Positions 1 to 64,000 of a stretch of DNA of 64,000 nt are shown piece by piece. The stretch spans positions 2,067,001-2,131,000 of the forward strand of contig CP159373.1 in assembly GCA_032595685.2 (NCBI GenBank), in the 5' to 3' direction. The first letter of the stretch is position 1. Every line of letters starts with the position of its first letter. This DNA is from Candidatus Electrothrix aestuarii (GTDB taxonomy: Bacteria; Desulfobacterota; Desulfobulbia; Desulfobulbales; Desulfobulbaceae). The translations under genes and the position numbers were made by a program. Under the pieces are notes generated by a model, which saw only the letters and a program-made list of their open reading frames with translations, had not been told where the DNA came from and did not search any database.

Positions 1-1
1 T

Positions 2-340
2 GCCGTTTTTATGGAGCGTAATTGTCATTATAATGGCGTGCTGAAAGAGATATCTCTCAATGGGCTGCGGGTCGATATCTGTCCGGTCGGTTCACAGCTG
101 ATGGCCGCTGCGTCTTCATTGCAAAAGAGAGAGTTTTGTATTGTTATTTCTGAAGATCTGGTCAGTAAGGAGTATAGGTTAGATATGACGCCCAATGGAA
201 AAAACAAGCTGTATACTCTGAGGGCATATCCGCGTTGGCAGCGTGAGCAAAATGAGAGAATAGAAGTTGGTTTTGAAATTTCAGAGAGTTCTGATGATTG
301 GAAGCTCTTTGTTCAGCAAAGAATGCAGGAGCCAAATTAA
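2..340 (+). CDS. PilZ-like domain protein, 5' partial
   Basis: The reading frame is open to the left edge of the window, so the true start is probably outside; an internal ATG lies at 11. The visible part has the layout of a PilZ domain: a basic residue near the start, then the EISLNG segment, which fits the D/NxSxxG motif that contacts c-di-GMP, followed by alternating beta-strand-like stretches to about residue 100. PilZ domains bind c-di-GMP and control pili, motility or exopolysaccharide. The RxxxR half of the binding motif is not visible because the N-terminus is missing, so ligand binding is inferred. Its stop codon overlaps that of the convergent phosphoesterase gene by two bases. Confidence 0.5.
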   Translation, partial: AVFMERNCHYNGVLKEISLNGLRVDICPVGSQLMAAASSLQKREFCIVISEDLVSKEYRLDMTPNGKNKLYTLRAYPRWQREQNERIEVGFEISESSDDWKLFVQQRMQEPN

Positions 341-1490
341 AGAAGAGCGTTTGTCTCCTTGCTGCTCTGTTGAGATGGACTACGTAGGGTAATCAGGGCA
401 ATCTCGCCCCGCTGCCAGAGGCGCATGCGTGGTCCCCAAGTTCCTGTTCCCCGGGAAACAAAGAGCTCCATTCCCTTGACCAAGTATTGCCCGCCAAGAA
501 AGGGATAGCGAGTACGGGTCAAATAATTAAAAGGCCAGATTTGTCCGTTATGGGTGTGGCCGGAAAGCATAAGGTCTACACCAGCACTTGCGGCCTGTTC
601 AACCAGCCAAGGGGTGTGGGAAAGGAGGATGGTGGTCCCTTCGGGGCGGTCAGTCAAGGCGCTGCTTAGGTTCTTTTGTCCATCTTCTCCTCTGCGTTGG
701 GCGGTGGTTAGGTCATCAATCCCCGCTAGCAGCAATCCATCATTGAGTTGTACCCATTCATTATTGAGAAGACGGATACCTGCGTCAGCAAGGATTTCTC
801 CAGTGGTATCTGGTCGGTCTGGCCGAAGGGCGTCGTGATTGCCTCGTACCGCAAAGACACCCAAGGGGGCGGAAAGCTGCTGGAGAGCCTGGGAAAGCAG
901 GACCGGATAGCCGTTCCGGGAAAAAGATCTCCGACCAGAACAATGCAGTCCGGTTTTAAAGCCTGAACCTGTTGAACCCGATCATGTAACCAGGAAGCAT
1001 CTAAAAGCATTTCTCCGATATGCAGATCAGAGAGAACAGCGACCGTGGTGCCGTCTGCTTGGGCAGGAAGATGGTGAACAGGGATTTGGTATTGTTCAAC
1101 AGCTGGCGAGCGTAGGCCCTGGATATGGGCAATAAGGACAAGAAGTGCGCCGAGTCCCAAGGCCGCTGTGCGGATGTGAAGGGTGATTTTTTGAGAAAGA
1201 AGGAAGCCGAAGCCTGTAATTAATTCAGATCCAAGTAAAGGTACTGCAAGAAGAAATAGTATCCCCATCCACTGCATTCCCAGAAGCTCAAGCAGTTCAA
1301 GGAACATACCGCTTTCCTGGTTGTGAAAGATTCGTCCCAAGAAAAAAAAGACCCAAAGCGCTCCGCCAGTAATTGCCAATACCTTAAGCCCGTTTCCCCG
1401 ACGGAGCTGCGGCAGAGAAGCGAGTCTGACAAAAACATAGAGGTGTAGCGCGGTGACCAGGCTGGTTAATATGATGCCGAAAAACGAAAT
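337..1490 (-). pseudogene. Membrane metallophosphoesterase, frameshifted
   Basis: The N-terminal part has about four hydrophobic segments followed by the first calcineurin-like motifs (DLHIG and GDLF). The C-terminal part, in another frame, continues with RGNHD, LLSHTP and GHTHNGQ, which complete the family's metal site. The two frames join exactly if one base is added in the run of five A (plus strand) at 921-925: GDLF would then be followed by an N-G-Y-P-V-L segment and the RGNHD motif. So this is one gene with a single-base deletion, real or a sequencing error. The only good ribosome site, AAGGAGG (minus strand, 1496-1502), sits five bases before an in-frame ATT at 1490; a TTG lies upstream at 1514. 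The family hydrolyses phosphoesters with two metal ions; the substrate is unknown. Confidence 0.75.
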
Positions 1491-1579
1491 GGCGTCCTCC
1501 TTTCTGCTGAGCAAAGGTGTTTTCTGGGATAATTCGGGTAAAGATGGGAATTATACCCGTAATAATATGATCCTGCCAC

Positions 1580-1627
1580 AAAACAGAACGGGCCGGAAGG
1601 ATTTTTCCCTCTGGCCCGCTCTGTTTG
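1580..1627 (-). terminator. Hairpin terminator after fhs
   Basis: A long imperfect inverted repeat pairs AAACAGA and CGGGCC (1581-1594) with GGCCCG and TCTGTTT (1613-1626), with a purine-rich loop. It lies just past the fhs stop and, read on the minus strand, ends in a T-rich stretch. It may act in both directions because no gene crosses it. Confidence 0.6.
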
Positions 1628-1690
1628 TTCAGCATAACTCAGGTAGAGGGTAGCTTGTAAAGAACCCTTGCACCGAGATCTTAGGAGGTC

Positions 1691-3454
1691 TTAGAAGACG
1701 CCTTTTACCTTGCCTGTGTCGGTGTCTACATCAATGCGGCGGTAGGCCGGATCAGAGGCTGTGCCCGGCATCAGGCTGATAGCACCAGCCACCGGCACAA
1801 CAAAACCAGCACCCTTGTAGGTTAGGATGTCCTGTACCGGCAGGGTCCATCCCTTAGGCGTTCCTTTGAGTTTGGGATCATGGGACAGGGAGAGGTGGGT
1901 TTTGACCATACATGTGGTCATCTCCTTCATCTCCGGATCTGCCTCAATACGCTTCAGCTTGGCAGCTGCTTCCGGGCTGTAGCTTACGCCGTCACCGCCG
2001 TAAACCTCTTTAACGATGAGCTCAATGCGCTGAGACAGCGGAGTATCCAGATCGTAGAGGAACTTGAAGTCATTTTCTTCCTCGCAGGCGTCGGCAACTG
2101 CGTCAGCGAATTCCAGGGCGCCGTCACCGCCGTGCTCCCAATGGCGAGACAGGGCAACGCGGGCGCCAGCAGACTCAGACAGGCGGCGAACTGCCGCGAT
2201 TTCGTTGTCGGTATCGGTGTAAAAGGCGTTGATGCAAACAACCGGGTTGATACCAGCCTTTTTAACGGTCTCAATATGGTGGATGAGGTTCTTGCAGCCT
2301 TCCTCAACCCAGCCCACTTTTTCACCAGAGTACTCAGAAGGCATAGGTTTGCCTGGAACCGGAATCGGCGCGCCACCGTGGCACTTGAGTGCCCGGATGG
2401 TAGCAACAACAACAGCACAGTTTGGCTTGAGGCCAGAATAGCGACATTTGAGATTCCAAAATTTCTCAAAGCCAATATCTGCACCAAAACCAGACTCAGT
2501 CACGTTGTAGTCAGCCAGCTTCAGGGCCACGCGGTCGGCGATAACAGAAGATTGACCAATAGCAATATTAGCAAAAGGTCCGGCATGGACAACAACCGGC
2601 TGACCTTCCAGGGTTTGCATCAGGTTGGGGTTGATGGCGTCGACCATCCATGCTGTCATAGCACCATCTACTTCCAGATCAGCAGTGGTGATCGGGCGGT
2701 CCTGCTTATCATAAGCCACCACGATCTTGCCGATGCGCTCGCGCATATCTTTCAGGTCTTTGGCAATAGAGAGGATGGCCATGATCTCGGAAGATACCGC
2801 AATGTTAAAGCCGGACTGCATGGTCATGCCGTCCATCTTGCCACCGATACCTGTGGTGATGTTCCGCAGGGCCTGGGCACAGTAGTCCATGATCCATCGA
2901 AATTCCACTTTTTTGGGATGGATATCCAGGCGCTTTAGGTTGCGCTGTGCCAGCTGCTCATCGGTGTAGTTACATTCATGCTGCATCCTGGCTGTCAAGG
3001 CGACCATACCCAGGTTATGGGCATTCATGATGGCATTAATGTCGCCGGTCATGCCGAGAGAAAACGGCGTCAGGGGGATACACTGGGCCAAACCACCACC
3101 AGCAGCAGAACCTTTGATATTCATGGTTGGGCCACCAGAGGGTTGGCGAATAGCACCAATAACGGATTTGCCTCGCTTGCCCAGGCCCTGCACCAGGCCC
3201 ATTGCGCAGGTGGATTTTCCTTCACCTAGTGGAGTTGGTGAAATTGCTGTTACATCAACATATTTTCCGTCTGGCTTGTCTTTCAGCCGATCAAGGATCT
3301 TGCGGTAGTCCAGTTTGGCCAGATAATGACCGTGCGGTAGCAACTCCTCTTTTTCCAGTCCGAGCTGTTCACCCAGCTCGTACACAGTTTTCATCCGGCT
3401 TTCCGCCTCTTCGGCGATTTCCCAGTCTGCATGTTTCGTTGGATCCAAAACCAT
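1691..3454 (-). CDS. fhs: Formate--tetrahydrofolate ligase
   Basis: This enzyme joins formate to tetrahydrofolate using ATP to give 10-formyl-THF, the entry step of the methyl branch of the Wood-Ljungdahl pathway and of C1 supply for purines. The nucleotide-binding loop [10 protein letters not shown] is near residue 92, and the MTGDINA and AIRQPSGGP segments are typical of the family. At 587 residues it is slightly longer than the common 556-residue form, the extra length being mainly N-terminal. The start is supported by AGGAG eight bases upstream. It stands alone with its own strong promoter and a terminator. In a sulfate reducer it could run in the oxidative or the assimilatory direction; the sequence does not decide this. 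Confidence 0.97.
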
Positions 3455-3597
3455 GACCAGTCTCCTGTAAAGTTAAATATTTAAAGGTTACGAATAATTA
3501 TATCAGAGGGCGGACGCATCTGGAAAATGAGGGCTCGGAGGGATTATTTGACCCTTAAGAGCCTGAACAGTGAATCCTGCACAAAAAAGAGATAATT

Positions 3598-3626
3598 ATC
3601 TTATCGGTTTTAGAACCTATTGTCAA
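3598..3626 (-). promoter_or_regulatory. Sigma-70 promoter of fhs
   Basis: Read on the minus strand, TTGACA (3626-3621) is followed after exactly 17 bases by TAAGAT (3603-3598). This is close to consensus and implies a leader of about 135 bases before fhs. The leader contains a small hairpin (GGCTC and GGG paired with CCC and GAGCC), with no recognised riboswitch. Confidence 0.7.
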
Positions 3627-3697
3627 TATATTAGTCGTTGTCGATTGCTCTGACGACATTAATGAGTGTTGATTTGAACAATTTTGTGAGAAAATAA

Positions 3698-4630
3698 TCA
3701 GGTAAAAACACCTGGAAAACGTCTCTTGAAATCCTCCAGCAGGGGAATCATAACTTCCCGCATGGAAGGCTCAGCCGCTTTGGTGGTACGCAGGCTGAAG
3801 ATGTGTTGCCATTCCTTGAGATTGGCATAGACGATTAATTCTGTTTTGCAGGAGTTGGGGAGCACTGTGCGTGCAGCTTGAGGTGTGGAGGTCTCCAGCA
3901 GCTTGAGGTAGAGTTGTTCTGTTTCAAGCATGGCCTTTTTCCAGAGAGTATACTCGGGGCTATCTTCTTCAAAAAACATAGGTTTGATAAAGCTGACCTC
4001 GTTACCGAACTTATCTTCGCTGTACCGGCAGTAGCGCTGGGATTCCTGGAGAAAAGAACAGGGGCGGTGTCGGACGATCTCATGAGTAACTGCCCGGTTG
4101 ACGATAAATTTGACTGCGATATGACGGTGCTTCAGCAGGCTTTGCGGCGGTAGCTGATCCACTTCGTCCAACTCCACTTTACGGACCGAGATTGATGGAT
4201 CTGAACTCAAGCCTCCTTGCGGCAAGACACCCTTAAAAAAGTAGGGGTGACGTTCATTAATCAAAGCGCAGCTGGCTCGGATAACAGCGTTCTCCGGGTG
4301 AAAGAGCAGCAATTCACGAAAGCTACGGATACTGCCGGTGATAAGCAATCTGTTTGCTTCTCGATTAATATGCAGGTAACGGGGACGGAGCAGAAAAAAA
4401 TCTGTGATCTGTTCCTCATCAGCGCAGATTACCTCCAGAGTAACAACTCCCATCTCCAGCACAGAATTATGACCATGTTCGGCCATTTTGGAAACAAAGG
4501 GTATGGCCGAGTCCCGGTCGATCCGGTCCTCGCTTTTATAACAGATACGACCGCAGAGTTCTATGCGGACGGCTAGGCTTTCTTGATCAAGATGGTCAAG
4601 CACTTCATATGAGGGGGGGGCTATGTTCAT
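3698..4630 (-). CDS. thyX: Flavin-dependent thymidylate synthase
   Basis: ThyX methylates dUMP to dTMP using FAD, NADPH and methylene-THF. The signature RHRx7S is present as RHRPCSFLQES. An upstream open frame would add 30 residues, but the ATG at 4630 has AGGAAG a few bases before it and begins MNIAPPSYEVL, so that start is chosen (310 residues). The protein is longer than the roughly 220-250-residue ThyX of many bacteria. The additional material lies in the middle, with two ThyX-like half-segments. No thyA is seen in the window. Confidence 0.93.
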   Translation of the reverse strand: MNIAPPSYEVLDHLDQESLAVRIELCGRICYKSEDRIDRDSAIPFVSKMAEHGHNSVLEMGVVTLEVICADEEQITDFFLLRPRYLHINREANRLLITGSIRSFRELLLFHPENAVIRASCALINERHPYFFKGVLPQGGLSSDPSISVRKVELDEVDQLPPQSLLKHRHIAVKFIVNRAVTHEIVRHRPCSFLQESQRYCRYSEDKFGNEVSFIKPMFFEEDSPEYTLWKKAMLETEQLYLKLLETSTPQAARTVLPNSCKTELIVYANLKEWQHIFSLRTTKAAEPSMREVMIPLLEDFKRRFPGVFT

Positions 4631-4760
4631 GAATCTTCCTTTTTGTCGCGCAATGCCGCCTTGCACTGACGGCACTGAATGCATTATCCTTGGGTATTTA
4701 TTACAACATTGCGATGGCAAGTACCCGTTTCAGCACAGCAGGCCTTGTTACAGATCAGAC

Positions 4761-5321
4761 TTATGGGTCAGACCTTTTGAGATATTTCCTATAAATCTTA
4801 ACAGACTCCCTGTTCAGCCACCTGCTGAATACTTCAAAAAAAGTAACTTCTTTTTTGATCAGATAAAAAACACAGAGCAACAGCAGAGCGAGCAAGATTA
4901 CATCATTCTGCCAAGCATCCAGCTCCCACTGGCCTGACCAGACAAGGGCAAAATCTGCATCAAAGGGGTAGAGATAATAGAGAGGCCATTGATATCCGTC
5001 CGGCCCCTTTGCTCCGATCAGATCACAAAATATATGGAGATGAACCGCTGCAAAGGAGACGATCCAGACAGTTATCTTTTGGGATTTTGCGAAAAAACTC
5101 GCCAAGAGCGCAAAGAAAAAAGCAGAGACGAGACTATGACCTAACTTATGGTGATATTCTATAAAATAGCCAGTTGTGCCGGTGAACTCATCAATAATCA
5201 GCCCGAGCCCATCAAGGTCTGGGGCAATACCCGTGAGCGTGACCAAAATCCTTTCCCTTCGATCCTGAAGAAAAGCTGCTGCGCTGGTCCAGCTGAGCAA
5301 TAAATGGGTGCCAGGATACAT
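4761..5321 (-). CDS. YbcI/YdjM-type membrane-bound metal-dependent hydrolase (DUF457 family)
   Basis: The protein has three to four hydrophobic segments and the conserved polar motifs of this family: H at residue 6, APDLDG near 34, HHKLGHS near 57 and HIFCDL near 95. These are proposed metal ligands in inner-membrane proteins related to YdjM. The biological substrate is unknown. It begins 18 bases after the hydantoinase-like gene, so the two are probably cotranscribed. The charged C-terminal tail after the last membrane segment is likely cytoplasmic. Confidence 0.7.
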   Translation of the reverse strand: MYPGTHLLLSWTSAAAFLQDRRERILVTLTGIAPDLDGLGLIIDEFTGTTGYFIEYHHKLGHSLVSAFFFALLASFFAKSQKITVWIVSFAAVHLHIFCDLIGAKGPDGYQWPLYYLYPFDADFALVWSGQWELDAWQNDVILLALLLLCVFYLIKKEVTFFEVFSRWLNRESVKIYRKYLKRSDP

Positions 5322-5339
5322 GGTTTCTTGGAAGCGAAA

Positions 5340-7055
5340 TCAGAAAGCAAAATTCGCCTGATCCTTTTCTCGGTCGATCAGGGCCGCCCCGGTCGCGTTC
5401 CCTACTTCGTAATGATCAGGAAAGCGGGCCGTGGTGTGCAGGCGTTTTGCCACTGCGGGCAGGAAACAGCGTGCAGCGGCTCCAATTCCGATGATCGGAA
5501 TTTTGACCGCAACGCGAAGGGAGAACAGTTCGTTATCCATACTGCTAAAAAAGGGGACAGCCTCGGTACCATTCCAGGCCTTGCGGCCGAGATAGTCGAG
5601 AATGATACCTTCGATGGTTTTTTCCGCTTCTGTCACCACCTGCCGACAGAGCGACTCGACATCCATGTCCAGGGAGGCTGCTAAGGCTCGTGCCCCGTGT
5701 TCGGCCTGTTTTTTGCTACCAATGTGCAGTTTGCCGAGAACGTGCAGGGCATCCGTGGGGGTGAAGCCCGCCATTCGCACCTGCTGGAGATAGGCCAGGC
5801 GTTCCAGCCGTTTTTCTAGAAGAATTCCTGATAGGCCGGTTTGTTGCGTGAGAACTTCCAGATTGGCTGGGCCATGTTCCTGCAGACAGAAGAGGATTTC
5901 ATCTTCGCTGACGATTTCTTCGCTCAGACCTTCCACCGGTAGAACCACGGCGTTGCGCATGCCACAGCCCAGCCATTGCTCGGGATCAGGCATATTTTCG
6001 GTCATGCAGAGGGGCTGAACCCGGGTGGCTTCCAGGCGAATTTTCGCTCGACGGCTGCAGCTGTTCCCTTGTTCGAGAGAACAGTCATAATCTGAAGAGC
6101 AGATGACATGAGCGTCTCCGCCACCAGCTGCCGTGTACATATCAATGGCCTCTACATGAGTTCGCCATTGGCCGATCCGGCAACCTTCATCGCTCAGGAC
6201 TGGGTGTCCGTCCCGGATCATGCAGACATCTGTGGTTGTGCCGCCCACGTCAACGATCAGGGCGGTGGGCTCGCCAGCTGTGCAACCAAAACGGGCTGTG
6301 GCTGCAGGGCCACTGGCCATAGTGATTGCCGCCCGACGAACCGCTGTGTCTAAGCCAACACCTTTGCCGTTTCCGCAGATAATGGTGACCGGGCAGTTTA
6401 ATCCCGCATTGAGCATGGACGTTTTCACTGAAGAGAGAAAACTGACCATAAGGGGCATAAGTTTAGCATGCAAACAGGCTGTGGCTGCCCGTGCCTGCAT
6501 GCCCGGATTATCACTGACCTGGTGAGAACAAAAAACTGGTTTGGGATCAATCATAGTGATGGCCTCTTCAGCCACCAGCTCATGGGTTGGGTTCTTGATG
6601 GACATGCCGCCACAGACTGCGTAGCTATCCACTTCGTCCTTGAGGCCGTGGACCGAATCAACCAAGCCTTCGATATCCAGGGGTTCATCCTCTTCGCCGG
6701 TGATTTTATGACCGCCCTTGAGGAAGATGTTGGCTGTAATGGGCAGTTTAAAATGACGAACATAGCCGAAGACCAGTAATCCCACCCGGGCCCCCCGATC
6801 TTCGACCACGGCATTGGTTGCCAGGGTTGTGGAGACGGAAAGCCCTATGATATCTTCAGGAACAACATCTGTTGCTAGGAGTCGCTGTAGGACTCGGCCA
6901 ACACCTATGCCTAGATTATGGTGGGTTGTTGGCTCTTTAACAGCATGCACGACCTCCAAGGTTTTGTCATCAATGAGGACTCCGTCTGTGCAGGTCCCTC
7001 CGGTATCTATACCGATACGGTAGCAACGCACGTATTCTCTTACCAGCTTGCCCAT
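5340..7055 (-). CDS. Hydantoinase/oxoprolinase family protein (HyuA-like)
   Basis: This is an ASKHA-fold ATPase of the hydantoinase A / 5-oxoprolinase / acetone carboxylase beta family. The phosphate-binding loops are IGIDTGGTCTDG near residue 14 and IVDVGGTTTD near residue 265; the H/N-rich TNAVVED segment lies between them. At 571 residues it is shorter than full HyuA (about 680). No HyuB-like partner is adjacent, so the substrate cannot be inferred. It is the first gene of a short operon with the membrane hydrolase that follows it. Confidence 0.82.
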   Translation of the reverse strand: MGKLVREYVRCYRIGIDTGGTCTDGVLIDDKTLEVVHAVKEPTTHHNLGIGVGRVLQRLLATDVVPEDIIGLSVSTTLATNAVVEDRGARVGLLVFGYVRHFKLPITANIFLKGGHKITGEEDEPLDIEGLVDSVHGLKDEVDSYAVCGGMSIKNPTHELVAEEAITMIDPKPVFCSHQVSDNPGMQARAATACLHAKLMPLMVSFLSSVKTSMLNAGLNCPVTIICGNGKGVGLDTAVRRAAITMASGPAATARFGCTAGEPTALIVDVGGTTTDVCMIRDGHPVLSDEGCRIGQWRTHVEAIDMYTAAGGGDAHVICSSDYDCSLEQGNSCSRRAKIRLEATRVQPLCMTENMPDPEQWLGCGMRNAVVLPVEGLSEEIVSEDEILFCLQEHGPANLEVLTQQTGLSGILLEKRLERLAYLQQVRMAGFTPTDALHVLGKLHIGSKKQAEHGARALAASLDMDVESLCRQVVTEAEKTIEGIILDYLGRKAWNGTEAVPFFSSMDNELFSLRVAVKIPIIGIGAAARCFLPAVAKRLHTTARFPDHYEVGNATGAALIDREKDQANFAF

Positions 7056-7651
7056 TTTGCTTAAGGAATTAGGAATAATAGTTGAAATTAAAAAGAGTTG
7101 ATATAATTTGTCCTATAGTAAACCAGGAGGATTGGATTGTCCAGCACGTACTGAAAGGGGTATGGCAACTGTTTGTTGACAAAAAAGTTTCGCTTCTGTT
7201 ACCGTGCAATAAGGCAAAGGTAAGAGCCTGCTGTGTTCGCAGTTTAGGTCGCGTTGCTTTACGATGTGCTTCTCAAGGTGTGCAGGAGCGGTGAGTCGAG
7301 CTGGGCATAGGTTTTTGAGAGCTTTGAGATGTTCTAAGCCATGCTTTGATATTGCATGGAAAATATAGGGAGAGAGGGAAAATCCCTTTTGGTTCATTTT
7401 TTTTTATAGTAATTTGTAGTAGAATAAAAAAACATCGTCTGGCAAAAGCGTTGGGAAATTGTGGGTGATTCCCATGTAATTTTAAGGCACAGATTTTTTG
7501 CTGAGTACTTTTTCGATGCCTTCCTTGTAAGAATTAGTGCATGGGGCGGCATCATCCGTCATGAGTCATTTGATAACATGATAGAGTGTTATCGGAAAAA
7601 GTAATTTTATAATCTTATCCTTGTGACCGGAAATTTTTTTCCTGAGATATT
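7056..7651 (+). other. Divergent intergenic region upstream of pilB
   Basis: About 600 bases separate the hydantoinase-like gene from pilB. Two small open frames here (70 and 94 residues) have no ribosome site and no family-like composition, and are not called. A perfect inverted repeat, GATAACA (7572-7578) and TGTTATC (7587-7593), lies 58 bases before the pilB start and could be an operator or a leader hairpin. The stretch TGGCAAAAGCGTTGGG at 7440-7455 resembles a sigma-54 site but lacks the -12 GC. AT-rich promoter-like sequence surrounds 7395-7430. Confidence 0.4.
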
Positions 7652-9907
7652 ATGGCAAATAAAGCAACGGACTCCAAAGCGCCGCAGAAAGCCTCTTTGA
7701 AACGAACGGTTAAAGATCAGTCAGGGGCGAGCAAACTTAAGATCGGTGAATTGCTGCAAAAGGCGGGCTATATCACCGTTGCAGAGTTCAATAATGCCAA
7801 AGCGATTAGTAAACAAACTGGCTACAGATTAGGGAAAATTCTGGTAGAAAACGGGACCATTGAGTCGGATACGATCCCTAACTTTCTCAGCAGGCAGCAT
7901 AATTACACCCTAGTGAATATTGCTGAGGAGCCGCCAAGCCCAGACGCAGTAAAGCTGGTCCCCTATGAGACTGCTAAAAAATATCTTGCTTTTCCAATGA
8001 GAATTGCCGGTGATACTTTACAGGTCACCATGGCGGAGCCGACGGACTCCCTCGAAGTGGAAGAGCTGCAGAATGCGGTAAAAAAAGGACTTGATGTCTG
8101 CGTTTCCACTGCAAAGGATATTATTGAGGCCTATAAGAAATATTATAATATCAGTGAGGAGGAGTATAAATCTTTTTTTGCTGACGATGCGGACGAGGAG
8201 GTCCAGGTTGAGCAGGTTGAGGACTGGGGGGCCTTGGTTTCCGACGTTGCTGATGAGTTTGAATTTGAGGACAGCAGTGACGAGGACGAAGGCATTGCGG
8301 GTCAGTTTTCCGCCAATGATGCGCCGATTATCAAGTTGGTTAACGGTATCCTGGTCAAGGCCGTACAGGATGGGGTCAGTGATATACATATCGAACCCTT
8401 TGAAAAGACTATGCAGGTGCGCTACCGCAAGGACGGTTCTCTGTTCAAATCTATGAACCTGCCTCTGACTATAAAAAATGCACTGATTGCCCGTTTGAAG
8501 ATTTTAGCGGATTTGAATATTACCGAGCGTCGAATCCCCCAGGATGGGCGTATCAGTATTCGTTTGGGGCGCAATAAGGCGGTTGATTTCCGTGTGTCTA
8601 CCCTGCCTTTGCTTCATGGCGAAGGTACGGTTCTCCGTATTTTGGATAAAGGTTCCCTGAATGTTGACTTGACCAAATTGGGTTTTGAGCCAGAAACGTT
8701 TGAAATCCTGAAAAAATGTTTGTCCAGCCCTCAGGGATTGCTTCTGGTTACCGGACCGACTGGTTCCGGTAAAACGGTTACCCTTTACTCGGCATTGAAC
8801 TCCCTGAATAGTGAGGATATCAAGATCCTCACAGCTGAAGATCCGGTAGAGTTCAATTTTAAGGGGATTAATCAGGTTAATGTCAACGTTGAAGTTGGCA
8901 TGACTTTTCCTGCCGCGCTTAAGGCCTTTCTCCGTCAGGATCCCGATATCATCATGGTCGGTGAGATCCGTGATATCAGTACCGCAGAGATTGCCATGAA
9001 GGCTGCTATGACGGGCCATTTGGTCTTCAGTACCCTGCATACCAACGATTCCCCCTCAACAGTTGGCCGTATGGTGGATATCGGTATTCCTCCTTATTTG
9101 TTGGCTGGGTCTTTGACCATGGTTCTGGCTCAACGTTTGGGACGAAGACTCTGTGCGAAATGTAAGCAGCCTGTTACCTTTGAGCGACCGCACCTGCTGA
9201 ATATCGGTTTTACTGAAGAACAGCTTGATGCCGAAGGTTTTCAGCTCTATGGTCCCAAGGGATGTCCAACCTGTAATGGTTTAGGCTATAAAGGCCGGGT
9301 TGGTTTTTTTGAATTGTTGGAGGTTACCGAAGAGGTGGGGCAGGCTATTCAGGCTGAGGTGCCGGAAGAGCAACTTCGTAAAGTCGCTGTTCAGGCAGGG
9401 ATGGTTCCTCTCCGGCAAGCTGCTATTAAGAAGGCCTGTCAGGGTGTTACAAGCGTTGATGAGGTCCTTCGTCGAACAGTAGCACATGGTGATACTCTGC
9501 CCGCCTATCTGGTCAACCCGGATGTCGAAGAATATGAGGATGGCGATGTTATCATCCAGGAAGGCAATGAGGATGATAGAAATTTCTACCAACTCGTTCG
9601 CGGAAAAGTTGGGGTTTTGAAGCAGGGGAAAAAAATTGCCGAAATAACCGAGCCTGGAGAATATTTCGGAGAGATGGCTTGTATTATGAATGAGTCGAGA
9701 TATGCTACGGTTGTTTCTCTTGGACGCTGTAAGATAAAACGCTATCCTGGTGAAAAATTGACCGAGCTTATTGAGAAATATCCTGAGATTGCGAGGAAGC
9801 TTTTTAAAACGATGGCCAAACGTCTCCGTAAAACCGACAATATTGTTATTCAGCTTGCTGGTGGAAAAAGAACGCCAAAACCCTCTATTCCCCCACGCAT
9901 GCGATAA
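7652..9907 (+). CDS. pilB: Type IV pilus assembly ATPase PilB with C-terminal cNMP-binding domain
   Basis: PilB is the hexameric cytoplasmic motor that drives pilus extension. Residues about 28-150 form an MshEN/GspE-N region with RLGKILVENGTIES, a motif linked to c-di-GMP binding. The ATPase core has Walker A GPTGSGKT near 368, Walker B and Asp box around DPDIIMVGEIRD near 430, and four zinc cysteines (CAKC near 504, CPTC near 538). After the normal PilB end, residues about 621-735 form a CRP-type cyclic-nucleotide-binding domain: DGDVIIQEG, then FGEMA and an ESRYATV phosphate cassette with its arginine. Standard PilB is about 570 residues; this is 751. The family role is certain. That a cyclic nucleotide tunes the motor is inference. 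The start follows a weak ribosome site. Confidence 0.92.
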   Translation: MANKATDSKAPQKASLKRTVKDQSGASKLKIGELLQKAGYITVAEFNNAKAISKQTGYRLGKILVENGTIESDTIPNFLSRQHNYTLVNIAEEPPSPDAVKLVPYETAKKYLAFPMRIAGDTLQVTMAEPTDSLEVEELQNAVKKGLDVCVSTAKDIIEAYKKYYNISEEEYKSFFADDADEEVQVEQVEDWGALVSDVADEFEFEDSSDEDEGIAGQFSANDAPIIKLVNGILVKAVQDGVSDIHIEPFEKTMQVRYRKDGSLFKSMNLPLTIKNALIARLKILADLNITERRIPQDGRISIRLGRNKAVDFRVSTLPLLHGEGTVLRILDKGSLNVDLTKLGFEPETFEILKKCLSSPQGLLLVTGPTGSGKTVTLYSALNSLNSEDIKILTAEDPVEFNFKGINQVNVNVEVGMTFPAALKAFLRQDPDIIMVGEIRDISTAEIAMKAAMTGHLVFSTLHTNDSPSTVGRMVDIGIPPYLLAGSLTMVLAQRLGRRLCAKCKQPVTFERPHLLNIGFTEEQLDAEGFQLYGPKGCPTCNGLGYKGRVGFFELLEVTEEVGQAIQAEVPEEQLRKVAVQAGMVPLRQAAIKKACQGVTSVDEVLRRTVAHGDTLPAYLVNPDVEEYEDGDVIIQEGNEDDRNFYQLVRGKVGVLKQGKKIAEITEPGEYFGEMACIMNESRYATVVSLGRCKIKRYPGEKLTELIEKYPEIARKLFKTMAKRLRKTDNIVIQLAGGKRTPKPSIPPRMR

Positions 9908-9913
9908 CGGAAT

Positions 9914-10711
9914 ATGATGAGTAAAATTTCTGTTTATATTATTGCCTGGAACGAGGCTGATAAGATTCGCTCGGCCATTAACTCCGTGCTCTGGGCGGAT
10001 GAAATTGTTTTAGCGGATTCCTATAGTGAGGATGATACGGCGGCTATTGCCACGGAAATGGGGGCTCGGGTTGAGCAGATTACCTTCCAAGGTTTTGGTG
10101 ACCTGCGGAATCGGGCTATGGACGCCTGCTCCCACGAGTGGATTTTTTCTTTGGATGCGGATGAACGTTGCACACCTGAGGCACGGGATGAAATATTAGC
10201 CACAGTTGTGCAAGCCGACTCTGTTGATGCCTATTATGTGCCGAGGCGAAATTATTTCATGGGACGCTGGATTAAGCACTCAGGCTTTTATCCTGATTAT
10301 CGTCAGCCTCAGCTTTTTCGAAAGGGAGCCCTGCATTTCAAAACAGATGATCCTGTTCATGAGGAGTATAGTATCCGCTCAGATAAAGCAGTGGGCTACC
10401 TGAAACAGGCGATTTGGCAGTTTCCCTATAAAAATTTAGAGGAAGTATCTCGTAAAGCCAATAGATATTCCACTTTGGGCGCAAAGAAATTGCAACAGCG
10501 TGGACGGCATGGAGGTATGTTGAAGGCCCTTGGGCGTGGTTTGTGGTCATTCTTCCACATGTACATCCTGAAAAAGGGCATTCTGGATGGCTGGCCCGGA
10601 TTTGTTATAGCGATTGGTAATTTTGAAGGGACTTGGTATAAGTATGCTAAGCTCCATGAGCTGGAAGAAAATTGGCAGCCCCCTGATTCTCCACCCTTAG
10701 GCAGGGAGTGA
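9914..10711 (+). CDS. Family 2 glycosyltransferase, WaaE-like (LPS core)
   Basis: A GT-A fold glycosyltransferase. It starts with the ISVYIIAWNEADKI strand, has LDADER as the DxD-type metal site near residue 78, and has YYVPRRNYFMG and a VHEE segment typical of WaaE/KdtX-like beta-1,4-glucosyltransferases that extend the LPS inner core. It begins six bases after pilB, so it may be cotranscribed with it; a second ATG three bases downstream is equally possible. Its stop is four bases from the stop of the convergent LPS gene cluster. Confidence 0.82.
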   Translation: MMSKISVYIIAWNEADKIRSAINSVLWADEIVLADSYSEDDTAAIATEMGARVEQITFQGFGDLRNRAMDACSHEWIFSLDADERCTPEARDEILATVVQADSVDAYYVPRRNYFMGRWIKHSGFYPDYRQPQLFRKGALHFKTDDPVHEEYSIRSDKAVGYLKQAIWQFPYKNLEEVSRKANRYSTLGAKKLQQRGRHGGMLKALGRGLWSFFHMYILKKGILDGWPGFVIAIGNFEGTWYKYAKLHELEENWQPPDSPPLGRE

Positions 10712-10715
10712 GTGA

Positions 10716-11501
10716 CTATAAGTATGCGTTTACTCCTTTTTCGCACCATACTTTTTTTTGTTCAATGGTGTCTTGCAGCAGCCGATCATTCTCCGGGAGA
10801 TGGCTGCGGTCATTTCTGGGGTGGTAGAGATGGTAGGCCAAGGCATTGAACTTAACACTTCTCCGCATAAGACCATAGTTTAGTAGTCTTGCCGTGAACT
10901 CCGAGTCTTCTCGGCCCCAACCTATAAAATCTTCATTAAAACCATTCACTGCCAGGGCATCTTTGCGCCAAAAGGCAAAATTACAGGTTCGTACCCCGTT
11001 CATTCCCCGATTTTTAAAAGAAACTAAGCGAGAGAGAAAGGATGAGCGGAGGCAATTCTTTCTATTCTCAACACCTTTCTTACAAAGAGTTTCCGGCATT
11101 TTTTTTCTGGCCAAAACTTCTTCTGAAAGCCCCTCTTTAAGGAGTACTCGGGTGCCCTGAACAAAACACCCCTGCTGAGCAAAAAAAACATGGTCAGCAA
11201 TGAAATGTTTTTCCATGATAATATCGCCATCAATGAGGACGATATACTCTCCCGAGGTCTTGGCAATGGCTTTATTTCTGCTTGCTGATAGCCTGAATCC
11301 TTCATCTTCTTGCCAGGAATGAATGACGGGAAACGGTGCCCGCGCGGCAACACCTGCTATCATTTCTCCGGTATCCGCTCTTGAGCCGTCATCTGCAACC
11401 ACGATTTCGACGGGCTTGTGCTTTTGCTCTAACCCGCTGAGCAGAGAAAGCTCTAAGGCATCCTTCCAGTTATAGGTGGTTATGATAAGACTAACCTTCA
11501 T
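10716..11501 (-). CDS. Family 2 glycosyltransferase with galactosyltransferase-like C-terminus
   Basis: The protein starts MKVSLIITTYNW, the first strand of a GT2 domain; the metal-binding site is VLIDGDI near residue 90. The C-terminal segment FNEDFIGWGREDSEF is the Glyco_transf_7C motif that binds acceptor in chondroitin-polymerase-like enzymes. The open frame extends 56 codons further upstream, but that part overlaps the previous gene and is not family-like, so the ATG at 11501 is chosen. The 11-base overlap with the heptosyltransferase gene suggests translational coupling. It is probably an LPS core or O-chain sugar transferase. Confidence 0.82.
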   Translation of the reverse strand: MKVSLIITTYNWKDALELSLLSGLEQKHKPVEIVVADDGSRADTGEMIAGVAARAPFPVIHSWQEDEGFRLSASRNKAIAKTSGEYIVLIDGDIIMEKHFIADHVFFAQQGCFVQGTRVLLKEGLSEEVLARKKMPETLCKKGVENRKNCLRSSFLSRLVSFKNRGMNGVRTCNFAFWRKDALAVNGFNEDFIGWGREDSEFTARLLNYGLMRRSVKFNALAYHLYHPRNDRSHLPENDRLLQDTIEQKKVWCEKGVNAYL

Positions 11502-12621
11502 GGTGTGTTGGCAGAGCTGATATGTTTGTGTTTTTTTTTGCAGAAGAATCTTGCATAAGGGAAAAGGCGGCTTGATGCACCATATCTGGTGAGATTTTCC
11601 GCATGCAGGAGAGATGGGAACAGGTGCGTTTTCTGCATTCCAGGCAATCAAGTCCCTCTGCCCGGACAATGCGATGCTCGTTTCCGCTGGGGCTATAAGG
11701 CCCGACTCTGCTTGGGTGGGTAGGGCCGAAGAACGCCACCACCGGAGTACGCGCCAGCGCGGCGATATGCATGGGGCCGGAATCCAGGCCGATATAGAGA
11801 GAGGACTGTTGAATCAGAGCAGCAGCCTGAGGAAGGGTAAGTAAGCCAGCTGCAATAATCGGCTCTGTCTGCATGAGCCGGGTAATAGAGGTAAGATATT
11901 CCACATCCTGTGGACTCCCACCAAAGACCACAGCTATACCTTCCATCTGTAGTTTGTCGCTCAGTGCTGCCCAATGCTCAATAGGCCAAAACTTACTTTG
12001 CCAGCGTGCTGCCGGGTTTGCATAAATAACAGGAGTCGAGTTTGTTATTTTATGATATTGAAGGAATTTTTGTACGGCTGAGCGATCTGCTTCTCCGGTG
12101 CAGAGGTGAAAGTCTTCATCCTTTGTTTTGATCCCCAGGTATGAACAGAAAAGGAGGTTTTTATCCTGGGCATGCTCTGTTGTTTGAGGAATCTCGATAA
12201 GGTGCTGTTGGAAAAAGGTATTCAGTTCTTTAGCTTGGCTGAATCCCACCCGCTGGCCGCCCGGATTGGTCCAGCCCAAGAGGCCACTGCGAAAGGACGC
12301 ATGGAGGTCAAGAATAAGGTCGTACGGCTTCTGCTGAAATTCCTTATGTAACGTGCGCAGGGTATTCGTCGTTGCCTTGAATGCTTCCAACCATGCCCAT
12401 CGACCTGCCTGTGGATCACTGGTTGAGGGAATGTGGATGGGATAGACATCATCAATACTCTTGTCCACCTGCAATAGAGGGGTAAAGACCTGCTGGGCAA
12501 TCCAGCCGATGGAGCTGTCAGGAAAGCAGCGCTTGATAGCATGGCTGAGCGGCAGGGTATGAACGATATCCCCCAATGAACTGGGTTTAATGATCAGGAT
12601 CCGTTTATTTTTTAGCAGCAT
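11491..12621 (-). CDS. Lipopolysaccharide heptosyltransferase (GT9)
   Basis: GT9 enzymes add heptose to the LPS inner core from ADP-heptose. The N-terminal motif IIKPSSLGDIVHTLP is the WaaC/WaaF signature. The C-terminal nucleotide-sugar site reads GLDSGPMHIAAL followed by FFGPTHPSRVGPY. A cysteine-rich tail (CLECRKRTCSHLSC) is common in bacterial heptosyltransferases. It lies between the fused ligase and a GT2 enzyme, overlapping both by about ten bases. The substrate could be the first or second heptose; the SLGDIVHTLP form leans to WaaC type. Confidence 0.88.
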   Translation of the reverse strand: MLLKNKRILIIKPSSLGDIVHTLPLSHAIKRCFPDSSIGWIAQQVFTPLLQVDKSIDDVYPIHIPSTSDPQAGRWAWLEAFKATTNTLRTLHKEFQQKPYDLILDLHASFRSGLLGWTNPGGQRVGFSQAKELNTFFQQHLIEIPQTTEHAQDKNLLFCSYLGIKTKDEDFHLCTGEADRSAVQKFLQYHKITNSTPVIYANPAARWQSKFWPIEHWAALSDKLQMEGIAVVFGGSPQDVEYLTSITRLMQTEPIIAAGLLTLPQAAALIQQSSLYIGLDSGPMHIAALARTPVVAFFGPTHPSRVGPYSPSGNEHRIVRAEGLDCLECRKRTCSHLSCMRKISPDMVHQAAFSLMQDSSAKKNTNISALPTHHEG

Positions 12622-15167
12622 GTTTCGCTCTTACCTTGGGTCAATTCAATGAGTTTTTGCACCGCATCTGCAACGGTGGGGAGATTGTCAGATCCTTGCT
12701 GTTTCTCTCTCTGAGCCAGTTCGTTCTGTTCTTCCTCAATAAAAGTGAGAAGTGTTTTTTCTATAGCCTCGGCAATATCTTGAACACTATTGGCAGGTAC
12801 GGCAAAATGACCCTGCTCAGTCAACATTTTCTCCAGCTCCTCGTTATTATAGACTAAGCCGATAATTGGGCGTCCGGTCAGAAGGTATTCGTAGACCTTA
12901 GAGGGGATAGTTTCACAGGAAAAATAGATAATGTTCTGGATGACCAGGAGGCAATCAGTTTGCTGCATGGCTGTAAGGGCCTCCTGTCGTGAAACTATTC
13001 CATGACGAATGACCAAATCCGTGAGCCCTAAGCGCTCCATTTCTCGTTCCGATTCACCGTCAAAAGATCCGTAGACATCGACTTGTACTTTTTTTCGGAG
13101 TTCCTCGCCCTGTTTATTGGTACTGAGAATTTGATGCAGGGCCTGGAAAAAGGTGACGAGGTTTCTGGTTCCGGCCAGAGAACCAAAATGGGCAAAATGG
13201 CAACGTTCTCCCTTGGTGAATTGCTGTTGAAAAAGCTCTGGAATTGAACCAGGATAGACAACCGCTCCACGACACAGGCCTTCTGTTCTGCGACTGCAAT
13301 GTTGCATTGCTGCATGCACGAGGAAGATAAAAGCATCGGCGTGCTGACATATCTTTTTTTCCAGGGCCTGATAGACCCAGAGCACACGTTTTCCCCTTCG
13401 CCAGCCATGATCATGCACCAGGGGGTCCTGGGTTTCAGCAATCCAGGTGCAGCTCGTCCAGCATTTGATGAGCATGGCAGCAACATGGGCTGAGGCTGAG
13501 CCGCCGGTGGAGTACACGACTTCCGGCTGAAGTTGGCGATACAGGAGGAGTCCTCGCAAGGAGGCAAGAAAGCACCAGGACCACTCGCTCTCCATATTGA
13601 TGACGATTTTTTCCAGGAGATACAAAGGGAAAATCGGTAGCATGCAGAGGGTTTCAACTATTTTGAATTGCCAGCGTTTATGGAGATGTTTGCGGAGAAA
13701 ATGGCGAATTTCAAAGCGAATCCCGGAAGGGGCAAGGCTAAACGTTCTGTAATGGATCCATTTTTTAGAAGGTTTACCTACGGGGCCACTGAGTAAAATT
13801 GGCTCAATACCTTTTTTTTGAAAAAAAGGCAGGCGGTCGTCAATATGTTGGGAGCAGGCAGAGCCTGGAATATTGGCCCGATAAGAGAGGATGATCCAGC
13901 ATTTTTTGGGTTCCTCTTTGGTAAGAAATTCCTGGAGTCGTTGATTGGGTCTTTCTTTATACAGAGCTGCTGTCATGACGACAAAGAAAAAAGCTGTTTG
14001 GTAGACAGTCAGATAGGATTCAGCCAACATAATGACCAGGAAAAAGAGAGGTAAGGCCATGCGAAGCCTTTGTACCTCTTCGTCCTCTTGTTTTGCCTGG
14101 ACAAACATAAGAAGGAAAATCAGTAAAAAAGTAAGGGTGCCTGGGAGGCCAAGCATTGAGCTGACCAGTATATACTGATTATGCGGGTTATCTGTTGCAA
14201 TGCTGTTTGGGCTTCTTTTGCTATTGACCTCTGCGTATGCTGATTGAAAGTCACCGGTTCCCACGCCTGTCCAGGGGTGATGCCGGATTATTTCAAGAGA
14301 ATTCCGAAAGAACAGCAGACGCATTCCCACAGAGGTGTTGGGATTTTTATGAAAACTTTCTATCTCCTGCCGGGCCGTCGTTACTCGTTGTTGGAAGGTC
14401 GGGCTGAACAGGTAGCCGGTGATGCAGATTGCGGGCAAGAAGAGAACAACAGCTAACACGGCCTTGAGTCGTTTTTTGGGAAAGAGCTGAAACAGCAGCA
14501 GGGCCATGAGGATTAGAAAAACCGCCTGCCCGGTCCGTCCTTCGGTGATGAACATATTGACTGTCATCAAGGCTGCAAGTGGGAGAAAAAGAAAACGCAG
14601 CCCAGGTTTTTGACGAGCTAGCCCCCAGATAGCTTCGTGAAAAAGCAAATATATGGCAAAAGCCAGGAGCGGATTATAAATAACATGGAAGGTCTTGGGC
14701 GTAAGATGGGTTGGACTGACATCTGCGTACTGTATGAGGCCAAACCAAGCCAGAAAGGTTATGCCCATAGCCACACTCATTCCGGCGAGAAAGGCATAAA
14801 GATAGACTCTGCGATAGCGATAGGAGGTTGCGGTCAGGATAACGGGCAACAGCGCGAGCTTCCATTGGTCCTTAAGGGCCTCAAGGCCAGCTTGCATGTT
14901 TTCGGTCCAAAGGAGGCCCAGGCAGAGGAGAGCAAGGAAAGTCAATGCGGCAACTGCAACCGGATGGGAAAAGATCTCTATGCCTTTTTCAATGAATCTA
15001 CCTTCCAAGAGCCAGACCAGGAAGATCAGGATGGCCAACACGGAAACCGCTGATGTAGACAGAGGCAGAGCAAAGGCCAGCAGGGCTGGCAGCAGGCTAT
15101 TTACCTGACGGGCCTGGGTTTGAAAAGAGCGGACAGCTCTGCTGTCTTGTGGTGCTGCTGATTTCAT
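12612..15167 (-). CDS. O-antigen ligase (WaaL-like) fused to a GT4 glycosyltransferase
   Basis: Residues about 1-415 form a polytopic membrane domain with around ten hydrophobic segments and the large periplasmic loop typical of Wzy/WaaL proteins, including the HHPWTGVGTGDF and NPHNQYI motifs. After a charged linker near 420-428 the protein continues as a soluble GT-B domain: WIILSYRANIPG at its start, HFGSLAGTRNL for the donor-binding strand, and a final PSKVYEYLLTGRPIIGL segment that is the GT4 nucleotide-sugar motif. At 851 residues it is about twice a normal ligase, and the frame runs unbroken. The ligase would act in the periplasm and the transferase in the cytoplasm. It overlaps the heptosyltransferase by 10 bases. 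Confidence 0.82.
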   Translation of the reverse strand: MKSAAPQDSRAVRSFQTQARQVNSLLPALLAFALPLSTSAVSVLAILIFLVWLLEGRFIEKGIEIFSHPVAVAALTFLALLCLGLLWTENMQAGLEALKDQWKLALLPVILTATSYRYRRVYLYAFLAGMSVAMGITFLAWFGLIQYADVSPTHLTPKTFHVIYNPLLAFAIYLLFHEAIWGLARQKPGLRFLFLPLAALMTVNMFITEGRTGQAVFLILMALLLFQLFPKKRLKAVLAVVLFLPAICITGYLFSPTFQQRVTTARQEIESFHKNPNTSVGMRLLFFRNSLEIIRHHPWTGVGTGDFQSAYAEVNSKRSPNSIATDNPHNQYILVSSMLGLPGTLTFLLIFLLMFVQAKQEDEEVQRLRMALPLFFLVIMLAESYLTVYQTAFFFVVMTAALYKERPNQRLQEFLTKEEPKKCWIILSYRANIPGSACSQHIDDRLPFFQKKGIEPILLSGPVGKPSKKWIHYRTFSLAPSGIRFEIRHFLRKHLHKRWQFKIVETLCMLPIFPLYLLEKIVINMESEWSWCFLASLRGLLLYRQLQPEVVYSTGGSASAHVAAMLIKCWTSCTWIAETQDPLVHDHGWRRGKRVLWVYQALEKKICQHADAFIFLVHAAMQHCSRRTEGLCRGAVVYPGSIPELFQQQFTKGERCHFAHFGSLAGTRNLVTFFQALHQILSTNKQGEELRKKVQVDVYGSFDGESEREMERLGLTDLVIRHGIVSRQEALTAMQQTDCLLVIQNIIYFSCETIPSKVYEYLLTGRPIIGLVYNNEELEKMLTEQGHFAVPANSVQDIAEAIEKTLLTFIEEEQNELAQREKQQGSDNLPTVADAVQKLIELTQGKSETCC

Positions 15168-15178
15168 GGATGTCGTTG

Positions 15179-16912
15179 TTATCTGTCAGCATACTGCATG
15201 GTGTACAATCCTTCATAGACACCATGCTGTTCCAGGAGGCTTTCATGAGTACCTTCTTCCACTAATTGACCGTTCTGCATAACGATGATCCGGTCGGCAT
15301 TCTTAATTGTGGAGAGGCGATGGGCAATGACAATGGTTGTCCGGTTTTTCATCAGGTTGTCCAGGGCCTTTTGAACCTTACGTTCAGACTCGGTATCCAG
15401 GGCTGAAGTGGCTTCGTCCAGGACCAGGATAGGCGCATCCTTCAGGATGGCCCGGGCAATGGATACCCGCTGGCGTTGCCCCCCGGAAAGGCGGGTTCCT
15501 GATTCACCAATTATAGTATCAAAACCTTTGGGCAGGGCCTCAATAAATTCCAGGGCAAAGGCCGCTTCTGCAGCTTGGCGGATGTCCTCATCTGTGCAGT
15601 TCGGACTGCCATAGCCGATATTATTGCGGACAGTATCGTTAAAAAGAATAGTCTGCTGGGTTACCAGGGCGATTTGTTTTCGTAGAGAATGCAGGGTCAG
15701 GTCACGGATATCTTGTCCATCAATGCGTACAGCTCCCTGGCAAACATCGTGGAATCGAGGGATGAGGCTGGATAAGGTGGTTTTACCCCCACCGGAAGGA
15801 CCGACCACTGCAAGGATTTCTCCCTGAATCACCTTGAGCTCGATATTGTGCAGCACGGGCTTTTCTTTGCCATAGGAAAAAGTGACATTATCGAATTCAA
15901 TGGCATTGTGAAAGCGAGGAAGTATCTGACTCTTTGCTTTTTCTTTAATTTCCGGCTCAATATCGAGTAGGCTGAAAATACGAGTGGCTGCAGCCATACC
16001 CGATTGAATGGTGGAATTAATCTTGCTCACCCCTTTGACCGGTTCATAGAGCATGACCAAGGCTGTGAGAAAGGACATAAAGGTACCTGGTGTGGAGTTT
16101 CCTGCCAGGACTTGCATGCCGCCGAACCAGAGAATTAAGGCCATGCCGATGCCACCGAGAAACTCAATCAGGGGATGAGATAAACTGCGGAATTTGGTCT
16201 CGGTCATTAGGGTATCGAAAAGGTATTGCATTTTTTCGTCAAAATGCTTCTTTTCATGTTCTTCCATGCAAAAGGCCTTGACGATGCGCGCACCTCGGAT
16301 GGTTTCGTTGAGAAAATTGCTGGCCTCTCCCATGCCCTGCTGATAATTGGTACTGATGCGGCGAAATTTTTTGCCGAAGACCACGATGGGGACAGCAGCC
16401 ATAGGGATAAAAATAAGGGAGACAAGGGCTAAGCGCCAATCCATGTAGAAGATAACCCCCAGCAGGCCACATACGGTAAAGAAATCCCGGAGCAGGTGAA
16501 TCAAGGCATGGGAAACAGATCCCTGCAGCATGCTGACATCGTTCATGATCCTGGAGATGAGTTCGCCGGTGGAGTTTTTATGGAAGAAGCCCATTGATAA
16601 GTCGTTGAGGTGAGCGTAGATCTTATTACGCAGATCTTTGATCACACATTGCCCAATCCATTCCAGGAAGTAGGAGTAGAGGAAATAAAAGACACCTTTC
16701 ACAAAAAAAACAGCGAGCAGGGCTAGTGGCAAAATGACCAGCCATTCCTTTTTTTTGTGTAAAAAGATTTCATCAAGCAGGGGCTTGACCATATAGGCCT
16801 GGGCTGCATTGAATCCGGCAACAACGATCATTGCCAGCATGGAGATAAACAGTTTTTTTCGGTACGGTTGCAGAACCTCGTACAGACGAATGAGTATGGT
16901 TTTGTTTGTCAT
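15179..16912 (-). CDS. msbA: MsbA-type lipid A/LPS ABC exporter
   Basis: A homodimeric half-transporter that flips lipid A-core across the inner membrane. Six membrane segments fill residues about 15-310, and the ATPase domain follows: Walker A GPSGGGKTT, signature LSGGQRQR, Walker B ILVLDEATSALD, and the switch histidine in IVIAHRLST. An in-frame TTG at 16936 would add eight residues, but no ribosome site precedes it, so the ATG at 16912 is used. It is the first gene of the LPS cluster (MsbA, ligase-GT4, heptosyltransferase, GT2), only 11 bases before the next gene. MsbA as opposed to another lipid-linked exporter is inferred from this context. Confidence 0.88.
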   Translation of the reverse strand: MTNKTILIRLYEVLQPYRKKLFISMLAMIVVAGFNAAQAYMVKPLLDEIFLHKKKEWLVILPLALLAVFFVKGVFYFLYSYFLEWIGQCVIKDLRNKIYAHLNDLSMGFFHKNSTGELISRIMNDVSMLQGSVSHALIHLLRDFFTVCGLLGVIFYMDWRLALVSLIFIPMAAVPIVVFGKKFRRISTNYQQGMGEASNFLNETIRGARIVKAFCMEEHEKKHFDEKMQYLFDTLMTETKFRSLSHPLIEFLGGIGMALILWFGGMQVLAGNSTPGTFMSFLTALVMLYEPVKGVSKINSTIQSGMAAATRIFSLLDIEPEIKEKAKSQILPRFHNAIEFDNVTFSYGKEKPVLHNIELKVIQGEILAVVGPSGGGKTTLSSLIPRFHDVCQGAVRIDGQDIRDLTLHSLRKQIALVTQQTILFNDTVRNNIGYGSPNCTDEDIRQAAEAAFALEFIEALPKGFDTIIGESGTRLSGGQRQRVSIARAILKDAPILVLDEATSALDTESERKVQKALDNLMKNRTTIVIAHRLSTIKNADRIIVMQNGQLVEEGTHESLLEQHGVYEGLYTMQYADR

Positions 16913-17484
16913 AGAAATAACAGCGTGTTTTCTCAAGGTGGCTTGCTGGACCCTGAGTAAAATCCCTTGTCTCCTGCTCAGTAGGACAGAAATCTGGTGT
17001 TCCTTTTTTCGAGCAGTCTGTGCAGAAGCTCGAAAAACCGGTGGCTGGGAGGTCGGGGGGATATGTTGATACAGATTGCTGAGAAACTATATTATGCCTA
17101 GGCAAAGATCAAGTAAATAGTAGAATGCCGACGAAAATAGCCGGGAGAAGGGGCAGTGGAAAAGAGGGAACTTCGTGGGAGATAAAAAAGGCCCCATGCC
17201 CAATATCTAAGCTACAGGTTGAAGGTTTGCTGAGGAGCGTGTAGAATATGCCGCTGTTGCCCACGCTTATACATTCTGACCTATTAACATTACTGTGAAA
17301 CATCTGGCGATTCATTAGGGGGCTGGTTTTCATGTTTTGATATTTTACCTCTGGGGGCGGAGGTGGGTGTTTATAAAATTACCGGGAGAGTCGTTTGATC
17401 CAACCGATGAGTTTTTATGTTTTTTGTCCCACCCGGAGGGGAGGGATAGATATTAGAATAACGTTCTCTGTTGAGTTTTTTGCT
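16913..17484 (+). other. Divergent intergenic region between msbA and a lipoprotein gene
   Basis: The stretch must contain promoters for both directions, but no site with good spacing stood out. A 74-residue minus-strand open frame at 17109-17333 lacks a ribosome site and family features and was left out. No repeat or RNA gene was recognised. Confidence 0.4.
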
Positions 17485-17874
17485 ATGCAACGATTTGTTT
17501 CTTTATCGCTTTTTTGGGTGTTTGCGACTTTGTCCATTCTTGTTGGCTGCTCCTCAAAGCCGGTTCGGCATTTAGCTTCAGATGCGGCCCTGGTCGAGCC
17601 AGGCAAGTCAACCCGGCAGGATGTGCTTCGCTATCTTGGGAAGCCGGACAGGCGGCGAAGTATCTCTCCCGGTGTGGAGGAATATGTCTATTATAATGAG
17701 AAGAAGGGTTTTCTGGCTGGACTTCCTCTTGTCGGTGGTATGGTAGATCCTGAAAGCTATGAAATGATTTTGGTCACTCTGGATGGGGATACGGTAACAG
17801 ACAGTGACTTTCTGATTCATAAGGAAGATGATAAGGACTGGGCTGCTGATCAGGACGGAGACGAGTTGCCGTGA
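17485..17874 (+). CDS. SmpA/BamE-like outer-membrane lipoprotein
   Basis: The signal peptide ends in the lipobox LVGC near residue 22, so the mature protein is lipid-anchored. The rest is a short SmpA/OmlA-like domain: the [17 protein letters not shown] segment matches the helix-turn that opens BamE folds, followed by two or three strands ([16 protein letters not shown]). An upstream frame adds 30 codons, but the ATG at 17485 gives a proper signal peptide. BamE supports the beta-barrel assembly machine; many SmpA-domain lipoproteins have other roles. Its stop overlaps the GTG start of pcm by four bases. Confidence 0.65.
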
Positions 17875-18527
17875 GTGCAAGTGCTCTTGCAGCCTTTTCC
17901 ATCCATCGGCAACGGATGGCGGAAACGCTTGTTGAGCGCGGTATTCAGGATCGGGCAACCCTGCGGGCCATGGTTGAGGTGCCCCGGCATCAGTTTGTTG
18001 AGGATGCCATGAGGGCTCGGGCATATGGAGATTTTCCTTTGCCCATCGGTTCTAACCAGACTATCTCTCAGCCCTATGTTGTTGCCATGATGACCCAGGC
18101 CCTACAGCTTCGGGGGCATGAGCGGGTGTTGGAGATCGGAACCGGATCCGGTTATCAGGCAGCCGTGCTTTCCAGGCTTTGCAAACGGGTGTATACGGTT
18201 GAGCGCATTCATTCCCTCCTGGGACGGGCACGGAAGGTCTTTGATCAGCTGCGCTATTATAATATTATTTCCTGCATAGATGATGGAACGGTTGGGTGGC
18301 CCGAGCATGCGCCCTTTGATGCTATTTTGGTGACAGCAGGTGGTCCGGAAATTCCTGTCCCCCTGATAGAGCAATTGGCAGACCGTGGTAGGATAGTCAT
18401 GCCGGTGGGGTCTCAGGAAGAGCAGGAGCTGCAACTCTTGGAAAAACGGAACAGAAGGATTCGTGTGCAGGCTATCGGGCAGGTGCGTTTTGTCAACCTG
18501 ATAGGAGCGCATGGGTGGAGAGAATAG
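17871..18527 (+). CDS. pcm: Protein-L-isoaspartate O-methyltransferase
   Basis: The enzyme methylates isoaspartyl residues in damaged proteins using S-adenosylmethionine. The SAM loop [15 protein letters not shown] is near residue 83, and the N-terminal [23 protein letters not shown] and C-terminal GRIVMPVG segments are diagnostic. Length (218) is normal. The GTG start overlaps the preceding lipoprotein stop as GTGA, indicating coupling. It is followed by the YqaA-like gene. Confidence 0.95.
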
Positions 18528-18535
18528 GAGAGAGG

Positions 18536-19255
18536 ATGGAGATGCAGGAAGAGAAAACGCAGCAAGTTGATATGAAAGAAAAGCCTAGTCAAAAGCCTGG
18601 TCCTGTCCGCCGTCTCTATGATTGGATGTTGAGTTGGGCAGACAGTCCCTACGGGTTGCACGTCCTTGTTCTTATCTCTTTTGCCGAGTCCAGTTTTTTC
18701 CCTATTCCGCCGGATGTCTTGTTGATAGCCTTGGTACTCGGGGCAACCACTCGTTGGTACAAGTTTGCTTTTTGGTGTACCTTGGCTTCGGTGGCTGGTG
18801 GCTTGGCCGGTTACGGGATCGGAGTGTTCGGCTGGGAAACCATCGGGCAATGGATAGTGCAGCATATTGCTCATATGGAGCTGACAGAGGTGAATGGTCG
18901 GCAGGATATAGCCCTGCCAGCCTATCTGGTTTCCAGTATGGGAGCTTCTTTGGGTGGTGAATATCTGTTTCAAGTCTACGATCACTGGAATGCCTGGATC
19001 GTCTTTGTCTTTGGTTTGACCCCCTTGCCTTATAAGCTGGTGACGATTACGGCCGGTGTGGCGCGGGTAAACCTACCTGTTTTTCTGGTCGCTTCGGTTC
19101 TGTCCCGGGCCTTGCGTTTTTTCCTTGTAGCCTGGATCCTCTCGAAATGGGGTGATCCTGCCCGTCGTTTTATTGATCGCTATTTCAATCTGTTGACCAT
19201 CGCCTTTATTGTGTTGTTGGTTGGTGGTTTTTTGGTCTTGAAATTAGTTATGTAG
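18536..19255 (+). CDS. YqaA/DedA-family membrane protein (VTT domain)
   Basis: This is a small membrane protein of the VTT (SNARE-associated) family. It shows FAESSFFPIPPDVLL near residue 45, a glycine-rich hairpin (GGLAGYGIG), and a second re-entrant region FVFGLTPLPYKLVTITAG, then two C-terminal membrane helices. Members of the wider family act as lipid scramblases or flippases; the exact role here is unknown. A GTG at 18515 would overlap pcm, but AGGAG at 18526-18530 fits the ATG at 18536. Confidence 0.8.
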   Translation: MEMQEEKTQQVDMKEKPSQKPGPVRRLYDWMLSWADSPYGLHVLVLISFAESSFFPIPPDVLLIALVLGATTRWYKFAFWCTLASVAGGLAGYGIGVFGWETIGQWIVQHIAHMELTEVNGRQDIALPAYLVSSMGASLGGEYLFQVYDHWNAWIVFVFGLTPLPYKLVTITAGVARVNLPVFLVASVLSRALRFFLVAWILSKWGDPARRFIDRYFNLLTIAFIVLLVGGFLVLKLVM

Positions 19256-19343
19256 CTTTGTTGCTAAGCTCCGGGGGCTTTATTGCCGGGCTTTGGATTT
19301 TGGGTAGTCAGGTGAATTTTTACTCGATATTGATCGTTTTTTC

Positions 19344-19371
19344 TTGACCAAAAAAGTGCTTCTGGTATTAT
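19344..19371 (+). promoter_or_regulatory. Sigma-70 promoter of the tRNA gene
   Basis: TTGACC (19344-19349) and TATTAT (19366-19371) are separated by 16 bases, placing the transcript start about 15 bases before the mature tRNA. Confidence 0.65.
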
Positions 19372-19392
19372 ATATCGTTTATTGATAATTGG

Positions 19393-19469
19393 GGGCCTAT
19401 AGCTCAGTTGGCTAGAGCCATCGGCTCATAACCGATAGGTCCTTGGTTCGAATCCAAGTAGGCCCACCA
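19393..19469 (+). tRNA. tRNA with CAU anticodon (Met or lysidine-modified Ile2)
   Basis: A complete cloverleaf is visible: the acceptor stem GGGCCTA pairs with TAGGCCC, the anticodon stem ATCGG/CCGAT encloses CTCATAA, and the T-arm is CTTGG-TTCGAAT-CCAAG. CCA is encoded (19467-19469). The first acceptor pair is G-C, so it is not the usual initiator type. Elongator Met and Ile2 (CAU read as AUA after lysidine formation) cannot be separated by eye. Confidence 0.93.
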
Positions 19470-19623
19470 ATTTTTAGAGAAAACAACAGGTGCTCGGGTA
19501 GATCCGGCTCCTTTTTGCTAACCTCATTTTATCAAGGTCTTTTGAGCCCTCATAACCTGAGTAAAAAAATCTGTCCGCAAAGGAGAAATTCTCTGCTGGA
19601 CAATAGAGAGCAAATGTCAATAT

Positions 19624-19665
19624 AAGAGGTACACCCTTTAAGGGCTGTGCCTCTTTTTCTTTTTG
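19624..19665 (+). terminator. Rho-independent terminator/attenuator before nif3
   Basis: AAGAGG (19624-19629) pairs with CCTCTT (19650-19655), extended inward by ACA/TGT and CCC/GGG around a TTTAA loop, with one bulge. A T-rich tail follows directly. It ends three bases before the likely start codon of the Nif3 gene, so it either ends the tRNA transcript or attenuates entry into nif3. Confidence 0.7.
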
Positions 19666-19667
19666 TT

Positions 19668-20495
19668 GTGGTAAACGTTCAGAATATACTCAATATTCTT
19701 CAGGGGATCGCTCCTCTTGATCTCGCTCAGTCCTGGGATAATGTCGGGTTGCTTATCGGCGATCCAGACGATCGGGTTTCCTCCATTCTCCTTGCACTGG
19801 ACCCTACCAGCGCCCTGATTGCCAAGGCAGAGCAATGCAATGCCGAACTTATCATCACCCACCATCCGGCTATTTTTCATCCTTTGAAGAGGTTGCGTTC
19901 GGATAGTCCTGCGGAAAAATTTCTTCATGCCGCTGTGCGGGCAGGAATAAATGTCATTGGTTGTCATACTAATCTTGATGCCGCCTATGGTGGGGTCAAT
20001 GATGTCCTTGCCGAACGCCTTCATTTGCAAGAGACAGCTCCATTGCTCTCTGATGGTGGAGAGTGTTGTGGCAGGAAGACCGGATTGGGGCGAGTCGGTC
20101 TGTTGAGCGAGTCGGTTACTGCGGAAGCGTTTCTGGAACAGGTTGACCTTGCTCTTTCTCCTCCTTGGTTGTTGGAAGCTGGACCACGGCCGGAGACAGT
20201 GAGTTGCGTCGGCGTCTGCGGAGGATCCTGTTCCGATATTGCTGCAACCGCTTTGGCTGCTGGCGCAGATGTGTTTATTACTTCTGAAATTAAACACGAT
20301 GTGGCCCGTTGGGCCGAAGAAGCTGGGTTCTGGCTGATTGATGGCGGCCATTTCGCCACAGAGTACCCGGCGATGAAAGGATTACAACAGTTGCTTGTTG
20401 AGGGGCTGGAGACCTCAGGTATGGATGTGCTGGTGCAATACGCACCGCAGGAACCACCACTTCGGCTGGCAGCAGGAAAAGTCTCTACGTATTAA
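19668..20495 (+). CDS. Nif3-like dinuclear metal protein (GTP cyclohydrolase 1 type 2 family)
   Basis: The protein belongs to the YbgI/Nif3 family, toroidal hexamers with two metals per subunit. Metal-ligand motifs are ITHHPAIF near residue 65, CHTNLDAA near 102, and the C-terminal DGGHFATE near 227. The SWDNVGLLIGD N-terminus is typical. A GTG at 19647 lies inside the terminator hairpin, so the GTG at 19668 is a better start although no ribosome site is evident. Activity of the family is still debated, so no precise reaction is claimed. Confidence 0.88.
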   Translation: MVNVQNILNILQGIAPLDLAQSWDNVGLLIGDPDDRVSSILLALDPTSALIAKAEQCNAELIITHHPAIFHPLKRLRSDSPAEKFLHAAVRAGINVIGCHTNLDAAYGGVNDVLAERLHLQETAPLLSDGGECCGRKTGLGRVGLLSESVTAEAFLEQVDLALSPPWLLEAGPRPETVSCVGVCGGSCSDIAATALAAGADVFITSEIKHDVARWAEEAGFWLIDGGHFATEYPAMKGLQQLLVEGLETSGMDVLVQYAPQEPPLRLAAGKVSTY

Positions 20496-20628
20496 AGAGA
20501 TAGAGAATTCTTGCTTTGCTTTAATGCCGGAGAAAATGAGTAGCGCTACGATTTTTTGATACTATTTTTCAATATTTTAATATGCTGGCCTCTTGAATGG
20601 TCGGAACTTGATACATGAGGAGTTTACT

Positions 20629-21354
20629 TTGAAAGAAGATATCAGCGTGCTTATAGCCCTGCAGGAACTTGATACAGAACTTTCTGGATTCGATCGAAAA
20701 ATTGAAGAAAAGAAGCAAGAGCTGATAGCGCGCGAACAGACCATCGCTGAAAAAGAGGCCCTTGCTGAGCAGTGCAGGGAAAAAGCGGCGGAGCTGGAGC
20801 AGAGCCAACGCGATATCAAAGCGAACAGCGAGGAAGCCGCAGAGCGTATCAAAAATCGCCAGGGAAAAATGATGCAGGTGCAGACCAGTCGGGAGCATCA
20901 GGCCTTATTGAAAGAGATTGAAGAGGCCAAAAAGACCATCAAGGATACCGAAGAGCAGCAGCTTCAAGTAATGGAGCAGGTTGAGGCGGAGGAGGCAAAG
21001 GCTAAGGAGCTGGAGAATCTCTGCGCCGGAGAAAAGGAGCTGCTTGCCGAGGAGACCGTTAAGGTTGAAAAATCCATTGATAAGCTGAACGGGCAGCGTT
21101 TGGTCGTGCAGGAGCAGCGCGATAAAATGGCGCAGCGTGTTCCGTCTTCACAGATAAAACGGTATGACAAGCTGCTTAAAAAACGGGAAGGACTTGCTGT
21201 TGTGCGGGTTATTGATGCGGTGTGCCAGGGCTGTTTTATGACCATCCCGCCACAGAAATATAATGACATTTGTCTGGGAGAGCAGATTTTCTCCTGTCCG
21301 ACCTGCCAGCGCACCTTATACTACCTGCCTGAGACCGAAGAGGCCGATGCCTGA
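20629..21354 (+). CDS. Coiled-coil protein with C4 zinc ribbon
   Basis: A long charged coiled coil, rich in Glu, Lys and Gln, spans residues about 15-175. A C4 zinc ribbon follows: CQGCFM near 202 and CPTCQR near 224, with IPPQKYN between. This is the widespread DUF164-like/CT398-like family, proposed to chaperone or dock RNA- or pilus-related partners; function is not settled. The TTG at 20629 is chosen because GAGGAG lies six bases upstream. Placement between nif3 and an RNase HI gene is common for this family. Confidence 0.82.
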   Translation: MKEDISVLIALQELDTELSGFDRKIEEKKQELIAREQTIAEKEALAEQCREKAAELEQSQRDIKANSEEAAERIKNRQGKMMQVQTSREHQALLKEIEEAKKTIKDTEEQQLQVMEQVEAEEAKAKELENLCAGEKELLAEETVKVEKSIDKLNGQRLVVQEQRDKMAQRVPSSQIKRYDKLLKKREGLAVVRVIDAVCQGCFMTIPPQKYNDICLGEQIFSCPTCQRTLYYLPETEEADA

Positions 21355-21949
21355 TTTAGACCGGGCTTCTATCGCGATAGCCTTAGGGGAACAGCTGCCG
21401 GATTCTGTCCTGGCAAAGCTGTTCCCAAATTATCCTCTTGCCGATATACGTGCTGTTTTACGCGGTCAACAGAAAACAGCACGTATAAAGACCCCACCTG
21501 CTCAACAGCAAAATCTCTTTGCCACATCCTCTGCCCAATCCGCTTCTATCTATAAGCTCTTTACCGACGGTGCCTCACGGGGAAATCCCGGAGAAGCCGG
21601 GGCAGGGAGTGTGTTGTTGGATGCTGATGGGCAGGAGCTTGCGGCGCGGTCTGCCTATCTTGGCCAATGCACCAATAATGTGGCCGAGTATAAGGCCTTG
21701 CTTCTCGGGGTGCAATCAGCCCTTGAGCTGGGTTGTTCCAGGCTGGAAATCTTCCTTGATTCCCAGTTGATTGTCCGCCAGCTGCAAGGGCAGTACAAGG
21801 TGAAGCATGCTGCCTTACAGCCTTTGTTTGCGGAGGTGAAGGGATTGTTGAGCAAGTTGCAGCACTGGACTGTCGCTCATGTGCCTCGGGAGCAGAATAA
21901 GCGGGCCGATGAGTTGGCGAATCGTGGGATTGATGAGAAAGGAGCATAA
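21347..21949 (+). CDS. Ribonuclease HI family protein
   Basis: The RNase H fold occupies residues about 67-200. The four acidic catalytic residues are visible in FTDGASRGNPG, NNVAEYKAL, IFLDSQLIV and KRADELAN. RNase HI cuts the RNA strand of RNA-DNA hybrids. The first 65 residues form an extra N-terminal region with no recognised domain. The gene overlaps the zinc-ribbon gene by eight bases, suggesting coupling, and ends 11 bases before the RNase P RNA gene. Confidence 0.9.
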   Translation: MPDLDRASIAIALGEQLPDSVLAKLFPNYPLADIRAVLRGQQKTARIKTPPAQQQNLFATSSAQSASIYKLFTDGASRGNPGEAGAGSVLLDADGQELAARSAYLGQCTNNVAEYKALLLGVQSALELGCSRLEIFLDSQLIVRQLQGQYKVKHAALQPLFAEVKGLLSKLQHWTVAHVPREQNKRADELANRGIDEKGA

Positions 21950-21960
21950 ATAAAAAGTTT

Positions 21961-22330
21961 CAGGGCGGACGCATGGTCGCTCCGGCTTCAGCCGGAGAGG
22001 AAAGTCCGAACACCAAAGGGCGCGGTGGTTCCTAACGGGAACTCCGGGTAACCGGGGGAAAGTGCCACAGAAAAGACACCGCCGATGGGACGGCTTGCCG
22101 TTCACAGGTAAGGTTGAAATGGTGAGGTAAGAGCTCACCGCCTTTATGGCGACATAAAGGGCAGGGTAAACCCCACCGGGTGCAAAACCAAATAGGGAAA
22201 CGTTTGAGGGCGGTCCGTCCAAAGTTTCCGGGTAGGTTGCACGAGGTGCCGGGCAACCGGCATCCCAGTCAAATGATCATGGCCTGCTTCGGCAGGAACA
22301 GAATTCGGCTTATAGTCCGCCCTGTTTTTT
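21961..22330 (+). ncRNA. rnpB: RNase P RNA, bacterial type A
   Basis: The catalytic RNA of RNase P, which trims tRNA 5' ends. The conserved cores are visible: GAGGAAAGTCCG near 21998, ACAGAAA near 22066, GGTAAGGTTGAAA near 22108, AAACCCCACCGGGTGCAAAA near 22168 and CCCAGTCAAATGATC near 22264. The ends CAGGGCGGAC (21961-21970) and GTCCGCCCTG (22315-22324) pair as helix P1 and are followed by seven T, so P1 may also work as the terminator. Several open frames crossing this RNA are not genes. Confidence 0.95.
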
Positions 22331-22464
22331 TCTAGAGCAACATATTTCAATGTTGCTATTTCCTGTGGTAATCTTCTTTCAACGTAATGAATTCCTGGCG
22401 TGATCTTGATTTTTGTGTTCTGCCAGGAAACATTTGGGAATTTTTTTGGTAATCGGAGACAAAG

Positions 22465-23178
22465 ATGCCTGAAACTTCAACATGTACAACCGCTGCTATC
22501 ATTCCGGCGGCAGGGTTTGGTACTCGCATGGGAACGGATCTTCCCAAACAATACCTTGAGCTGGCAGGCGAGCCAGTCCTGGTGCGTACCCTACGGATTT
22601 TTCTTGCCCACCCGGCTATCCATTGCATCGTACTGGTCCTGCCTCCAGGGCATCTTCGCCCTGGCAAAGAGCTCCTCCTTCCTTTTTTGTCCCAGGAACA
22701 GCTGGAGAAAATTTTGTACACCACTGGGGGCGAAACCCGTCAGCACTCGGTCCAGAACGGTGTAAAGGCGCTCCCTGCTTCTGTTGAGCGAATTTTTGTC
22801 CATGACGGGGCCCGACCTTTGGTCAGTGTGGAGATTATTGATCGCTGCCTGGCCGGGGTTGAGGAGCACGGGGCCGTGATTGCGGCTGTCCCGGTCAAGG
22901 ATACGCTGAAAGAGGTTGATGAGGAGGGCACAGAGATTATCGGGACCATAGATCGCTCCCGGATCTGGCAGGCACAGACGCCGCAGGCAATGGATCTGCA
23001 CTTGCTGGAACGCGCCTACGAGTATGCAGCAGCCACTGAATTTATCGGCACGGATGAGTCCTCTCTGCTGGAACATGCCGGGGTTTCGGTGAGCGTGGTG
23101 ATGGGCAGTGAGGAGAATATAAAAATTACCCGCCCGGACGATCTCAAGATTGCAGCTGCTCTGCTCCGGAAGGATTAG
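22465..23178 (+). CDS. ispD: 2-C-methyl-D-erythritol 4-phosphate cytidylyltransferase
   Basis: IspD transfers CMP to MEP in the non-mevalonate isoprenoid pathway. The nucleotide loop IIPAAGFGTRMGTDLPKQY starts near residue 12, and VHDGARPLV and a C-terminal NIKITRPDDL segment are family hallmarks. Length (237) is normal. It lies 15 bases before ispF. Confidence 0.96.
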   Translation: MPETSTCTTAAIIPAAGFGTRMGTDLPKQYLELAGEPVLVRTLRIFLAHPAIHCIVLVLPPGHLRPGKELLLPFLSQEQLEKILYTTGGETRQHSVQNGVKALPASVERIFVHDGARPLVSVEIIDRCLAGVEEHGAVIAAVPVKDTLKEVDEEGTEIIGTIDRSRIWQAQTPQAMDLHLLERAYEYAAATEFIGTDESSLLEHAGVSVSVVMGSEENIKITRPDDLKIAAALLRKD

Positions 23179-23193
23179 GAAAGAGGTGCGGCA

Positions 23194-23673
23194 ATGCGCA
23201 TAGGACATGGTTTTGATGCTCACAGGTTGGTGGAAGGGCGGAAGTTGATTCTCGGCGGGGTGGATATTCCCTATGAGCTGGGGCTGGCTGGTCATTCTGA
23301 TGCTGATGTTCTGGTCCATGCTCTGATGGATGCCCTGCTTGGTGCTCTGGGGGCTGGGGATATTGGGCGTCATTTTCCTGATACAGATGAACAGTACCGG
23401 GGGGCGGATAGCCTCAAATTGTTGGAGCAGGTGATGAGCTTGGTGAAGGCCAAGGGGATGAAGTTGGTTAATGCGGATATCACGGTGGTTTGTCAGCGGC
23501 CCAAGCTTGCTCCTTATTTGGCAAGCATGCAAAAGAATCTTGCTGCTGTTTGTGGTGCCTCTGCGGAGCAGGTGAATATCAAGGCCACCACTACTGAGAA
23601 GATGGGTTATACCGGACGGGGTGAGGGGATTACTACCCATGCTGTGGTGTTGTTGACCGGGATAGCGGCGTGA
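23194..23673 (+). CDS. ispF: 2-C-methyl-D-erythritol 2,4-cyclodiphosphate synthase
   Basis: IspF cyclises CDP-ME2P to MEcPP. The metal ligands are in GFDAHRL and in GHSDADVLVHA; GDIGRHFPDTD and the C-terminal TTTEKMGYTGRGEGI segments complete the signature. At 159 residues it has the standard length. It forms a two-gene operon with ispD, so two successive-branch steps of isoprenoid synthesis are made together. Confidence 0.96.
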   Translation: MRIGHGFDAHRLVEGRKLILGGVDIPYELGLAGHSDADVLVHALMDALLGALGAGDIGRHFPDTDEQYRGADSLKLLEQVMSLVKAKGMKLVNADITVVCQRPKLAPYLASMQKNLAAVCGASAEQVNIKATTTEKMGYTGRGEGITTHAVVLLTGIAA

Positions 23674-24002
23674 TTGCTGAGGGGCTTGTGGTGGGGTGGA
23701 TTGCCAAATTGGCCACGGATGCTGCCTTTCTACGTCGGAAGCTTAAAATGAACGCAGTAGAATGCAAGGAATGACGATCTATTTCGGGTCACGCGCTGGG
23801 CACGCATCCGACTGGAAATTTAACATAACATCTCTTATACGACATTCGAGCCTTACTGAGCTCGCAATATTCCGATATACATCATATTGACTTTGCCAAT
23901 ATCGAACCAGTACAGGCGGTTGTGCTTTTTGAGCGTCACGGGATAAAGGAAGCGATAAAGGAAGCCCAGTACCAATGAGCCTCCCCCCTGCTGTAATGGT
24001 GA
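23674..24002. other. Intergenic region between ispF and the ELWxxDGT gene
   Basis: The genes converge here. A 12-base direct repeat, GATAAAGGAAGC, occurs twice in a row at about 23943-23966. A minus-strand open frame at 23779-24069 lies in another frame, has no ribosome site and overlaps the end of the repeat protein; it is not called. No clear terminator was found. Confidence 0.4.
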
Positions 24003-26732
24003 TTACTGCATCAGTAACAAATAGACGGCGGGTAGCCATCCCATTGGTTTTTTTAGTGCATACGCCCACAGCTCTCTGCCGTTGGGTCCGTTATAGGCAT
24101 TGAAATAGAGCAGCCCGTCCACAGCGGTCAGATAGTCCGGGTACGAGCTACCTGCACCCGCGTAAATGTCTTTGACCATGACGGTTCCCGCCTCTGTACC
24201 GTCGCTCTTCCACAGCTCATCGCCGTTGGTCTCGTCATCGGCACTGAAATAGAGCAGCCCGTCCACAGCAGTCAGATACTCCGGGTACGAGCTGCTTGAG
24301 CCCGCACGAATGTCTTTGATCATGACGGTTCCCGTCTCTGTGCCGTCGCTCTTCCACAGCTCATAGCCCTTGGTTCCGTCATAGGCGCTGAAATAGAGCA
24401 GCCCGTCCATAGTGGTCAAATTTTGCAGGCGCGAGCTGCCTGAGCCCGCGTAAATGTCTTTGACCATGACGGTTCCCACCTCTGTGCCGTCGCTTTTCCA
24501 CAGCTCTTCGCCGTTGGTTCCGTCAGAGGCCCTGAAATAGAGCAGACCGGCTACAGCGGTCAGATTCTCTGGGTTCGAGTTGCTTGCGCCCGCGTAAATG
24601 TCTTTGACCATGACGGTTCCCACCTCTGTGCCGTCGCTTTTCCACAGCTCTTCGCCGTTGGTTTCTTCAGAGGCACTGAAATAGAGCAGCCCGTCCATAG
24701 TGGTCAAATTTTGCAGGCGCGAGCTGCCTGAGCCCGCGTAAATGTCTTTGACCATGACGGTTCCCACCTCTGTGCCGTCGCTTTTCCACAGCTCATAGCC
24801 GTTGGTTCCGTCATAGGCCCTGAAATAGAGCAGCCCGTCCACAGCGATCAGGTTCTCCGGGTACGAGCCGCTTCCGCCCGTGCGAATGTCTTTGACCATG
24901 ACGGTTCCCGCCTCTGTCCCGTCGCTCTTCCACAGCTCGCTGCCGTTGATTCCGTCATCGGCTCTGAAGTAGAGTAGCTCGTCCACAGCGGTCAAATCGG
25001 CCGGGTACGAGCCGTTTCCGCCCGTGCGAATGTCTTTGGCCATGACGGTTCCCGCCTCTGTCCCGTCGCTTTTCCACAGCTCATAGCCGTTGGTTCCGTC
25101 ATCGGCCCTGAAATAGAGCAGCCCGTCCATAGTGGTTAGGTACTCCGGGTTCGAGCTGGTTGAGCCCTCGTAAATGTCTTTGACCATGACGGTTCCCGCC
25201 TCTGTCCCGTCGCTCTTCCACAGCTCATAGCCGTTGGTCTCGTCATCGGCCCTGAAATAGAGTAACCCGTCCATAGCGGTCAAATACTGCGGGTTCGAGC
25301 CGCTTGTCCATGTATTATTGATATCCCCAAGCAAAACCGTTCCCGCTTCTGTCCCGTCGCTCTTCCACAGCTCTCTGTCGTTGGTTTCGTCATAGGCATT
25401 GAAATAGAGCAGGCCGTCCATAGCGATCAGGTTCTCCGGGTACGAGCCGCTTCCGCCCGTGCGAATGTCTTTGACCATGACGGTTCCCGCCTCTGTCCCG
25501 TCGCTCTTCCACAGCTCTCTGCCGTTGATTTCGTCATCGCAACTGAAATAGAGCAGCCCGTCCACAGCGGTCAAATATTGCGGGTACGAGCTCCTTGCGC
25601 CCGCGTCAATGTTTTTGACCATGACGGTTCCCGCCTCTGTCCCGTCGCTCTTCCATAGCTCTCTGCCGTTGATTCCGTCATCGGCTTGGAAATAGAGCAG
25701 CCCGTCCACAGCGGTCAAATGGGCCGGGTACGAAGTGCTTGAGCCCGCACGAATATCTTTGACCATGACGGTTCCCGCCTCTGTCCCGTCGCTCTTCCAC
25801 AGCTCTTCCCCGTTGGTTCCGTCATCGGTCGTGAAATAGAGCAGCCCGTCCACAGCGGTCAGATCATCCGGGTTTGAGCTGCTTGGGCCCGCGTAAATGT
25901 CTTTGACCATGACAGTTCCCGCCTCAGTCCCGTCGCTCTTCCACAGCTCTTCGCCATTGGTTCCGTCATCGGCCCTGAAATAGAGCAGCCCGTCCACAGC
26001 GGTCAGGTTTTCTGGGTTCGAGTTGCTTGCGCCCTCGTAAATGTCTTTGACCATGACGGTTCCCGTCTCTGTCCCGTCGCTTTTCCACAGCTCTTCGCCG
26101 TTGCTTCCGTCATTGGCACTGAAATAGAGCAGTCCGTCCACAGAGGTCAGATAGTCTGGGTACGAGCTGTTTGCGCCCGCGTAAATGTCTTTGACCATGA
26201 CGGTTCCCGCCTCAGTCCCGTCGCTCTTCCACAGCTCATAGCCGTTGGTTCCGTCATAGGCCCTGAAATAGAGCAGCCCGTCCACAGCGGTCAGATTGTA
26301 TGGTTCCGAGTTGTTTGCGCCTGCGTAAATGTCTTTGACCATGACGGTTCCCGCCTCTGTCCCGTCGCTCTTCCACAGCTCAGAGCCGTTGGTTCCGTCA
26401 GAGGCCCTGAAATAGAGCAGCCCGTCCACAACGGTTAGATCCTCCGGGCTTGAGCTGCTTGGGCCCGCGTAAATATCTTTCACCATGACGGTTCCCGTCT
26501 CTGTCCCGTCGCTCTTCCACAGCTCTCTGCCGTGGGGTCCGTCAAAGGCGGTGAAATAGTAGATACTGCCCAGGGCAACTCCTTGGGACGGATCAGAGCC
26601 TTGTGTAGACAGCGTCATGATATCCTTGACCAGATACGGTTCTTCTTCTGCTATTGCGCTTAACGGCAGCAGGGCCAGCAGCACGACAGTGGTTAAGGTA
26701 ATCCGCCAAGAATGCATTTGTTTGTTTTCCAT
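24003..26732 (-). CDS. Secreted ELWxxDGT-repeat protein
   Basis: After a signal peptide (cleavage near residue 28, before EEEPYLVKD) the mature protein is almost only repeats. Seventeen units of 48 residues (one of 49) run from about residue 70 to 886, each starting ELWKSDGTExGTVMVKDI and containing LTAVDGLLYF near the middle. A last ELW opens a short 23-residue tail. The family is predicted to form a beta-propeller-like or solenoid fold and is exported; a function is not established. The repeats are nearly identical, and units 13 and 15 are almost copies of each other, which shows recent unequal exchange. AGGAGG lies five bases before the start. No anchor or sorting domain is seen at the C-terminus. 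Confidence 0.9.
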   Translation of the reverse strand: MENKQMHSWRITLTTVVLLALLPLSAIAEEEPYLVKDIMTLSTQGSDPSQGVALGSIYYFTAFDGPHGRELWKSDGTETGTVMVKDIYAGPSSSSPEDLTVVDGLLYFRASDGTNGSELWKSDGTEAGTVMVKDIYAGANNSEPYNLTAVDGLLYFRAYDGTNGYELWKSDGTEAGTVMVKDIYAGANSSYPDYLTSVDGLLYFSANDGSNGEELWKSDGTETGTVMVKDIYEGASNSNPENLTAVDGLLYFRADDGTNGEELWKSDGTEAGTVMVKDIYAGPSSSNPDDLTAVDGLLYFTTDDGTNGEELWKSDGTEAGTVMVKDIRAGSSTSYPAHLTAVDGLLYFQADDGINGRELWKSDGTEAGTVMVKNIDAGARSSYPQYLTAVDGLLYFSCDDEINGRELWKSDGTEAGTVMVKDIRTGGSGSYPENLIAMDGLLYFNAYDETNDRELWKSDGTEAGTVLLGDINNTWTSGSNPQYLTAMDGLLYFRADDETNGYELWKSDGTEAGTVMVKDIYEGSTSSNPEYLTTMDGLLYFRADDGTNGYELWKSDGTEAGTVMAKDIRTGGNGSYPADLTAVDELLYFRADDGINGSELWKSDGTEAGTVMVKDIRTGGSGSYPENLIAVDGLLYFRAYDGTNGYELWKSDGTEVGTVMVKDIYAGSGSSRLQNLTTMDGLLYFSASEETNGEELWKSDGTEVGTVMVKDIYAGASNSNPENLTAVAGLLYFRASDGTNGEELWKSDGTEVGTVMVKDIYAGSGSSRLQNLTTMDGLLYFSAYDGTKGYELWKSDGTETGTVMIKDIRAGSSSSYPEYLTAVDGLLYFSADDETNGDELWKSDGTEAGTVMVKDIYAGAGSSYPDYLTAVDGLLYFNAYNGPNGRELWAYALKKPMGWLPAVYLLLMQ
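24075..26525 (-). repeat. Seventeen tandem 144-bp coding repeats
   Basis: The repeat units of the ELWxxDGT protein are conserved at the DNA level too: the segment coding for ELWKSDGTE recurs every 144 bases with few silent changes. This suggests homogenisation and expected copy-number variation between strains. Short-read assembly of this stretch may be unreliable. Confidence 0.9.
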
Positions 26733-27355
26733 AACTCCTCCTTTCTTTGAAATTTTGATAGCTTTGTAAACAGTGTTTACTTAAAATAAAAAGCCGACTC
26801 CAGAGGGCAAGGTTTTCACTGTTAGGATAAATAACGATTTCAGGCTACCAAAGTACATGCCGAACTGAAGAAGTCAATGTAAAATATTCACGTCGGTATC
26901 ACAGGCCATAATTAAACCCCGTAGCCATAATCAGAAAGCTGCAAAAGCAGCCAATATTCCCCCGGACAAAATCGACGAAACCGTACGTTCCCTTTCAAAC
27001 CACATGGGCTGGGACATAACCAAAGGCAGCGAGGCCGGGAAGTTTTCGCATAATCAAAACAACGCATGAATGAGGATATTGAGCAATCCGATGTTCTCTC
27101 CCCATTAGGCGATTAGACCTTCACAGCATCACCCTCTTATCTCTCCCCTGCCGCCTTGCTCACCGCACCCGGTTTTCAACGTGCAAAAACAAAAATACTA
27201 TGTTTAAATACAAGGGTTACAGTTCCATCGCACCATTCCGGCACTCGCCGTAGCGGGCCGGAAAGAGAAAGCCAACCCGGTCGCTGTTCCGTAAGCGTGG
27301 CTTGCAGGACAATGACCGTTCATCAGCAGTTGAACCTCTATTCATGGAGAGCACA
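26733..27355. other. Intergenic region upstream of the ELWxxDGT gene
   Basis: The left part carries the leader of the repeat protein. A frame at about 26884-27069 without a start codon reads as a plausible C-terminal protein tail (…DKIDETVRSLSNHMGWDI…) and may be a gene remnant. A segment at 27006-27042 recurs in altered form at 28336-28375 on the far side of the 21-bp repeat array. No intact gene is seen. Confidence 0.4.
26766..26780 (-). promoter_or_regulatory. Palindromic operator candidate of the ELWxxDGT gene
   Basis: GTAAACAGTGTTTAC is a perfect 7+1+7 palindrome about 33 bases before the start codon. Just upstream (minus strand) a TTGCCC and a TATTTT at 16-base spacing could be the promoter, which would put the palindrome near the transcript start. 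A repressor site is inferred. Confidence 0.4.
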
Positions 27356-27667
27356 ATGAACGATGCGAAGAAGCGGGACTTTGTTGCCCAGATGATTTCT
27401 CTGGTTGAAGCGGAACAGGATGCCCTGACAGCCAAGGGCTTTAACCCAACTGAGCGGCTGGACACCCTCAAGGTGAAGAAGCAGGCTGCCGACAGCACGG
27501 AAACCGCTCAGCAGGAAGCAGCTGCCAAGGCCCAGGAGGCCACGGCAGAGGCCAATCAGGCCCTGGCGGATGCCTACAAGGATGCTTCCGACTGTGCCGA
27601 CCTGATTTCCGGTCTTCTTGGCAAGGACAACGAGCTGGTCAAGAAGATGCGGAAGTTCCGCAAGTAG
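27356..27667 (+). CDS. Small Ala/Lys-rich coiled-coil protein of unknown function
   Basis: This 103-residue protein was not recognised. The ATG at 27356 has GGAGAG about six bases upstream. Residues about 40-75 are an alanine-, glutamine- and glutamate-rich helix (AAAKAQEATAEANQALADAY), probably coiled coil. The C-terminus is short and basic (KKMRKFRK). There is no signal peptide or membrane helix. It directly precedes the 21-bp repeat array and a toxin-antitoxin pair. Codon usage looks normal, which supports a real gene. Confidence 0.6.
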   Translation: MNDAKKRDFVAQMISLVEAEQDALTAKGFNPTERLDTLKVKKQAADSTETAQQEAAAKAQEATAEANQALADAYKDASDCADLISGLLGKDNELVKKMRKFRK

Positions 27668-27708
27668 CTTTTCCGTCTCTGCTTCTTCCTTCTTTTTGTA
27701 TTCGTCCT

Positions 27709-28275
27709 TCTCTTCCTGGAGATGATCTCCCGTCACAAGGGGATTGCCTTGCCTCACCAGGTGGTCATGCCTCATCACAGGGGGCGAACGATCATTCCCC
27801 TGTGCAGAACGCTTCTGCACCACCAAAGAATGGTTGTCCCCTTGTGAATGATGATCAATTTGTGCCGAATCATGACGAAATACTACCGAATGATGACAAA
27901 AACATTGCGCATTGTCATTATTCCCTACCTCGGAACGCTTCTGCAACGCCGCAGGGTGATGTTGCGATAGGTCAGCACGGCTCTGCACCTCCGAAGAATC
28001 ATTCTGCGATAGTTAGGGATCGCTCTGCACAAGATTAGGAAGGTTCTGCGACACCGCAGGATGATGCTGTAACGGTGTCGAATGACTCTGCACTGTCGAA
28101 GAGTGGTTCTGCAACGCCGAAGGATCGTTCTGCGCAAGAGAAGTACGACGTTGCGATAGATCAGGACGGTTCTGTACTGGTGACGAATAATGCTACGGAA
28201 GCGCTGAAGCATTCTGCGTAAGATTGGTACGGTTCTGTACCGAGAGAAAACGTTTCAGTAGAGTAACAGGAAGAT
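27709..28275 (+). repeat. 27-unit degenerate tandem array with strict 21-bp period
   Basis: Units of exactly 21 bases follow without gap for 567 bases. The most regular ones start TCTGCA and continue CGCCGAAG-GATGRT; examples begin at 27814, 27940, 27982, 28024, 28045, 28108 and 28234. Translated in the register of the units, each gives a heptad such as S-A-T-P-K-D-R. Stop codons in units starting 28024 and 28213 break this frame, so it is not one intact gene. The register differs from the frame of the upstream 103-residue gene. The units are not interspersed with unique spacers, so this is not a CRISPR array. Period 21 equals two helix turns. Confidence 0.85.
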
Positions 28276-28308
28276 CGTTGTTATTCTGAAGCCTTCTCCG
28301 ACAGGCTC

Positions 28309-28333
28309 GCTCGTAACCCTTCATGTTACGAGC
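28309..28333 (+). repeat. Perfect hairpin after the 21-bp array
   Basis: GCTCGTAAC (28309-28317) and GTTACGAGC (28325-28333) form a nine-base stem with a seven-base loop. There is no T run, so it is more likely a structural or mobile-element end than a simple terminator. Confidence 0.55.
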
Positions 28334-28446
28334 ATCCGGGCCGGGACATCACCCAAGGGCAGCGATACCGGATAATCGGTTATTCTCCGGGAAACATCTT
28401 GTTTTCAACTTGACTGTTCTGTATCCAGCTGGCTACAATATCCGAT

Positions 28447-28737
28447 ATGATAGCAATCCGAAAAACAAAGGCATTCGTGAAGTGGCTTGATAAGCTTCGG
28501 GACATCCAGGCACGATCCCGCGTTCTGGTGCGCATCAAGCGACTGGCAGACGGGAATCCTGGTGATGTTAAGTCCGTCGGAGAAGGAATTTACGAGTTGC
28601 GGATTCATTACGGCCCTGGTTATCGAGTGTATTACACGAAAATTGATGATGAAATTGTGCTGCTGTTAGTTGGCGGTAACAAGAGCACCCAATCAAGTGA
28701 TATCGAGAAAGCCCAGCGTCTTGCCCGTAACGTATAG
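28447..28737 (+). CDS. RelE/ParE-superfamily toxin (HigB-like addiction module killer)
   Basis: This 96-residue protein matches the Gp49/HI1419 type of the RelE/ParE superfamily: KTKAFVKWLDKLRD at the N-terminus, ARVLVRIKRLADGNPGD-like helix, and GIYELRIHYGPGYRVYY as the central strands with conserved Arg and Tyr. Members cleave mRNA on the ribosome. It lies nine bases before its antitoxin; the toxin-first order is typical of HigBA. Confidence 0.88.
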   Translation: MIAIRKTKAFVKWLDKLRDIQARSRVLVRIKRLADGNPGDVKSVGEGIYELRIHYGPGYRVYYTKIDDEIVLLLVGGNKSTQSSDIEKAQRLARNV

Positions 28738-28746
28738 GAGTAGAAA

Positions 28747-29052
28747 ATGAGCAAAACAGAAACAACCCCTTTTGATATAGCGGAGCACCTCAGAACACCG
28801 GAAGAAATGGCGGCCTATCTTGAGGCAACCTTTGAAGAAGCTGACGGAGATGCTGCATTTATCGCCAAAGCCTTGGGGGATATCGCCCGTGCGAAGGGAA
28901 TGTCTCAAGTGGCGAGAGATGCCGGATTATCTCGTGAAAGTCTGTACAAGGCTCTTTCGGGTGAAAGGGTTCCCGGATTTGATACGATATTGAAGGTCGT
29001 CAGGGCGCTTGGTCTCAAACTGCATGCGGAAGCAAATCTTGCTCATGGGTAA
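28747..29052 (+). CDS. HigA-like antitoxin with helix-turn-helix
   Basis: The HI1420 type of addiction module antidote. Residues about 45-90 form an Xre-like helix-turn-helix: AKALGDIARAKGMSQVARD, then LSRESLYKALSG and FDTILKVVRALGL. It should bind the toxin and repress the operon. AGGAG lies about eight bases before the start. Confidence 0.88.
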   Translation: MSKTETTPFDIAEHLRTPEEMAAYLEATFEEADGDAAFIAKALGDIARAKGMSQVARDAGLSRESLYKALSGERVPGFDTILKVVRALGLKLHAEANLAHG

Positions 29053-29082
29053 TATGCGAATATCTGGGCTGGAATAGTACAA

Positions 29083-29283
29083 ATGCTGCTTGATTTACTG
29101 ACAGCTTTAGATCCTGTTGATTCCGTTCAGGTCGGACAAAGCGAAATCTCTGAGCAGGATACCCAGGAGGACTTCTTCTCCCAGGCAGGAATCTGGCAGG
29201 ATAGAGAGTTACTCAGGAATCAATCCGTAAGGAATCCTGGCTGAGGCAAAATAATAACCCGGAGCAACATCATGGAATGGGCT
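29083..29283 (+). pseudogene. Frameshifted orphan antitoxin (VapB/RelB-like tail)
   Basis: The ATG at 29083 opens a frame ending at 29244. Its end DFFSQAGIWQDRE matches the C-terminal motif of many small antitoxins, which continues as a T-Q-E-S-I-R-K-E-S-W segment. That continuation is present but in another frame from about 29208, and runs to a stop at 29283. One base has been lost near GATAGAGAG. No matching PIN-domain toxin follows; a Uma2 gene overlaps the remnant end. Confidence 0.55.
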
Positions 29284-29739
29284 GAAGTCATAGGTAACCC
29301 TCTCCTGAGAAATCTTCCCTTCAAAATTGAGCTGAATCGCTTCGGTAAAATCCTCATGACCCCGTCCTCCAACCAGCACGGACGCATCCAAGGCCGGATG
29401 GCGGCAAATCTTATCAATAAGCTGCCCACCGGCGAGGTGATCACAGAGTGTTCTATTCAAACCTTGGAAGGCGTCAAGGTAGCTGATGTGGTCTGGGCCT
29501 CGGACGAGTTCATCCGTACCTTTGCCTACGAGACCCCGTATCCCAAAGCCCCGGAAATCTGCATTGAGATCGTCTCACCCTCCAACTCCAAGGCGGAAAT
29601 TACCGGCAAGGTGGAGCTGTATCTGGCAAAAGGTGCCCAGGAGGTTTGGGTGGTTTACGAGGGCGGCAAAATCGTAACCTATAGCCATGTCGGTGAGATT
29701 GAACACAGCGCATTGGCCTCTGATGCCCAGAAGCTGTAG
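29272..29739 (+). CDS. Uma2-family (PD-(D/E)XK) nuclease-like protein
   Basis: The protein matches the Uma2/DUF820 family: FGKILMTPSSNQHG near residue 24, ADVVWAS near 70 (the metal-binding D), PEICIEIVSPSNS near 94 (E-x-V with the K downstream) and YLAKGAQEVWVVY near 117. These are PD-(D/E)XK-type residues. Families of Uma2 genes are common in bacteria with many mobile elements; biological targets are unknown. At 155 residues it is a little shorter than usual (about 185), lacking N-terminal residues. Confidence 0.8.
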   Translation: MEWAEVIGNPLLRNLPFKIELNRFGKILMTPSSNQHGRIQGRMAANLINKLPTGEVITECSIQTLEGVKVADVVWASDEFIRTFAYETPYPKAPEICIEIVSPSNSKAEITGKVELYLAKGAQEVWVVYEGGKIVTYSHVGEIEHSALASDAQKL

Positions 29740-29751
29740 GTGCCGTAAACA

Positions 29752-30165
29752 TCAAAAGTACCTCCTGTAGAAAACCATGCCCGCATGCCATAAGAGCTGA
29801 TTGGCAAAGGTATTAAAAGCAACAAAGAACACATTTGCTGTAAGCGCGACCAGGCATAAGCCTACCAGTCCTGCCGACATCGACGAGGCCGTGGTTTCTC
29901 CCCCATATTGGACAAGAGGCCTTATGGCTATTTCAAAGATAAAGGCCATCCCGATGAGAAGAGAGTTCCTTTTGAGCCGCCGAAAAAATTCACTCTTCAT
30001 GCCTTCCCTCTCCTCTTTTCTCTTCAGGTGAAACATCATGAAATCGCAACAGAGCGGGAGGAATAATCCTGTAAAAAGCCCAACGAAGATAGGCAGAAAG
30101 AAGCCTGAGAGGTCGTCTTTGCTTATATGCCCACTCTGCGGAAGATCATGAGACGCTAGAAACAA
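29752..30165 (-). CDS. Small membrane protein of unknown function
   Basis: Three hydrophobic segments are visible near residues 21-44, 68-88 and 98-125, with a basic loop (HLKRKEEREGMKSEFFRRLKR) between the first two. The only available start is a TTG at 30165 with no clear ribosome site, so the N-terminus is uncertain. No family was recognised. It is next to a decayed insertion sequence. Confidence 0.45.
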   Translation of the reverse strand: MFLASHDLPQSGHISKDDLSGFFLPIFVGLFTGLFLPLCCDFMMFHLKRKEEREGMKSEFFRRLKRNSLLIGMAFIFEIAIRPLVQYGGETTASSMSAGLVGLCLVALTANVFFVAFNTFANQLLWHAGMVFYRRYF

Positions 30166-30231
30166 CGTTATTGCATTCTTGAAGTTCTCCTCCTGTCCGG
30201 CAAGGTTAACTGTTCCATAAATAGAGCATCC

Positions 30232-31780
30232 TCAAAAAGCCAACCTCTCATACAGGCAATACTGCAGGACTTGCCTTGGCATTTGCTCAAAGAACGCAAA
30301 AAATCGAGCGCTAATATGATTCAGCTGGCTGCGTAAAAGTAAAAACCGTGAAAGATATAAATTTTCAAGCTGTTCCTGCAACTTCCTGAGCAGAACCATC
30401 AGATTCATGACCAGGAAAATACAGTTAATCCATGCTTCAGAGGTTCTCTGAAGTTTTGCCCGGATGTAGTTGAGTCGGTAGCCGTTTTTTCCTTGGCCAA
30501 ATTTCCCCTCAATGGGGATCCGTTCTCGACTATCCCGAATCCGTTGTGCTTTCAGTTCCCGAAGACGTTCTTTGTTTTCTTCTGTCTCTTTCGGGGACCT
30601 GCCCATTCGTTTACCACCAAATCGAATGCCTTTCTCTTTGAGATATTTACGATTTTCTCTTGTTCCGTAAATTTGATCAGCAAGCACTGCAGCAGGATAG
30701 TAGCCATTTCGGCGTTTGTAGTTTTCCACCTGCGCCTGCAAATCCGTGCCTTCGTTGAAGGCATCCCAACCAATATGATCGACAAAAGCCAAACCATCGA
30801 CCATGCTCACGCTGAGTTTGGCACCGAACTCCACATTTTTACCTGCTTTCCCACGAACTATTGGTCGTACATGAGGTTGGGCAATGGAAACAATTCGGTC
30901 ATCGCAGCGTCGTTTTCGTTTTTGTACATCTCATCCTGCTGGCGATACACATGCTGAATGATCCAATACTGTCGTTGTTGCTGATGGGGAAGTGGAAAAG
31001 GTGCCGATCCAACATTATCAAGCAACTCATCAATATATCGTAAATTTCTTCGGACGTACTGTAATTGCTGCCGAAGTCCGCGCCGCAGATTTTTTTGCCT
31101 GGTTTCTTTTTTTTAGCCAGATTCAGGTAGTTTTTGCGAGCAACTCTCCGATATGTCCTGGGCTTTTTGGGGTAGCCACTCTGTTTGTACAGATCATCAA
31201 TCAGCTGCTCGGAAATCTCACGAGCTTCGTTGAGTAAACTCAGATCAGTCGGGTAACGAATCGCTTGCTCAGCAACCGTTGCATCGACAAGCATTTTCCC
31301 CTTATTTTCAACGGGCTCTTCCTCACCCTTATCCTCTTTTTCATCTTCATTTGTCGTACTTTTCTTTGAGAGAGCAAGTTTTTCCAAAATCACTTCTTCA
31401 AACGCAGAAAAGACATCCTTTCCCATCCGTTTTCGAATCTCAACAAACAGGCTCGGAGCTAGAGGTTGCTTGTCTTGAAAAGAAGAAAACCCAACAAAAT
31501 ACTGAAGATAGGGGTTCTCCTGAATCTGGAGTACGGTTTCTTCGTCACTGAGCGTCAGCTTATGTTTAATGATTAACGCGCCGATCACCAATCTGGCATT
31601 TTTGGCAGGTCGCCCCTGACGCGGGTCCAATGTTCGGTAATATCTGATGGCGAACTCATCCCACGGAATAACTTTATGCCATTTGATCCATCTGTTGTCA
31701 GGGTTCAGTTTGCCTCCAAAGGGAAGGCTGAATCCTTCAAGTGTAAGCTGTCTGTCACTGGTGTACCTGATCATGTGCAT
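30232..31780 (-). mobile_element. Decayed IS5/IS1182-type insertion sequence (transposase with two frameshifts)
   Basis: The N-terminal frame (31780 to about 31090) has the usual opening of these transposases, the DARLVIGALIIKHKL-like region and the first catalytic aspartate in GKMLVDATVAEQ. The frame then shifts at a run of seven A (minus strand, about 31090-31096), continues as the LRYIDELLDN…QQDEMY segment, and shifts again near 30915. The last part includes VRPIVRGKAG, SVSMVDG, VLADQIYGTRENR (second D) and GRIPIEGKFGQGKNGYRL-like E region, so DDE residues are all there. Both shifts could be repaired by one A each. Terminal inverted repeats could not be placed with confidence; the given limits are those of the coding part. 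Confidence 0.82.
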
Positions 31781-32278
31781 GCCTTATGAGGGGGTGAACG
31801 TCAAAAGTATGCATATTTTACAATATTTTTATAACTTTTTCATTTAAAATCAGCGCGCTGAGAGTTTTTAAGGACAATCTAAATAAGGCTGATCAGTACG
31901 ACGAAGAAAATGAGTAAGAGGGGCATGAGCATGAAGACAGACAAGGCCTTGAACCCCATCCCAAGGATACTTGCTGCCACAGCCTCTGGAACGGTTTGGG
32001 CCGGGAGGAGGTATATATGCGTGGTATTGTCAGGTATGTCAAAATGATGAGGGTGTCGCATGGAGAACCTCTTCAGTGTTTTGTTTTTTGGTGAAAGAGG
32101 ATTTCTTGTTTTTGCATCACAGGGAAGAAAATATTATCCAGGGTAGCACAGAGTGGAAGTTCTCCGAAAGGAAAGTCTGCTGTCTTTTGTTTTTTTTGTG
32201 ATATAGTGAGAGTTATCCATAATAGTTTGATCATCGGGTTTGATCATTAAAACACCTCTGACACCCTTGGTAACCATA
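31781..32278. other. Intergenic region between the IS and the M20 peptidase
   Basis: The stretch is AT-rich next to the IS. It carries one possible small membrane protein gene (31879-32061, minus) and the promoter region of the peptidase. No repeat or RNA was recognised. Confidence 0.35.
31879..32061 (-). CDS. Possible small single-span membrane protein
   Basis: A 60-residue open frame with AGAGG about six bases upstream of the ATG. The N-terminal half is polar (MRHPHHFDIPDNTTHIYLL). The C-terminal half is a strong hydrophobic helix (LMPLLLIFFVVLISLI). No family is recognised; it could also be chance. Confidence 0.35.
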   Translation of the reverse strand: MRHPHHFDIPDNTTHIYLLPAQTVPEAVAASILGMGFKALSVFMLMPLLLIFFVVLISLI

Positions 32279-33427
32279 ATGCAGCTGCAAAAACTAATTA
32301 ATCGGGAACGGCTTGCCCAGACCTTTATCCGCCTCTGTGAAACCGACAGCCCCTCCCGTAAGGAAGGGCACATGGCCGCGCTGGTCACGGAAATGCTCTG
32401 TGATCTGGATGCCGCCCCTCCTTTTGAGGATGATTCAGCCGCCAAAACCGGCTCAGAATGCGGCAACCTGATCTTCCGTTTTGAGGGCGATCCTGATCAG
32501 GATCCGCTCTTTTTTAATTGCCACCTGGATACGGTGGAGCCTGGTACCGGCGTCAAGGTGGTGCGCAAGGATGATATTTTCACCAGCCTGGGCGAAACCA
32601 TCCTGGGCAGTGACGATAAATCCGGTATTGCCGCCATGATTGAGGCCCTGACCGTGTTGCGGGAAAATAAGCTGTGCCATGCCCCCTTGGAGTTTATCTT
32701 CACCACCTGCGAGGAGATCGGGTTGCTCGGGGCCAAGGCTCTGAACCCCGAACATGTCCGGGCCAGGATGGGCTATGCCCTGGATTCCACTGGCTTTGGT
32801 CGGGTGGTTGTCGGAGCGCCTGCCTCCAATCGGCTCACTATCAAGGTGAAGGGTGTGGCTGCCCATGCGGGCCTCCACCCGGAGCTGGGCATCAACGCCA
32901 TTACCCTGGCAGCAAAGGCCCTGGCGATAGCTCCCTGCGGCAGGATAGATGAAGAGACCACGGTGAATTTCGGTACCATTCAGGGTGGGGCGGCCTCCAA
33001 TATCGTTGCGGAAGAAGTCCTTATAACGGGTGAGGTGCGCAGTCATACCCCGGAAAAACTGGATCGCCTGACGGCAGAGGTGGAACAGGCCTTTGTGCAG
33101 GTGATTGATGGGTGGAGCGATCCTTCAGGTAAGGCCCGTGGGGTACCAGAGCTGGATTTCCATGTAGAGTCGGATTTTCCGGCCATGCTGCTCACAGCCA
33201 AGGATGCGGTGATTCAACGCCTTGATGCGGCTGCGGTCCGGGTTGGTATTCCCATGCAGCGTGAGATCGCGGGCGGTGGCAGCGATGCCAATATCTTTAA
33301 TGGTCGCGGCCTGCAAACGGCTATTATAGCCACCGGCATGACCCATGTTCATTCCACTGACGAGCAGGTCAGTCTTGAAGATATGACCAATCTCACTGCC
33401 TTGCTGCTTGCCCTTGCAGGGAACTAA
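32279..33427 (+). CDS. M20 family metallopeptidase, PepT-like
   Basis: Two-zinc exopeptidase of the M20 clan. Metal and catalytic motifs in order: FNCHLDTVEPG, LGSDDKSGIAAM, TTCEEIGLLGA and ALDSTGFG; the final His is in THVHSTDEQV. The dimerisation domain sits in the middle (LTIKVKGVAAHAG). Its 383 residues fit PepT-like proteins, which remove N-terminal residues from tripeptides or act on related amides. An upstream TTG at 32240 is possible, but the ATG at 32279 gives a normal N-terminus. Confidence 0.85.
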   Translation: MQLQKLINRERLAQTFIRLCETDSPSRKEGHMAALVTEMLCDLDAAPPFEDDSAAKTGSECGNLIFRFEGDPDQDPLFFNCHLDTVEPGTGVKVVRKDDIFTSLGETILGSDDKSGIAAMIEALTVLRENKLCHAPLEFIFTTCEEIGLLGAKALNPEHVRARMGYALDSTGFGRVVVGAPASNRLTIKVKGVAAHAGLHPELGINAITLAAKALAIAPCGRIDEETTVNFGTIQGGAASNIVAEEVLITGEVRSHTPEKLDRLTAEVEQAFVQVIDGWSDPSGKARGVPELDFHVESDFPAMLLTAKDAVIQRLDAAAVRVGIPMQREIAGGGSDANIFNGRGLQTAIIATGMTHVHSTDEQVSLEDMTNLTALLLALAGN

Positions 33428-33514
33428 TCGGGAAACTGATGATGCCTCTGCTTTATTCAGATTACTAAGGAGTAAGCCCTCTCTCCCGACAAGGAAAAAC
33501 ACCTCCTGTATATT

Positions 33515-33883
33515 ATGGTCAAACCATTTATGATCCAGCGCTGTCTTGCTTTCATTGGAGGGATGTCCGCCTGGGGACTGGGATATCGTGTTTATACTGA
33601 AGGTGGGTTCCGGTCGTCGAAGTACCAGATGTATATCTCCTATGAAGGGATGCGGACGCCCATAGCGCTTCTCATGTTCTGCATTGGGATAATATCATTA
33701 TATTCTTCTGTCAGAATCAAGAGTGATATGCCGGAAGAGTATATCTGCACAGAATGCGAGGAAGTGGAAATCTTTCCTCATGATAAAAACAAGACCTATC
33801 ATTGTCCTCAATGTGGTGGTGAGATGGAAGTACTCTTTGGATTTTATGATCGCCATCTTGAAAAGAAGGACCTGGATAAGTAG
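33515..33883 (+). CDS. Small membrane protein with zinc-ribbon tail
   Basis: The protein has two hydrophobic stretches (about residues 8-22 and 48-66), then a soluble C-terminal part with two CxxC pairs (CTEC near 78, CPQC near 96), a probable zinc ribbon or rubredoxin-like knuckle. It is 30 bases upstream of the ATP-grasp-like gene, so the two may be coexpressed. Family unknown. Confidence 0.6.
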   Translation: MVKPFMIQRCLAFIGGMSAWGLGYRVYTEGGFRSSKYQMYISYEGMRTPIALLMFCIGIISLYSSVRIKSDMPEEYICTECEEVEIFPHDKNKTYHCPQCGGEMEVLFGFYDRHLEKKDLDK

Positions 33884-33912
33884 ATGGAAGAAAATTATTT
33901 TTACCAGAAAAT

Positions 33913-35229
33913 ATGTCAGTAAAAGAAAAGAGTAGCAGCGTAAAGGAGGCAAAAGACCGTCAGGAATCCTCCATGCAGGGAGATGTTTTTCTCCAGAAGA
34001 TCCCAGATGCGGTATATCAGGAAATGGTGGAAACCTTTTCCCGGAAATACCATTTCCTCAACGGGCTGGAAAACGGCGGCAGGATGCGGCTGGCTAATTA
34101 TTTTGTCGGCATCAGCGCAAGTCTGGCCCGGAGTTTTAATAAGTTCATCACCGCGATTGAACAGGAAGCAGCAGGTGGTCGCCTGCCTCCCTTTGAGCCT
34201 CCTCCGGGTTTTGCTCCGCAGAAAGAAAACCTGTTGCCCATAGAGCAGGGCGGTGGTTTTTCTTTTGGTAGCTTTGATATGGCCGTGACCGATGATGGCC
34301 TGCGTAATATCGAATCTCAGGCTGTTGCCACCTATCCCATCAGTGCAGCTTTGCTGAACAGAATGCTTATGCAGCATTTACCCGGCCTTGACAATACCTT
34401 TCTCTTTGCCGATGGTCCTCAGGTTGGCTGGAACGATTTTCTCGATGTCTACCGGAAAATGCTGGGTGGGGAGCAGGGCGAGCCTGTTGTACTCACGGAT
34501 CGAAAGGTGCAGGAGCAGAAAACCAATTTTGAGTTTTATGCCACCCAGAAAGAGTTAGGACTCCCAATTGATATTGTGGACGTAGAGGATTTTTACGAGC
34601 AGGAGGGGAGGCTGTATTATCGGAATGCATCCGGTGAATCTACCCCGATACGACGTTTGTACAGCCGGATTATCCTGGCTGATGCCCTGTTTTTGGAAGA
34701 TTATCCGACGGGATCATCCTGGCAGTTTCGTTTTGATACAGCGTATAAGGACTTGCAGCTGGTCAATCACCCCATTAAACAATTCCTCGTTTCCAAACGA
34801 CTTGCACCCTTTTTGGAGCATCCCTGTAACCCAAGCTGTTATGAGCTTACTGAGGTTGCCACTGCCTTTCGTCAGGGGATCCTGGCCTATGATGATTATG
34901 TGTGGAAGCATAAATGGGGTGCTGCTGGCCATCGCCTTTTTCTCACCCCTTCCGAGGAGGTGCTGGACAGCCTGGCCGATGTGCAGGAAGAGTATATTGC
35001 CCAGAGAAAGGTGGATTATACGACCTTTATCACCGATGATGGCCAGGAAAAGATTGTTGAGTTGCGCTTTATGACGGCTCGCCATAATGAGCAGGTGATA
35101 ACTGTACCTATGGCGAGGATCGGGCATGTGGAGCGGGACCAGGATGGACGGAAAGCATATAAAATTCATTTTGGCGACAATAACATGGCCGGATACGGCT
35201 TCAGTCCGGTCCTTATTTTTAATGACTAG
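33913..35229 (+). CDS. Unknown 438-residue protein, possibly ATP-grasp related
   Basis: I do not recognise the family for certain. The middle (GLPIDIVDVEDF, RLYYRNASGESTPIRRLYSRIILAD and later HPIKQFLVSKRLAPFL) resembles circularly permuted ATP-grasp proteins, where a P-I-x-x-x-Y-x-R segment is followed by a K/S-K ligand. The C-terminus contains strand-rich segments ending HFGDNNMAGYGFSPVLIFND. There is no signal peptide or membrane helix. ATP-grasp enzymes ligate carboxylates to amines. Check by structure prediction would be decisive. It follows the zinc-ribbon membrane gene. A second ATG at 33973 with AGGA upstream could be the start. Confidence 0.5.
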   Translation: MSVKEKSSSVKEAKDRQESSMQGDVFLQKIPDAVYQEMVETFSRKYHFLNGLENGGRMRLANYFVGISASLARSFNKFITAIEQEAAGGRLPPFEPPPGFAPQKENLLPIEQGGGFSFGSFDMAVTDDGLRNIESQAVATYPISAALLNRMLMQHLPGLDNTFLFADGPQVGWNDFLDVYRKMLGGEQGEPVVLTDRKVQEQKTNFEFYATQKELGLPIDIVDVEDFYEQEGRLYYRNASGESTPIRRLYSRIILADALFLEDYPTGSSWQFRFDTAYKDLQLVNHPIKQFLVSKRLAPFLEHPCNPSCYELTEVATAFRQGILAYDDYVWKHKWGAAGHRLFLTPSEEVLDSLADVQEEYIAQRKVDYTTFITDDGQEKIVELRFMTARHNEQVITVPMARIGHVERDQDGRKAYKIHFGDNNMAGYGFSPVLIFND

Positions 35230-35292
35230 ACATTATACCGATCTTTTTTCAACCTGCTGATTTTATTAAAAGTTGCTATTTTGCGAATAACG

Positions 35293-35405
35293 TAATATTG
35301 ATGATCTCGTAAAAAGTCGGAAAATCGCAAATCGCCAACGACAAATCAAAGAGTTACAATGCAATTTTGGGCAAAATTGGACTTTTTACGAAACCATCAA
35401 TATTA
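35293..35405. mobile_element. 113-bp MITE with 24-bp inverted ends
   Basis: The left end AATATTGATGATCTCGTAAA (35294 onward) and the reverse complement of the right end AATATTGATGGTTTCGTAAA match in 18 of 20 bases, continuing AAGTC in both. TA flanks both sides, as expected for a two-base target duplication. Inside is a second small hairpin (CAATTTTG-GG-CAAAATTG). There is no coding capacity. It would be mobilised by a related transposase in trans. Confidence 0.75.
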
Positions 35406-35501
35406 GCCAGTTAACGAAAATCGATATAATGTCTACTAAAGCCTGTCCCTCCCCCCTTTTTTTTGGGGGGGAGCAACAAGGCATGAAGAAAGGGAAAAAA
35501 G

Positions 35502-36428
35502 ATGCAGATTTTTGCAAACCTGGCAGAAAGCGTAGGAAATACCCCCTTGGTTCGTTTGGGCAGGATCGGGGCGAATTGTGCAGCAGAGGTCGTGGCAAAA
35601 CTGGAATCTGCTAATCCTTTGAGCAGTATAAAGGACCGCATTGCTGTGGCGATGCTGGATGCCGCTGAGGCCGATGGCCTGCTCGCTCCCAAGACGACGG
35701 TCATTGAGCCCACCTCGGGAAATACCGGCATTGGGCTGGCTTTTGTCTGCGCGGCCCGGGGCTACCGCTTGATTCTCACTATGCCGGAGACCATGAGCAT
35801 AGAGCGCAGAAAGCTGCTTGCCTATCTCGGGGCTGAGCTTGTCCTGACGCCCGGAGCTGAGGGTATGAAAGGGGCCATTGCCCGTGCCGAGGCCTTATTG
35901 GAGGAAAATGCACCGAGCTGGATGCCCAATCAGTTCGCTAATCCAGCCAATCCAGCCATGCATCAACGGACAACCGGGCCGGAGATCTGGGAACAGACTG
36001 GTGGAGCTATGGATATCCTGGTTGCCGGGGTAGGCACAGGTGGTACTCTGACAGGCACAGGACGTTTTTTGAAAAAGCAGAACCCTGCAATTCAGATTGT
36101 GGCTGTGGAGCCTGCTGGCTCACCGGTCTTATCCGGTGGTACGCCAGGGCCGCATAAGATTCAGGGCATTGGGGCAGGATTTGTGCCGGAGATTCTGGAG
36201 CAAGAGCTGATTGATGAGGTCGTCCAGGTTACCAATGAGGAGGCCATGCAGACCGCCCGTTGTCTTGCCGGGCAAGAAGGTATACTTTGCGGAATATCCT
36301 CAGGAGCTGCTGCTGCTGCCGCTTTGAAAATCGGGGCCAGAGAGGAAAATAAGGGCAAACGGATCGTGGTCATGCTGCCTGATACCGGTGAGCGTTATCT
36401 GAGCACAGAGTTAATGGAATCCGCTTGA
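35502..36428 (+). CDS. cysK: Cysteine synthase A (O-acetylserine sulfhydrylase)
   Basis: PLP enzyme that makes cysteine from O-acetylserine and sulfide. The PLP lysine is in [11 protein letters not shown] near residue 44, the phosphate loop is TSGNTGIG near 70, and the [10 protein letters not shown] and CGISSGAAA segments follow. At 308 residues it is typical. A C-rich/G-rich hairpin (CTCCCCCC/GGGGGGAG around eight T, about 35448-35471) lies upstream of the gene. Confidence 0.96.
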
Positions 36429-36503
36429 GCGCAAAGTAGGGCTAAGAAAAGTCTGCTGAAATGCGGGGAATATTCTGGAAAGTTAGAGGGCTGGCGCTAC
36501 AGG

Positions 36504-37118
36504 CTAGCTCACCTCTTTTTCTTTCATCGTTGAGGTGAGCAGTTCATTGACCAGATTTTGCATCTTGGATGCCGCATCACGGATGGCATAGAGGTGCGGC
36601 TCAGGTTTCTGGCGTACTTCTGGGAAATCATCATCTGTCAGCAACTCGGTCATGGAGATGATAAAGCCCAAGGGGTTCTTGAGATCATGGGCTGCTATCC
36701 GTAAGAAACGATCCCTGAGACGATCAAGCTCAATCAGGCGATCATTGGCCTCAAGAAGGCGTTTCCCCACTTCGATCCGGCTGTGCAGCTCCCCGATATG
36801 CACCGGCTTACTGAGAAAATCATGGGCTCCCTGGTCAAGGGCATGAATAGCATCTTCCTTGTCTGATTTGCAGGTCAGGAGGATGGTGTAGGTGAGTTGC
36901 TCATTGGGCTCCTCTTGCAAACGGGAGCAGATCTCAACCCCATCCAGGCCAGGCATCATCCAGTCCAGCACCGCTATCCGAGGCGGGTCCTGGCTACGGA
37001 GGACGGTCATCGCTTCCAGGCCGTCTCCGGCCTCGACAACAGTATACCCCCATTTTATCACACAAGTCTTGAGCAGGGTCCTAGTCGACAGCTCATCGTC
37101 TGCTATGAGAAGTTTCAT
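36504..37118 (-). CDS. Response-regulator receiver with HisKA segment, no ATPase domain
   Basis: Residues 1-120 are a receiver domain: acidic DDE near 7, phosphorylatable Asp in VLDWMMPGLDG near 53, switch Thr/Ser in LLTCKSD and lysine in LSKPV near 107. After a short coiled coil (ANDRLIELDRLRDRF) comes a HisKA-type H box (AAHDLKNPLG) at about 148. The protein then ends at 204 without N, G1 or G2 boxes. It could be a phosphotransfer relay or a truncated hybrid kinase. Alone on the minus strand between cysK and an exopolysaccharide operon, so partners are unknown. Confidence 0.82.
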   Translation of the reverse strand: MKLLIADDELSTRTLLKTCVIKWGYTVVEAGDGLEAMTVLRSQDPPRIAVLDWMMPGLDGVEICSRLQEEPNEQLTYTILLTCKSDKEDAIHALDQGAHDFLSKPVHIGELHSRIEVGKRLLEANDRLIELDRLRDRFLRIAAHDLKNPLGFIISMTELLTDDDFPEVRQKPEPHLYAIRDAASKMQNLVNELLTSTMKEKEVS

Positions 37119-37428
37119 TGTGGAGCTCCTGAGTCTGGTACCCTGCCCCTTGGGCGGGTTGTATTATGTGTCTCAATAAGTTACGGGGCAAAGTCAAGGG
37201 GCAGTTTATTCTGCCAGCACTTCACTTCCTCACGGCTTTTTGGTAACAGAGAGTGTAATTAGATAGTAAAGGAAGCGTATGACGAAGTCAATAAGAAGAA
37301 AAAAGAGAAATAAGCCTATGCCCCGCAAGATATTGACTTTTGACAGAAGCCGCTGGTTATGATACCTTCTGATCATATTTTTGAGAAGTTCGTCATGCAG
37401 GACGAAAAGAGACGTTGCGTATTATTTT
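37119..37428. other. Divergent intergenic region before the exopolysaccharide operon
   Basis: About 310 bases hold the promoters for the receiver protein (minus) and the GT2-glpD operon (plus). No site with convincing boxes was identified. Confidence 0.35.
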
Positions 37429-38358
37429 ATGGAAAAAAAGAAATTTATCTCCGTTGTTATTCCTGCCTATAACCACGAGCGTTTTATCGGGGCAGCTGTG
37501 GATTCTGTCCTGAATCAGACCTGGGAAAATCTGGAGCTGATCGTGGTTGATGATGGCTCAACTGACGGAACCGGAGCCATTGTTCAGGCCTATACAGATC
37601 CTCGTTTGTCCTATTATTACCAGGATAATCAGGATGCCTTTAATACGATTAACCGAGGCATGGGGCTAGCTAAGGGAGACTATATTGCTATCCTGAACTC
37701 TGATGATATCTATGCTGAGGATCGTCTGGAACGACTTGTTACTCTTCAGCAGGAAAGTCAGGCTGCCTGTTTGTTTACGGATGTTATCCCTATTTCAGAT
37801 TCCGGTACAGTGTTCACCGATCCGAATTTTGGTTGGAATATCTGGCATTACAAAAATCGGGACTGGTATTTTTCCTGCGAGGATCTGTACGCGGCCTTTC
37901 TTAAGGGCAACTTCATGGTGACCACCTCGAATCTGTTCATGACCGCTGAGGCTGTGCAGCGGGTGGGAAAATTTTGTTCCCTGCGCTACCTGCACGACTA
38001 TGATTATATCTTCAGGATGATGCTGGCTTTTCCCGGCCAGGTGCTGTATGTCGCGGATGAGCAATTACTCTACTACCGTATCCATGACGGGAATACCCTG
38101 GGAGAGGCAGCGATTATCGGGCGACAGCAGGATCTGGAGGTCATCCAGAAATATATGTTGGCAGCCCTGCCTGAAGAGTCGAGAATGATCGCCTCTGCCG
38201 GGGTAGAACGCTTGCTGGAGTTGCGAGATGAGCTGGAGCAGGTTCGACATGAGCTGGCTGGGGTTGCAGAACCCAGTGTGAGCGAGCACTTACAGCAGCT
38301 CGTCTCGGCAATAAAATACAAGGTGCGCAAGAAGTTGCGCCAAGACTCTGGACGTTGA
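37429..38358 (+). CDS. Family 2 glycosyltransferase
   Basis: GT-A fold enzyme: ISVVIPAYNHERFIGAAVDSVLNQT at the N-terminus (nucleotide-binding strand), VVDDGSTDGT, then ILNSDDIYAEDRL as the DxD-type site near residue 92. The C-terminus ends in a charged coiled coil. The ATG at 37429 is chosen over a TTG at 37381. It is the first gene of the glpD-GT4-acetyltransferase operon (nine bases before glpD). Confidence 0.85.
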   Translation: MEKKKFISVVIPAYNHERFIGAAVDSVLNQTWENLELIVVDDGSTDGTGAIVQAYTDPRLSYYYQDNQDAFNTINRGMGLAKGDYIAILNSDDIYAEDRLERLVTLQQESQAACLFTDVIPISDSGTVFTDPNFGWNIWHYKNRDWYFSCEDLYAAFLKGNFMVTTSNLFMTAEAVQRVGKFCSLRYLHDYDYIFRMMLAFPGQVLYVADEQLLYYRIHDGNTLGEAAIIGRQQDLEVIQKYMLAALPEESRMIASAGVERLLELRDELEQVRHELAGVAEPSVSEHLQQLVSAIKYKVRKKLRQDSGR

Positions 38359-38367
38359 GGTACGTGC

Positions 38368-40074
38368 ATGCAGCGACAGAAACATCTTCAGCGGCTTAAA
38401 GAAGAGCAATTTGATATCCTGGTTATCGGTGGTGGTATCACCGGGGCCTGTATTGCCCATGATGCGGCTCTGCGCGGTTTTTCCGTAGCCCTCATCGAAC
38501 GCCGGGATTTTGGTGGCTTTACCTCCTCTGCTTCCTCAAAGCTTCTTCACGGCGGGATTCGCTACTTGCCCAAAGGGCAGGTTTGGAAGGTACGAGAATC
38601 AGGTCGTGAGCAGATGATCTTTCAGCAGCTTGCCCCTCATCTTGTCAGCTGGAAACCTTTTCTGATTCCTACAGAGCATGGATTAAGTTTGACCAAGGGG
38701 GCCTGGGCCCTCAAAACAGCAATGAAGCTCTACGACCTTTGTCATTTGGGGCTGAAGAATTTGTTGGATAATCCGGACAGGAAACCACCACAGGGGCCAT
38801 TTCTTGGTGTTGAAGAAGCCTTGGCTACTGCTCCTCAGCTGAACAGTATTGCGCGATTAACCGGTGCCCAGGTGCTTTTTGAATCACATATGCATAGTTC
38901 CGAGCGGATGACCCTGGCCTTTATCAAGACCGCTGTCAGCAACGGGGCCGTCGTTGCCAATTATTTGGAGGCAGAGCAGTATATCACCGCGCTGGGCAGG
39001 ATTGAGGGTGTAACTGTACGTGATACCTTGACAGGCGAACAGTTTGCTGTGCGGGCACGTCTGACCATTAATTCGGCTGGTCCGGCAACCCAGGCCCTGA
39101 ATCGTTCGGTTCCAGCTCTCCATCTCCGCCTGCAAAAAGAACTCACCGGCTTTGCCCGTGGCGTACATCTGGTGACCCGCCAAGTACACCCGGAATACGC
39201 TCTGGCCCTGACCACCCCTGAAAAAACCGAGGGCTTTGTCACCCGAGGCGGGCGCCATTTTTTCATCATTCCCTGGCGAGGACGTTCCCTTATCGGCACC
39301 ACCAATGTGCCCTTTAAGGGTACCTTTGATCAGGTCAAAGTGACCCAGAAGGATATTGATGATTTCCTCATTGATATTAATGAGGCCCTGCCAGACCTGC
39401 ATCTAACCCCGCAGGATGTGCATTATGCTTATACCGGCCTCTATCCCCTGATAGTCCGCAAAATTGAAGAGGATAAATATCAGGGAACCGGTGAGTATCA
39501 GCTAGTGGATCATCAGGCAAAGGACGAGATAGCCGGGCTCATCACCGCCTTGGGGGCTAAATTTACCACAGCCCGAAATATGGCGGAAAAGACCATGAAC
39601 CTGGCAGTGCAAAAGGTCACGGAAGAGAAAAGGCCCTGTCGAACGGTTTCGACGCCCCTGTTGGAGGGTAATATTGCCGACCTGCCCGGCTTTATCCAAG
39701 AGAAGGAAGAGCAATATAAAGAGAGGCTTTCCGGCGATGGTGTCCGTCACCTGATTCGTTATCATGGGGCTGAGATTGACCGGATTATGGAGATAGCCGC
39801 CGGTCGGCCAGAACTCCTGCAACCTCTTTCTTCCGAACTTTCTACCCTTGCGGTGGAAGTCTTGTACGCAGTGCAGGAAGAAATGGCTATGAGTCTGGAG
39901 GATGTCTTTTTTCGCCGTACCGGGGCTGGAACCATCGGTCGGCCTGATGATACGGCTCTGGAGCAGGCGGTCACCATCATGGCTGCCGCGCTCGGATGGG
40001 ACGAGCAGCAAAAGGAGGAGGAAAAGAACAAGGTGCTTGCCCGTTATATCTACGAGGATGGCGGCAAAGAATGA
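38368..40074 (+). CDS. glpD: FAD-dependent glycerol-3-phosphate dehydrogenase
   Basis: The N-terminal FAD loop VIGGGITGACIAHDAALRG is near residue 19, and SSASSKLLHGGIRYL and a C-terminal ALGAKFTTARNMAEK segment match GlpD. The enzyme oxidises glycerol-3-phosphate to dihydroxyacetone phosphate and passes electrons to quinone. At 568 residues it is full length. It is embedded between glycosyltransferases: GT2 nine bases before it, GT4 overlapping its end as ATGA. That placement is unusual for a catabolic dehydrogenase. Confidence 0.92.
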   Translation: MQRQKHLQRLKEEQFDILVIGGGITGACIAHDAALRGFSVALIERRDFGGFTSSASSKLLHGGIRYLPKGQVWKVRESGREQMIFQQLAPHLVSWKPFLIPTEHGLSLTKGAWALKTAMKLYDLCHLGLKNLLDNPDRKPPQGPFLGVEEALATAPQLNSIARLTGAQVLFESHMHSSERMTLAFIKTAVSNGAVVANYLEAEQYITALGRIEGVTVRDTLTGEQFAVRARLTINSAGPATQALNRSVPALHLRLQKELTGFARGVHLVTRQVHPEYALALTTPEKTEGFVTRGGRHFFIIPWRGRSLIGTTNVPFKGTFDQVKVTQKDIDDFLIDINEALPDLHLTPQDVHYAYTGLYPLIVRKIEEDKYQGTGEYQLVDHQAKDEIAGLITALGAKFTTARNMAEKTMNLAVQKVTEEKRPCRTVSTPLLEGNIADLPGFIQEKEEQYKERLSGDGVRHLIRYHGAEIDRIMEIAAGRPELLQPLSSELSTLAVEVLYAVQEEMAMSLEDVFFRRTGAGTIGRPDDTALEQAVTIMAAALGWDEQQKEEEKNKVLARYIYEDGGKE

Positions 40075-41306
40075 ACAGTCAGGCTGTTGAGCAGGGAAAA
40101 ACAGTCCTGCATATTGCGCCGACCCCGTTTTTTGCTGACCGGGGCTGCCATATTCGGATCCGCAATGAGGTTAAGAGCCTCCGTCCTTATCCCTATCGGA
40201 TTATTATCTGTACCTATCATCACGGTGCTGATGTTGAGGGAATGGATATTCAGCGTATTCCTGTCATACCAGGCTATAGCAAATTAGATGCTGGTTATTC
40301 TCCCTTTCGTTTTCTCGCTGATTTCTTTCTTTTCTTTCTTGTCCTTAAAACGGCCTGGCAGGAACGTCCCTCCCTCCTTCATTGCCATCTCCACGAAGGA
40401 GCGCTGATAGGTTGGGCGGTGAAGCTCTGCCTGTTTTGGAGAAAGATCAAAGTGCTCATGGATATGCAAGGCAGTCTCTCTGGGGAGTTGGCAGCCTATA
40501 AGGCCTTTGGTTCGCTTCCCTTTCTCCTCAGTTTTTTTCGTGCCGTTGAAAGTCTTATTTGCCGTCTGCCGGACTTCTTTTTCTGCTCTTCCCAACAGAG
40601 CTGTCAGGTTCTGGAAAAGGATTTTCAGGTGCCTCGTGAGAAGGTATTGCTCCTTCAGGATGTGGTCCCTGATGCGATCTTTGCAGCAGCACCAGTAGCT
40701 CGCTCAACGTCTCGGGCGAGCCGTTTTCGGGGTTTGATTCCCAAAGATAAACAGGTGGTTCTCTATACTGGTTCTTTATTGCCGGGAAAAGGGGTGCAGC
40801 ATATCCTGGAAGCCATGAAGTTCCTTTGTGCTCGCCGTGACGATCTTTTTTTTGTTCTGGTTGGCTATCCCCTGGAACATGCAGAGGCGTACATTCGCCA
40901 GCATAAGCTGGAGTCATTCTGTCTGCTACCAGGCCAGGCCCCCTACTCTGAGTTGAGCAACTGGCTGGCCCTAGGAGATCTTGCCCTTGAACCCAAGGAG
41001 GCGGATTCTGGCGAGGCCAGCGGCAAGCTGCTCCATTACATGGCTGCTGGCTTGCCTGTGGTTTGCTTTGTCACGGTAAATAATCAAAAAATGCTGGGGG
41101 AAGTTGGTTATTATGCCCCCTCCTGCGATGGTCAGGGCTTGGCTGTCGGGATAGAGGCGGCTCTTGCCGATGGAAAGCAGGCTCTCCGTAGGGGAGAAAA
41201 GGGGCGTGAGCTGGTTCGTGCCCGGTATTCTTCTGTAGCTGTTGGAAAGCTCCTGCACGATGTGTACGGAAGGTTTATCCATCCTTCAAGTAGGATCTCA
41301 GCCTAA
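40071..41306 (+). CDS. Family 4 glycosyltransferase
   Basis: GT-B fold. The donor site includes VVLYTGSLLPGKG near residue 226 and the C-terminal EPKEADSGEASGKLLHYMAAGLPVV nucleotide-sugar region (E-x7-E type). LHCHLHEG opens the acceptor domain. The frame is open further upstream, but the ATG at 40071 overlaps the glpD stop by four bases. Its own stop directly abuts the next start. The sugar is unknown; context suggests an acetylated exopolysaccharide. Confidence 0.85.
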   Translation: MNSQAVEQGKTVLHIAPTPFFADRGCHIRIRNEVKSLRPYPYRIIICTYHHGADVEGMDIQRIPVIPGYSKLDAGYSPFRFLADFFLFFLVLKTAWQERPSLLHCHLHEGALIGWAVKLCLFWRKIKVLMDMQGSLSGELAAYKAFGSLPFLLSFFRAVESLICRLPDFFFCSSQQSCQVLEKDFQVPREKVLLLQDVVPDAIFAAAPVARSTSRASRFRGLIPKDKQVVLYTGSLLPGKGVQHILEAMKFLCARRDDLFFVLVGYPLEHAEAYIRQHKLESFCLLPGQAPYSELSNWLALGDLALEPKEADSGEASGKLLHYMAAGLPVVCFVTVNNQKMLGEVGYYAPSCDGQGLAVGIEAALADGKQALRRGEKGRELVRARYSSVAVGKLLHDVYGRFIHPSSRISA

Positions 41307-42749
41307 ATGGTTTTCAGCTCTATTACATTTCTCTTTTTTTTTCTACCAGTTGTCCTGCTGGGTTACCTCTGTGTTGGTAAAAGAGGGCGTAATCTCTTTT
41401 TACTGTTAGCCAGTCTTTTCTTCTACCTTTGGGGCGAGCAGCTCTTTGTGCTTGTTATGCTTGCCTCTATTATTATGAATTATCTCTTCGGCCTGCTGTT
41501 GGATCGGGCCGAAATGCAGGGTAGTAGGGCAGGTAAGTTCCTGTTGGCTGCCGCCCTTGTGGCCAACCTCGGTATGCTTGGATTCTTCAAGTATGCAAAC
41601 TTTGCTGTGGATAACCTTAATCTGCTGTTCAGCTGGGTCAGCGTCCCCCGTATCCCCTTAAATGAGGTGCATCTGCCGATTGGTATCTCCTTTTTTACCT
41701 TTCAGGCCATGTCCTATCTTATTGATCTGTATCGTCAGGAATATAAGGCGCAAAAAAACCCGCTCTACCTCGGCCTATATATCTCCCTTTTCCCCCAACT
41801 TATTGCAGGGCCCATTGTGCGCTACCGTGATATTGCGGAGCATATAAAAAAACGTACCGTCAGTCTCCATGATTTTGCCTGCGGAGCGGAACGGTTTATC
41901 TTTGGCTTAGGCAAAAAGGTGCTGATTGCCAACCCGATGGGGCAGATGGCCGATCATATCTTTGGGATGCAGGCAGCTCAGCTCTCAACCGGTACGGCAT
42001 GGCTTGGCGTTATCTGTTACACCTTGCAGATTTATTTTGATTTTTCAGGATATTCAGAGATGGCCATCGGACTTGGGCGCATGTTTGGTTTTCATTTTCT
42101 GGAAAATTTTAATTATCCCTATATCAGTCGCTCCATTCGTGAATTCTGGCGGCGCTGGCATATCTCCTTATCGACTTGGTTCCGAGACTATCTCTATATT
42201 CCCTTAGGGGGAAACCGACACGGCAATAAACGGACAAGTTTAAATCTTTTGATAGTCTTTCTTCTTTGCGGCCTCTGGCATGGTGCAAGTTGGAATTTTA
42301 TTCTTTGGGGTCTGATGTACGGCTTTTTTCTGGTTGTGGAACGAGGAAAATGGGGGAGGATCTTGGCCGGTATCCATCCGCTTGGCCAGCATTGTTATAC
42401 CCTGCTGGTGGTAATCAATGGCTGGGTTTTTTTTCGTCTGGAGCAATTGGCAGAGGCTGGTTCCTATTTTTCCGTTATGTACGGTTTTGCGGGCGCGGAA
42501 AGGATGCATCCTCGAATCAGTATGGAGTGTAACGCCTTATTTCTCTCTTCTTTTGTGGCCGGTATCCTGCTGAGCCTCCCCCTCTATCCTTGGCTCCGGG
42601 GCCAATGGAGGATTTGGACCAGAGAACATGCCCCTGCCGCTGTCTTTGTGCAGTCGGCAAAATTGGTTCTTATCTCGACGCTCCTGCTGTTTTCAGCGGG
42701 TTTGATCTCTGTCGGAGCGTATAATCCCTTTATCTATTTCAGATTTTAG
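41307..42749 (+). CDS. MBOAT O-acyltransferase, AlgI-like
   Basis: A polytopic membrane protein with about ten segments. Hallmarks of AlgI: PQLIAGPIVRYRDI near residue 167, RRWHISLSTWFRDYLYIPLGG near 290, and the active-site histidine in LWHGASWNFILWG near 323. AlgI moves acetyl groups across the inner membrane for polysaccharide acetylation. It begins at the base after the GT4 stop and is followed four bases later by its periplasmic partner. Confidence 0.92.
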   Translation: MVFSSITFLFFFLPVVLLGYLCVGKRGRNLFLLLASLFFYLWGEQLFVLVMLASIIMNYLFGLLLDRAEMQGSRAGKFLLAAALVANLGMLGFFKYANFAVDNLNLLFSWVSVPRIPLNEVHLPIGISFFTFQAMSYLIDLYRQEYKAQKNPLYLGLYISLFPQLIAGPIVRYRDIAEHIKKRTVSLHDFACGAERFIFGLGKKVLIANPMGQMADHIFGMQAAQLSTGTAWLGVICYTLQIYFDFSGYSEMAIGLGRMFGFHFLENFNYPYISRSIREFWRRWHISLSTWFRDYLYIPLGGNRHGNKRTSLNLLIVFLLCGLWHGASWNFILWGLMYGFFLVVERGKWGRILAGIHPLGQHCYTLLVVINGWVFFRLEQLAEAGSYFSVMYGFAGAERMHPRISMECNALFLSSFVAGILLSLPLYPWLRGQWRIWTREHAPAAVFVQSAKLVLISTLLLFSAGLISVGAYNPFIYFRF

Positions 42750-42753
42750 TATC

Positions 42754-44358
42754 ATGAGCTTCAAGAGACGAGTGTATCCGGCAGCTCTTTCTGGCATCTT
42801 TCTTCTTTTTCTCCTCTTGCCTTTTTTCCTGTTTATTGTAGGGCCACATAAAGAAATTTCAGAAGCGGAAAAACGAAGGCTTGCCGTTTTTCCAGAGATC
42901 GTGCCAACCCTGACCGGTCTGAGCGAATTCCCGAATAAATTTGATGCGTTTTACCAAGATCATTTCGGCTTGCGTGATAACCTTATCAGGTTGTACAATC
43001 TTTTTTCTCTGAAGCTTTTTCAGGTATCTCCTTCTGCTGCGGTTATGAAAGGGAAGGAGGGGTGGTTCTTCTATATTGCAGAGGGTGTCTTTGAAGATTT
43101 CTACGGGATGCCCGCAAATCGAATAGCGCTTGATAAACATGCCTCAACCCTTGCTGATCGACGGGATTGGCTTGCCGATCTTGGGGTGCGCTACCTGTTT
43201 GTGCCTGTACCGAATAAAATTTGTATCTATGATGAATATCTCCCTGACAGGGTACAAGGCGGTAAAGGGACGAGTTTTTATGAGCAGTTGACCTCTTTTT
43301 TGAAGCGTGATAGGGGGCTTGCTAATTTTATCGATCTCTTCAGCATCTTACGAGACAAGAAGCAGGCGGGGCAGCTGTACTTTAAGACCGATACCCATTG
43401 GAGTAATGCCGGGGCCCTGCTGGCTTTTAATCAGATCATGGAGCGTTGCTCTGCTTGGTTTCCTGAAGAAATGGGTCCCATGAGAGAGAAGGAGGTGGTT
43501 CGGAAACAGGTCAGCTTCTCTGGAGATCTTGCTCTTCTGATGCATCAGGAAAAAACCGTCAACGAGCAGGTGGACGTTGTGAGTATTACAGATCCGTGTG
43601 CTGACCGGCCTAATATCCGCCTCTCTCCGACCTCGCAGTATTTTCAGGGAATGGATATCCCGGCTTCGAGATTACCTTCTGAAAACGGCTGTTCAGAGAA
43701 GAAGCTGACCGCTCTTATTGTGCATGATTCATTCGGTAAGCCCCTGCAACGATATTTTAATGAACGCTTCAGGAAGGTCATTTATTCGCAATATATAAAG
43801 CTGGATAAGCTTCAGGAATTAATTATCAGGGAGCGACCTGATATCGTTCTTGAAGTATGGGTAGCAAGAAACCTCGGCAGGGCACTTGCCCCCAATCCAC
43901 CTGCATGGACGACCAAAGTTCTAGAGAAAAAATATGCGGCATCCGATACAGTACGTATGCGGGTTGACCGCGCATTGGATTTGCAACGGATATTAATGCG
44001 TAACGATGTCAGTTTGGAACGCCGTGCCGACGGCCTGCTGATCCATGCGCACGGTGAGGATCCTTTTTTTGCGCTCCCGTTTACGCCGCTGGCAGGGCCT
44101 GAGCGCTATCTGGTTGAGGTTGATGTGGATGCTCCGCAGGAAACTACCTTTGCCCTGTATTTTACCACAGGAGAAAACTCCCGTGATATAGTACCGCATC
44201 AGCTGGTGGAGCAGAAAATACATAAAGGAAGAAACAGGTTTTTTCTTCGTCTGCCTCATCCGGATGTTCGCGGTTTGCTGCGTATTGATCCGGGCAAGAC
44301 GGCAGGCGACTATCTCCTTCGTTCGCTGACAGTCAAGGCCATTGCCGGGCAGAGGTAG
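42754..44358 (+). CDS. AlgJ/AlgX-like O-acetyltransferase (SGNH-type)
   Basis: One N-terminal membrane anchor (residues about 8-30) is followed by a periplasmic domain. The AlgJ/AlgX motif FKTDTHWSNAGALLAF near residue 209 holds the Asp-His pair, and the nucleophile Ser is in IVHDSFGKPL near 327. Residues beyond about 430 form an additional beta-rich C-terminal module, possibly carbohydrate binding. Together with AlgI it would acetylate the polymer in the periplasm. Confidence 0.85.
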   Translation: MSFKRRVYPAALSGIFLLFLLLPFFLFIVGPHKEISEAEKRRLAVFPEIVPTLTGLSEFPNKFDAFYQDHFGLRDNLIRLYNLFSLKLFQVSPSAAVMKGKEGWFFYIAEGVFEDFYGMPANRIALDKHASTLADRRDWLADLGVRYLFVPVPNKICIYDEYLPDRVQGGKGTSFYEQLTSFLKRDRGLANFIDLFSILRDKKQAGQLYFKTDTHWSNAGALLAFNQIMERCSAWFPEEMGPMREKEVVRKQVSFSGDLALLMHQEKTVNEQVDVVSITDPCADRPNIRLSPTSQYFQGMDIPASRLPSENGCSEKKLTALIVHDSFGKPLQRYFNERFRKVIYSQYIKLDKLQELIIRERPDIVLEVWVARNLGRALAPNPPAWTTKVLEKKYAASDTVRMRVDRALDLQRILMRNDVSLERRADGLLIHAHGEDPFFALPFTPLAGPERYLVEVDVDAPQETTFALYFTTGENSRDIVPHQLVEQKIHKGRNRFFLRLPHPDVRGLLRIDPGKTAGDYLLRSLTVKAIAGQR

Positions 44359-44500
44359 CAGGGGGCTTCTCCCTTCGGTCGGTTGTTTGAAAATGGTGTG
44401 AGGATCAGGGCGGTCATGAAGGCTGTACCAGGAAAAGGACTCCCTACTCATTAAACGTTCCGCTGTACAGCGGTCGCATAACATTAAGGAAGAAAAGACA

Positions 44501-45484
44501 ATGAAAGTACTTGTAACAGGCGGTACCGGCTTTACCGGGAAAGCTCTGGTGAAACGCTTGATTGATGACGGCTACGAGGTTGTCAGTCTGGATTATCAGG
44601 AAGGATTAAAAACCGATGAAATACGCTCCTGGGGCGCCAAGGTGATTATCGGGTCTGTTACAGACCGGGATGTTGTGGAAGAGTGCATGCAGGGCGTGGA
44701 CATTGTTCAGCACCTTGCTGCAGCCTTTCGGGAACTGGATGTACCCAACAGCTATTACGATGAGGTGAACGTGGGGGGCACTAAGATCGTTCTTGATGCC
44801 GCACTGAACCATAAGGTAAAGAAGTTTGTCTACTGCTCTACCTGTGGTGTGCATGGCAATGTAGATAATCCTCCCGCAGCCGAAGAGGCACCTATCCAGC
44901 CAGGTGATTACTATCAGCAGACCAAGTATGATGCTGAACCCGTCGTTAACGATTACTGTAAACATGGGATGGATACCATCATCATCCGGCCAGCAGCTAT
45001 CTACGGTCCTGGAGATCCAGAGCGTTTTCAGATGATCTTTAAACGGGTTAACAAGGGAACTTTCCCCATGTTTGGCTCGGGGAAGACCTTGTATCATCCG
45101 CTGTACATAGATAATCTGGTCGATGCCTTGATGCTGGCTATGGAGCCAGGCAAGGGGGTAGGAGAGGCCTACCTTATTGCTGATGAGGAATATGTCACCA
45201 TTGAGACCCTGGTCCGCAAGACCGGCACAGCACTCGGCGTGGAGGTTGAGATACCCCATTATCCCATTATGCCCCTGGTCATTGCTGGTCATGTCTGTGA
45301 AAAGGTCTGCAAGCCCTTTAAGATCACCCCGCCCATCTTCCCTCGTCGGGTGGATTGGTTTCGCCAGAACCGTGCCTTTGATATCAGCAAGGCTAAGCGG
45401 GACTTGGGTTATGCTCCTAAGGTGGACCTGGATGAGGGCCTGAAACGGACCGGTGAGTGGTACCGGGCCGAGGGGTATATTTAG
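44501..45484 (+). CDS. NAD-dependent epimerase/dehydratase (extended SDR)
   Basis: Rossmann loop VTGGTGFTGKALV near residue 5, then VDIVQHLAAAFRE, and the catalytic YQQTK (YxxxK) near 144. IIRPAAIYGPGD follows as in sugar epimerases and 3-beta-HSD-like enzymes. Length 327 is normal. It lies 142 bases after the acetyltransferase gene and may supply a sugar nucleotide, but the exact substrate is not readable. Confidence 0.85.
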   Translation: MKVLVTGGTGFTGKALVKRLIDDGYEVVSLDYQEGLKTDEIRSWGAKVIIGSVTDRDVVEECMQGVDIVQHLAAAFRELDVPNSYYDEVNVGGTKIVLDAALNHKVKKFVYCSTCGVHGNVDNPPAAEEAPIQPGDYYQQTKYDAEPVVNDYCKHGMDTIIIRPAAIYGPGDPERFQMIFKRVNKGTFPMFGSGKTLYHPLYIDNLVDALMLAMEPGKGVGEAYLIADEEYVTIETLVRKTGTALGVEVEIPHYPIMPLVIAGHVCEKVCKPFKITPPIFPRRVDWFRQNRAFDISKAKRDLGYAPKVDLDEGLKRTGEWYRAEGYI

Positions 45485-45713
45485 GTCTCTATACGGTTGC
45501 CCCCTCATGGCTGTCTCTCCTGCGAGTTTTGCGCCGGAGCGGCAGCCTACCTATCTCTTTTTTTCGCCGAGTACGACGCAGAGTGTCGTTGATGTTCCTG
45601 TTCTGGAAACCTTGTGCTTGACAAGGCTTCCCCTCTATTCTACGCTGGTTTTTCGTTATTTTTTATAATCAGGCAGGACAGTACCCATTTTTTAGGAGTG
45701 GTCAGGCAGAAAC

Positions 45714-46856
45714 ATGAACATTGCAGGGGGCGAGGATATAGTTCCATATATTGCACATCCATTATTTTTGGTCGGCCTAGGGTTAGTGTTGGCTTATGGG
45801 GTGTATTCGCGGCGAATGAGGTCCCGTTTTTTGTCTCGTTCGCGCAGGAAGAATCGTAACTTGATCGTTCGGCCTTTTTTTTATCGTGGCTTTTGGTTGG
45901 CCCTCCTTCTCTTGCTGGGAGCCTTGACGTCTCAGGTTTCTAAGGTAGTCATGTCCACACAGCAGGGGGTTGTGAAAGAAGGGAACATTCGGTCTGTTAA
46001 TGCGGGGGCGATAGCGGCTCAGCTCTATGAGCAATTGTATAAGGAAGGGCATCAGCTTGACGTAAAAAATGAACAAGTTAAGTCCTTGACTGAAGCTGTT
46101 ACAGCTTTATCCAATCTTTCTAAGGCGGATGCTTCTATTGAGGGTATTAATAATGCCTTAGCTTCTCTAGAGCGAGGAAAAACCAAACAGGCCAGGTCCC
46201 TTTTTGCCGGATTGCTGAAGCGCCGGATACCGAAAGATCAACGAGGGAATAAGGATGCTGCTGCTCTTGCGCGGCATTTGGGGGCATTAGCTTTTCTGAA
46301 TGATACTCAGGCAGCCTTGGTAGCCTATCGAAAGGCTGTACAACTTGACCCAGACAATGCGGAGAGTTGGAGCCGGTTGGGGCAGGTGCTCTACCGAACA
46401 GGCCAGCTTGATCAAGCTGAAGAGATGTATAGGAATGCGTTGGAGTTCAATAATGCCTTAGGGTGTATGGGAGGAATGGCAAAAGCCATTACAGGGTTGG
46501 GCAATGTGGCTTTTACGCGCAGTGAATTGGATCAAGCTGAGCAGATGTATAAAAAAGCCCTGGAGATTGATAAAGCCTTGGGGCTTAAGGCGGCTATGGC
46601 GCAGGACTATAGCAGTCTAGGGAATGTAGCTTTTTCTCGCGGAGATCTGGATCTGGCAGAGGAGAGGTATAAGAAAGGTCTGGTGCTTGATGAACTCTTC
46701 AGAACGAAGGAAAATATCGCCAAGACGTACGATAATCTCGGTAGAGTATATAAGGCACGCGGTGAGTTGGATAAAGCAGAGCAGATGCGGAGGAAGGCCG
46801 CAACGTTAGATGATTCGTATGCGATGGGTAATCAGTTTGCTCAGGCGGAAAATTGA
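45714..46856 (+). CDS. Membrane-anchored TPR protein
   Basis: Two hydrophobic segments (residues about 12-28 and 58-75) flank a basic loop; the rest is outside. From about residue 185 there are at least five TPR units with the W-x-x-L-G/Y and A-x-x-x-Y/A-x-x-A-L signatures (for example DNAESWSRLGQVLYR, DQAEEMYRNALEF, ITGLGNVAF). Some match the kinesin-light-chain-like spacing of 40 residues. It may scaffold the polysaccharide machinery next to it; function is unknown. Confidence 0.75.
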   Translation: MNIAGGEDIVPYIAHPLFLVGLGLVLAYGVYSRRMRSRFLSRSRRKNRNLIVRPFFYRGFWLALLLLLGALTSQVSKVVMSTQQGVVKEGNIRSVNAGAIAAQLYEQLYKEGHQLDVKNEQVKSLTEAVTALSNLSKADASIEGINNALASLERGKTKQARSLFAGLLKRRIPKDQRGNKDAAALARHLGALAFLNDTQAALVAYRKAVQLDPDNAESWSRLGQVLYRTGQLDQAEEMYRNALEFNNALGCMGGMAKAITGLGNVAFTRSELDQAEQMYKKALEIDKALGLKAAMAQDYSSLGNVAFSRGDLDLAEERYKKGLVLDELFRTKENIAKTYDNLGRVYKARGELDKAEQMRRKAATLDDSYAMGNQFAQAEN

Positions 46857-46995
46857 GAATAGCTGGTGAGCTTTTTTCTTATACGAATTCAGGGGGCCGC
46901 CGACTAATTTGAACAAAAAACTATACGTATACTCTGTCACAAGTAGTGCCTTGGATTGTGTTGGTAACGTGTAATTTAACGAGAGGAAATATATC

Positions 46996-47877
46996 ATGAA
47001 AAAACGTGCCCTCAATATCGTTTGCTCAAGCCTTTGCGCAGTTTTCTGCCTTCTGCCCCAACAACTCTTTGCTGCCTGTCCGCCCGTTGCGGAGATAAAC
47101 GCACGGGCAACAGCCTTTCTGGAGAAGCGCCCTTTGGACCTCTATCCCGGCAAGCTTTCTCTGACCGATGCCTACTGCGCCCAGGAAAAATACGTTGCCG
47201 CCCTGACCCCACAGTTCGGCCAGCCCATCGGCTATAAGGTCGGCTTTACCAGTAAGGGGTTGCAAGAGCGTTTCCATGTTGATGGGCCTGCCCTGGGTAT
47301 TCTCCTGGAGAAAATGCTGCTGCCTGATGGCTCGACCTTTTCCCTTGCCTCTGCTTATCGCCCGGTGATTGAGCCGGACCTTGTGGTGACCGTCAAAGAT
47401 GAGGGTATCATGACGGCAAAGAACGAGCTGGAGGTGGCAGCCCATCTTGATGAGCTTCGCCCCTTTCTGGAGATCCCAGCCATACCTTTCACCAAGGAGA
47501 CCAAGCTGAGCGGTACGACTCTGGTGGCCTGTAACATCGCAGCCCGTGCCGGTGTTGTCGGGAAGGGGCTGAAGATAGAGGCGACGCCTGCCTTTGTCCA
47601 GGCCCTTGCTGATATGGAAACCGTCTTTACCGATGAGACCGGTGCTGTGCTGCAAAAAGCCCCCGGATCCAATCTCCTCGGGCATCCCCTTCAGGCTGTG
47701 CTTTGGTTAATTAAGGAGCTCCAAGCGCGCGGCGAAACCCTCAAGGCTGGTCAGGTTATCAGTCTGGGCGGATTCGGGAGCCTCTTTCCCCTCACAGAAG
47801 CAGGCAAAAACTACACCCTCACCTATAAGGGATTGCCCGGAGGACCAGTTAGTACCTCGGTACGGATCAGTGAATAA
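46996..47877 (+). CDS. Secreted MhpD-like hydratase/decarboxylase
   Basis: The fold is that of 2-keto-4-pentenoate hydratase and 4-oxalocrotonate decarboxylase (FAH superfamily): GYKVGFTSK near residue 76, PVIEPDLVV (metal-site Glu) near 123, LEVAAHLDE, and GSNLLGHPLQAVLWLIKEL near 224. Unlike cytosolic relatives, it starts with a clear signal peptide (MKKRALNIVCSS… to LFAACPP, cleavage near residue 26). A decayed copy of its 3' end lies at 48664-48846, next to rtcB. No aromatic pathway genes are adjacent. Confidence 0.8.
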   Translation: MKKRALNIVCSSLCAVFCLLPQQLFAACPPVAEINARATAFLEKRPLDLYPGKLSLTDAYCAQEKYVAALTPQFGQPIGYKVGFTSKGLQERFHVDGPALGILLEKMLLPDGSTFSLASAYRPVIEPDLVVTVKDEGIMTAKNELEVAAHLDELRPFLEIPAIPFTKETKLSGTTLVACNIAARAGVVGKGLKIEATPAFVQALADMETVFTDETGAVLQKAPGSNLLGHPLQAVLWLIKELQARGETLKAGQVISLGGFGSLFPLTEAGKNYTLTYKGLPGGPVSTSVRISE

Positions 47878-47897
47878 TGTAGTAGGGATGCCCACAG

Positions 47898-48018
47898 ACG
47901 GGGACGTAAGCAGGCCCAGAAGGAACTTGATCTTGCTGCGGAAAAGGAACGGCTTGATGCCTATCGGGGTGATACACGGGATACGTAACGCCAAAGGAGC
48001 TGGATGATACTCAGGCAG
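47898..48018 (+). pseudogene. Remnant of an rtcB 3' part
   Basis: The run CGTAAGCAGGCCCAGAAGGA at about 47904 and the bases after it match the coding region near 49852-49950 of the intact rtcB (KQAQKEL…EKERLDA segment), then diverge with small gaps. No start or frame is intact. It directly follows the intact hydratase gene, mirroring the order of the hydratase remnant and intact rtcB downstream. Confidence 0.75.
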
Positions 48019-48066
48019 CCTTCTCTGATTGTCTGAAAAACGATAGGTCGGGGAATTCTATAGACT

Positions 48067-48093
48067 ATGAGGGCAGGCCGTTCCTGCCCTCAT
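48067..48093. terminator. Strong hairpin between hydratase remnant cluster and cytochrome gene
   Basis: ATGAGGGCAGG (48067-48077) pairs perfectly with CCTGCCCTCAT (48083-48093) around a five-base loop, with an AT-rich tail. It probably terminates both the plus-strand hydratase and minus-strand cytochrome transcripts. Confidence 0.7.
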
Positions 48094-48130
48094 ATTTATT
48101 TGCACTTGATGGGCATCTCAGGGAGGAGCA

Positions 48131-48487
48131 TTACTCTGCCAGACTCATGATCCATTCAGCCATTTTTTTCGCATGAGCCGCATCTATAGTTTTTCCGTTT
48201 TCCGACCTCGGCTTCATATCTACAGGACGATCCCATTTGTTATGACTGCCACGGAGGATTGAGTTCTCAAGTAACGCTAAAGCTTTGTCACTGTCCTCTT
48301 TATATTTTTCTTTATATTTTTTTGCAATGTCCTTGAAGTAGGGGGCATATTTCTTGGGTAACGATTTGTTGGCTTCTATGGAATGACATCCCATGCAGTC
48401 GTATTGCCCAGCCATATCTTCACTTGCAAATGCAGATGCAGCAAACAATACACAAGCAGCGACAATACCAATAACAGATGTTCTCAC
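48131..48487 (-). CDS. Small periplasmic monohaem cytochrome c
   Basis: The signal peptide ends near ASAFA-SEDM. One haem site, CMGCH, is near residue 33, and a methionine in VDMKP near 92 is a likely sixth ligand, as in class I cytochromes c. The middle is unusually lysine-rich (KDIAKKYKEKYKED), giving a basic surface suited to docking acidic partners. The GTG at 48487 is chosen because AAGGAGG precedes it by four bases; the open frame upstream has none. It has its own promoter and is convergent to the hydratase gene. Confidence 0.88.
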   Translation of the reverse strand: MRTSVIGIVAACVLFAASAFASEDMAGQYDCMGCHSIEANKSLPKKYAPYFKDIAKKYKEKYKEDSDKALALLENSILRGSHNKWDRPVDMKPRSENGKTIDAAHAKKMAEWIMSLAE

Positions 48488-48570
48488 GATCTTCCTCCTT
48501 TTCTTGAAATAAAGAAATTTAATTACCACCAGCAACCGTAACGAACCATCAGTACGTGTCAGGTTTACTG

Positions 48571-48624
48571 ATAGTAACCTTGTAATTTATTCGATACTAT
48601 CACAAGCGAACCTTGTATAGTCAA
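48571..48624 (-). promoter_or_regulatory. Promoter of the cytochrome c gene with flanking repeats
   Basis: On the minus strand TTGACT (48624-48619) and GATAGT (48601-48596) are 17 bases apart. GATAGTA at 48571-48577 and TACTATC at 48595-48601 form an inverted repeat overlapping the -10 box, and TACAAGGTT occurs as a direct repeat at both ends of the promoter region. A regulator site is likely but unnamed. Confidence 0.55.
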
Positions 48625-48663
48625 GAGAAAAATAGCGCTTCACTATACCGCTAAGCCTTGGGA

Positions 48664-48846
48664 CGCAGGGTTGGTGAAGGAGCTCCAAGCACGCGGCGAA
48701 ACCCTAAAGGCTGGCCAAGTTATCAGCCTGGGTGGGCGGATTCGGGACCCTCTTTTCCCTCACAGAAGCAGGTAAAACCAATACTGTCACCTCTAAGGGG
48801 GTGCCCGGAGAGCCAGTTAGTACCTCGGTACGGATCAGCGAATAAT
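48664..48846 (+). pseudogene. Remnant of the hydratase 3' end
   Basis: The stretch from AAGGAGCTCCAAGC to the AGCGAATAATG end aligns base by base with 47704-47880 of the intact hydratase gene, with an extra GGTG near 48731 that shifts the frame and many substitutions. It lies 30 bases before the intact rtcB gene. Confidence 0.82.
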
Positions 48847-48876
48847 GCAGCAGGTATGCCCAAGTAAGGAGTCGTT

Positions 48877-50052
48877 ATGAAAAAAGTTATTAGTACAGAA
48901 AAGAAACCCATCAAGCTTTGGCTTGATGATCTGGAAGTCGGGGCTTTGGAGCAGGCAAGGCATCTTGCCAATCTCCCTTTTGCCTTCCGCCACATTGCCC
49001 TCATGCCGGATGCGCACCAGGGCTACGGAATGCCCATCGGCGGCGTTCTAGCTGCGGAAGACGTGGTTATCCCCAATGCGGTGGGGGTGGATATCGGCTG
49101 CGGGATGTGTGCGGTCAGGACCTCTGTCCAGGAGATAAGCCAGGAGAGCTTGAAGAAAATTATGGGGGATGTCCGCAAAAGCATACCGGTCGGCTTCAAG
49201 CATCATACTAAGGCCCAGGACGAGACCTTTATGCCGGAAGGCTATGCAGAAGACGGCTTTGATGAACTGAAGATTGTTCGCGGGGAATACAAGGCAGCAC
49301 TGAAGCAGGTGGGTACCTTGGGCGGAGGTAATCATTTCCTTGAGATCCAGCAGGGGAGTGACGGCTTTGTCTGGCTGATGCTCCACTCTGGAAGCCGGAA
49401 TCTTGGCTATAAGGTGGCGCATCATTATAATAAGTTGGCTATCGAGCTGAACCGAAAATGGCATACTTCGGTGCCGGAAAAATGGCAGTTGGCCTTTCTC
49501 CCTCTGGATGGGCGTAAGGGCCAGGATTATCTCCGAGAGATGCAGTACTGCGTTGATTTTGCCCTGGCAAACCGAGCCCTGATGATGCAGCGGCTCCAGG
49601 AAGCCTTTGCTGAGGCTGTAGGGGAGGTTGACTTCGGGGAGATAATCAATATCGCCCATAATTATGCGGCGATGGAACATCATTTTAAACGCAATGTGAT
49701 GATTCACCGCAAGGGCGCGACCAAGGCCTATGCAGACCAGCTGGGCATTATCCCTGGGAGCCAGGGAACTGCGAGCTATATCGTTAAGGGTAAGGGAGAG
49801 CCGGAGAGTTTTATGTCCTGCTCACATGGGGCCGGGCGCAGGCTGGGGCGTAAGCAGGCCCAGAAGGAACTGGATCTTGCTGTGGAAAAGGAACGGCTTG
49901 ATGCCATCGGAGTGATCCACGGGATGCGCAATACAAAGGATCTGGATGAAGCGCCGGGTGCGTATAAGGATATCTCTGTAGTGATGGATAATCAGCGAGA
50001 TCTTGTTGAAATCGAGGTGGAGTTACGGCCTCTGGCGGTGATTAAGGGGTAG
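48877..50052 (+). CDS. rtcB: RNA-splicing ligase RtcB
   Basis: RtcB joins 2',3'-cyclic phosphate or 3'-phosphate RNA ends to 5'-OH ends using GTP and manganese. Metal and active residues: AVGVDIGCGM near residue 67, GTLGGGNHFLE near 148, HSGSRNLG near 170, and the guanylylated histidine in SCSHGAGRRLGR near 312. Length 391 fits the bacterial form. AAGGAG lies nine bases before the start. No rtcA or RtcR is nearby. Confidence 0.95.
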   Translation: MKKVISTEKKPIKLWLDDLEVGALEQARHLANLPFAFRHIALMPDAHQGYGMPIGGVLAAEDVVIPNAVGVDIGCGMCAVRTSVQEISQESLKKIMGDVRKSIPVGFKHHTKAQDETFMPEGYAEDGFDELKIVRGEYKAALKQVGTLGGGNHFLEIQQGSDGFVWLMLHSGSRNLGYKVAHHYNKLAIELNRKWHTSVPEKWQLAFLPLDGRKGQDYLREMQYCVDFALANRALMMQRLQEAFAEAVGEVDFGEIINIAHNYAAMEHHFKRNVMIHRKGATKAYADQLGIIPGSQGTASYIVKGKGEPESFMSCSHGAGRRLGRKQAQKELDLAVEKERLDAIGVIHGMRNTKDLDEAPGAYKDISVVMDNQRDLVEIEVELRPLAVIKG

Positions 50053-50060
50053 GAAGGTAG

Positions 50061-50122
50061 GGGCAGACCAATGTGTCTGCCCTATGGTGTTGTAGTAGGG
50101 ACACGGCATGCCGTGTCCCTAC
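50061..50122. repeat. Two REP-like hairpins at the rtcB-pyrC junction
   Basis: The first stem is GGGCAGAC (50061-50068) and GTCTGCCC (50075-50082). The second is a perfect 28-base palindrome (50095-50122), opening GTAGGGACACGGCA, that includes the pyrC stop codon. Neither has a T run. They probably act as a bidirectional terminator and look like members of a dispersed family. Confidence 0.7.
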
Positions 50123-51390
50123 GCCGAACGATGGGTTATGCGTCCATCCATAATGGTGTACACGGCCCGTCCCTGGAGTCTCTTGCCTAAAAAGGGTGAG
50201 TTCTTACTCTTGGACACGACATGTTCTTCGGTGTAGGAGAATTGGAGGTCAGGGTTAATCACGGTGATATCCGCGATGGATCCGACACTGAGATTGCCTC
50301 CTTCCACACCCAATATTCGGGCAGGGTTGACCGACAGCAGCTCAATCAGTTTTTTCTCGTCAATGACACCATCCCGAACCAGGGCCAGGGATAGGGGCAG
50401 GGAGGTCTCCAGGCCGATGATGCCGTTCATGGCCCGATCAAACTCTACCTCTTTTTCCAGGATGGAATGGGGAGCGTGATCGGTGGCTATGGCGTCAAAG
50501 GTACCGTCGGCCAGACCCTGCCGGATTGCCTGCCGGTCCTTCTCTGTGCGCAGGGGAGGGTTCATCTTTGCATTGGTGTTATAACCCATAACCGCCTCAT
50601 CAGTGAGGGTGAAATAATGGGGCGCGGTTTCCGCTGTCACCCGGACACCTCTGGCCTTGGCTGCACTGATCAGCTCCGCACTCATAGCGGTACTCACATG
50701 GGCGATGTGTACACGTTTACCCAGGCATTCTGCCAAGGCGATTTCCCGGTACACCATGATGGATTCCGCCGCATTTGGAATGCCTTTGAGACCCAGGCGG
50801 GTGGAGACGATGCCCTCGTTCATAACCCCGTTACTCAGGCTCGGTTCCTCACTATGGGAAATCACCAGCAGGTCATGATCGTCGGCATACTCCAGAGCTC
50901 GCCGCATGAGCTGGCTGTCACGAACAGGCAGGCCATCATCACTCACAGCCACCACGCCATTTGCTCGCAGCTCTCCGAATTCCGTCAGCGCAGATCCCTG
51001 ACTATTTTTACTGATCGCTGCAACCGGGTAGACACGGGCATCGGCCTTTTCTGCCTGAGAGAGAATTAAGGCGGTTACGGCGCGGCTGTCGTTCACCGGT
51101 TTGGTATTGGGCATACAGGCCACAGCCGTGAAACCGCCAGCTGCGGCAGCTCGGGTACCAGAGAGGATGTCCTCCTTGTATTCTTCGCCGGGTTCCCGCA
51201 GATGCACATGCATATCAATGAAACCAGGAGTCACCCAGCAACCACTGGCATCTATCTCCTGGACACCCGAGGGAATAGCCGTCGCAGGATCAGCAATGCG
51301 TCCGTCGACAATAAGGAGATCGCGTACCTCATCCAAGGAATTTGCAGGATCTATGATTCGTCCGTTTTTTATCAGCAAAGGAGCTGGCAT
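50119..51390 (-). CDS. pyrC: Dihydroorotase
   Basis: Zinc amidohydrolase that makes dihydroorotate in pyrimidine synthesis. Motifs: [10 protein letters not shown] near residue 59 with the K/E that follows (YKEDI), [20 protein letters not shown] and ATDHAPH near 306. Length 423 is typical for the long bacterial type. It follows pyrB by 30 bases. An M-P start with a usable ribosome site is accepted. Confidence 0.95.
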
Positions 51391-51419
51391 ATTTCAAACC
51401 TTAATATTATGAGCAACTA

Positions 51420-52352
51420 TTAACTATTTCCCATGACCAGATAGAGAAGGGCCATTCGCACTGCAACACCGTTAGTCACCTGGTCCAGAATGACCGACTG
51501 GGTACCGTCTGCCACATCAGGCATGAGTTCGATGCCTCGGTTGATCGGTCCAGGATGCATGATCAGGGCGTCCGGCCGTGCCCATGAGGCCACCTTTGCT
51601 GTTACCCCGTATTGCGCGGCGTATTCCCGTAAAGAAGGAAGCAGTGGGTCATTCTGTCGCTCTTTCTGGATGCGTAGGGTCATGACGACATCGGCATCCT
51701 GTACAGCTTCCTTCATACTGGAACAGACCGTCACGCCAAGTTCTTTGAGGCCAGGTGGAATCAAGGTTCCTGGGCCATAGACAAAGATTTCTGAGCCCAT
51801 GCTGAGGAAGCCGAGGATATTAGAGTGGGCCACCCTACTGTGCAGGATGTCGCCAATAATTGCAATTTTTAGATCATTCAGCCTTTTTTTGTGTTCCCGG
51901 ACCGTCATCATGTCCAGAAGGGCCTGTGAGGGGTGCTCATGGGTGCCATCACCAGCATTGATGACCGCCGCATTAACGTATTGACTGAGCATATGGGGTG
52001 CCCCGGAAAAAGAATGGCGAATAATAATAATATCCGGGTTCATTGCCGAGATGTTGCGGGCAGTATCAATAAGGGTTTCACCCTTGGTTGTGGAACTGGT
52101 GGAGGCTGAGATGTTGAAGGTGTCAGCGCTCATCCGCTTGGCTGCAATCTCAAAGGAAAGGCGAGTGCGGGTGGAAGGCTCAAAAAAAAGATTAATGATA
52201 GTATTGCCGCGAAGGGTGGGGACCTTTTTTATTGGACGTGCAGAGATTTCTTTAAAAGATTCTGCCGTATTCAGAATATGGTCAATGTCATCGGCGGCTA
52301 GAAGTTCCATGTCAAGGATGTGCCGATGTGAAAAAAAATAGCCGGTAGTCAT
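51420..52352 (-). CDS. pyrB: Aspartate carbamoyltransferase catalytic subunit
   Basis: The carbamoyl-phosphate motif [13 protein letters not shown] is near residue 56 and HPGPINRG near 265. The protein transfers the carbamoyl group to aspartate. It is 310 residues, as usual for the class without a PyrI subunit. It lies directly before pyrC, forming a pyrBC unit; lepB is upstream at 128 bases. Confidence 0.96.
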
Positions 52353-52479
52353 AGTTAAAACAGTCAGAGTAAAATCAATCTACGGGCTGCACAGGAATGA
52401 TGCCTGCGATACACACTGCCTATCTTTGCAATAATTGTCTGATGTTGGCAATAGAAAAAGGGTGTAAGGAATAAATTAT

Positions 52480-53130
52480 TTAGTGGAGGATGTCGCCGAT
52501 CCTGCTCCAACGGATAGAGGCAAAACGCTTCCAGGACAGAAGAGATTGTTTGACATCCCATGACCAGTAAATGATAAAGGCCTTGCCGCGAACGGCATTT
52601 AGGTTGACAAAACCCCAAAATCTGCTGTCATAGGAGTTGTCCCTGTTGTCACCCATAACAAAAATATGTCCTTCAGGCACGGTAATTGGTCCAAAATTGT
52701 CACGAGGGTCTTCCGTTGCCCGATGGATACGGGGGTCTCTGAATTCTCCGTGAGGGTCCTCTATAGGTTCACCATTAATAAATATTTTTTTATCTTTTAT
52801 CTCGACGGTTTCTCCGCCTGTGGCAATGACCCGTTTAATATAATCAAGCTTGGGATCTTTAGGATATTTGAAGACAACAATGTCTCCACGTTTAGGCGTT
52901 TTAATCGGCACAAGTACAGAATCTGTGAAAGGATTTTTGATTCCATAAATAAACTTGCTGACTAAAATGTGATCACCAATTAATAAGGTTTCAAGCATAG
53001 ATCCTGAAGGGATCTTAAAGGCCTGGATGATAAATGTCCTTATAAAAAGCGCAAGAATAAGGGCAATGATTATAGCTTCCGTGTACTCACGAACAGCGGA
53101 TTTTTGTTTTGCGGCGTGCTTATTATTCAT
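52480..53130 (-). CDS. lepB: Signal peptidase I
   Basis: A membrane helix (residues about 16-36) is followed by the catalytic Ser in PSGSMLETL near 42 and the general-base Lys in YIKRVIATGGE near 90; GDNRDNSYDSR is box E. It removes signal peptides from exported proteins. A TTG at 53166 extends the frame by 12 codons; the ATG at 53130 gives the usual short cytoplasmic tail. Length 216. Confidence 0.95.
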   Translation of the reverse strand: MNNKHAAKQKSAVREYTEAIIIALILALFIRTFIIQAFKIPSGSMLETLLIGDHILVSKFIYGIKNPFTDSVLVPIKTPKRGDIVVFKYPKDPKLDYIKRVIATGGETVEIKDKKIFINGEPIEDPHGEFRDPRIHRATEDPRDNFGPITVPEGHIFVMGDNRDNSYDSRFWGFVNLNAVRGKAFIIYWSWDVKQSLLSWKRFASIRWSRIGDILH

Positions 53131-53391
53131 AACAAGAAGGGATCTTTCAGAGTAGTATTTACCCAATTAATAAAACGGGAAGTATCCAAGGGGACAGAGG
53201 ACGATGAAAACAATCACACAAAATATTGTTAAATAGACGAAAAAAAAAATAAATTCAAGCCCAATCGCTGAATTGTTCTGTAGTTGTTTCTAATTAATGG
53301 TTTTTTCAGGGGGTTTCCAGGCGAGAAAAAAAATACGAGAAAGAAAGCTAGATTTAGCTGGCTGAATTTCATAAAAAGGGAAATGCTTTTC

Positions 53392-53422
53392 TTGACATTT
53401 AACCTTTTTTATGACCTATTAT
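53392..53422 (+). promoter_or_regulatory. Promoter candidate of the pilM operon
   Basis: TTGACA (53392-53397) and TATTAT (53417-53422) are 19 bases apart, a little long. CTATTA one base earlier gives 18. The 373-base divergent region between lepB and pilM holds no other gene. Confidence 0.5.
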
Positions 53423-53503
53423 GTCTATACGTTTGGATTTTTGGAGGGTAGCTAGAGGCGGCTACTCTTTACCGGTAGCAGCTCATATAACTTTAAAAAC
53501 AGC

Positions 53504-54559
53504 ATGGCAAAAAAAGAGAAGTTTGTCGTTGGGATTGATATCGGCTCCCATGCGGTGAAAATTTGTCAGATTCAGAGGACGGGTAAGGATGGCTATCAGC
53601 TTATCGCTCTTGGAACGGCTGCGATTCCACCTGGCGCTGTTGAAGATGGTGTTCTGCAAGATCCCGAAGACGTAGGAAAGGCCATTGCAGGACTCTGTAA
53701 GAATCTGAAGATTAAGAAGAACGAACGTGTCGGTCTGTCAATCTCCGGTTACTCGGTAATTGTTAAAAAAATCAATATTGAAATGGAAAGTGAGGATGAA
53801 CTTGCTCAACGTCTCAATGAAGAGGCAGAACAGTATATCCCTTTTGATATTAATGAAGTATATTTAGATTTTCAGGTCCTTAAGGCTGGCGAAGATGAGT
53901 TTGACCGTAGCGAAGTCATGTTGGTGGCTGCTAAAAAAGAGGTTATAGATGGGTATCGTGCAATGCTTGAGGCGCAAAAGCTTGTCCCTGCCTTGGTTGA
54001 TGTTGATGGTTTTGCCTTAGAAAATATTTGGACAACGGTATCCGGTGGTAATAGAAATGTCTGTTTGGTGGATATTGGAGCGTCTAAATTAAATATTAAC
54101 ATTATTGCAGATGGTGCTTCTGTTCTTGCCCGTGATGTTGTTATGGGAAGCGAGAATTTAAGCCAAGAAATCGTCACCACTCTTGAGGTCGATTATGATG
54201 AAGCAGAACAGATTAAAATAGGGCGAGTGGAGGCTCAGGACGAACAAAAGGAAGAGCTTCACGAAATTTTTACACAGATTTGTACCCGATGGGTACTGGA
54301 GGTGAAAAAAGCTATTGATCTGTATAAAAATAATAATCCTAAAAAGCCACTTTCAGTCCTTGTTTTGAGCGGCGGAGGTTCCAAGGTCGTTGGCTTAAGA
54401 GAGTATCTTGCCAGTGAAACCGGTCTTGAGGTCATCCTGTTTAATCCCTTCGAAGGAATGAAGGTGAACGAGAAGAAGATTGACTTGGGATACCTTGAAA
54501 CCGTAGCTCCTGAAATGTCCATAGCTGCCGGGTTAGCAATACGACCTGCGGAATTTTAA
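53504..54559 (+). CDS. pilM: Type IV pilus assembly protein PilM
   Basis: Actin-like ATPase on the cytoplasmic face of the pilus machine; it binds the PilN N-terminus. The phosphate loop GIDIGSHAVKICQI is near residue 9 and VDIGASKLNI near 188, with VLVLSGGGSKVVGL near 283. Length 351 is standard. It opens a five-to-seven-gene operon. Confidence 0.95.
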   Translation: MAKKEKFVVGIDIGSHAVKICQIQRTGKDGYQLIALGTAAIPPGAVEDGVLQDPEDVGKAIAGLCKNLKIKKNERVGLSISGYSVIVKKINIEMESEDELAQRLNEEAEQYIPFDINEVYLDFQVLKAGEDEFDRSEVMLVAAKKEVIDGYRAMLEAQKLVPALVDVDGFALENIWTTVSGGNRNVCLVDIGASKLNINIIADGASVLARDVVMGSENLSQEIVTTLEVDYDEAEQIKIGRVEAQDEQKEELHEIFTQICTRWVLEVKKAIDLYKNNNPKKPLSVLVLSGGGSKVVGLREYLASETGLEVILFNPFEGMKVNEKKIDLGYLETVAPEMSIAAGLAIRPAEF

Positions 54560-54562
54560 GAT

Positions 54563-55147
54563 ATGATCCGGATAAATCTCCTGCCCGTACGGCAGATGAA
54601 ACAGAAGACGCGGGCAGTACAGCAACTCGTTGTAAGTGGTGCTCTTATAGCGGCAACTCTTGTTGCTTTATCCTTAGGAGCAGGTTATTTCGTAACAACA
54701 GTTAGTGGGTTGGAAAAGGATATCAAGGTTCTTACCGCGCGTAAGAAGGAGTTACAAAAGACCCTTGACTTGATCGTTGATCTGGAAAAGAAAAAGAAAC
54801 TTATAGAAAAACAAATTGGTGTTATTCATGAATTGCAGAAAAAAACTCAACTTACCGTGCGAATTTTGGATGAGGTCGCTCGATTAACACCGCATAAACG
54901 ACTATGGCTAACTAGTCTTAATCAAACGAGTAGCACGTTGAATCTGTCTGGTACGGCGTTAGATAATCGGACAATTGCAGACTATCTTGATGCATTAAAT
55001 GACTCGCAATATTTTTCCAATGTCACTTTGAGGACGTCTGCACTCAGCAAGTATGGTGGAAGAAACCTGAAACGATTTTCTTTGACCTGCTCTGTCACGA
55101 TTTCTGGAGCAAATGAAGAAGCTTCACAAAAAAAGGGAGGTAAATAA
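54563..55147 (+). CDS. pilN: Type IV pilus assembly protein PilN
   Basis: The N-terminus MIRINLLPVR is the PilM-binding peptide. One membrane helix (about 22-45) leads into a coiled coil (KDIKVLTARKKELQKTL) and a periplasmic ferredoxin-like fold. Length 194. It starts four bases after pilM. Confidence 0.93.
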   Translation: MIRINLLPVRQMKQKTRAVQQLVVSGALIAATLVALSLGAGYFVTTVSGLEKDIKVLTARKKELQKTLDLIVDLEKKKKLIEKQIGVIHELQKKTQLTVRILDEVARLTPHKRLWLTSLNQTSSTLNLSGTALDNRTIADYLDALNDSQYFSNVTLRTSALSKYGGRNLKRFSLTCSVTISGANEEASQKKGGK

Positions 55148-55156
55148 TATTTTATT

Positions 55157-55789
55157 ATGGCCTCACAAGACGCAAAATCGAAATTTGATGTTTTTATTGA
55201 AGAAAAATATATACCTCTTGATCAAAAGATTAAGCTAGGTATAGTTGCTGGGATTGTCGTGGCATTGATTGCGGGTTTTTATTTTGCTATTTTTGCTCCA
55301 AATATAGAGACGATTAAAAAGCTGGAAGCTGAAAAATCTTCCCTACAGAAGGATGTAGAGAAGGCTGAAAAGGCTGCTGAAAATTTAGAGCAGCATAAAG
55401 CTGAGCTTGAAGAGGCTAAGAAACGATTTGAGGAAATCTCGATAGTCCTGCCAAAGACAAAAGAAATACCTGCTCTGCTTACAGCTATTTCCGATCATGG
55501 AACAAGTGCAGGCCTTGATTTTAACTCATTTACTCCAGGTAATGAAACACCCAAGGATTTTTATGCTGAAATTCCAATCAGTATCAGCATTACCGGCCCC
55601 TACCATAATATTGGTTATTTCCTTGATCAAGTGAGTAAGTTAGAACGTATTGTAACTGTAAAAGATATTACATTGGGAGGTCCTCAGCAGGTCGAGGGTG
55701 AGATGTTGTTGAAATCTACCTGTAACTTGCTGACCTATCGTTCCAGCAGTGAAGCCGCCAGTGATCCTACTAAAAAGAAGAAAAAGTAA
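55157..55789 (+). CDS. pilO: Type IV pilus assembly protein PilO
   Basis: One membrane helix (about 28-47) is followed by a coiled coil (ETIKKLEAEKSSLQKDVEKA) and a periplasmic fold with LPKTKEIPALLTAISDHG, the family signature. It pairs with PilN to align the inner-membrane complex. The tail ends with a run of lysines (KKKK). Confidence 0.92.
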   Translation: MASQDAKSKFDVFIEEKYIPLDQKIKLGIVAGIVVALIAGFYFAIFAPNIETIKKLEAEKSSLQKDVEKAEKAAENLEQHKAELEEAKKRFEEISIVLPKTKEIPALLTAISDHGTSAGLDFNSFTPGNETPKDFYAEIPISISITGPYHNIGYFLDQVSKLERIVTVKDITLGGPQQVEGEMLLKSTCNLLTYRSSSEAASDPTKKKKK

Positions 55790-55805
55790 GTAGAGCAGGG
55801 ATTCG

Positions 55806-56342
55806 ATGAAGCGTACTATAACAAGACAGTTTGTTGCTATGTCAATATTGTTTTTTTTGCTGGGGGAAACGAATAGTGTGGCTTTGGGGGCTATAGAGGA
55901 AAATGCTGTTAGTACAGAAGGACAGCAGGTTGAAGGTGATGGGGTGGTGTTGCGCGAAGTCAATGAATTTGAATATGTCCTTGAAGGACGCCCAGACCCC
56001 TTTCTCCCTTTTCTTTCTAAAGATAGCGGGAGAAAGGATGAGTTTGATGACACTCCCGATGATGGGGATTCAGATAAGCCGTTAACAGGAATGCGCCTTT
56101 TTGAACCTGGTCAACTGAAACTGGTGGCCTTGCTTAAACTCGGAAGCAAAAATGTTGCTATGGCAGAGGATGTTGCTGGAAAAGGATATCGTCTTGATGA
56201 GAATATGCCGATTGGGCGATATGGAGTTATTGACAGAATAACCGATGAACAAGTTGAGATTACAGAGCGTTATAAAACCAAGACAGGCCGGATTGTTACA
56301 AAAGAGATTGTAATGCGTTTAAAAAAAGAGGGAGATAAATAA
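55806..56342 (+). CDS. pilP: Type IV pilus assembly protein PilP
   Basis: Signal-peptide-like N-terminus (to about 26) and the motif GRPDPFLPFL near 60, followed by the small beta fold LKLVALLKLGSKNVAMAED and GRYGVIDRI. PilP links PilN/PilO to the secretin. No lipobox cysteine is obvious in this copy. Length 178. Confidence 0.9.
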   Translation: MKRTITRQFVAMSILFFLLGETNSVALGAIEENAVSTEGQQVEGDGVVLREVNEFEYVLEGRPDPFLPFLSKDSGRKDEFDDTPDDGDSDKPLTGMRLFEPGQLKLVALLKLGSKNVAMAEDVAGKGYRLDENMPIGRYGVIDRITDEQVEITERYKTKTGRIVTKEIVMRLKKEGDK

Positions 56343-56344
56343 AG

Positions 56345-57952
56345 ATGTCTCAAAATTTCTCAACCAACTTACAACAAGGTAATGGAAAACGCCTCTGTTG
56401 TCTGATTTGTTGCTTGATGCTTTTCATTTTGATGACGGGCAGCCTTCCTAGTCTGGCAGAGGAAGAGGATGCCAGTAGTGAGAAGGTTGTGGTTAGTGGC
56501 CTCACCGCATCACCTTCTGGTAAGAATCTTCAGATAGTAATACACAGCAGTGCTAAGTTTAATGTGCTCCCCCTAAGACTTACTAATCCGATTAGGATAG
56601 TAGTTGATATCACCAATGGCGAAATTCAGAGCGGAGTAGAGCTTGTTTTGCCAGAAGCTTACCGTATTAAAGTGCGTCAGGATTGGTTTCCAGCCGTTTC
56701 ACAGAGACGTATCGAATTTATTCTACCTCAAGACTATACATTTACCTCTACGTGGAACGAAAATGATCTTGTGCTCATTATAGAAAATTTTTTTGTAGAG
56801 GAACAGGCTGCTACTGATGAAAAAGAGAGCGACCCTGTTGCTCAAACGGAAGAAAGTTCGGAACTCTCTCAAGAGAATCAAGAAGCTGACCCACCAGAAA
56901 AGGAAGTTGCTCTAGAAAGTATAGATAATCGTTTGGTTAAGGTTGACGTGATGGGCTCTGTGTCTGAAGAGGGAGGTAAATCGTTTGAAAGGGAAGGGAA
57001 GGGAAATCCTGGACAAACAAGCCCTATAGGAGATAACGATACAATTAGTGTTGATTTTTACAAGATAGATATTCATAATGTTTTTAGGATGTTGCGAGAA
57101 ATTACAGGGAAAAATATAGTAATTGCTGGTAGTGTTTCTGGAAATTTGACTCTTGCCTTAACTGATGTACCTTGGCGTTTTGCTCTTGATATTATTTTGA
57201 ATCTTAAAGATTTGGAAAAGATGGAACGGGGTAATACTATTATTATCTACCCAAAAGGTAAAGAATTTGTTTGGCCAAAGCAAGAAAATGAAAATATTGA
57301 TATCAAAGTGAATACTGATATAGTTGAAGCTCAGAAAAAGGAAGGGATAACAATCACAGGGGTAAACAATATTCCACCAGAGCAACTTGAAGCAAAAAAA
57401 ATGATAGCTAATGGCAGGGTTGCTGAAAAAAAAGGCGATTTAGAAACAGCGATCCGCTTCTATGAGAAAGCACTGAATAATTGGCCTGAAAATACTAAGC
57501 TTGCAACAAAAATATCAACGACGTATCTTACTAAACTGAATCAGAATGCTAAAGCTGTTTTTTATGCCAAAAAAGCACTTGAGGTGGATAAGAAAAATAG
57601 TGCTGCTGCGTTGAATGCCGCTATTGGCTATGCAAATATGGAGGAGTATCGCCAGGCGCAGCAGTATTTCGATCAAAGTGTCAACTCTGGGGAGCCAAGT
57701 CGTGAGGCGTTAATGAGCTATGCTGCATTTAGCGAACGGCAAAGACAATATGATGCAGCTTTACGTTTACTGAAAAAACTGGAAGAGCTGTATGGACAAG
57801 ATTTGAATTCTATGGTTGCACAAGCTCGAATTTATGATTCTTTAGGAGATTATAGTGCCGCTCGTCAAAAATATAAGACTATTCTTAACGCTGGATTTAG
57901 AGTGCCACCGGATTTGAAGAAGTTTATCTTGAGTAAAACCGGTGGAAATTGA
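56345..57952 (+). CDS. AMIN-STN-TPR protein in the pilus operon
   Basis: Signal peptide, then an AMIN domain (residues about 48-150), which binds peptidoglycan in PilQ. An acidic linker follows, then a secretin-N/STN domain (about 236-320, VDFYKIDIHNVFRML and LALTDVPWRFALDIIL), and TPR repeats to the end. These are the N-terminal domains of a normal PilQ, but the secretin channel is missing and is replaced by TPRs. The channel is made by the next gene. It probably acts as a periplasmic PilQ/PilW-like assembly factor. Confidence 0.82.
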   Translation: MSQNFSTNLQQGNGKRLCCLICCLMLFILMTGSLPSLAEEEDASSEKVVVSGLTASPSGKNLQIVIHSSAKFNVLPLRLTNPIRIVVDITNGEIQSGVELVLPEAYRIKVRQDWFPAVSQRRIEFILPQDYTFTSTWNENDLVLIIENFFVEEQAATDEKESDPVAQTEESSELSQENQEADPPEKEVALESIDNRLVKVDVMGSVSEEGGKSFEREGKGNPGQTSPIGDNDTISVDFYKIDIHNVFRMLREITGKNIVIAGSVSGNLTLALTDVPWRFALDIILNLKDLEKMERGNTIIIYPKGKEFVWPKQENENIDIKVNTDIVEAQKKEGITITGVNNIPPEQLEAKKMIANGRVAEKKGDLETAIRFYEKALNNWPENTKLATKISTTYLTKLNQNAKAVFYAKKALEVDKKNSAAALNAAIGYANMEEYRQAQQYFDQSVNSGEPSREALMSYAAFSERQRQYDAALRLLKKLEELYGQDLNSMVAQARIYDSLGDYSAARQKYKTILNAGFRVPPDLKKFILSKTGGN

Positions 57953-58008
57953 TCAAGATATTAACGAAATAAATTTCACGATAAGAAATAATTATTCCTA
58001 AGGAAGGC

Positions 58009-59910
58009 ATGATGAAAAGCAATACTCGATTATTGCAAATTTTTTTGGTTGTGACGGTAGCTGCTCTCCTCCTTTGCTCCTGTGTAGAGAAGAAGTCAGA
58101 AGAAAAAACAGAACAGCCTGCCCAGCTTAACGTACCTGAGAAAAAACAGCGCACTGTTATTGAACCTTCTTTGTTGCCACAACGTTTTCAACGAGCAGGT
58201 TATATAGTGAATGATGAAGAAGCGAATGCTATGCTTGACAGCGACGCTTCTGATGAATTTCAACTCAAAGTTGGTGCTGATATTACAACTCCTCAGCCAG
58301 TGACTTTACGGGATGCAATGAAGGCCCTCGTCCGAAATAAGAATATGAGCTTGAGCTGGGCCAGTGATGTTAATCAAGATCTTCTTGTGGATGTTGATGT
58401 CACAGCTGAGGATAATTTTTATGAAGCTATTGATAATATATTACGTCAATTAGATTATTTTCATGAAATTCAAGGGTCTACTCTTGTTGTTAGGTATAGA
58501 GAGACAAAGCAATATCATGTTGCTATGCCCTTTGTGAAGCAGGAGTATAATGCTTCAATCGGTGGTAATTCATTTGGCAGTGATGTTCGTATTGACAGCA
58601 AAGGGAATACTTTTGATATTTGGGAGAATATCAAAAATAATATTGATAGCCTTATATCAGCATGGAGTGCCACCATAACTACTCCAGACCAAGTAACTCA
58701 GAACGATGCTGCAAAAAATGAAGGTAGCGAGGAAGATGAAGTAGTTGATCTGGCCTCAAGACGGGTATCATCAACGGATTCTAGTTATACCATAGATAAA
58801 CCCATTGGTTTGGTAACTGTCCATGCTCCAAAATCGTTACAGAAAAGAATCAGCGATTATTTGCAAACCCTTGAGCGTGAGCTCTATAAGCAGATTGCGA
58901 TTGAGGCAAAAATTATAGAAGTGCAGCTGCAAAATAATTCCTCCCTTGGTATTAACTGGCAGACATTGCTGAAGAACTTGACTTTCAATGGAGCGGCAGC
59001 GCGGGCAGATGACTATTATTCTAAAGATAACACAGAACTGTACGGTAATGGCACTTCCTTGGACAATACCACTACAGACACAACGACTACGATAAGTAGC
59101 TCAACCAATTCTAGCTCATCAGCGAGCGGGAATAACGATTCCGTCACGACGGGCAGTTCATCCACGTCAGACAGTTCATCCATGTCGGGGAGTTCATCCA
59201 CGACCACTACAGGTGTAGACTCAAGTTTACTGTCTGATTCGGTTTCTGCTCTTAACACATTAACAGATACCGTCACTTCAACTACATCGGCAGCAACGAC
59301 GCTTGCAACACTTATTACTTCTGGGGGATCTAATGTCGCTGCTGCTGCTCTTAGTATAGGTAGCTTTTCCTTTGATAAATTTATAAATGCCTTGAAAGAG
59401 CAAGGGAAAACCTCGGTTCTTTCAAATCCTAAAATTAGTGTGATGAACGGGCAGCCAGCTCTTATTTCAGTAGGTCGCGAGGTTACCTTTATTAACAAAA
59501 TAGAATCAACGACTGACGATAAAGGTAAAACGACATTCACGATCAATACAGAGCAGCTTCTTTCTGGCGTAGGTTTGGCTCTCTCTGCTGTGATAAAAAA
59601 AGATGACGAAATCGTGATGAATTTAGTTCCGATAACATCAGAGCTGTTGGAGCCTATAGAATACGTAACAGTAGGTGACGGAAAAGTTGGCCTCCCTGTT
59701 GTAAACAAGCGGGAAATGAGTACAACTGTAAAGATTAAAAATGGATCAATGCTAGTTGTCGGGGGGCTTATTTCTGAAAGTGAATCAAGTGACGGTGATT
59801 TTCTGTTCGGAACGGAAAACATCCCCTATTTAAAATATCTATTTGGTTATGAAGAAAAGCAGCACTCCAAGCGAGAATTGATAATTCTCCTGAGGCCACG
59901 TATTATTTAA
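58009..59910 (+). CDS. MshL/PilQ-like outer-membrane secretin, lipoprotein
   Basis: The signal peptide ends with a lipobox (LLLC/LCSC near residue 22). An STN domain lies at about 90-165, an N-type/secretin start near 260 (IDKPIGLVTVHAP, QIAIEAKIIEVQL), and the beta-barrel domain up to the end (SVLSNPKISVMNGQPALISVG near 468, IENIPYLKYLFGY-like end). The layout resembles MshL of MSHA pili. Residues about 344-424 are a Ser/Thr-rich low-complexity insert between the two halves of the secretin domain. A second ATG at 58012 is equally plausible. Confidence 0.85.
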   Translation: MMKSNTRLLQIFLVVTVAALLLCSCVEKKSEEKTEQPAQLNVPEKKQRTVIEPSLLPQRFQRAGYIVNDEEANAMLDSDASDEFQLKVGADITTPQPVTLRDAMKALVRNKNMSLSWASDVNQDLLVDVDVTAEDNFYEAIDNILRQLDYFHEIQGSTLVVRYRETKQYHVAMPFVKQEYNASIGGNSFGSDVRIDSKGNTFDIWENIKNNIDSLISAWSATITTPDQVTQNDAAKNEGSEEDEVVDLASRRVSSTDSSYTIDKPIGLVTVHAPKSLQKRISDYLQTLERELYKQIAIEAKIIEVQLQNNSSLGINWQTLLKNLTFNGAAARADDYYSKDNTELYGNGTSLDNTTTDTTTTISSSTNSSSSASGNNDSVTTGSSSTSDSSSMSGSSSTTTTGVDSSLLSDSVSALNTLTDTVTSTTSAATTLATLITSGGSNVAAAALSIGSFSFDKFINALKEQGKTSVLSNPKISVMNGQPALISVGREVTFINKIESTTDDKGKTTFTINTEQLLSGVGLALSAVIKKDDEIVMNLVPITSELLEPIEYVTVGDGKVGLPVVNKREMSTTVKIKNGSMLVVGGLISESESSDGDFLFGTENIPYLKYLFGYEEKQHSKRELIILLRPRII

Positions 59911-59973
59911 TGTGACTGGGGTCTGGTTGAGATAATGAACAAGGTTATTTTTCACTCTATTTGGGAGTAGCGT

Positions 59974-61005
59974 ATGAACCTGCTGAAATACATATCCATA
60001 GGGATAGTATTGGTTGGTGCAATCACTGGTTGCGGAAAGAATACTGTTGAGACGTTAATGGTTCCTGCCCAGGTTGATCCTAATGGTCGCGGGAAAGGTA
60101 TGTCTGTTGTTGTTTTACCTTTTGCAGACTACAGCAACGGAGATAATATTGCTTCGGCCTTTCGTCGAAATATATTGATCACCGAATCTTTGACAGATAA
60201 TCTCACAAGTAATGGATTTCGTCTAACGGTACAGGAAGATGTTTTCCAGTACTTACTTGAGCAAGAGATTGTTAGTATAGCGCCATATAATGATGTAGGC
60301 TCAGCTTCTGTTGTTCATGAGATACAGGACCCTGATTGGTCTAATGTAATGAAAGAAAAGCTCAAAGGGTATGTTGAGCACTTGAATATCGGAAGTAATT
60401 CATCACGCCCTGATGGTCCAGGTACGCACGGTCTTAGCGGGCAGGAAGTTGTTAAAATTGGAAGACATTTTGGGGTAGATTATATAATTCGTGGCCGTAT
60501 TCTTGAATTTAGGACCAGGCAGGAGCATACTTGGGCACCGTGGAAACGAGGTATACTTCCGTTTGCTATTGGTACCACAAGTAGAATGGCTTTTGGATTT
60601 GCGGATTCTGAGCGATATGATAACTGGGATAACCTTCTTGCTGGTGGTACTTGGGGGACAGTTGTTGGGGCCAGTGCCAATAATCCTTGGGATCCTGATA
60701 GTTCGACAAGCTTTATGGGGATCAGTGGCGGTAGCGGAGCAAATACTATAGCTTGGGCTGCTGCTGGGGCTATGCTTGGTGATATGGCCCAACATGGTGG
60801 GCGAGTTGACCAAGCTGTTGTCCAGATGCGTATTTGGGTGCAGAGTGCATATGATGCAAGTGTAGTATGGACAAATCGAGTTGATATAAGAGTCGCACCG
60901 GAATCCGTCCTTGCTGATAACCAGTACGATACACTTTTTGAGCAGGCAATCAGAAAGGCAACAACAGCTCTTATGGATAATTTTGTGCTGTACGGTCTTC
61001 CTTAA
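59974..61005 (+). CDS. Lipoprotein of unknown function, CsgG/TolB-N-like
   Basis: The lipobox is ITGC near residue 20. The fold of the next 150 residues (VVVLPFADYSNGDNIA, LTDNLTSNGFRLTVQED, GVDYIIRGRILEF) resembles the nucleotide-like sandwich of CsgG/GNA1162-type lipoproteins. It has a Gly-rich middle (GGTWGTVVGASANN) and a final strand-rich module. Placed after the secretin, it may help outer-membrane assembly of the pilus. The family is not certain. Confidence 0.55.
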   Translation: MNLLKYISIGIVLVGAITGCGKNTVETLMVPAQVDPNGRGKGMSVVVLPFADYSNGDNIASAFRRNILITESLTDNLTSNGFRLTVQEDVFQYLLEQEIVSIAPYNDVGSASVVHEIQDPDWSNVMKEKLKGYVEHLNIGSNSSRPDGPGTHGLSGQEVVKIGRHFGVDYIIRGRILEFRTRQEHTWAPWKRGILPFAIGTTSRMAFGFADSERYDNWDNLLAGGTWGTVVGASANNPWDPDSSTSFMGISGGSGANTIAWAAAGAMLGDMAQHGGRVDQAVVQMRIWVQSAYDASVVWTNRVDIRVAPESVLADNQYDTLFEQAIRKATTALMDNFVLYGLP

Positions 61006-61027
61006 AAGGCAAAATGCTTAATAAGAA

Positions 61028-61065
61028 AATCCCGGGCAGCTGATAGCTTCCCGGGATTTTTTTTT
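61028..61065 (+). terminator. Rho-independent terminator of the pilus operon
   Basis: AATCCCGGG (61028-61036) and CCCGGGATT (61050-61058) form a nine-base stem followed by seven further T (61059-61065). It marks the end of the pilM operon. Confidence 0.88.
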
Positions 61066-61102
61066 GGTGGTAAGGTAGGTTGCGTGCTCCGTAGGGAGGA
61101 AT

Positions 61103-61567
61103 CTAGGCATCCTTTTGTTGGTTTTGTGCCTTTTCGTACAGGGCCACAAAATTAATGGGATCCATAAGGAAAGGCATAAAACCTCCATCAACAGAAAGCT
61201 GTGAGGCTACTTGGCGGGTAAAGGGGAAGAGCATCAGAGGACAGTCAACAGCCAGAACCCGTTGAATATGTTCTTCGGGTATATTTTTGAGCAGAAAAAT
61301 AGCTGCATGCTCGAGCTCAAGCACGAACATAACAGTGTCCTCAGTCTTTTGATCAAGTACCTTAGCCGTAATAGCAATAGTGACCTCGTAATGATCGTCA
61401 TCGACTTTTTTATTACCAAGGCGCAAGTTAAAATCCACCTTGGGCTCTTGAGCTTGAGGAAGAAAAATCTGTGGTGCATTAGGATTCTCAAAAGAGAGAT
61501 CCTTAACATAAATTTTTTGCATGCGGAAAACAGGAATATTCTGATGCTCGACCTTTTCTTCTGTCAT
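61103..61567 (-). CDS. secB: Protein-export chaperone SecB
   Basis: SecB keeps exported proteins unfolded and docks on SecA. Motifs: FRMQKIYVKDLSFENPNAP near 15, VDFNLRLGNKKVDDDHYEV near 45, and the C-terminal PFLMDPINFVALY near 133. Length 154 is standard. It is monocistronic and convergent to the pilus operon. Confidence 0.94.
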   Translation of the reverse strand: MTEEKVEHQNIPVFRMQKIYVKDLSFENPNAPQIFLPQAQEPKVDFNLRLGNKKVDDDHYEVTIAITAKVLDQKTEDTVMFVLELEHAAIFLLKNIPEEHIQRVLAVDCPLMLFPFTRQVASQLSVDGGFMPFLMDPINFVALYEKAQNQQKDA

Positions 61568-61830
61568 TTTATTTCCTTTTTTGCGGAATGTTATATAGCT
61601 TGTAAGTTTATGCTGCTAAAAGGCAGCAACGGTTAGGTTAACTATTTCATAGGTCACACATTACCCGATGGACCAGTTGAAATTTGTACTTTGGCATTAA
61701 ACCATTAAGTGCCTTTGAGCTCAAGGGAATTTCTGCATGGGCCTTACGCTTACCTTGGCCTTATGTGATTTCAGGGGGAAATTGTAAATGAATATATGCC
61801 TAGAAAACAGGTTGTTGATTGTTTGGAACG

Positions 61831-62658
61831 ATGGAAATTCGTGGTAAAAATGCGCTGGTGCTGGGAGCCAGCAGAGGCGTGGGAAGGAGTATTGCAAGGA
61901 CATTGGCTCAGGAAGGAATGCGCCTTTTTCTTCCCTGGTTTGACTGGCCCGACTCTTGTCGGGAAATGGAAGCGGAGTTTGCAGAACTGAGGGCAGAGCA
62001 TGTTACTCTGGAGGTAGATCTGTGCCAGCCTAGCAGCATAAAAAAAATGGTTGAGCGCATCAAGAACGATTTTGGTTCACTTCAGGTTCTCGTAAATAAT
62101 ATAGAGCGTGGGGGGATGCCCGTGCTTCATGGGAGCTATCACCTTCCAGCGAATGCAGAGCAGTGGCAGTTGGAGATGGAAACGACGCTACATGCTAAAT
62201 GGCTGGTTTTTGATCAGTGCCTTCCCTTGCTCAGACTGGCTGAACAGGCTGTGGTTGTGAACATCTCCTCTATTGCCGCAATAACAGGCCGTGTTGGGCC
62301 AGCAGGCTTACTCTTTAATGATGGGTATGCAGCTGCTAACAGAGGAGTTTCCTCCCTGACAGAGACTTGGGCAAGACTAGGGGCGCCTGTTATCCGTGTC
62401 AACGAATTGATGTTAGGACTGGTGGACTCCAGGCATGGTCCAGGGACCCGCGGCTGGGAATTGCTTAGCGCGTCTGACAGGGAGCAGCTCATGAAGCATA
62501 CTCTTTTGCAGCGAACGGGGGGGGCTGATGAGGTCGCTCAAGCGGTTCTCTTTCTTGTCCGGGATGCTGATTTTATGACAGGTGCTTGCCTTAGAATGGA
62601 TGGGGGATTTGTCCTAGGGGCGGAACAGGTTCCTGATATGCCGGATGGGGCTCTCTGA
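61831..62658 (+). CDS. SDR-family oxidoreductase, atypical active site
   Basis: The Rossmann loop LVLGASRGVGRSIAR is present near residue 9 and VNISSIAAITGR near 140. The catalytic Tyr-x-x-x-Lys is replaced by YAAAN near 166. A spacing of about 19 residues between the serines and the tyrosine is also longer than usual. A C-terminal GACLRMDGGFVLG segment is normal. The protein may have lost activity or use another residue. Start: the ATG at 61831 fits better than the TTG at 61819. Confidence 0.75.
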   Translation: MEIRGKNALVLGASRGVGRSIARTLAQEGMRLFLPWFDWPDSCREMEAEFAELRAEHVTLEVDLCQPSSIKKMVERIKNDFGSLQVLVNNIERGGMPVLHGSYHLPANAEQWQLEMETTLHAKWLVFDQCLPLLRLAEQAVVVNISSIAAITGRVGPAGLLFNDGYAAANRGVSSLTETWARLGAPVIRVNELMLGLVDSRHGPGTRGWELLSASDREQLMKHTLLQRTGGADEVAQAVLFLVRDADFMTGACLRMDGGFVLGAEQVPDMPDGAL

Positions 62659-62723
62659 TAATACCTGGATTCAGGATATTGAATGAGCCCCAGTATGAGT
62701 ATTTTGGTCAGAGATTTAAGAGG

Positions 62724-63554
62724 TTATGGAGTGTTTTGAAGAATTTTAGGATAATAATGAGAGATTCCTTCCAAAATTCCAGCGCTGTAACAGCCGTTCA
62801 TTGCCTGGAAGCCACCTTGAGCAAGGTAAAGAAGTGATTCATTTCCAGCCGCTGTCGCCATTTCCAGTGCTTTGTCAACCACCTCTTTCCTGGCGTTAGC
62901 CACTAAAACAGCCGGAATCGTACTGGTGAGGACTTCCAAGTCGTTACCACTGTCTCCAGAGAAGATCATCTCGTCAAGCGAGAAACCGAGCTGGTGTCGC
63001 ATAAACTGCAGAGCCTGATATTTATCTGCACGAGCAGGAAGAATGTCCAGGAGCTCTTGGTCTGCAACTTCATCATGGCTCCAGATGAGTGAGGCTCGAA
63101 TTCCCTCCTGCTCCAAAAAAGAATGAATAGAGCGGGTCAGCTTGGCTTGATTTGCACCTGCATCCACATAATAACTGAGCTTAAAACGAGTTTGTTTCTC
63201 ATTTTCCTGCTTTGTCAAACCTTGTATCCCCATCAAAAGATCAGGCAGGGCGTTGTGAGACTGACACCACTCTCTACTAAGGAGAGTGTCCCAATTTTCA
63301 TCATGTTGCCATTCCCCCTGAATGCGATGGCAAATAGTGGTTCCTACATCAGCAATAAGAACATCTGGAAAAGGTATGGCAAATTCTTTGATCGCCTCCT
63401 CTGTGAGTTGAATGCTGCGTCCTGTGACATAGGCAGTCTGAACACGAGGATCCTTTGCTAAAGCTGCAAAGGAGGGGCGGGCTTCGGGAGATTCCTCTTG
63501 CGGGCCATTAGGTAAGAGCGTCCGGTCGAGATCTGTACAGATAAGCAGCTTCAT
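62724..63554 (-). CDS. Sucrose-phosphate phosphatase (HAD superfamily)
   Basis: HAD motif I is TDLDRTLLPNG at residues about 7-17, with the S/T motif in VTGRS and motif IV in FSGDSGNDLEVL near 196, plus the conserved Lys in ARADKYQAL. It hydrolyses sucrose-6-phosphate. Its ATG overlaps the stop of the next gene upstream by four bases, which codes for a sucrose-phosphate synthase end. The pair would produce sucrose, possibly as an osmolyte. Confidence 0.85.
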   Translation of the reverse strand: MKLLICTDLDRTLLPNGPQEESPEARPSFAALAKDPRVQTAYVTGRSIQLTEEAIKEFAIPFPDVLIADVGTTICHRIQGEWQHDENWDTLLSREWCQSHNALPDLLMGIQGLTKQENEKQTRFKLSYYVDAGANQAKLTRSIHSFLEQEGIRASLIWSHDEVADQELLDILPARADKYQALQFMRHQLGFSLDEMIFSGDSGNDLEVLTSTIPAVLVANARKEVVDKALEMATAAGNESLLYLAQGGFQAMNGCYSAGILEGISHYYPKILQNTP

Positions 63555-64000
63555 ATGCTGGCCTCCAACGGATTTTCATCATTTTTATTAAGAAAATGAT
63601 AATGCTTAATGCCTTCGATGATCCCATATGCGTAGGGGGCATCGGCAAAATATACACCTTCCAACTCGTCAATGTTAGATAATTCTTCATGATGGCGGTT
63701 GCCAGCTACTACAGCTCGTGTATTTCCGCGCATCATATCTTCATCCGCACCAGAACCACCAGCGACCAAGATGTTTTCCAGGTTTATTTCAAGACGATGT
63801 GCAACATAGCGCAAGGCAAGGCCTTTTGACGCGCGGATCGGAACAATATCCAGGTATTGCCCAAAGGACAGAGTCAAATTGACAGTCTGATCATGTTGTC
63901 GGAGGTAGACATTGAGTTCATCTACAGAAGGTGCTTTTTCCTCATCATAAAAATAAGAAAGTTTAAATTCTCCCTGCCTGTCTCGTGGCTGCAAACGAAG
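63551..64000 (-). CDS. Sucrose-phosphate synthase, C-terminal part
   Basis: The frame stays open to the window edge, so the N-terminal GT4 domains lie outside. The visible 150 residues match the C-terminal phosphatase-like domain of SPS: FKLSYFYDEEKAPS, LDIVPIRASKGLALRYVAHRL and VAGGSGADEDMMRG. The catalytic HAD aspartate would be further upstream and is not visible. It overlaps the phosphatase by four bases. Confidence 0.75.
   Translation of the reverse strand, partial: LRLQPRDRQGEFKLSYFYDEEKAPSVDELNVYLRQHDQTVNLTLSFGQYLDIVPIRASKGLALRYVAHRLEINLENILVAGGSGADEDMMRGNTRAVVAGNRHHEELSNIDELEGVYFADAPYAYGIIEGIKHYHFLNKNDENPLEASI

Follow-up and report, generated by a model that had tools for sequence, protein, structure and literature searches.

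Plasmid iterons and partition centromeres (ParR/parC, TubR/tubC and the Omega heptads) have short tandem sites that keep helical register and adjoin the gene of a small protein, and protein assembles cooperatively on these sites. Symmetric chromosome sites that are read by a dimer and serve to mark or bridge DNA are found in the MatP/matS, SlmA and ParB/parS systems. Palindromic repeats also occur as REPs, which are single or few stem-loops, and CRISPR arrays lie beside protein genes and keep their length, with identical repeats and unique spacers.

Here we describe an array of 21-bp units in a window of 64,000 nucleotides, the whole stretch of DNA analysed, from Candidatus Electrothrix aestuarii, a cable bacterium. 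It forms one of the two parts of a conserved gene-plus-array module that is seen in two phyla. The association of gene and array appears to be new, with a putative function; no description of it was found in open-licence PMC papers, among them passages of PMC10580974.

The 21-bp array in the window

The array occupies positions 27709 to 28275 of the window; no strand is assigned to it or to its parts. The original prediction of 27 units of exactly 21 bases without a gap is confirmed at this place. Identity at lags 21, 42 and 63 is 0.476, 0.482 and 0.476, with lag 18 next best (0.341), whereas 1000 dinucleotide shuffles of the array gave a maximum of 0.328 over all lags from 5 to 70. Elsewhere in the window (starts at about 23.4 to 29.0 kb left out) the best lag-21 stretch of equal size reached 0.352, and the autocorrelation that had been proposed as a check thus places lag 21 clearly above both the shuffles and the rest of the window. 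The units are modestly alike, as had been claimed, with a mean pairwise identity of 0.436 (0.476 between neighbouring units) and an unbroken phase. An independent extent rule put the periodic sequence at about 27688 to 28247, or offsets 20 to 579 past the stop of the companion gene, and the borders first given are good to one or two units. Tandem Repeats Finder at a score of 40 did not report the array, and intergenic repeats of this genus could be overlooked in this way.

The unit consensus is more palindromic than permuted columns (p=0.005). By eye, two kinds of unit are present in this genome, one ATCCCCNNGGGG/GTCAC-like and the other TCTGC-like, and the window array passes from the former through a conserved block into the latter. 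Its leading units (27730 to 27813), read by eye and with BLAST, resemble the GTCAC/ATCCCC kind of other arrays in the genome, and query positions of about 9 to 76 match other arrays by BLAST. The block of about four units at 27837 to 27931 is the most conserved among the arrays of the genus, with typically 80-90% identity to other species. The trailing units 12 to 27 (27940 to 28275) are of the TCTGC kind, judged from the consensus of units 12 to 26. Another species of the genus (G007) carries the window array at 98% identity over all 567 bp with no gap.

The window also holds a 909-aa open frame on the minus strand (24003 to 26732) that consists of about 17 ELWKSDGTEAGTVMVKDI-like repeats, each 144 bp (48 aa) long, and may encode a propeller or a secreted repeat protein. 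Behind the array, between 28447 and 29739, are Gp49/RelE-type toxin-like, dnstrm_HI1420-type antidote-like and Uma2-type genes. Next, on the minus strand (30232 to 31780), comes a DDE transposase that seems to be divided between two open frames, and a close copy of its first part is present at positions 261 to 1184 of locus L032. An RNase P RNA (class A) and a tRNA gene are located at 21961 to 22328 and 19393 to 19466, respectively.

The companion gene and its occurrence

The gene that ends 41 bp before the array (27356 to 27667, plus strand) encodes a 103-aa alanine-rich helical protein of an orphan family. Its AlphaFold2 model is all helix (pLDDT 93.3, pTM 0.57), and the C-terminus is a short basic helix. 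No Pfam or NCBIfam model matched the protein above cut-off, matches to PHROGs were weak (best E for the window protein 0.034) and those to PDB sequences were below cut-off or at chance level. Family, sequence and structure searches found no known DNA-binding domain or fold, and family searches found no initiator domain. The best Foldseek match to the model was not significant (E=2.0), and VIA-align 2, run on Foldseek's list, gave a match to an ESCRT-III/Snf7-like fold (Z 6.3, rmsd 4.9, 94 residues aligned) at a level that is common for helical models; neither program returned a structural match clearly above the helical background. The plasmid collection contained no match to the window protein, and 44 candidate stretches in viral contigs yielded 0 relatives in a scan that rests on one peptide pattern.

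Copies of the gene were examined at 83 places, 14 in the genus of the window and 69 in other genomes, and 82 of them had enough downstream sequence; the places in G346, which repeat those of G001, were left out, as were L109 (39 bases downstream) and L056 (contig ends at the gene). For each copy the strongest lag among 12 to 33 was scored in the kilobase after the stop and in the kilobase upstream. Lag 21 was strongest downstream in 72 of the 82 copies, always at 0.40 or above, which are not independent events as gene copies are related (the window and L070, for example). Upstream it was strongest in 11 of 82, two of these at 0.40 or above, and five more copies had another lag at that level. 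The mean lag-21 score was 0.53 downstream and 0.34 upstream. What had been noted as an unknown coiled-coil gene beside the array therefore proves to be a regular companion of such arrays. Nine evaluable copies had no downstream array (L063, L096, L098, L117, L118, L129, L131, L133 and L137), one of which, L118, shows period 21 on its upstream side (0.51), and in L088 lag 22 is just ahead of 21. A later search of the family, made after the pattern was found, gave an array behind 8 of 8 copies. Copies as distant as L088 and L090, about 28% identical to the window protein, have arrays with a period of 21-22 bp. The number of 21-bp units per array in the module varies between roughly 5 and 30 or more, and the family includes CAACCNNGGTTG, TTACCNNGGTAA and TGACCNNGGTCA arrays, each beside a member of the gene family.

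At the loci examined, the companion gene is the sole neighbour common to the arrays across phyla. Clustering of the ORFs round 75 loci showed no constant third partner; the next real neighbour cluster covers nine of the 75, and by eye the two largest such clusters look like an HNH-type protein and a GalE-type protein. At nine of these loci (L066, L092, L093, L099, L104, L105, L114, L122 and L130) a related ORF lies behind the array on the opposite strand and looks by eye like an HNH-type endonuclease. Four loci (L104, L105, L121 and L122) share a conserved leader, seen by eye, that extends from about 610 to about 320 bp ahead of the end of the gene, in which a Bacteroidota-like promoter and apparent hairpins were likewise recognised by eye.

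The original prediction suggested a search for further arrays, and these were found both at other places in the same genome and in relatives. The genome is a single contig of 5.11 Mb. Used as a query, the window array matches at about 0.49, 0.56, 0.75, 1.10, 3.54, 3.98 and 4.82 Mb, and a second query brings in a match at 4.44 Mb together with several short ones at 4.816-4.823 Mb. In all eight stretches extracted from the genome there is a region in which lag 21, 42 or 63 scores best. Two full paralogs of the companion gene (71% and 74% identity) are each followed directly by an array, and arrays without the gene are present elsewhere in the genome. Positions 2260-8400 of L032 (4.816-4.823 Mb) contain small genes resembling toxin-antitoxin pairs, between which lie short mini-arrays of the 21-bp type and a common longer repeat.

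A scan of named genomes for the companion protein returned 10 relatives. Three of the loci are in Desulfobulbaceae S24.Bin023 and coincide with those in G001 of the genus; the others are in Labilibaculum, Carboxylicivirga, Draconibacterium and two more records from Bacteroidota. Among 297 genomes drawn from the phylum of the window the gene was present in one, namely the genome of the window itself. It was found in 4 of 393 genomes from the order and 31 of 140 from the family of Draconibacterium aestuarii, which we take to be Prolixibacteraceae, and in 3 of 395 from the class and 8 of 71 from the family of Carboxylicivirga sediminis; these draws overlap. Within the genus, four of eight genomes have the gene (G000, G001, G003 and G007); it was not found in G002, G004, G005 (69% complete) and G006. 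The window array query matches exactly the four gene-bearing genomes. A query of the other array kind gave 15, 20 and 12 matches in G001, G003 and G007, and 0, 2, 2 and 2 short matches in the gene-less G002, G004, G005 and G006. The two matches in G004 fall in the non-array end of the query and the G005 and G006 matches in the part that covers the array, so that arrays accompany the gene but are not confined to genomes that bear it.

Symmetry and divergence of the units

Neither the palindromy of the units nor the recurrence of arrays in the genome and its relatives had been noticed in the original prediction. Of the 75 copies then in hand, 65 arrays passed the extent filter, and the unit consensus was palindromic (p<0.05 against permuted columns) in 49 of them, where about three would be expected by chance; in the other 16 it was not significantly so. 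The symmetric core is often NNNCC-NN-GGNNN, with outer letters specific to the locus. Array letters differ between loci even in one genome, as in L064 and L074, both of G348, and the homologues in the other phylum have different array letters and the same 21-bp period, which upholds the view that length rather than letters is kept. Spacings between motif hits, counted in 49 of the 65 arrays (those with a palindrome p of 0.05 or more left out), were multiples of 21 in 503 of 525 cases; the arrays were chosen for period 21, and this figure therefore speaks solely to the rarity of phase breaks.

The two arms of a unit vary without regard to each other's pairing. In the same 49 arrays, the arm match within units was 0.507, against 0.517 when right arms were dealt to other units, and in a wider set of 59 arrays, kept from 83 copies and six gene-less arrays, the values were 0.496 and 0.509 (Stouffer z -2.4). 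No compensatory change between paired arms was found in either set, and therefore the half-sites vary independently, as DNA half-sites do. There is a slight preference for unlike halves in the units of the 59-array set. The match of a left arm to the right arm of the next unit is slightly above average (0.20 +- 0.06 of 7 bases), perhaps as a result of local duplication.

Several arrays have a composition of their own. In L064, L140, L141 and L142 the units resemble free combinations of two half-site kinds (CGGC and ATTC, for example), and unlike pairs are somewhat commoner than like ones, following the general trend of the 59-array set. About 390 bp past the gene in L087, the 21-bp period gives way to an adjoining array of different sequence with a period of 14, and L053 has a 7-bp-period stretch at 5503-5629, so that multiples of 7 recur (21 and 14 in L087, 7 in L053).

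Array letters diverge faster than the protein. For proteins less than about 70% identical, array similarity does not rise above background (means 0.36-0.42); it is 0.59 at 70-80% and 0.92 above 90%. Protein and array co-vary across 63 loci (Mantel r 0.36, p 0.001; L080 and L082, with truncated genes, left out), a correlation that stems from the pairs with more than 70% identity. Change in the gene is not always accompanied by change in the array: the L139 array is similar to those of L067, L111 and L125 (0.81-0.83) despite proteins that are about 50% identical. Where two genomes carry the module at one chromosomal site, identity is lower in the module than in its flanks: for L092 and L122, per 50 alignment columns, the gene has 0.42-0.74 and the array 0.24-0.44, with flanks at 0.96-1.00 over most of the left and 0.84-0.98 on the right, and for L125 and L139 the values are 0.46-0.74 and 0.44-0.62, with flanks at 0.82-1.00 and 0.86-0.98. 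The array consensus of L125 and L139 is nevertheless similar (0.81).

In some pairs of copies the BLAST homology breaks off near -610 and +405, counted from the end of the gene. A mobile cassette was considered at first, but the left break in L121 is a MITE-like repeat, and the outer flank puts L121 and L122 at the same chromosomal site, so that movement as a unit is not supported. An integron cassette, raised as the L121 flank matches many places in G801 and G808, was dropped on the same evidence. MITE-like inverted repeats with many copies in several genomes were seen at 860-1040 and 1640-1800 of L121 and in L165.

Proposed mechanism, rival readings and known systems

The array is best read as double-stranded DNA with symmetric half-sites that probably lie on one face of the helix, because coding and stem signals are lacking, the units are symmetric, the spacing is 21 bp and terminator-like sites are present in most Bacteroidota copies. 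The original suggestion of a protein-binding array with sites two helix turns apart is supported, at the level of sequence, by the symmetric half-sites and the fixed spacing. The array would then be a DNA lattice on which a helical protein, most likely the product of the adjacent gene, assembles, a proposal for which we judge the chances to be evenly balanced. Each unit would present two facing half-sites on double-stranded DNA, and since 21 bp make two turns, every unit would be turned towards one side of the helix. Along the array a symmetric protein would assemble side by side. It would most likely be an oligomer encoded by the adjacent gene, which has no constant third partner and whose product ends in a short basic helix. 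The outcome would be an ordered stretch of protein-coated DNA, and gene-less arrays elsewhere in the genome could act as further docking places. Our first guess at the purpose is the marking or bridging of chromosome sites. Put more specifically, and with somewhat less than an even chance of being right, a small alanine-rich helical protein would polymerise on the adjacent half-site lattice, whose letters are diverse between loci and whose geometry is fixed, and each pair would be a private chromosomal address. We hold equally tentatively that this may be a new two-part chromosomal system, common to Bacteroidota and the Desulfobacterota-type genus of the window, with two half-site kinds mixed in some arrays.

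The same features can be read in other ways. Since 21 bases are seven codons, the original prediction offered a decayed heptad-coding region (S-A-T-P-K-D-R type), and the long open frames that span some near-perfect arrays (269 aa in L032) would suit heptapeptide repeats whose coding region is decayed or overlapping. The window array has no open frame among six; its S-A-T-P-K-D-R frame is indeed broken, as had been stated, but by three stops (28036, 28219 and 28264), where stops at two units had been reported. Intact frames in relatives, which would have made the array simply a broken protein gene, were sought, and 40 of 65 arrays had a frame free of stops, where permutation of the 21 columns gave 34.5 +- 3.2, an excess of about 1.7 s.d. 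that is not significant. The most conserved block has no codon phase (0.749, 0.786 and 0.756 over 17 distinct rows), and the unrelated letters of different arrays would yield unrelated peptides, all of which leaves heptad coding unsupported and extremely improbable. A transcribed array acting as RNA, in the form of a string of small hairpins with arms of about 5 and a 4-base loop, would fit its position 3' of the gene in the copies examined and palindromes that could fold. Against such hairpins speak the lack of compensatory change within units and a central dinucleotide with no clear strand preference (AA 79, TT 68). A terminator-like hairpin with a T-run is found within 110 bp past the stop in 39 of 60 Bacteroidota copies, compared with 8 of 60 for a control stretch further down, and in 32 of the 60 it precedes the array start; of the remaining sites two (L119 and L139) are inside the array and five belong to array-less copies. 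None was found in the 14 copies of the window's genus, a point in favour of the RNA reading. Rfam at gathering score gave just the RNase P RNA and the tRNA in the window, both outside the array, and one sub-threshold match in nine related loci. Taken with the absence of arm compensation, this makes an RNA function quite unlikely.

Tandem repeats may also be kept behind a gene by slippage and unequal exchange, with no function at all. The fast change of array letters, the range from near-perfect to heavily diverged arrays and the existence of copies without an array would all be natural in such an idle satellite, but the same 21-bp length and symmetric units recur with unrelated letters in two phyla, and the window units remain in phase without a break at 44% identity. 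Decay of letters with no change of length is unexpected of idle DNA, and we regard this explanation as unlikely. It is also somewhat unlikely, in our estimate, that the array is a row of sites for some other protein, such as a host regulator, a nucleoid protein or a recombinase, and that the helical protein is not the binder. The companion protein has no recognisable DNA-binding domain, its coupling to the array is confined to close homologs in the Mantel comparison and gene-less arrays exist, all of which would suit this reading. However, no other neighbour is common across phyla, the next cluster being limited to nine of 75 loci, and the letters differ within one genome, between the two G348 loci named above, and one general host factor is therefore hard to sustain.

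Fixed spacing with free letters is unusual in DNA. If it is true that the protein binds its own array, the natural pairs would show how helical-phase assembly works and how the choice of site evolves, and might be a source of orthogonal DNA-coating modules. The proposal gives a testable function to an orphan protein that is encoded by 31 of the 140 genomes drawn from one Bacteroidota family, and the module explains intergenic repeats of the genus that could otherwise be overlooked or misread as false proteins.

Among the systems outlined at the start, the likeness to CRISPR is limited to an array beside a protein gene and a length that is kept; the units of the module abut, their letters are diverged (0.436 identity) and unique spacers are absent, and a CRISPR array is ruled out on these grounds. 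As to cas genes, the ORF clusters round the 75 loci showed no generally shared neighbour, and the companion protein matches no family above cut-off. With REP/BIME elements and RAYT the module has in common extragenic palindromes that often lie behind genes, in several copies per genome. It differs from them in its contiguous 21-bp lattice, its lack of arm compensation and its other companion gene; arms of one unit pair no better than arms of different units, unlike the paired arms of REP stem-loops. The sites of MatP/matS, SlmA and ParB/parS are mostly dispersed and conserved in sequence, whereas those of the module stand in rows with locus-specific letters, and the module protein matches no Pfam or NCBIfam model above cut-off. 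Iterons and partition centromeres resemble the module in having tandem sites in helical register, here with a 21-bp period, beside a small protein gene. No NTPase (ParA, ParM or TubZ) or initiator was found among the ORF clusters round the 75 loci. The module also departs from these systems in that its array lies behind the gene, often behind a terminator, that it is chromosomal, with up to 27 or more units, and that its letters change from locus to locus. By resemblance, iterons or partition centromeres would nevertheless be the nearest known systems in operation.
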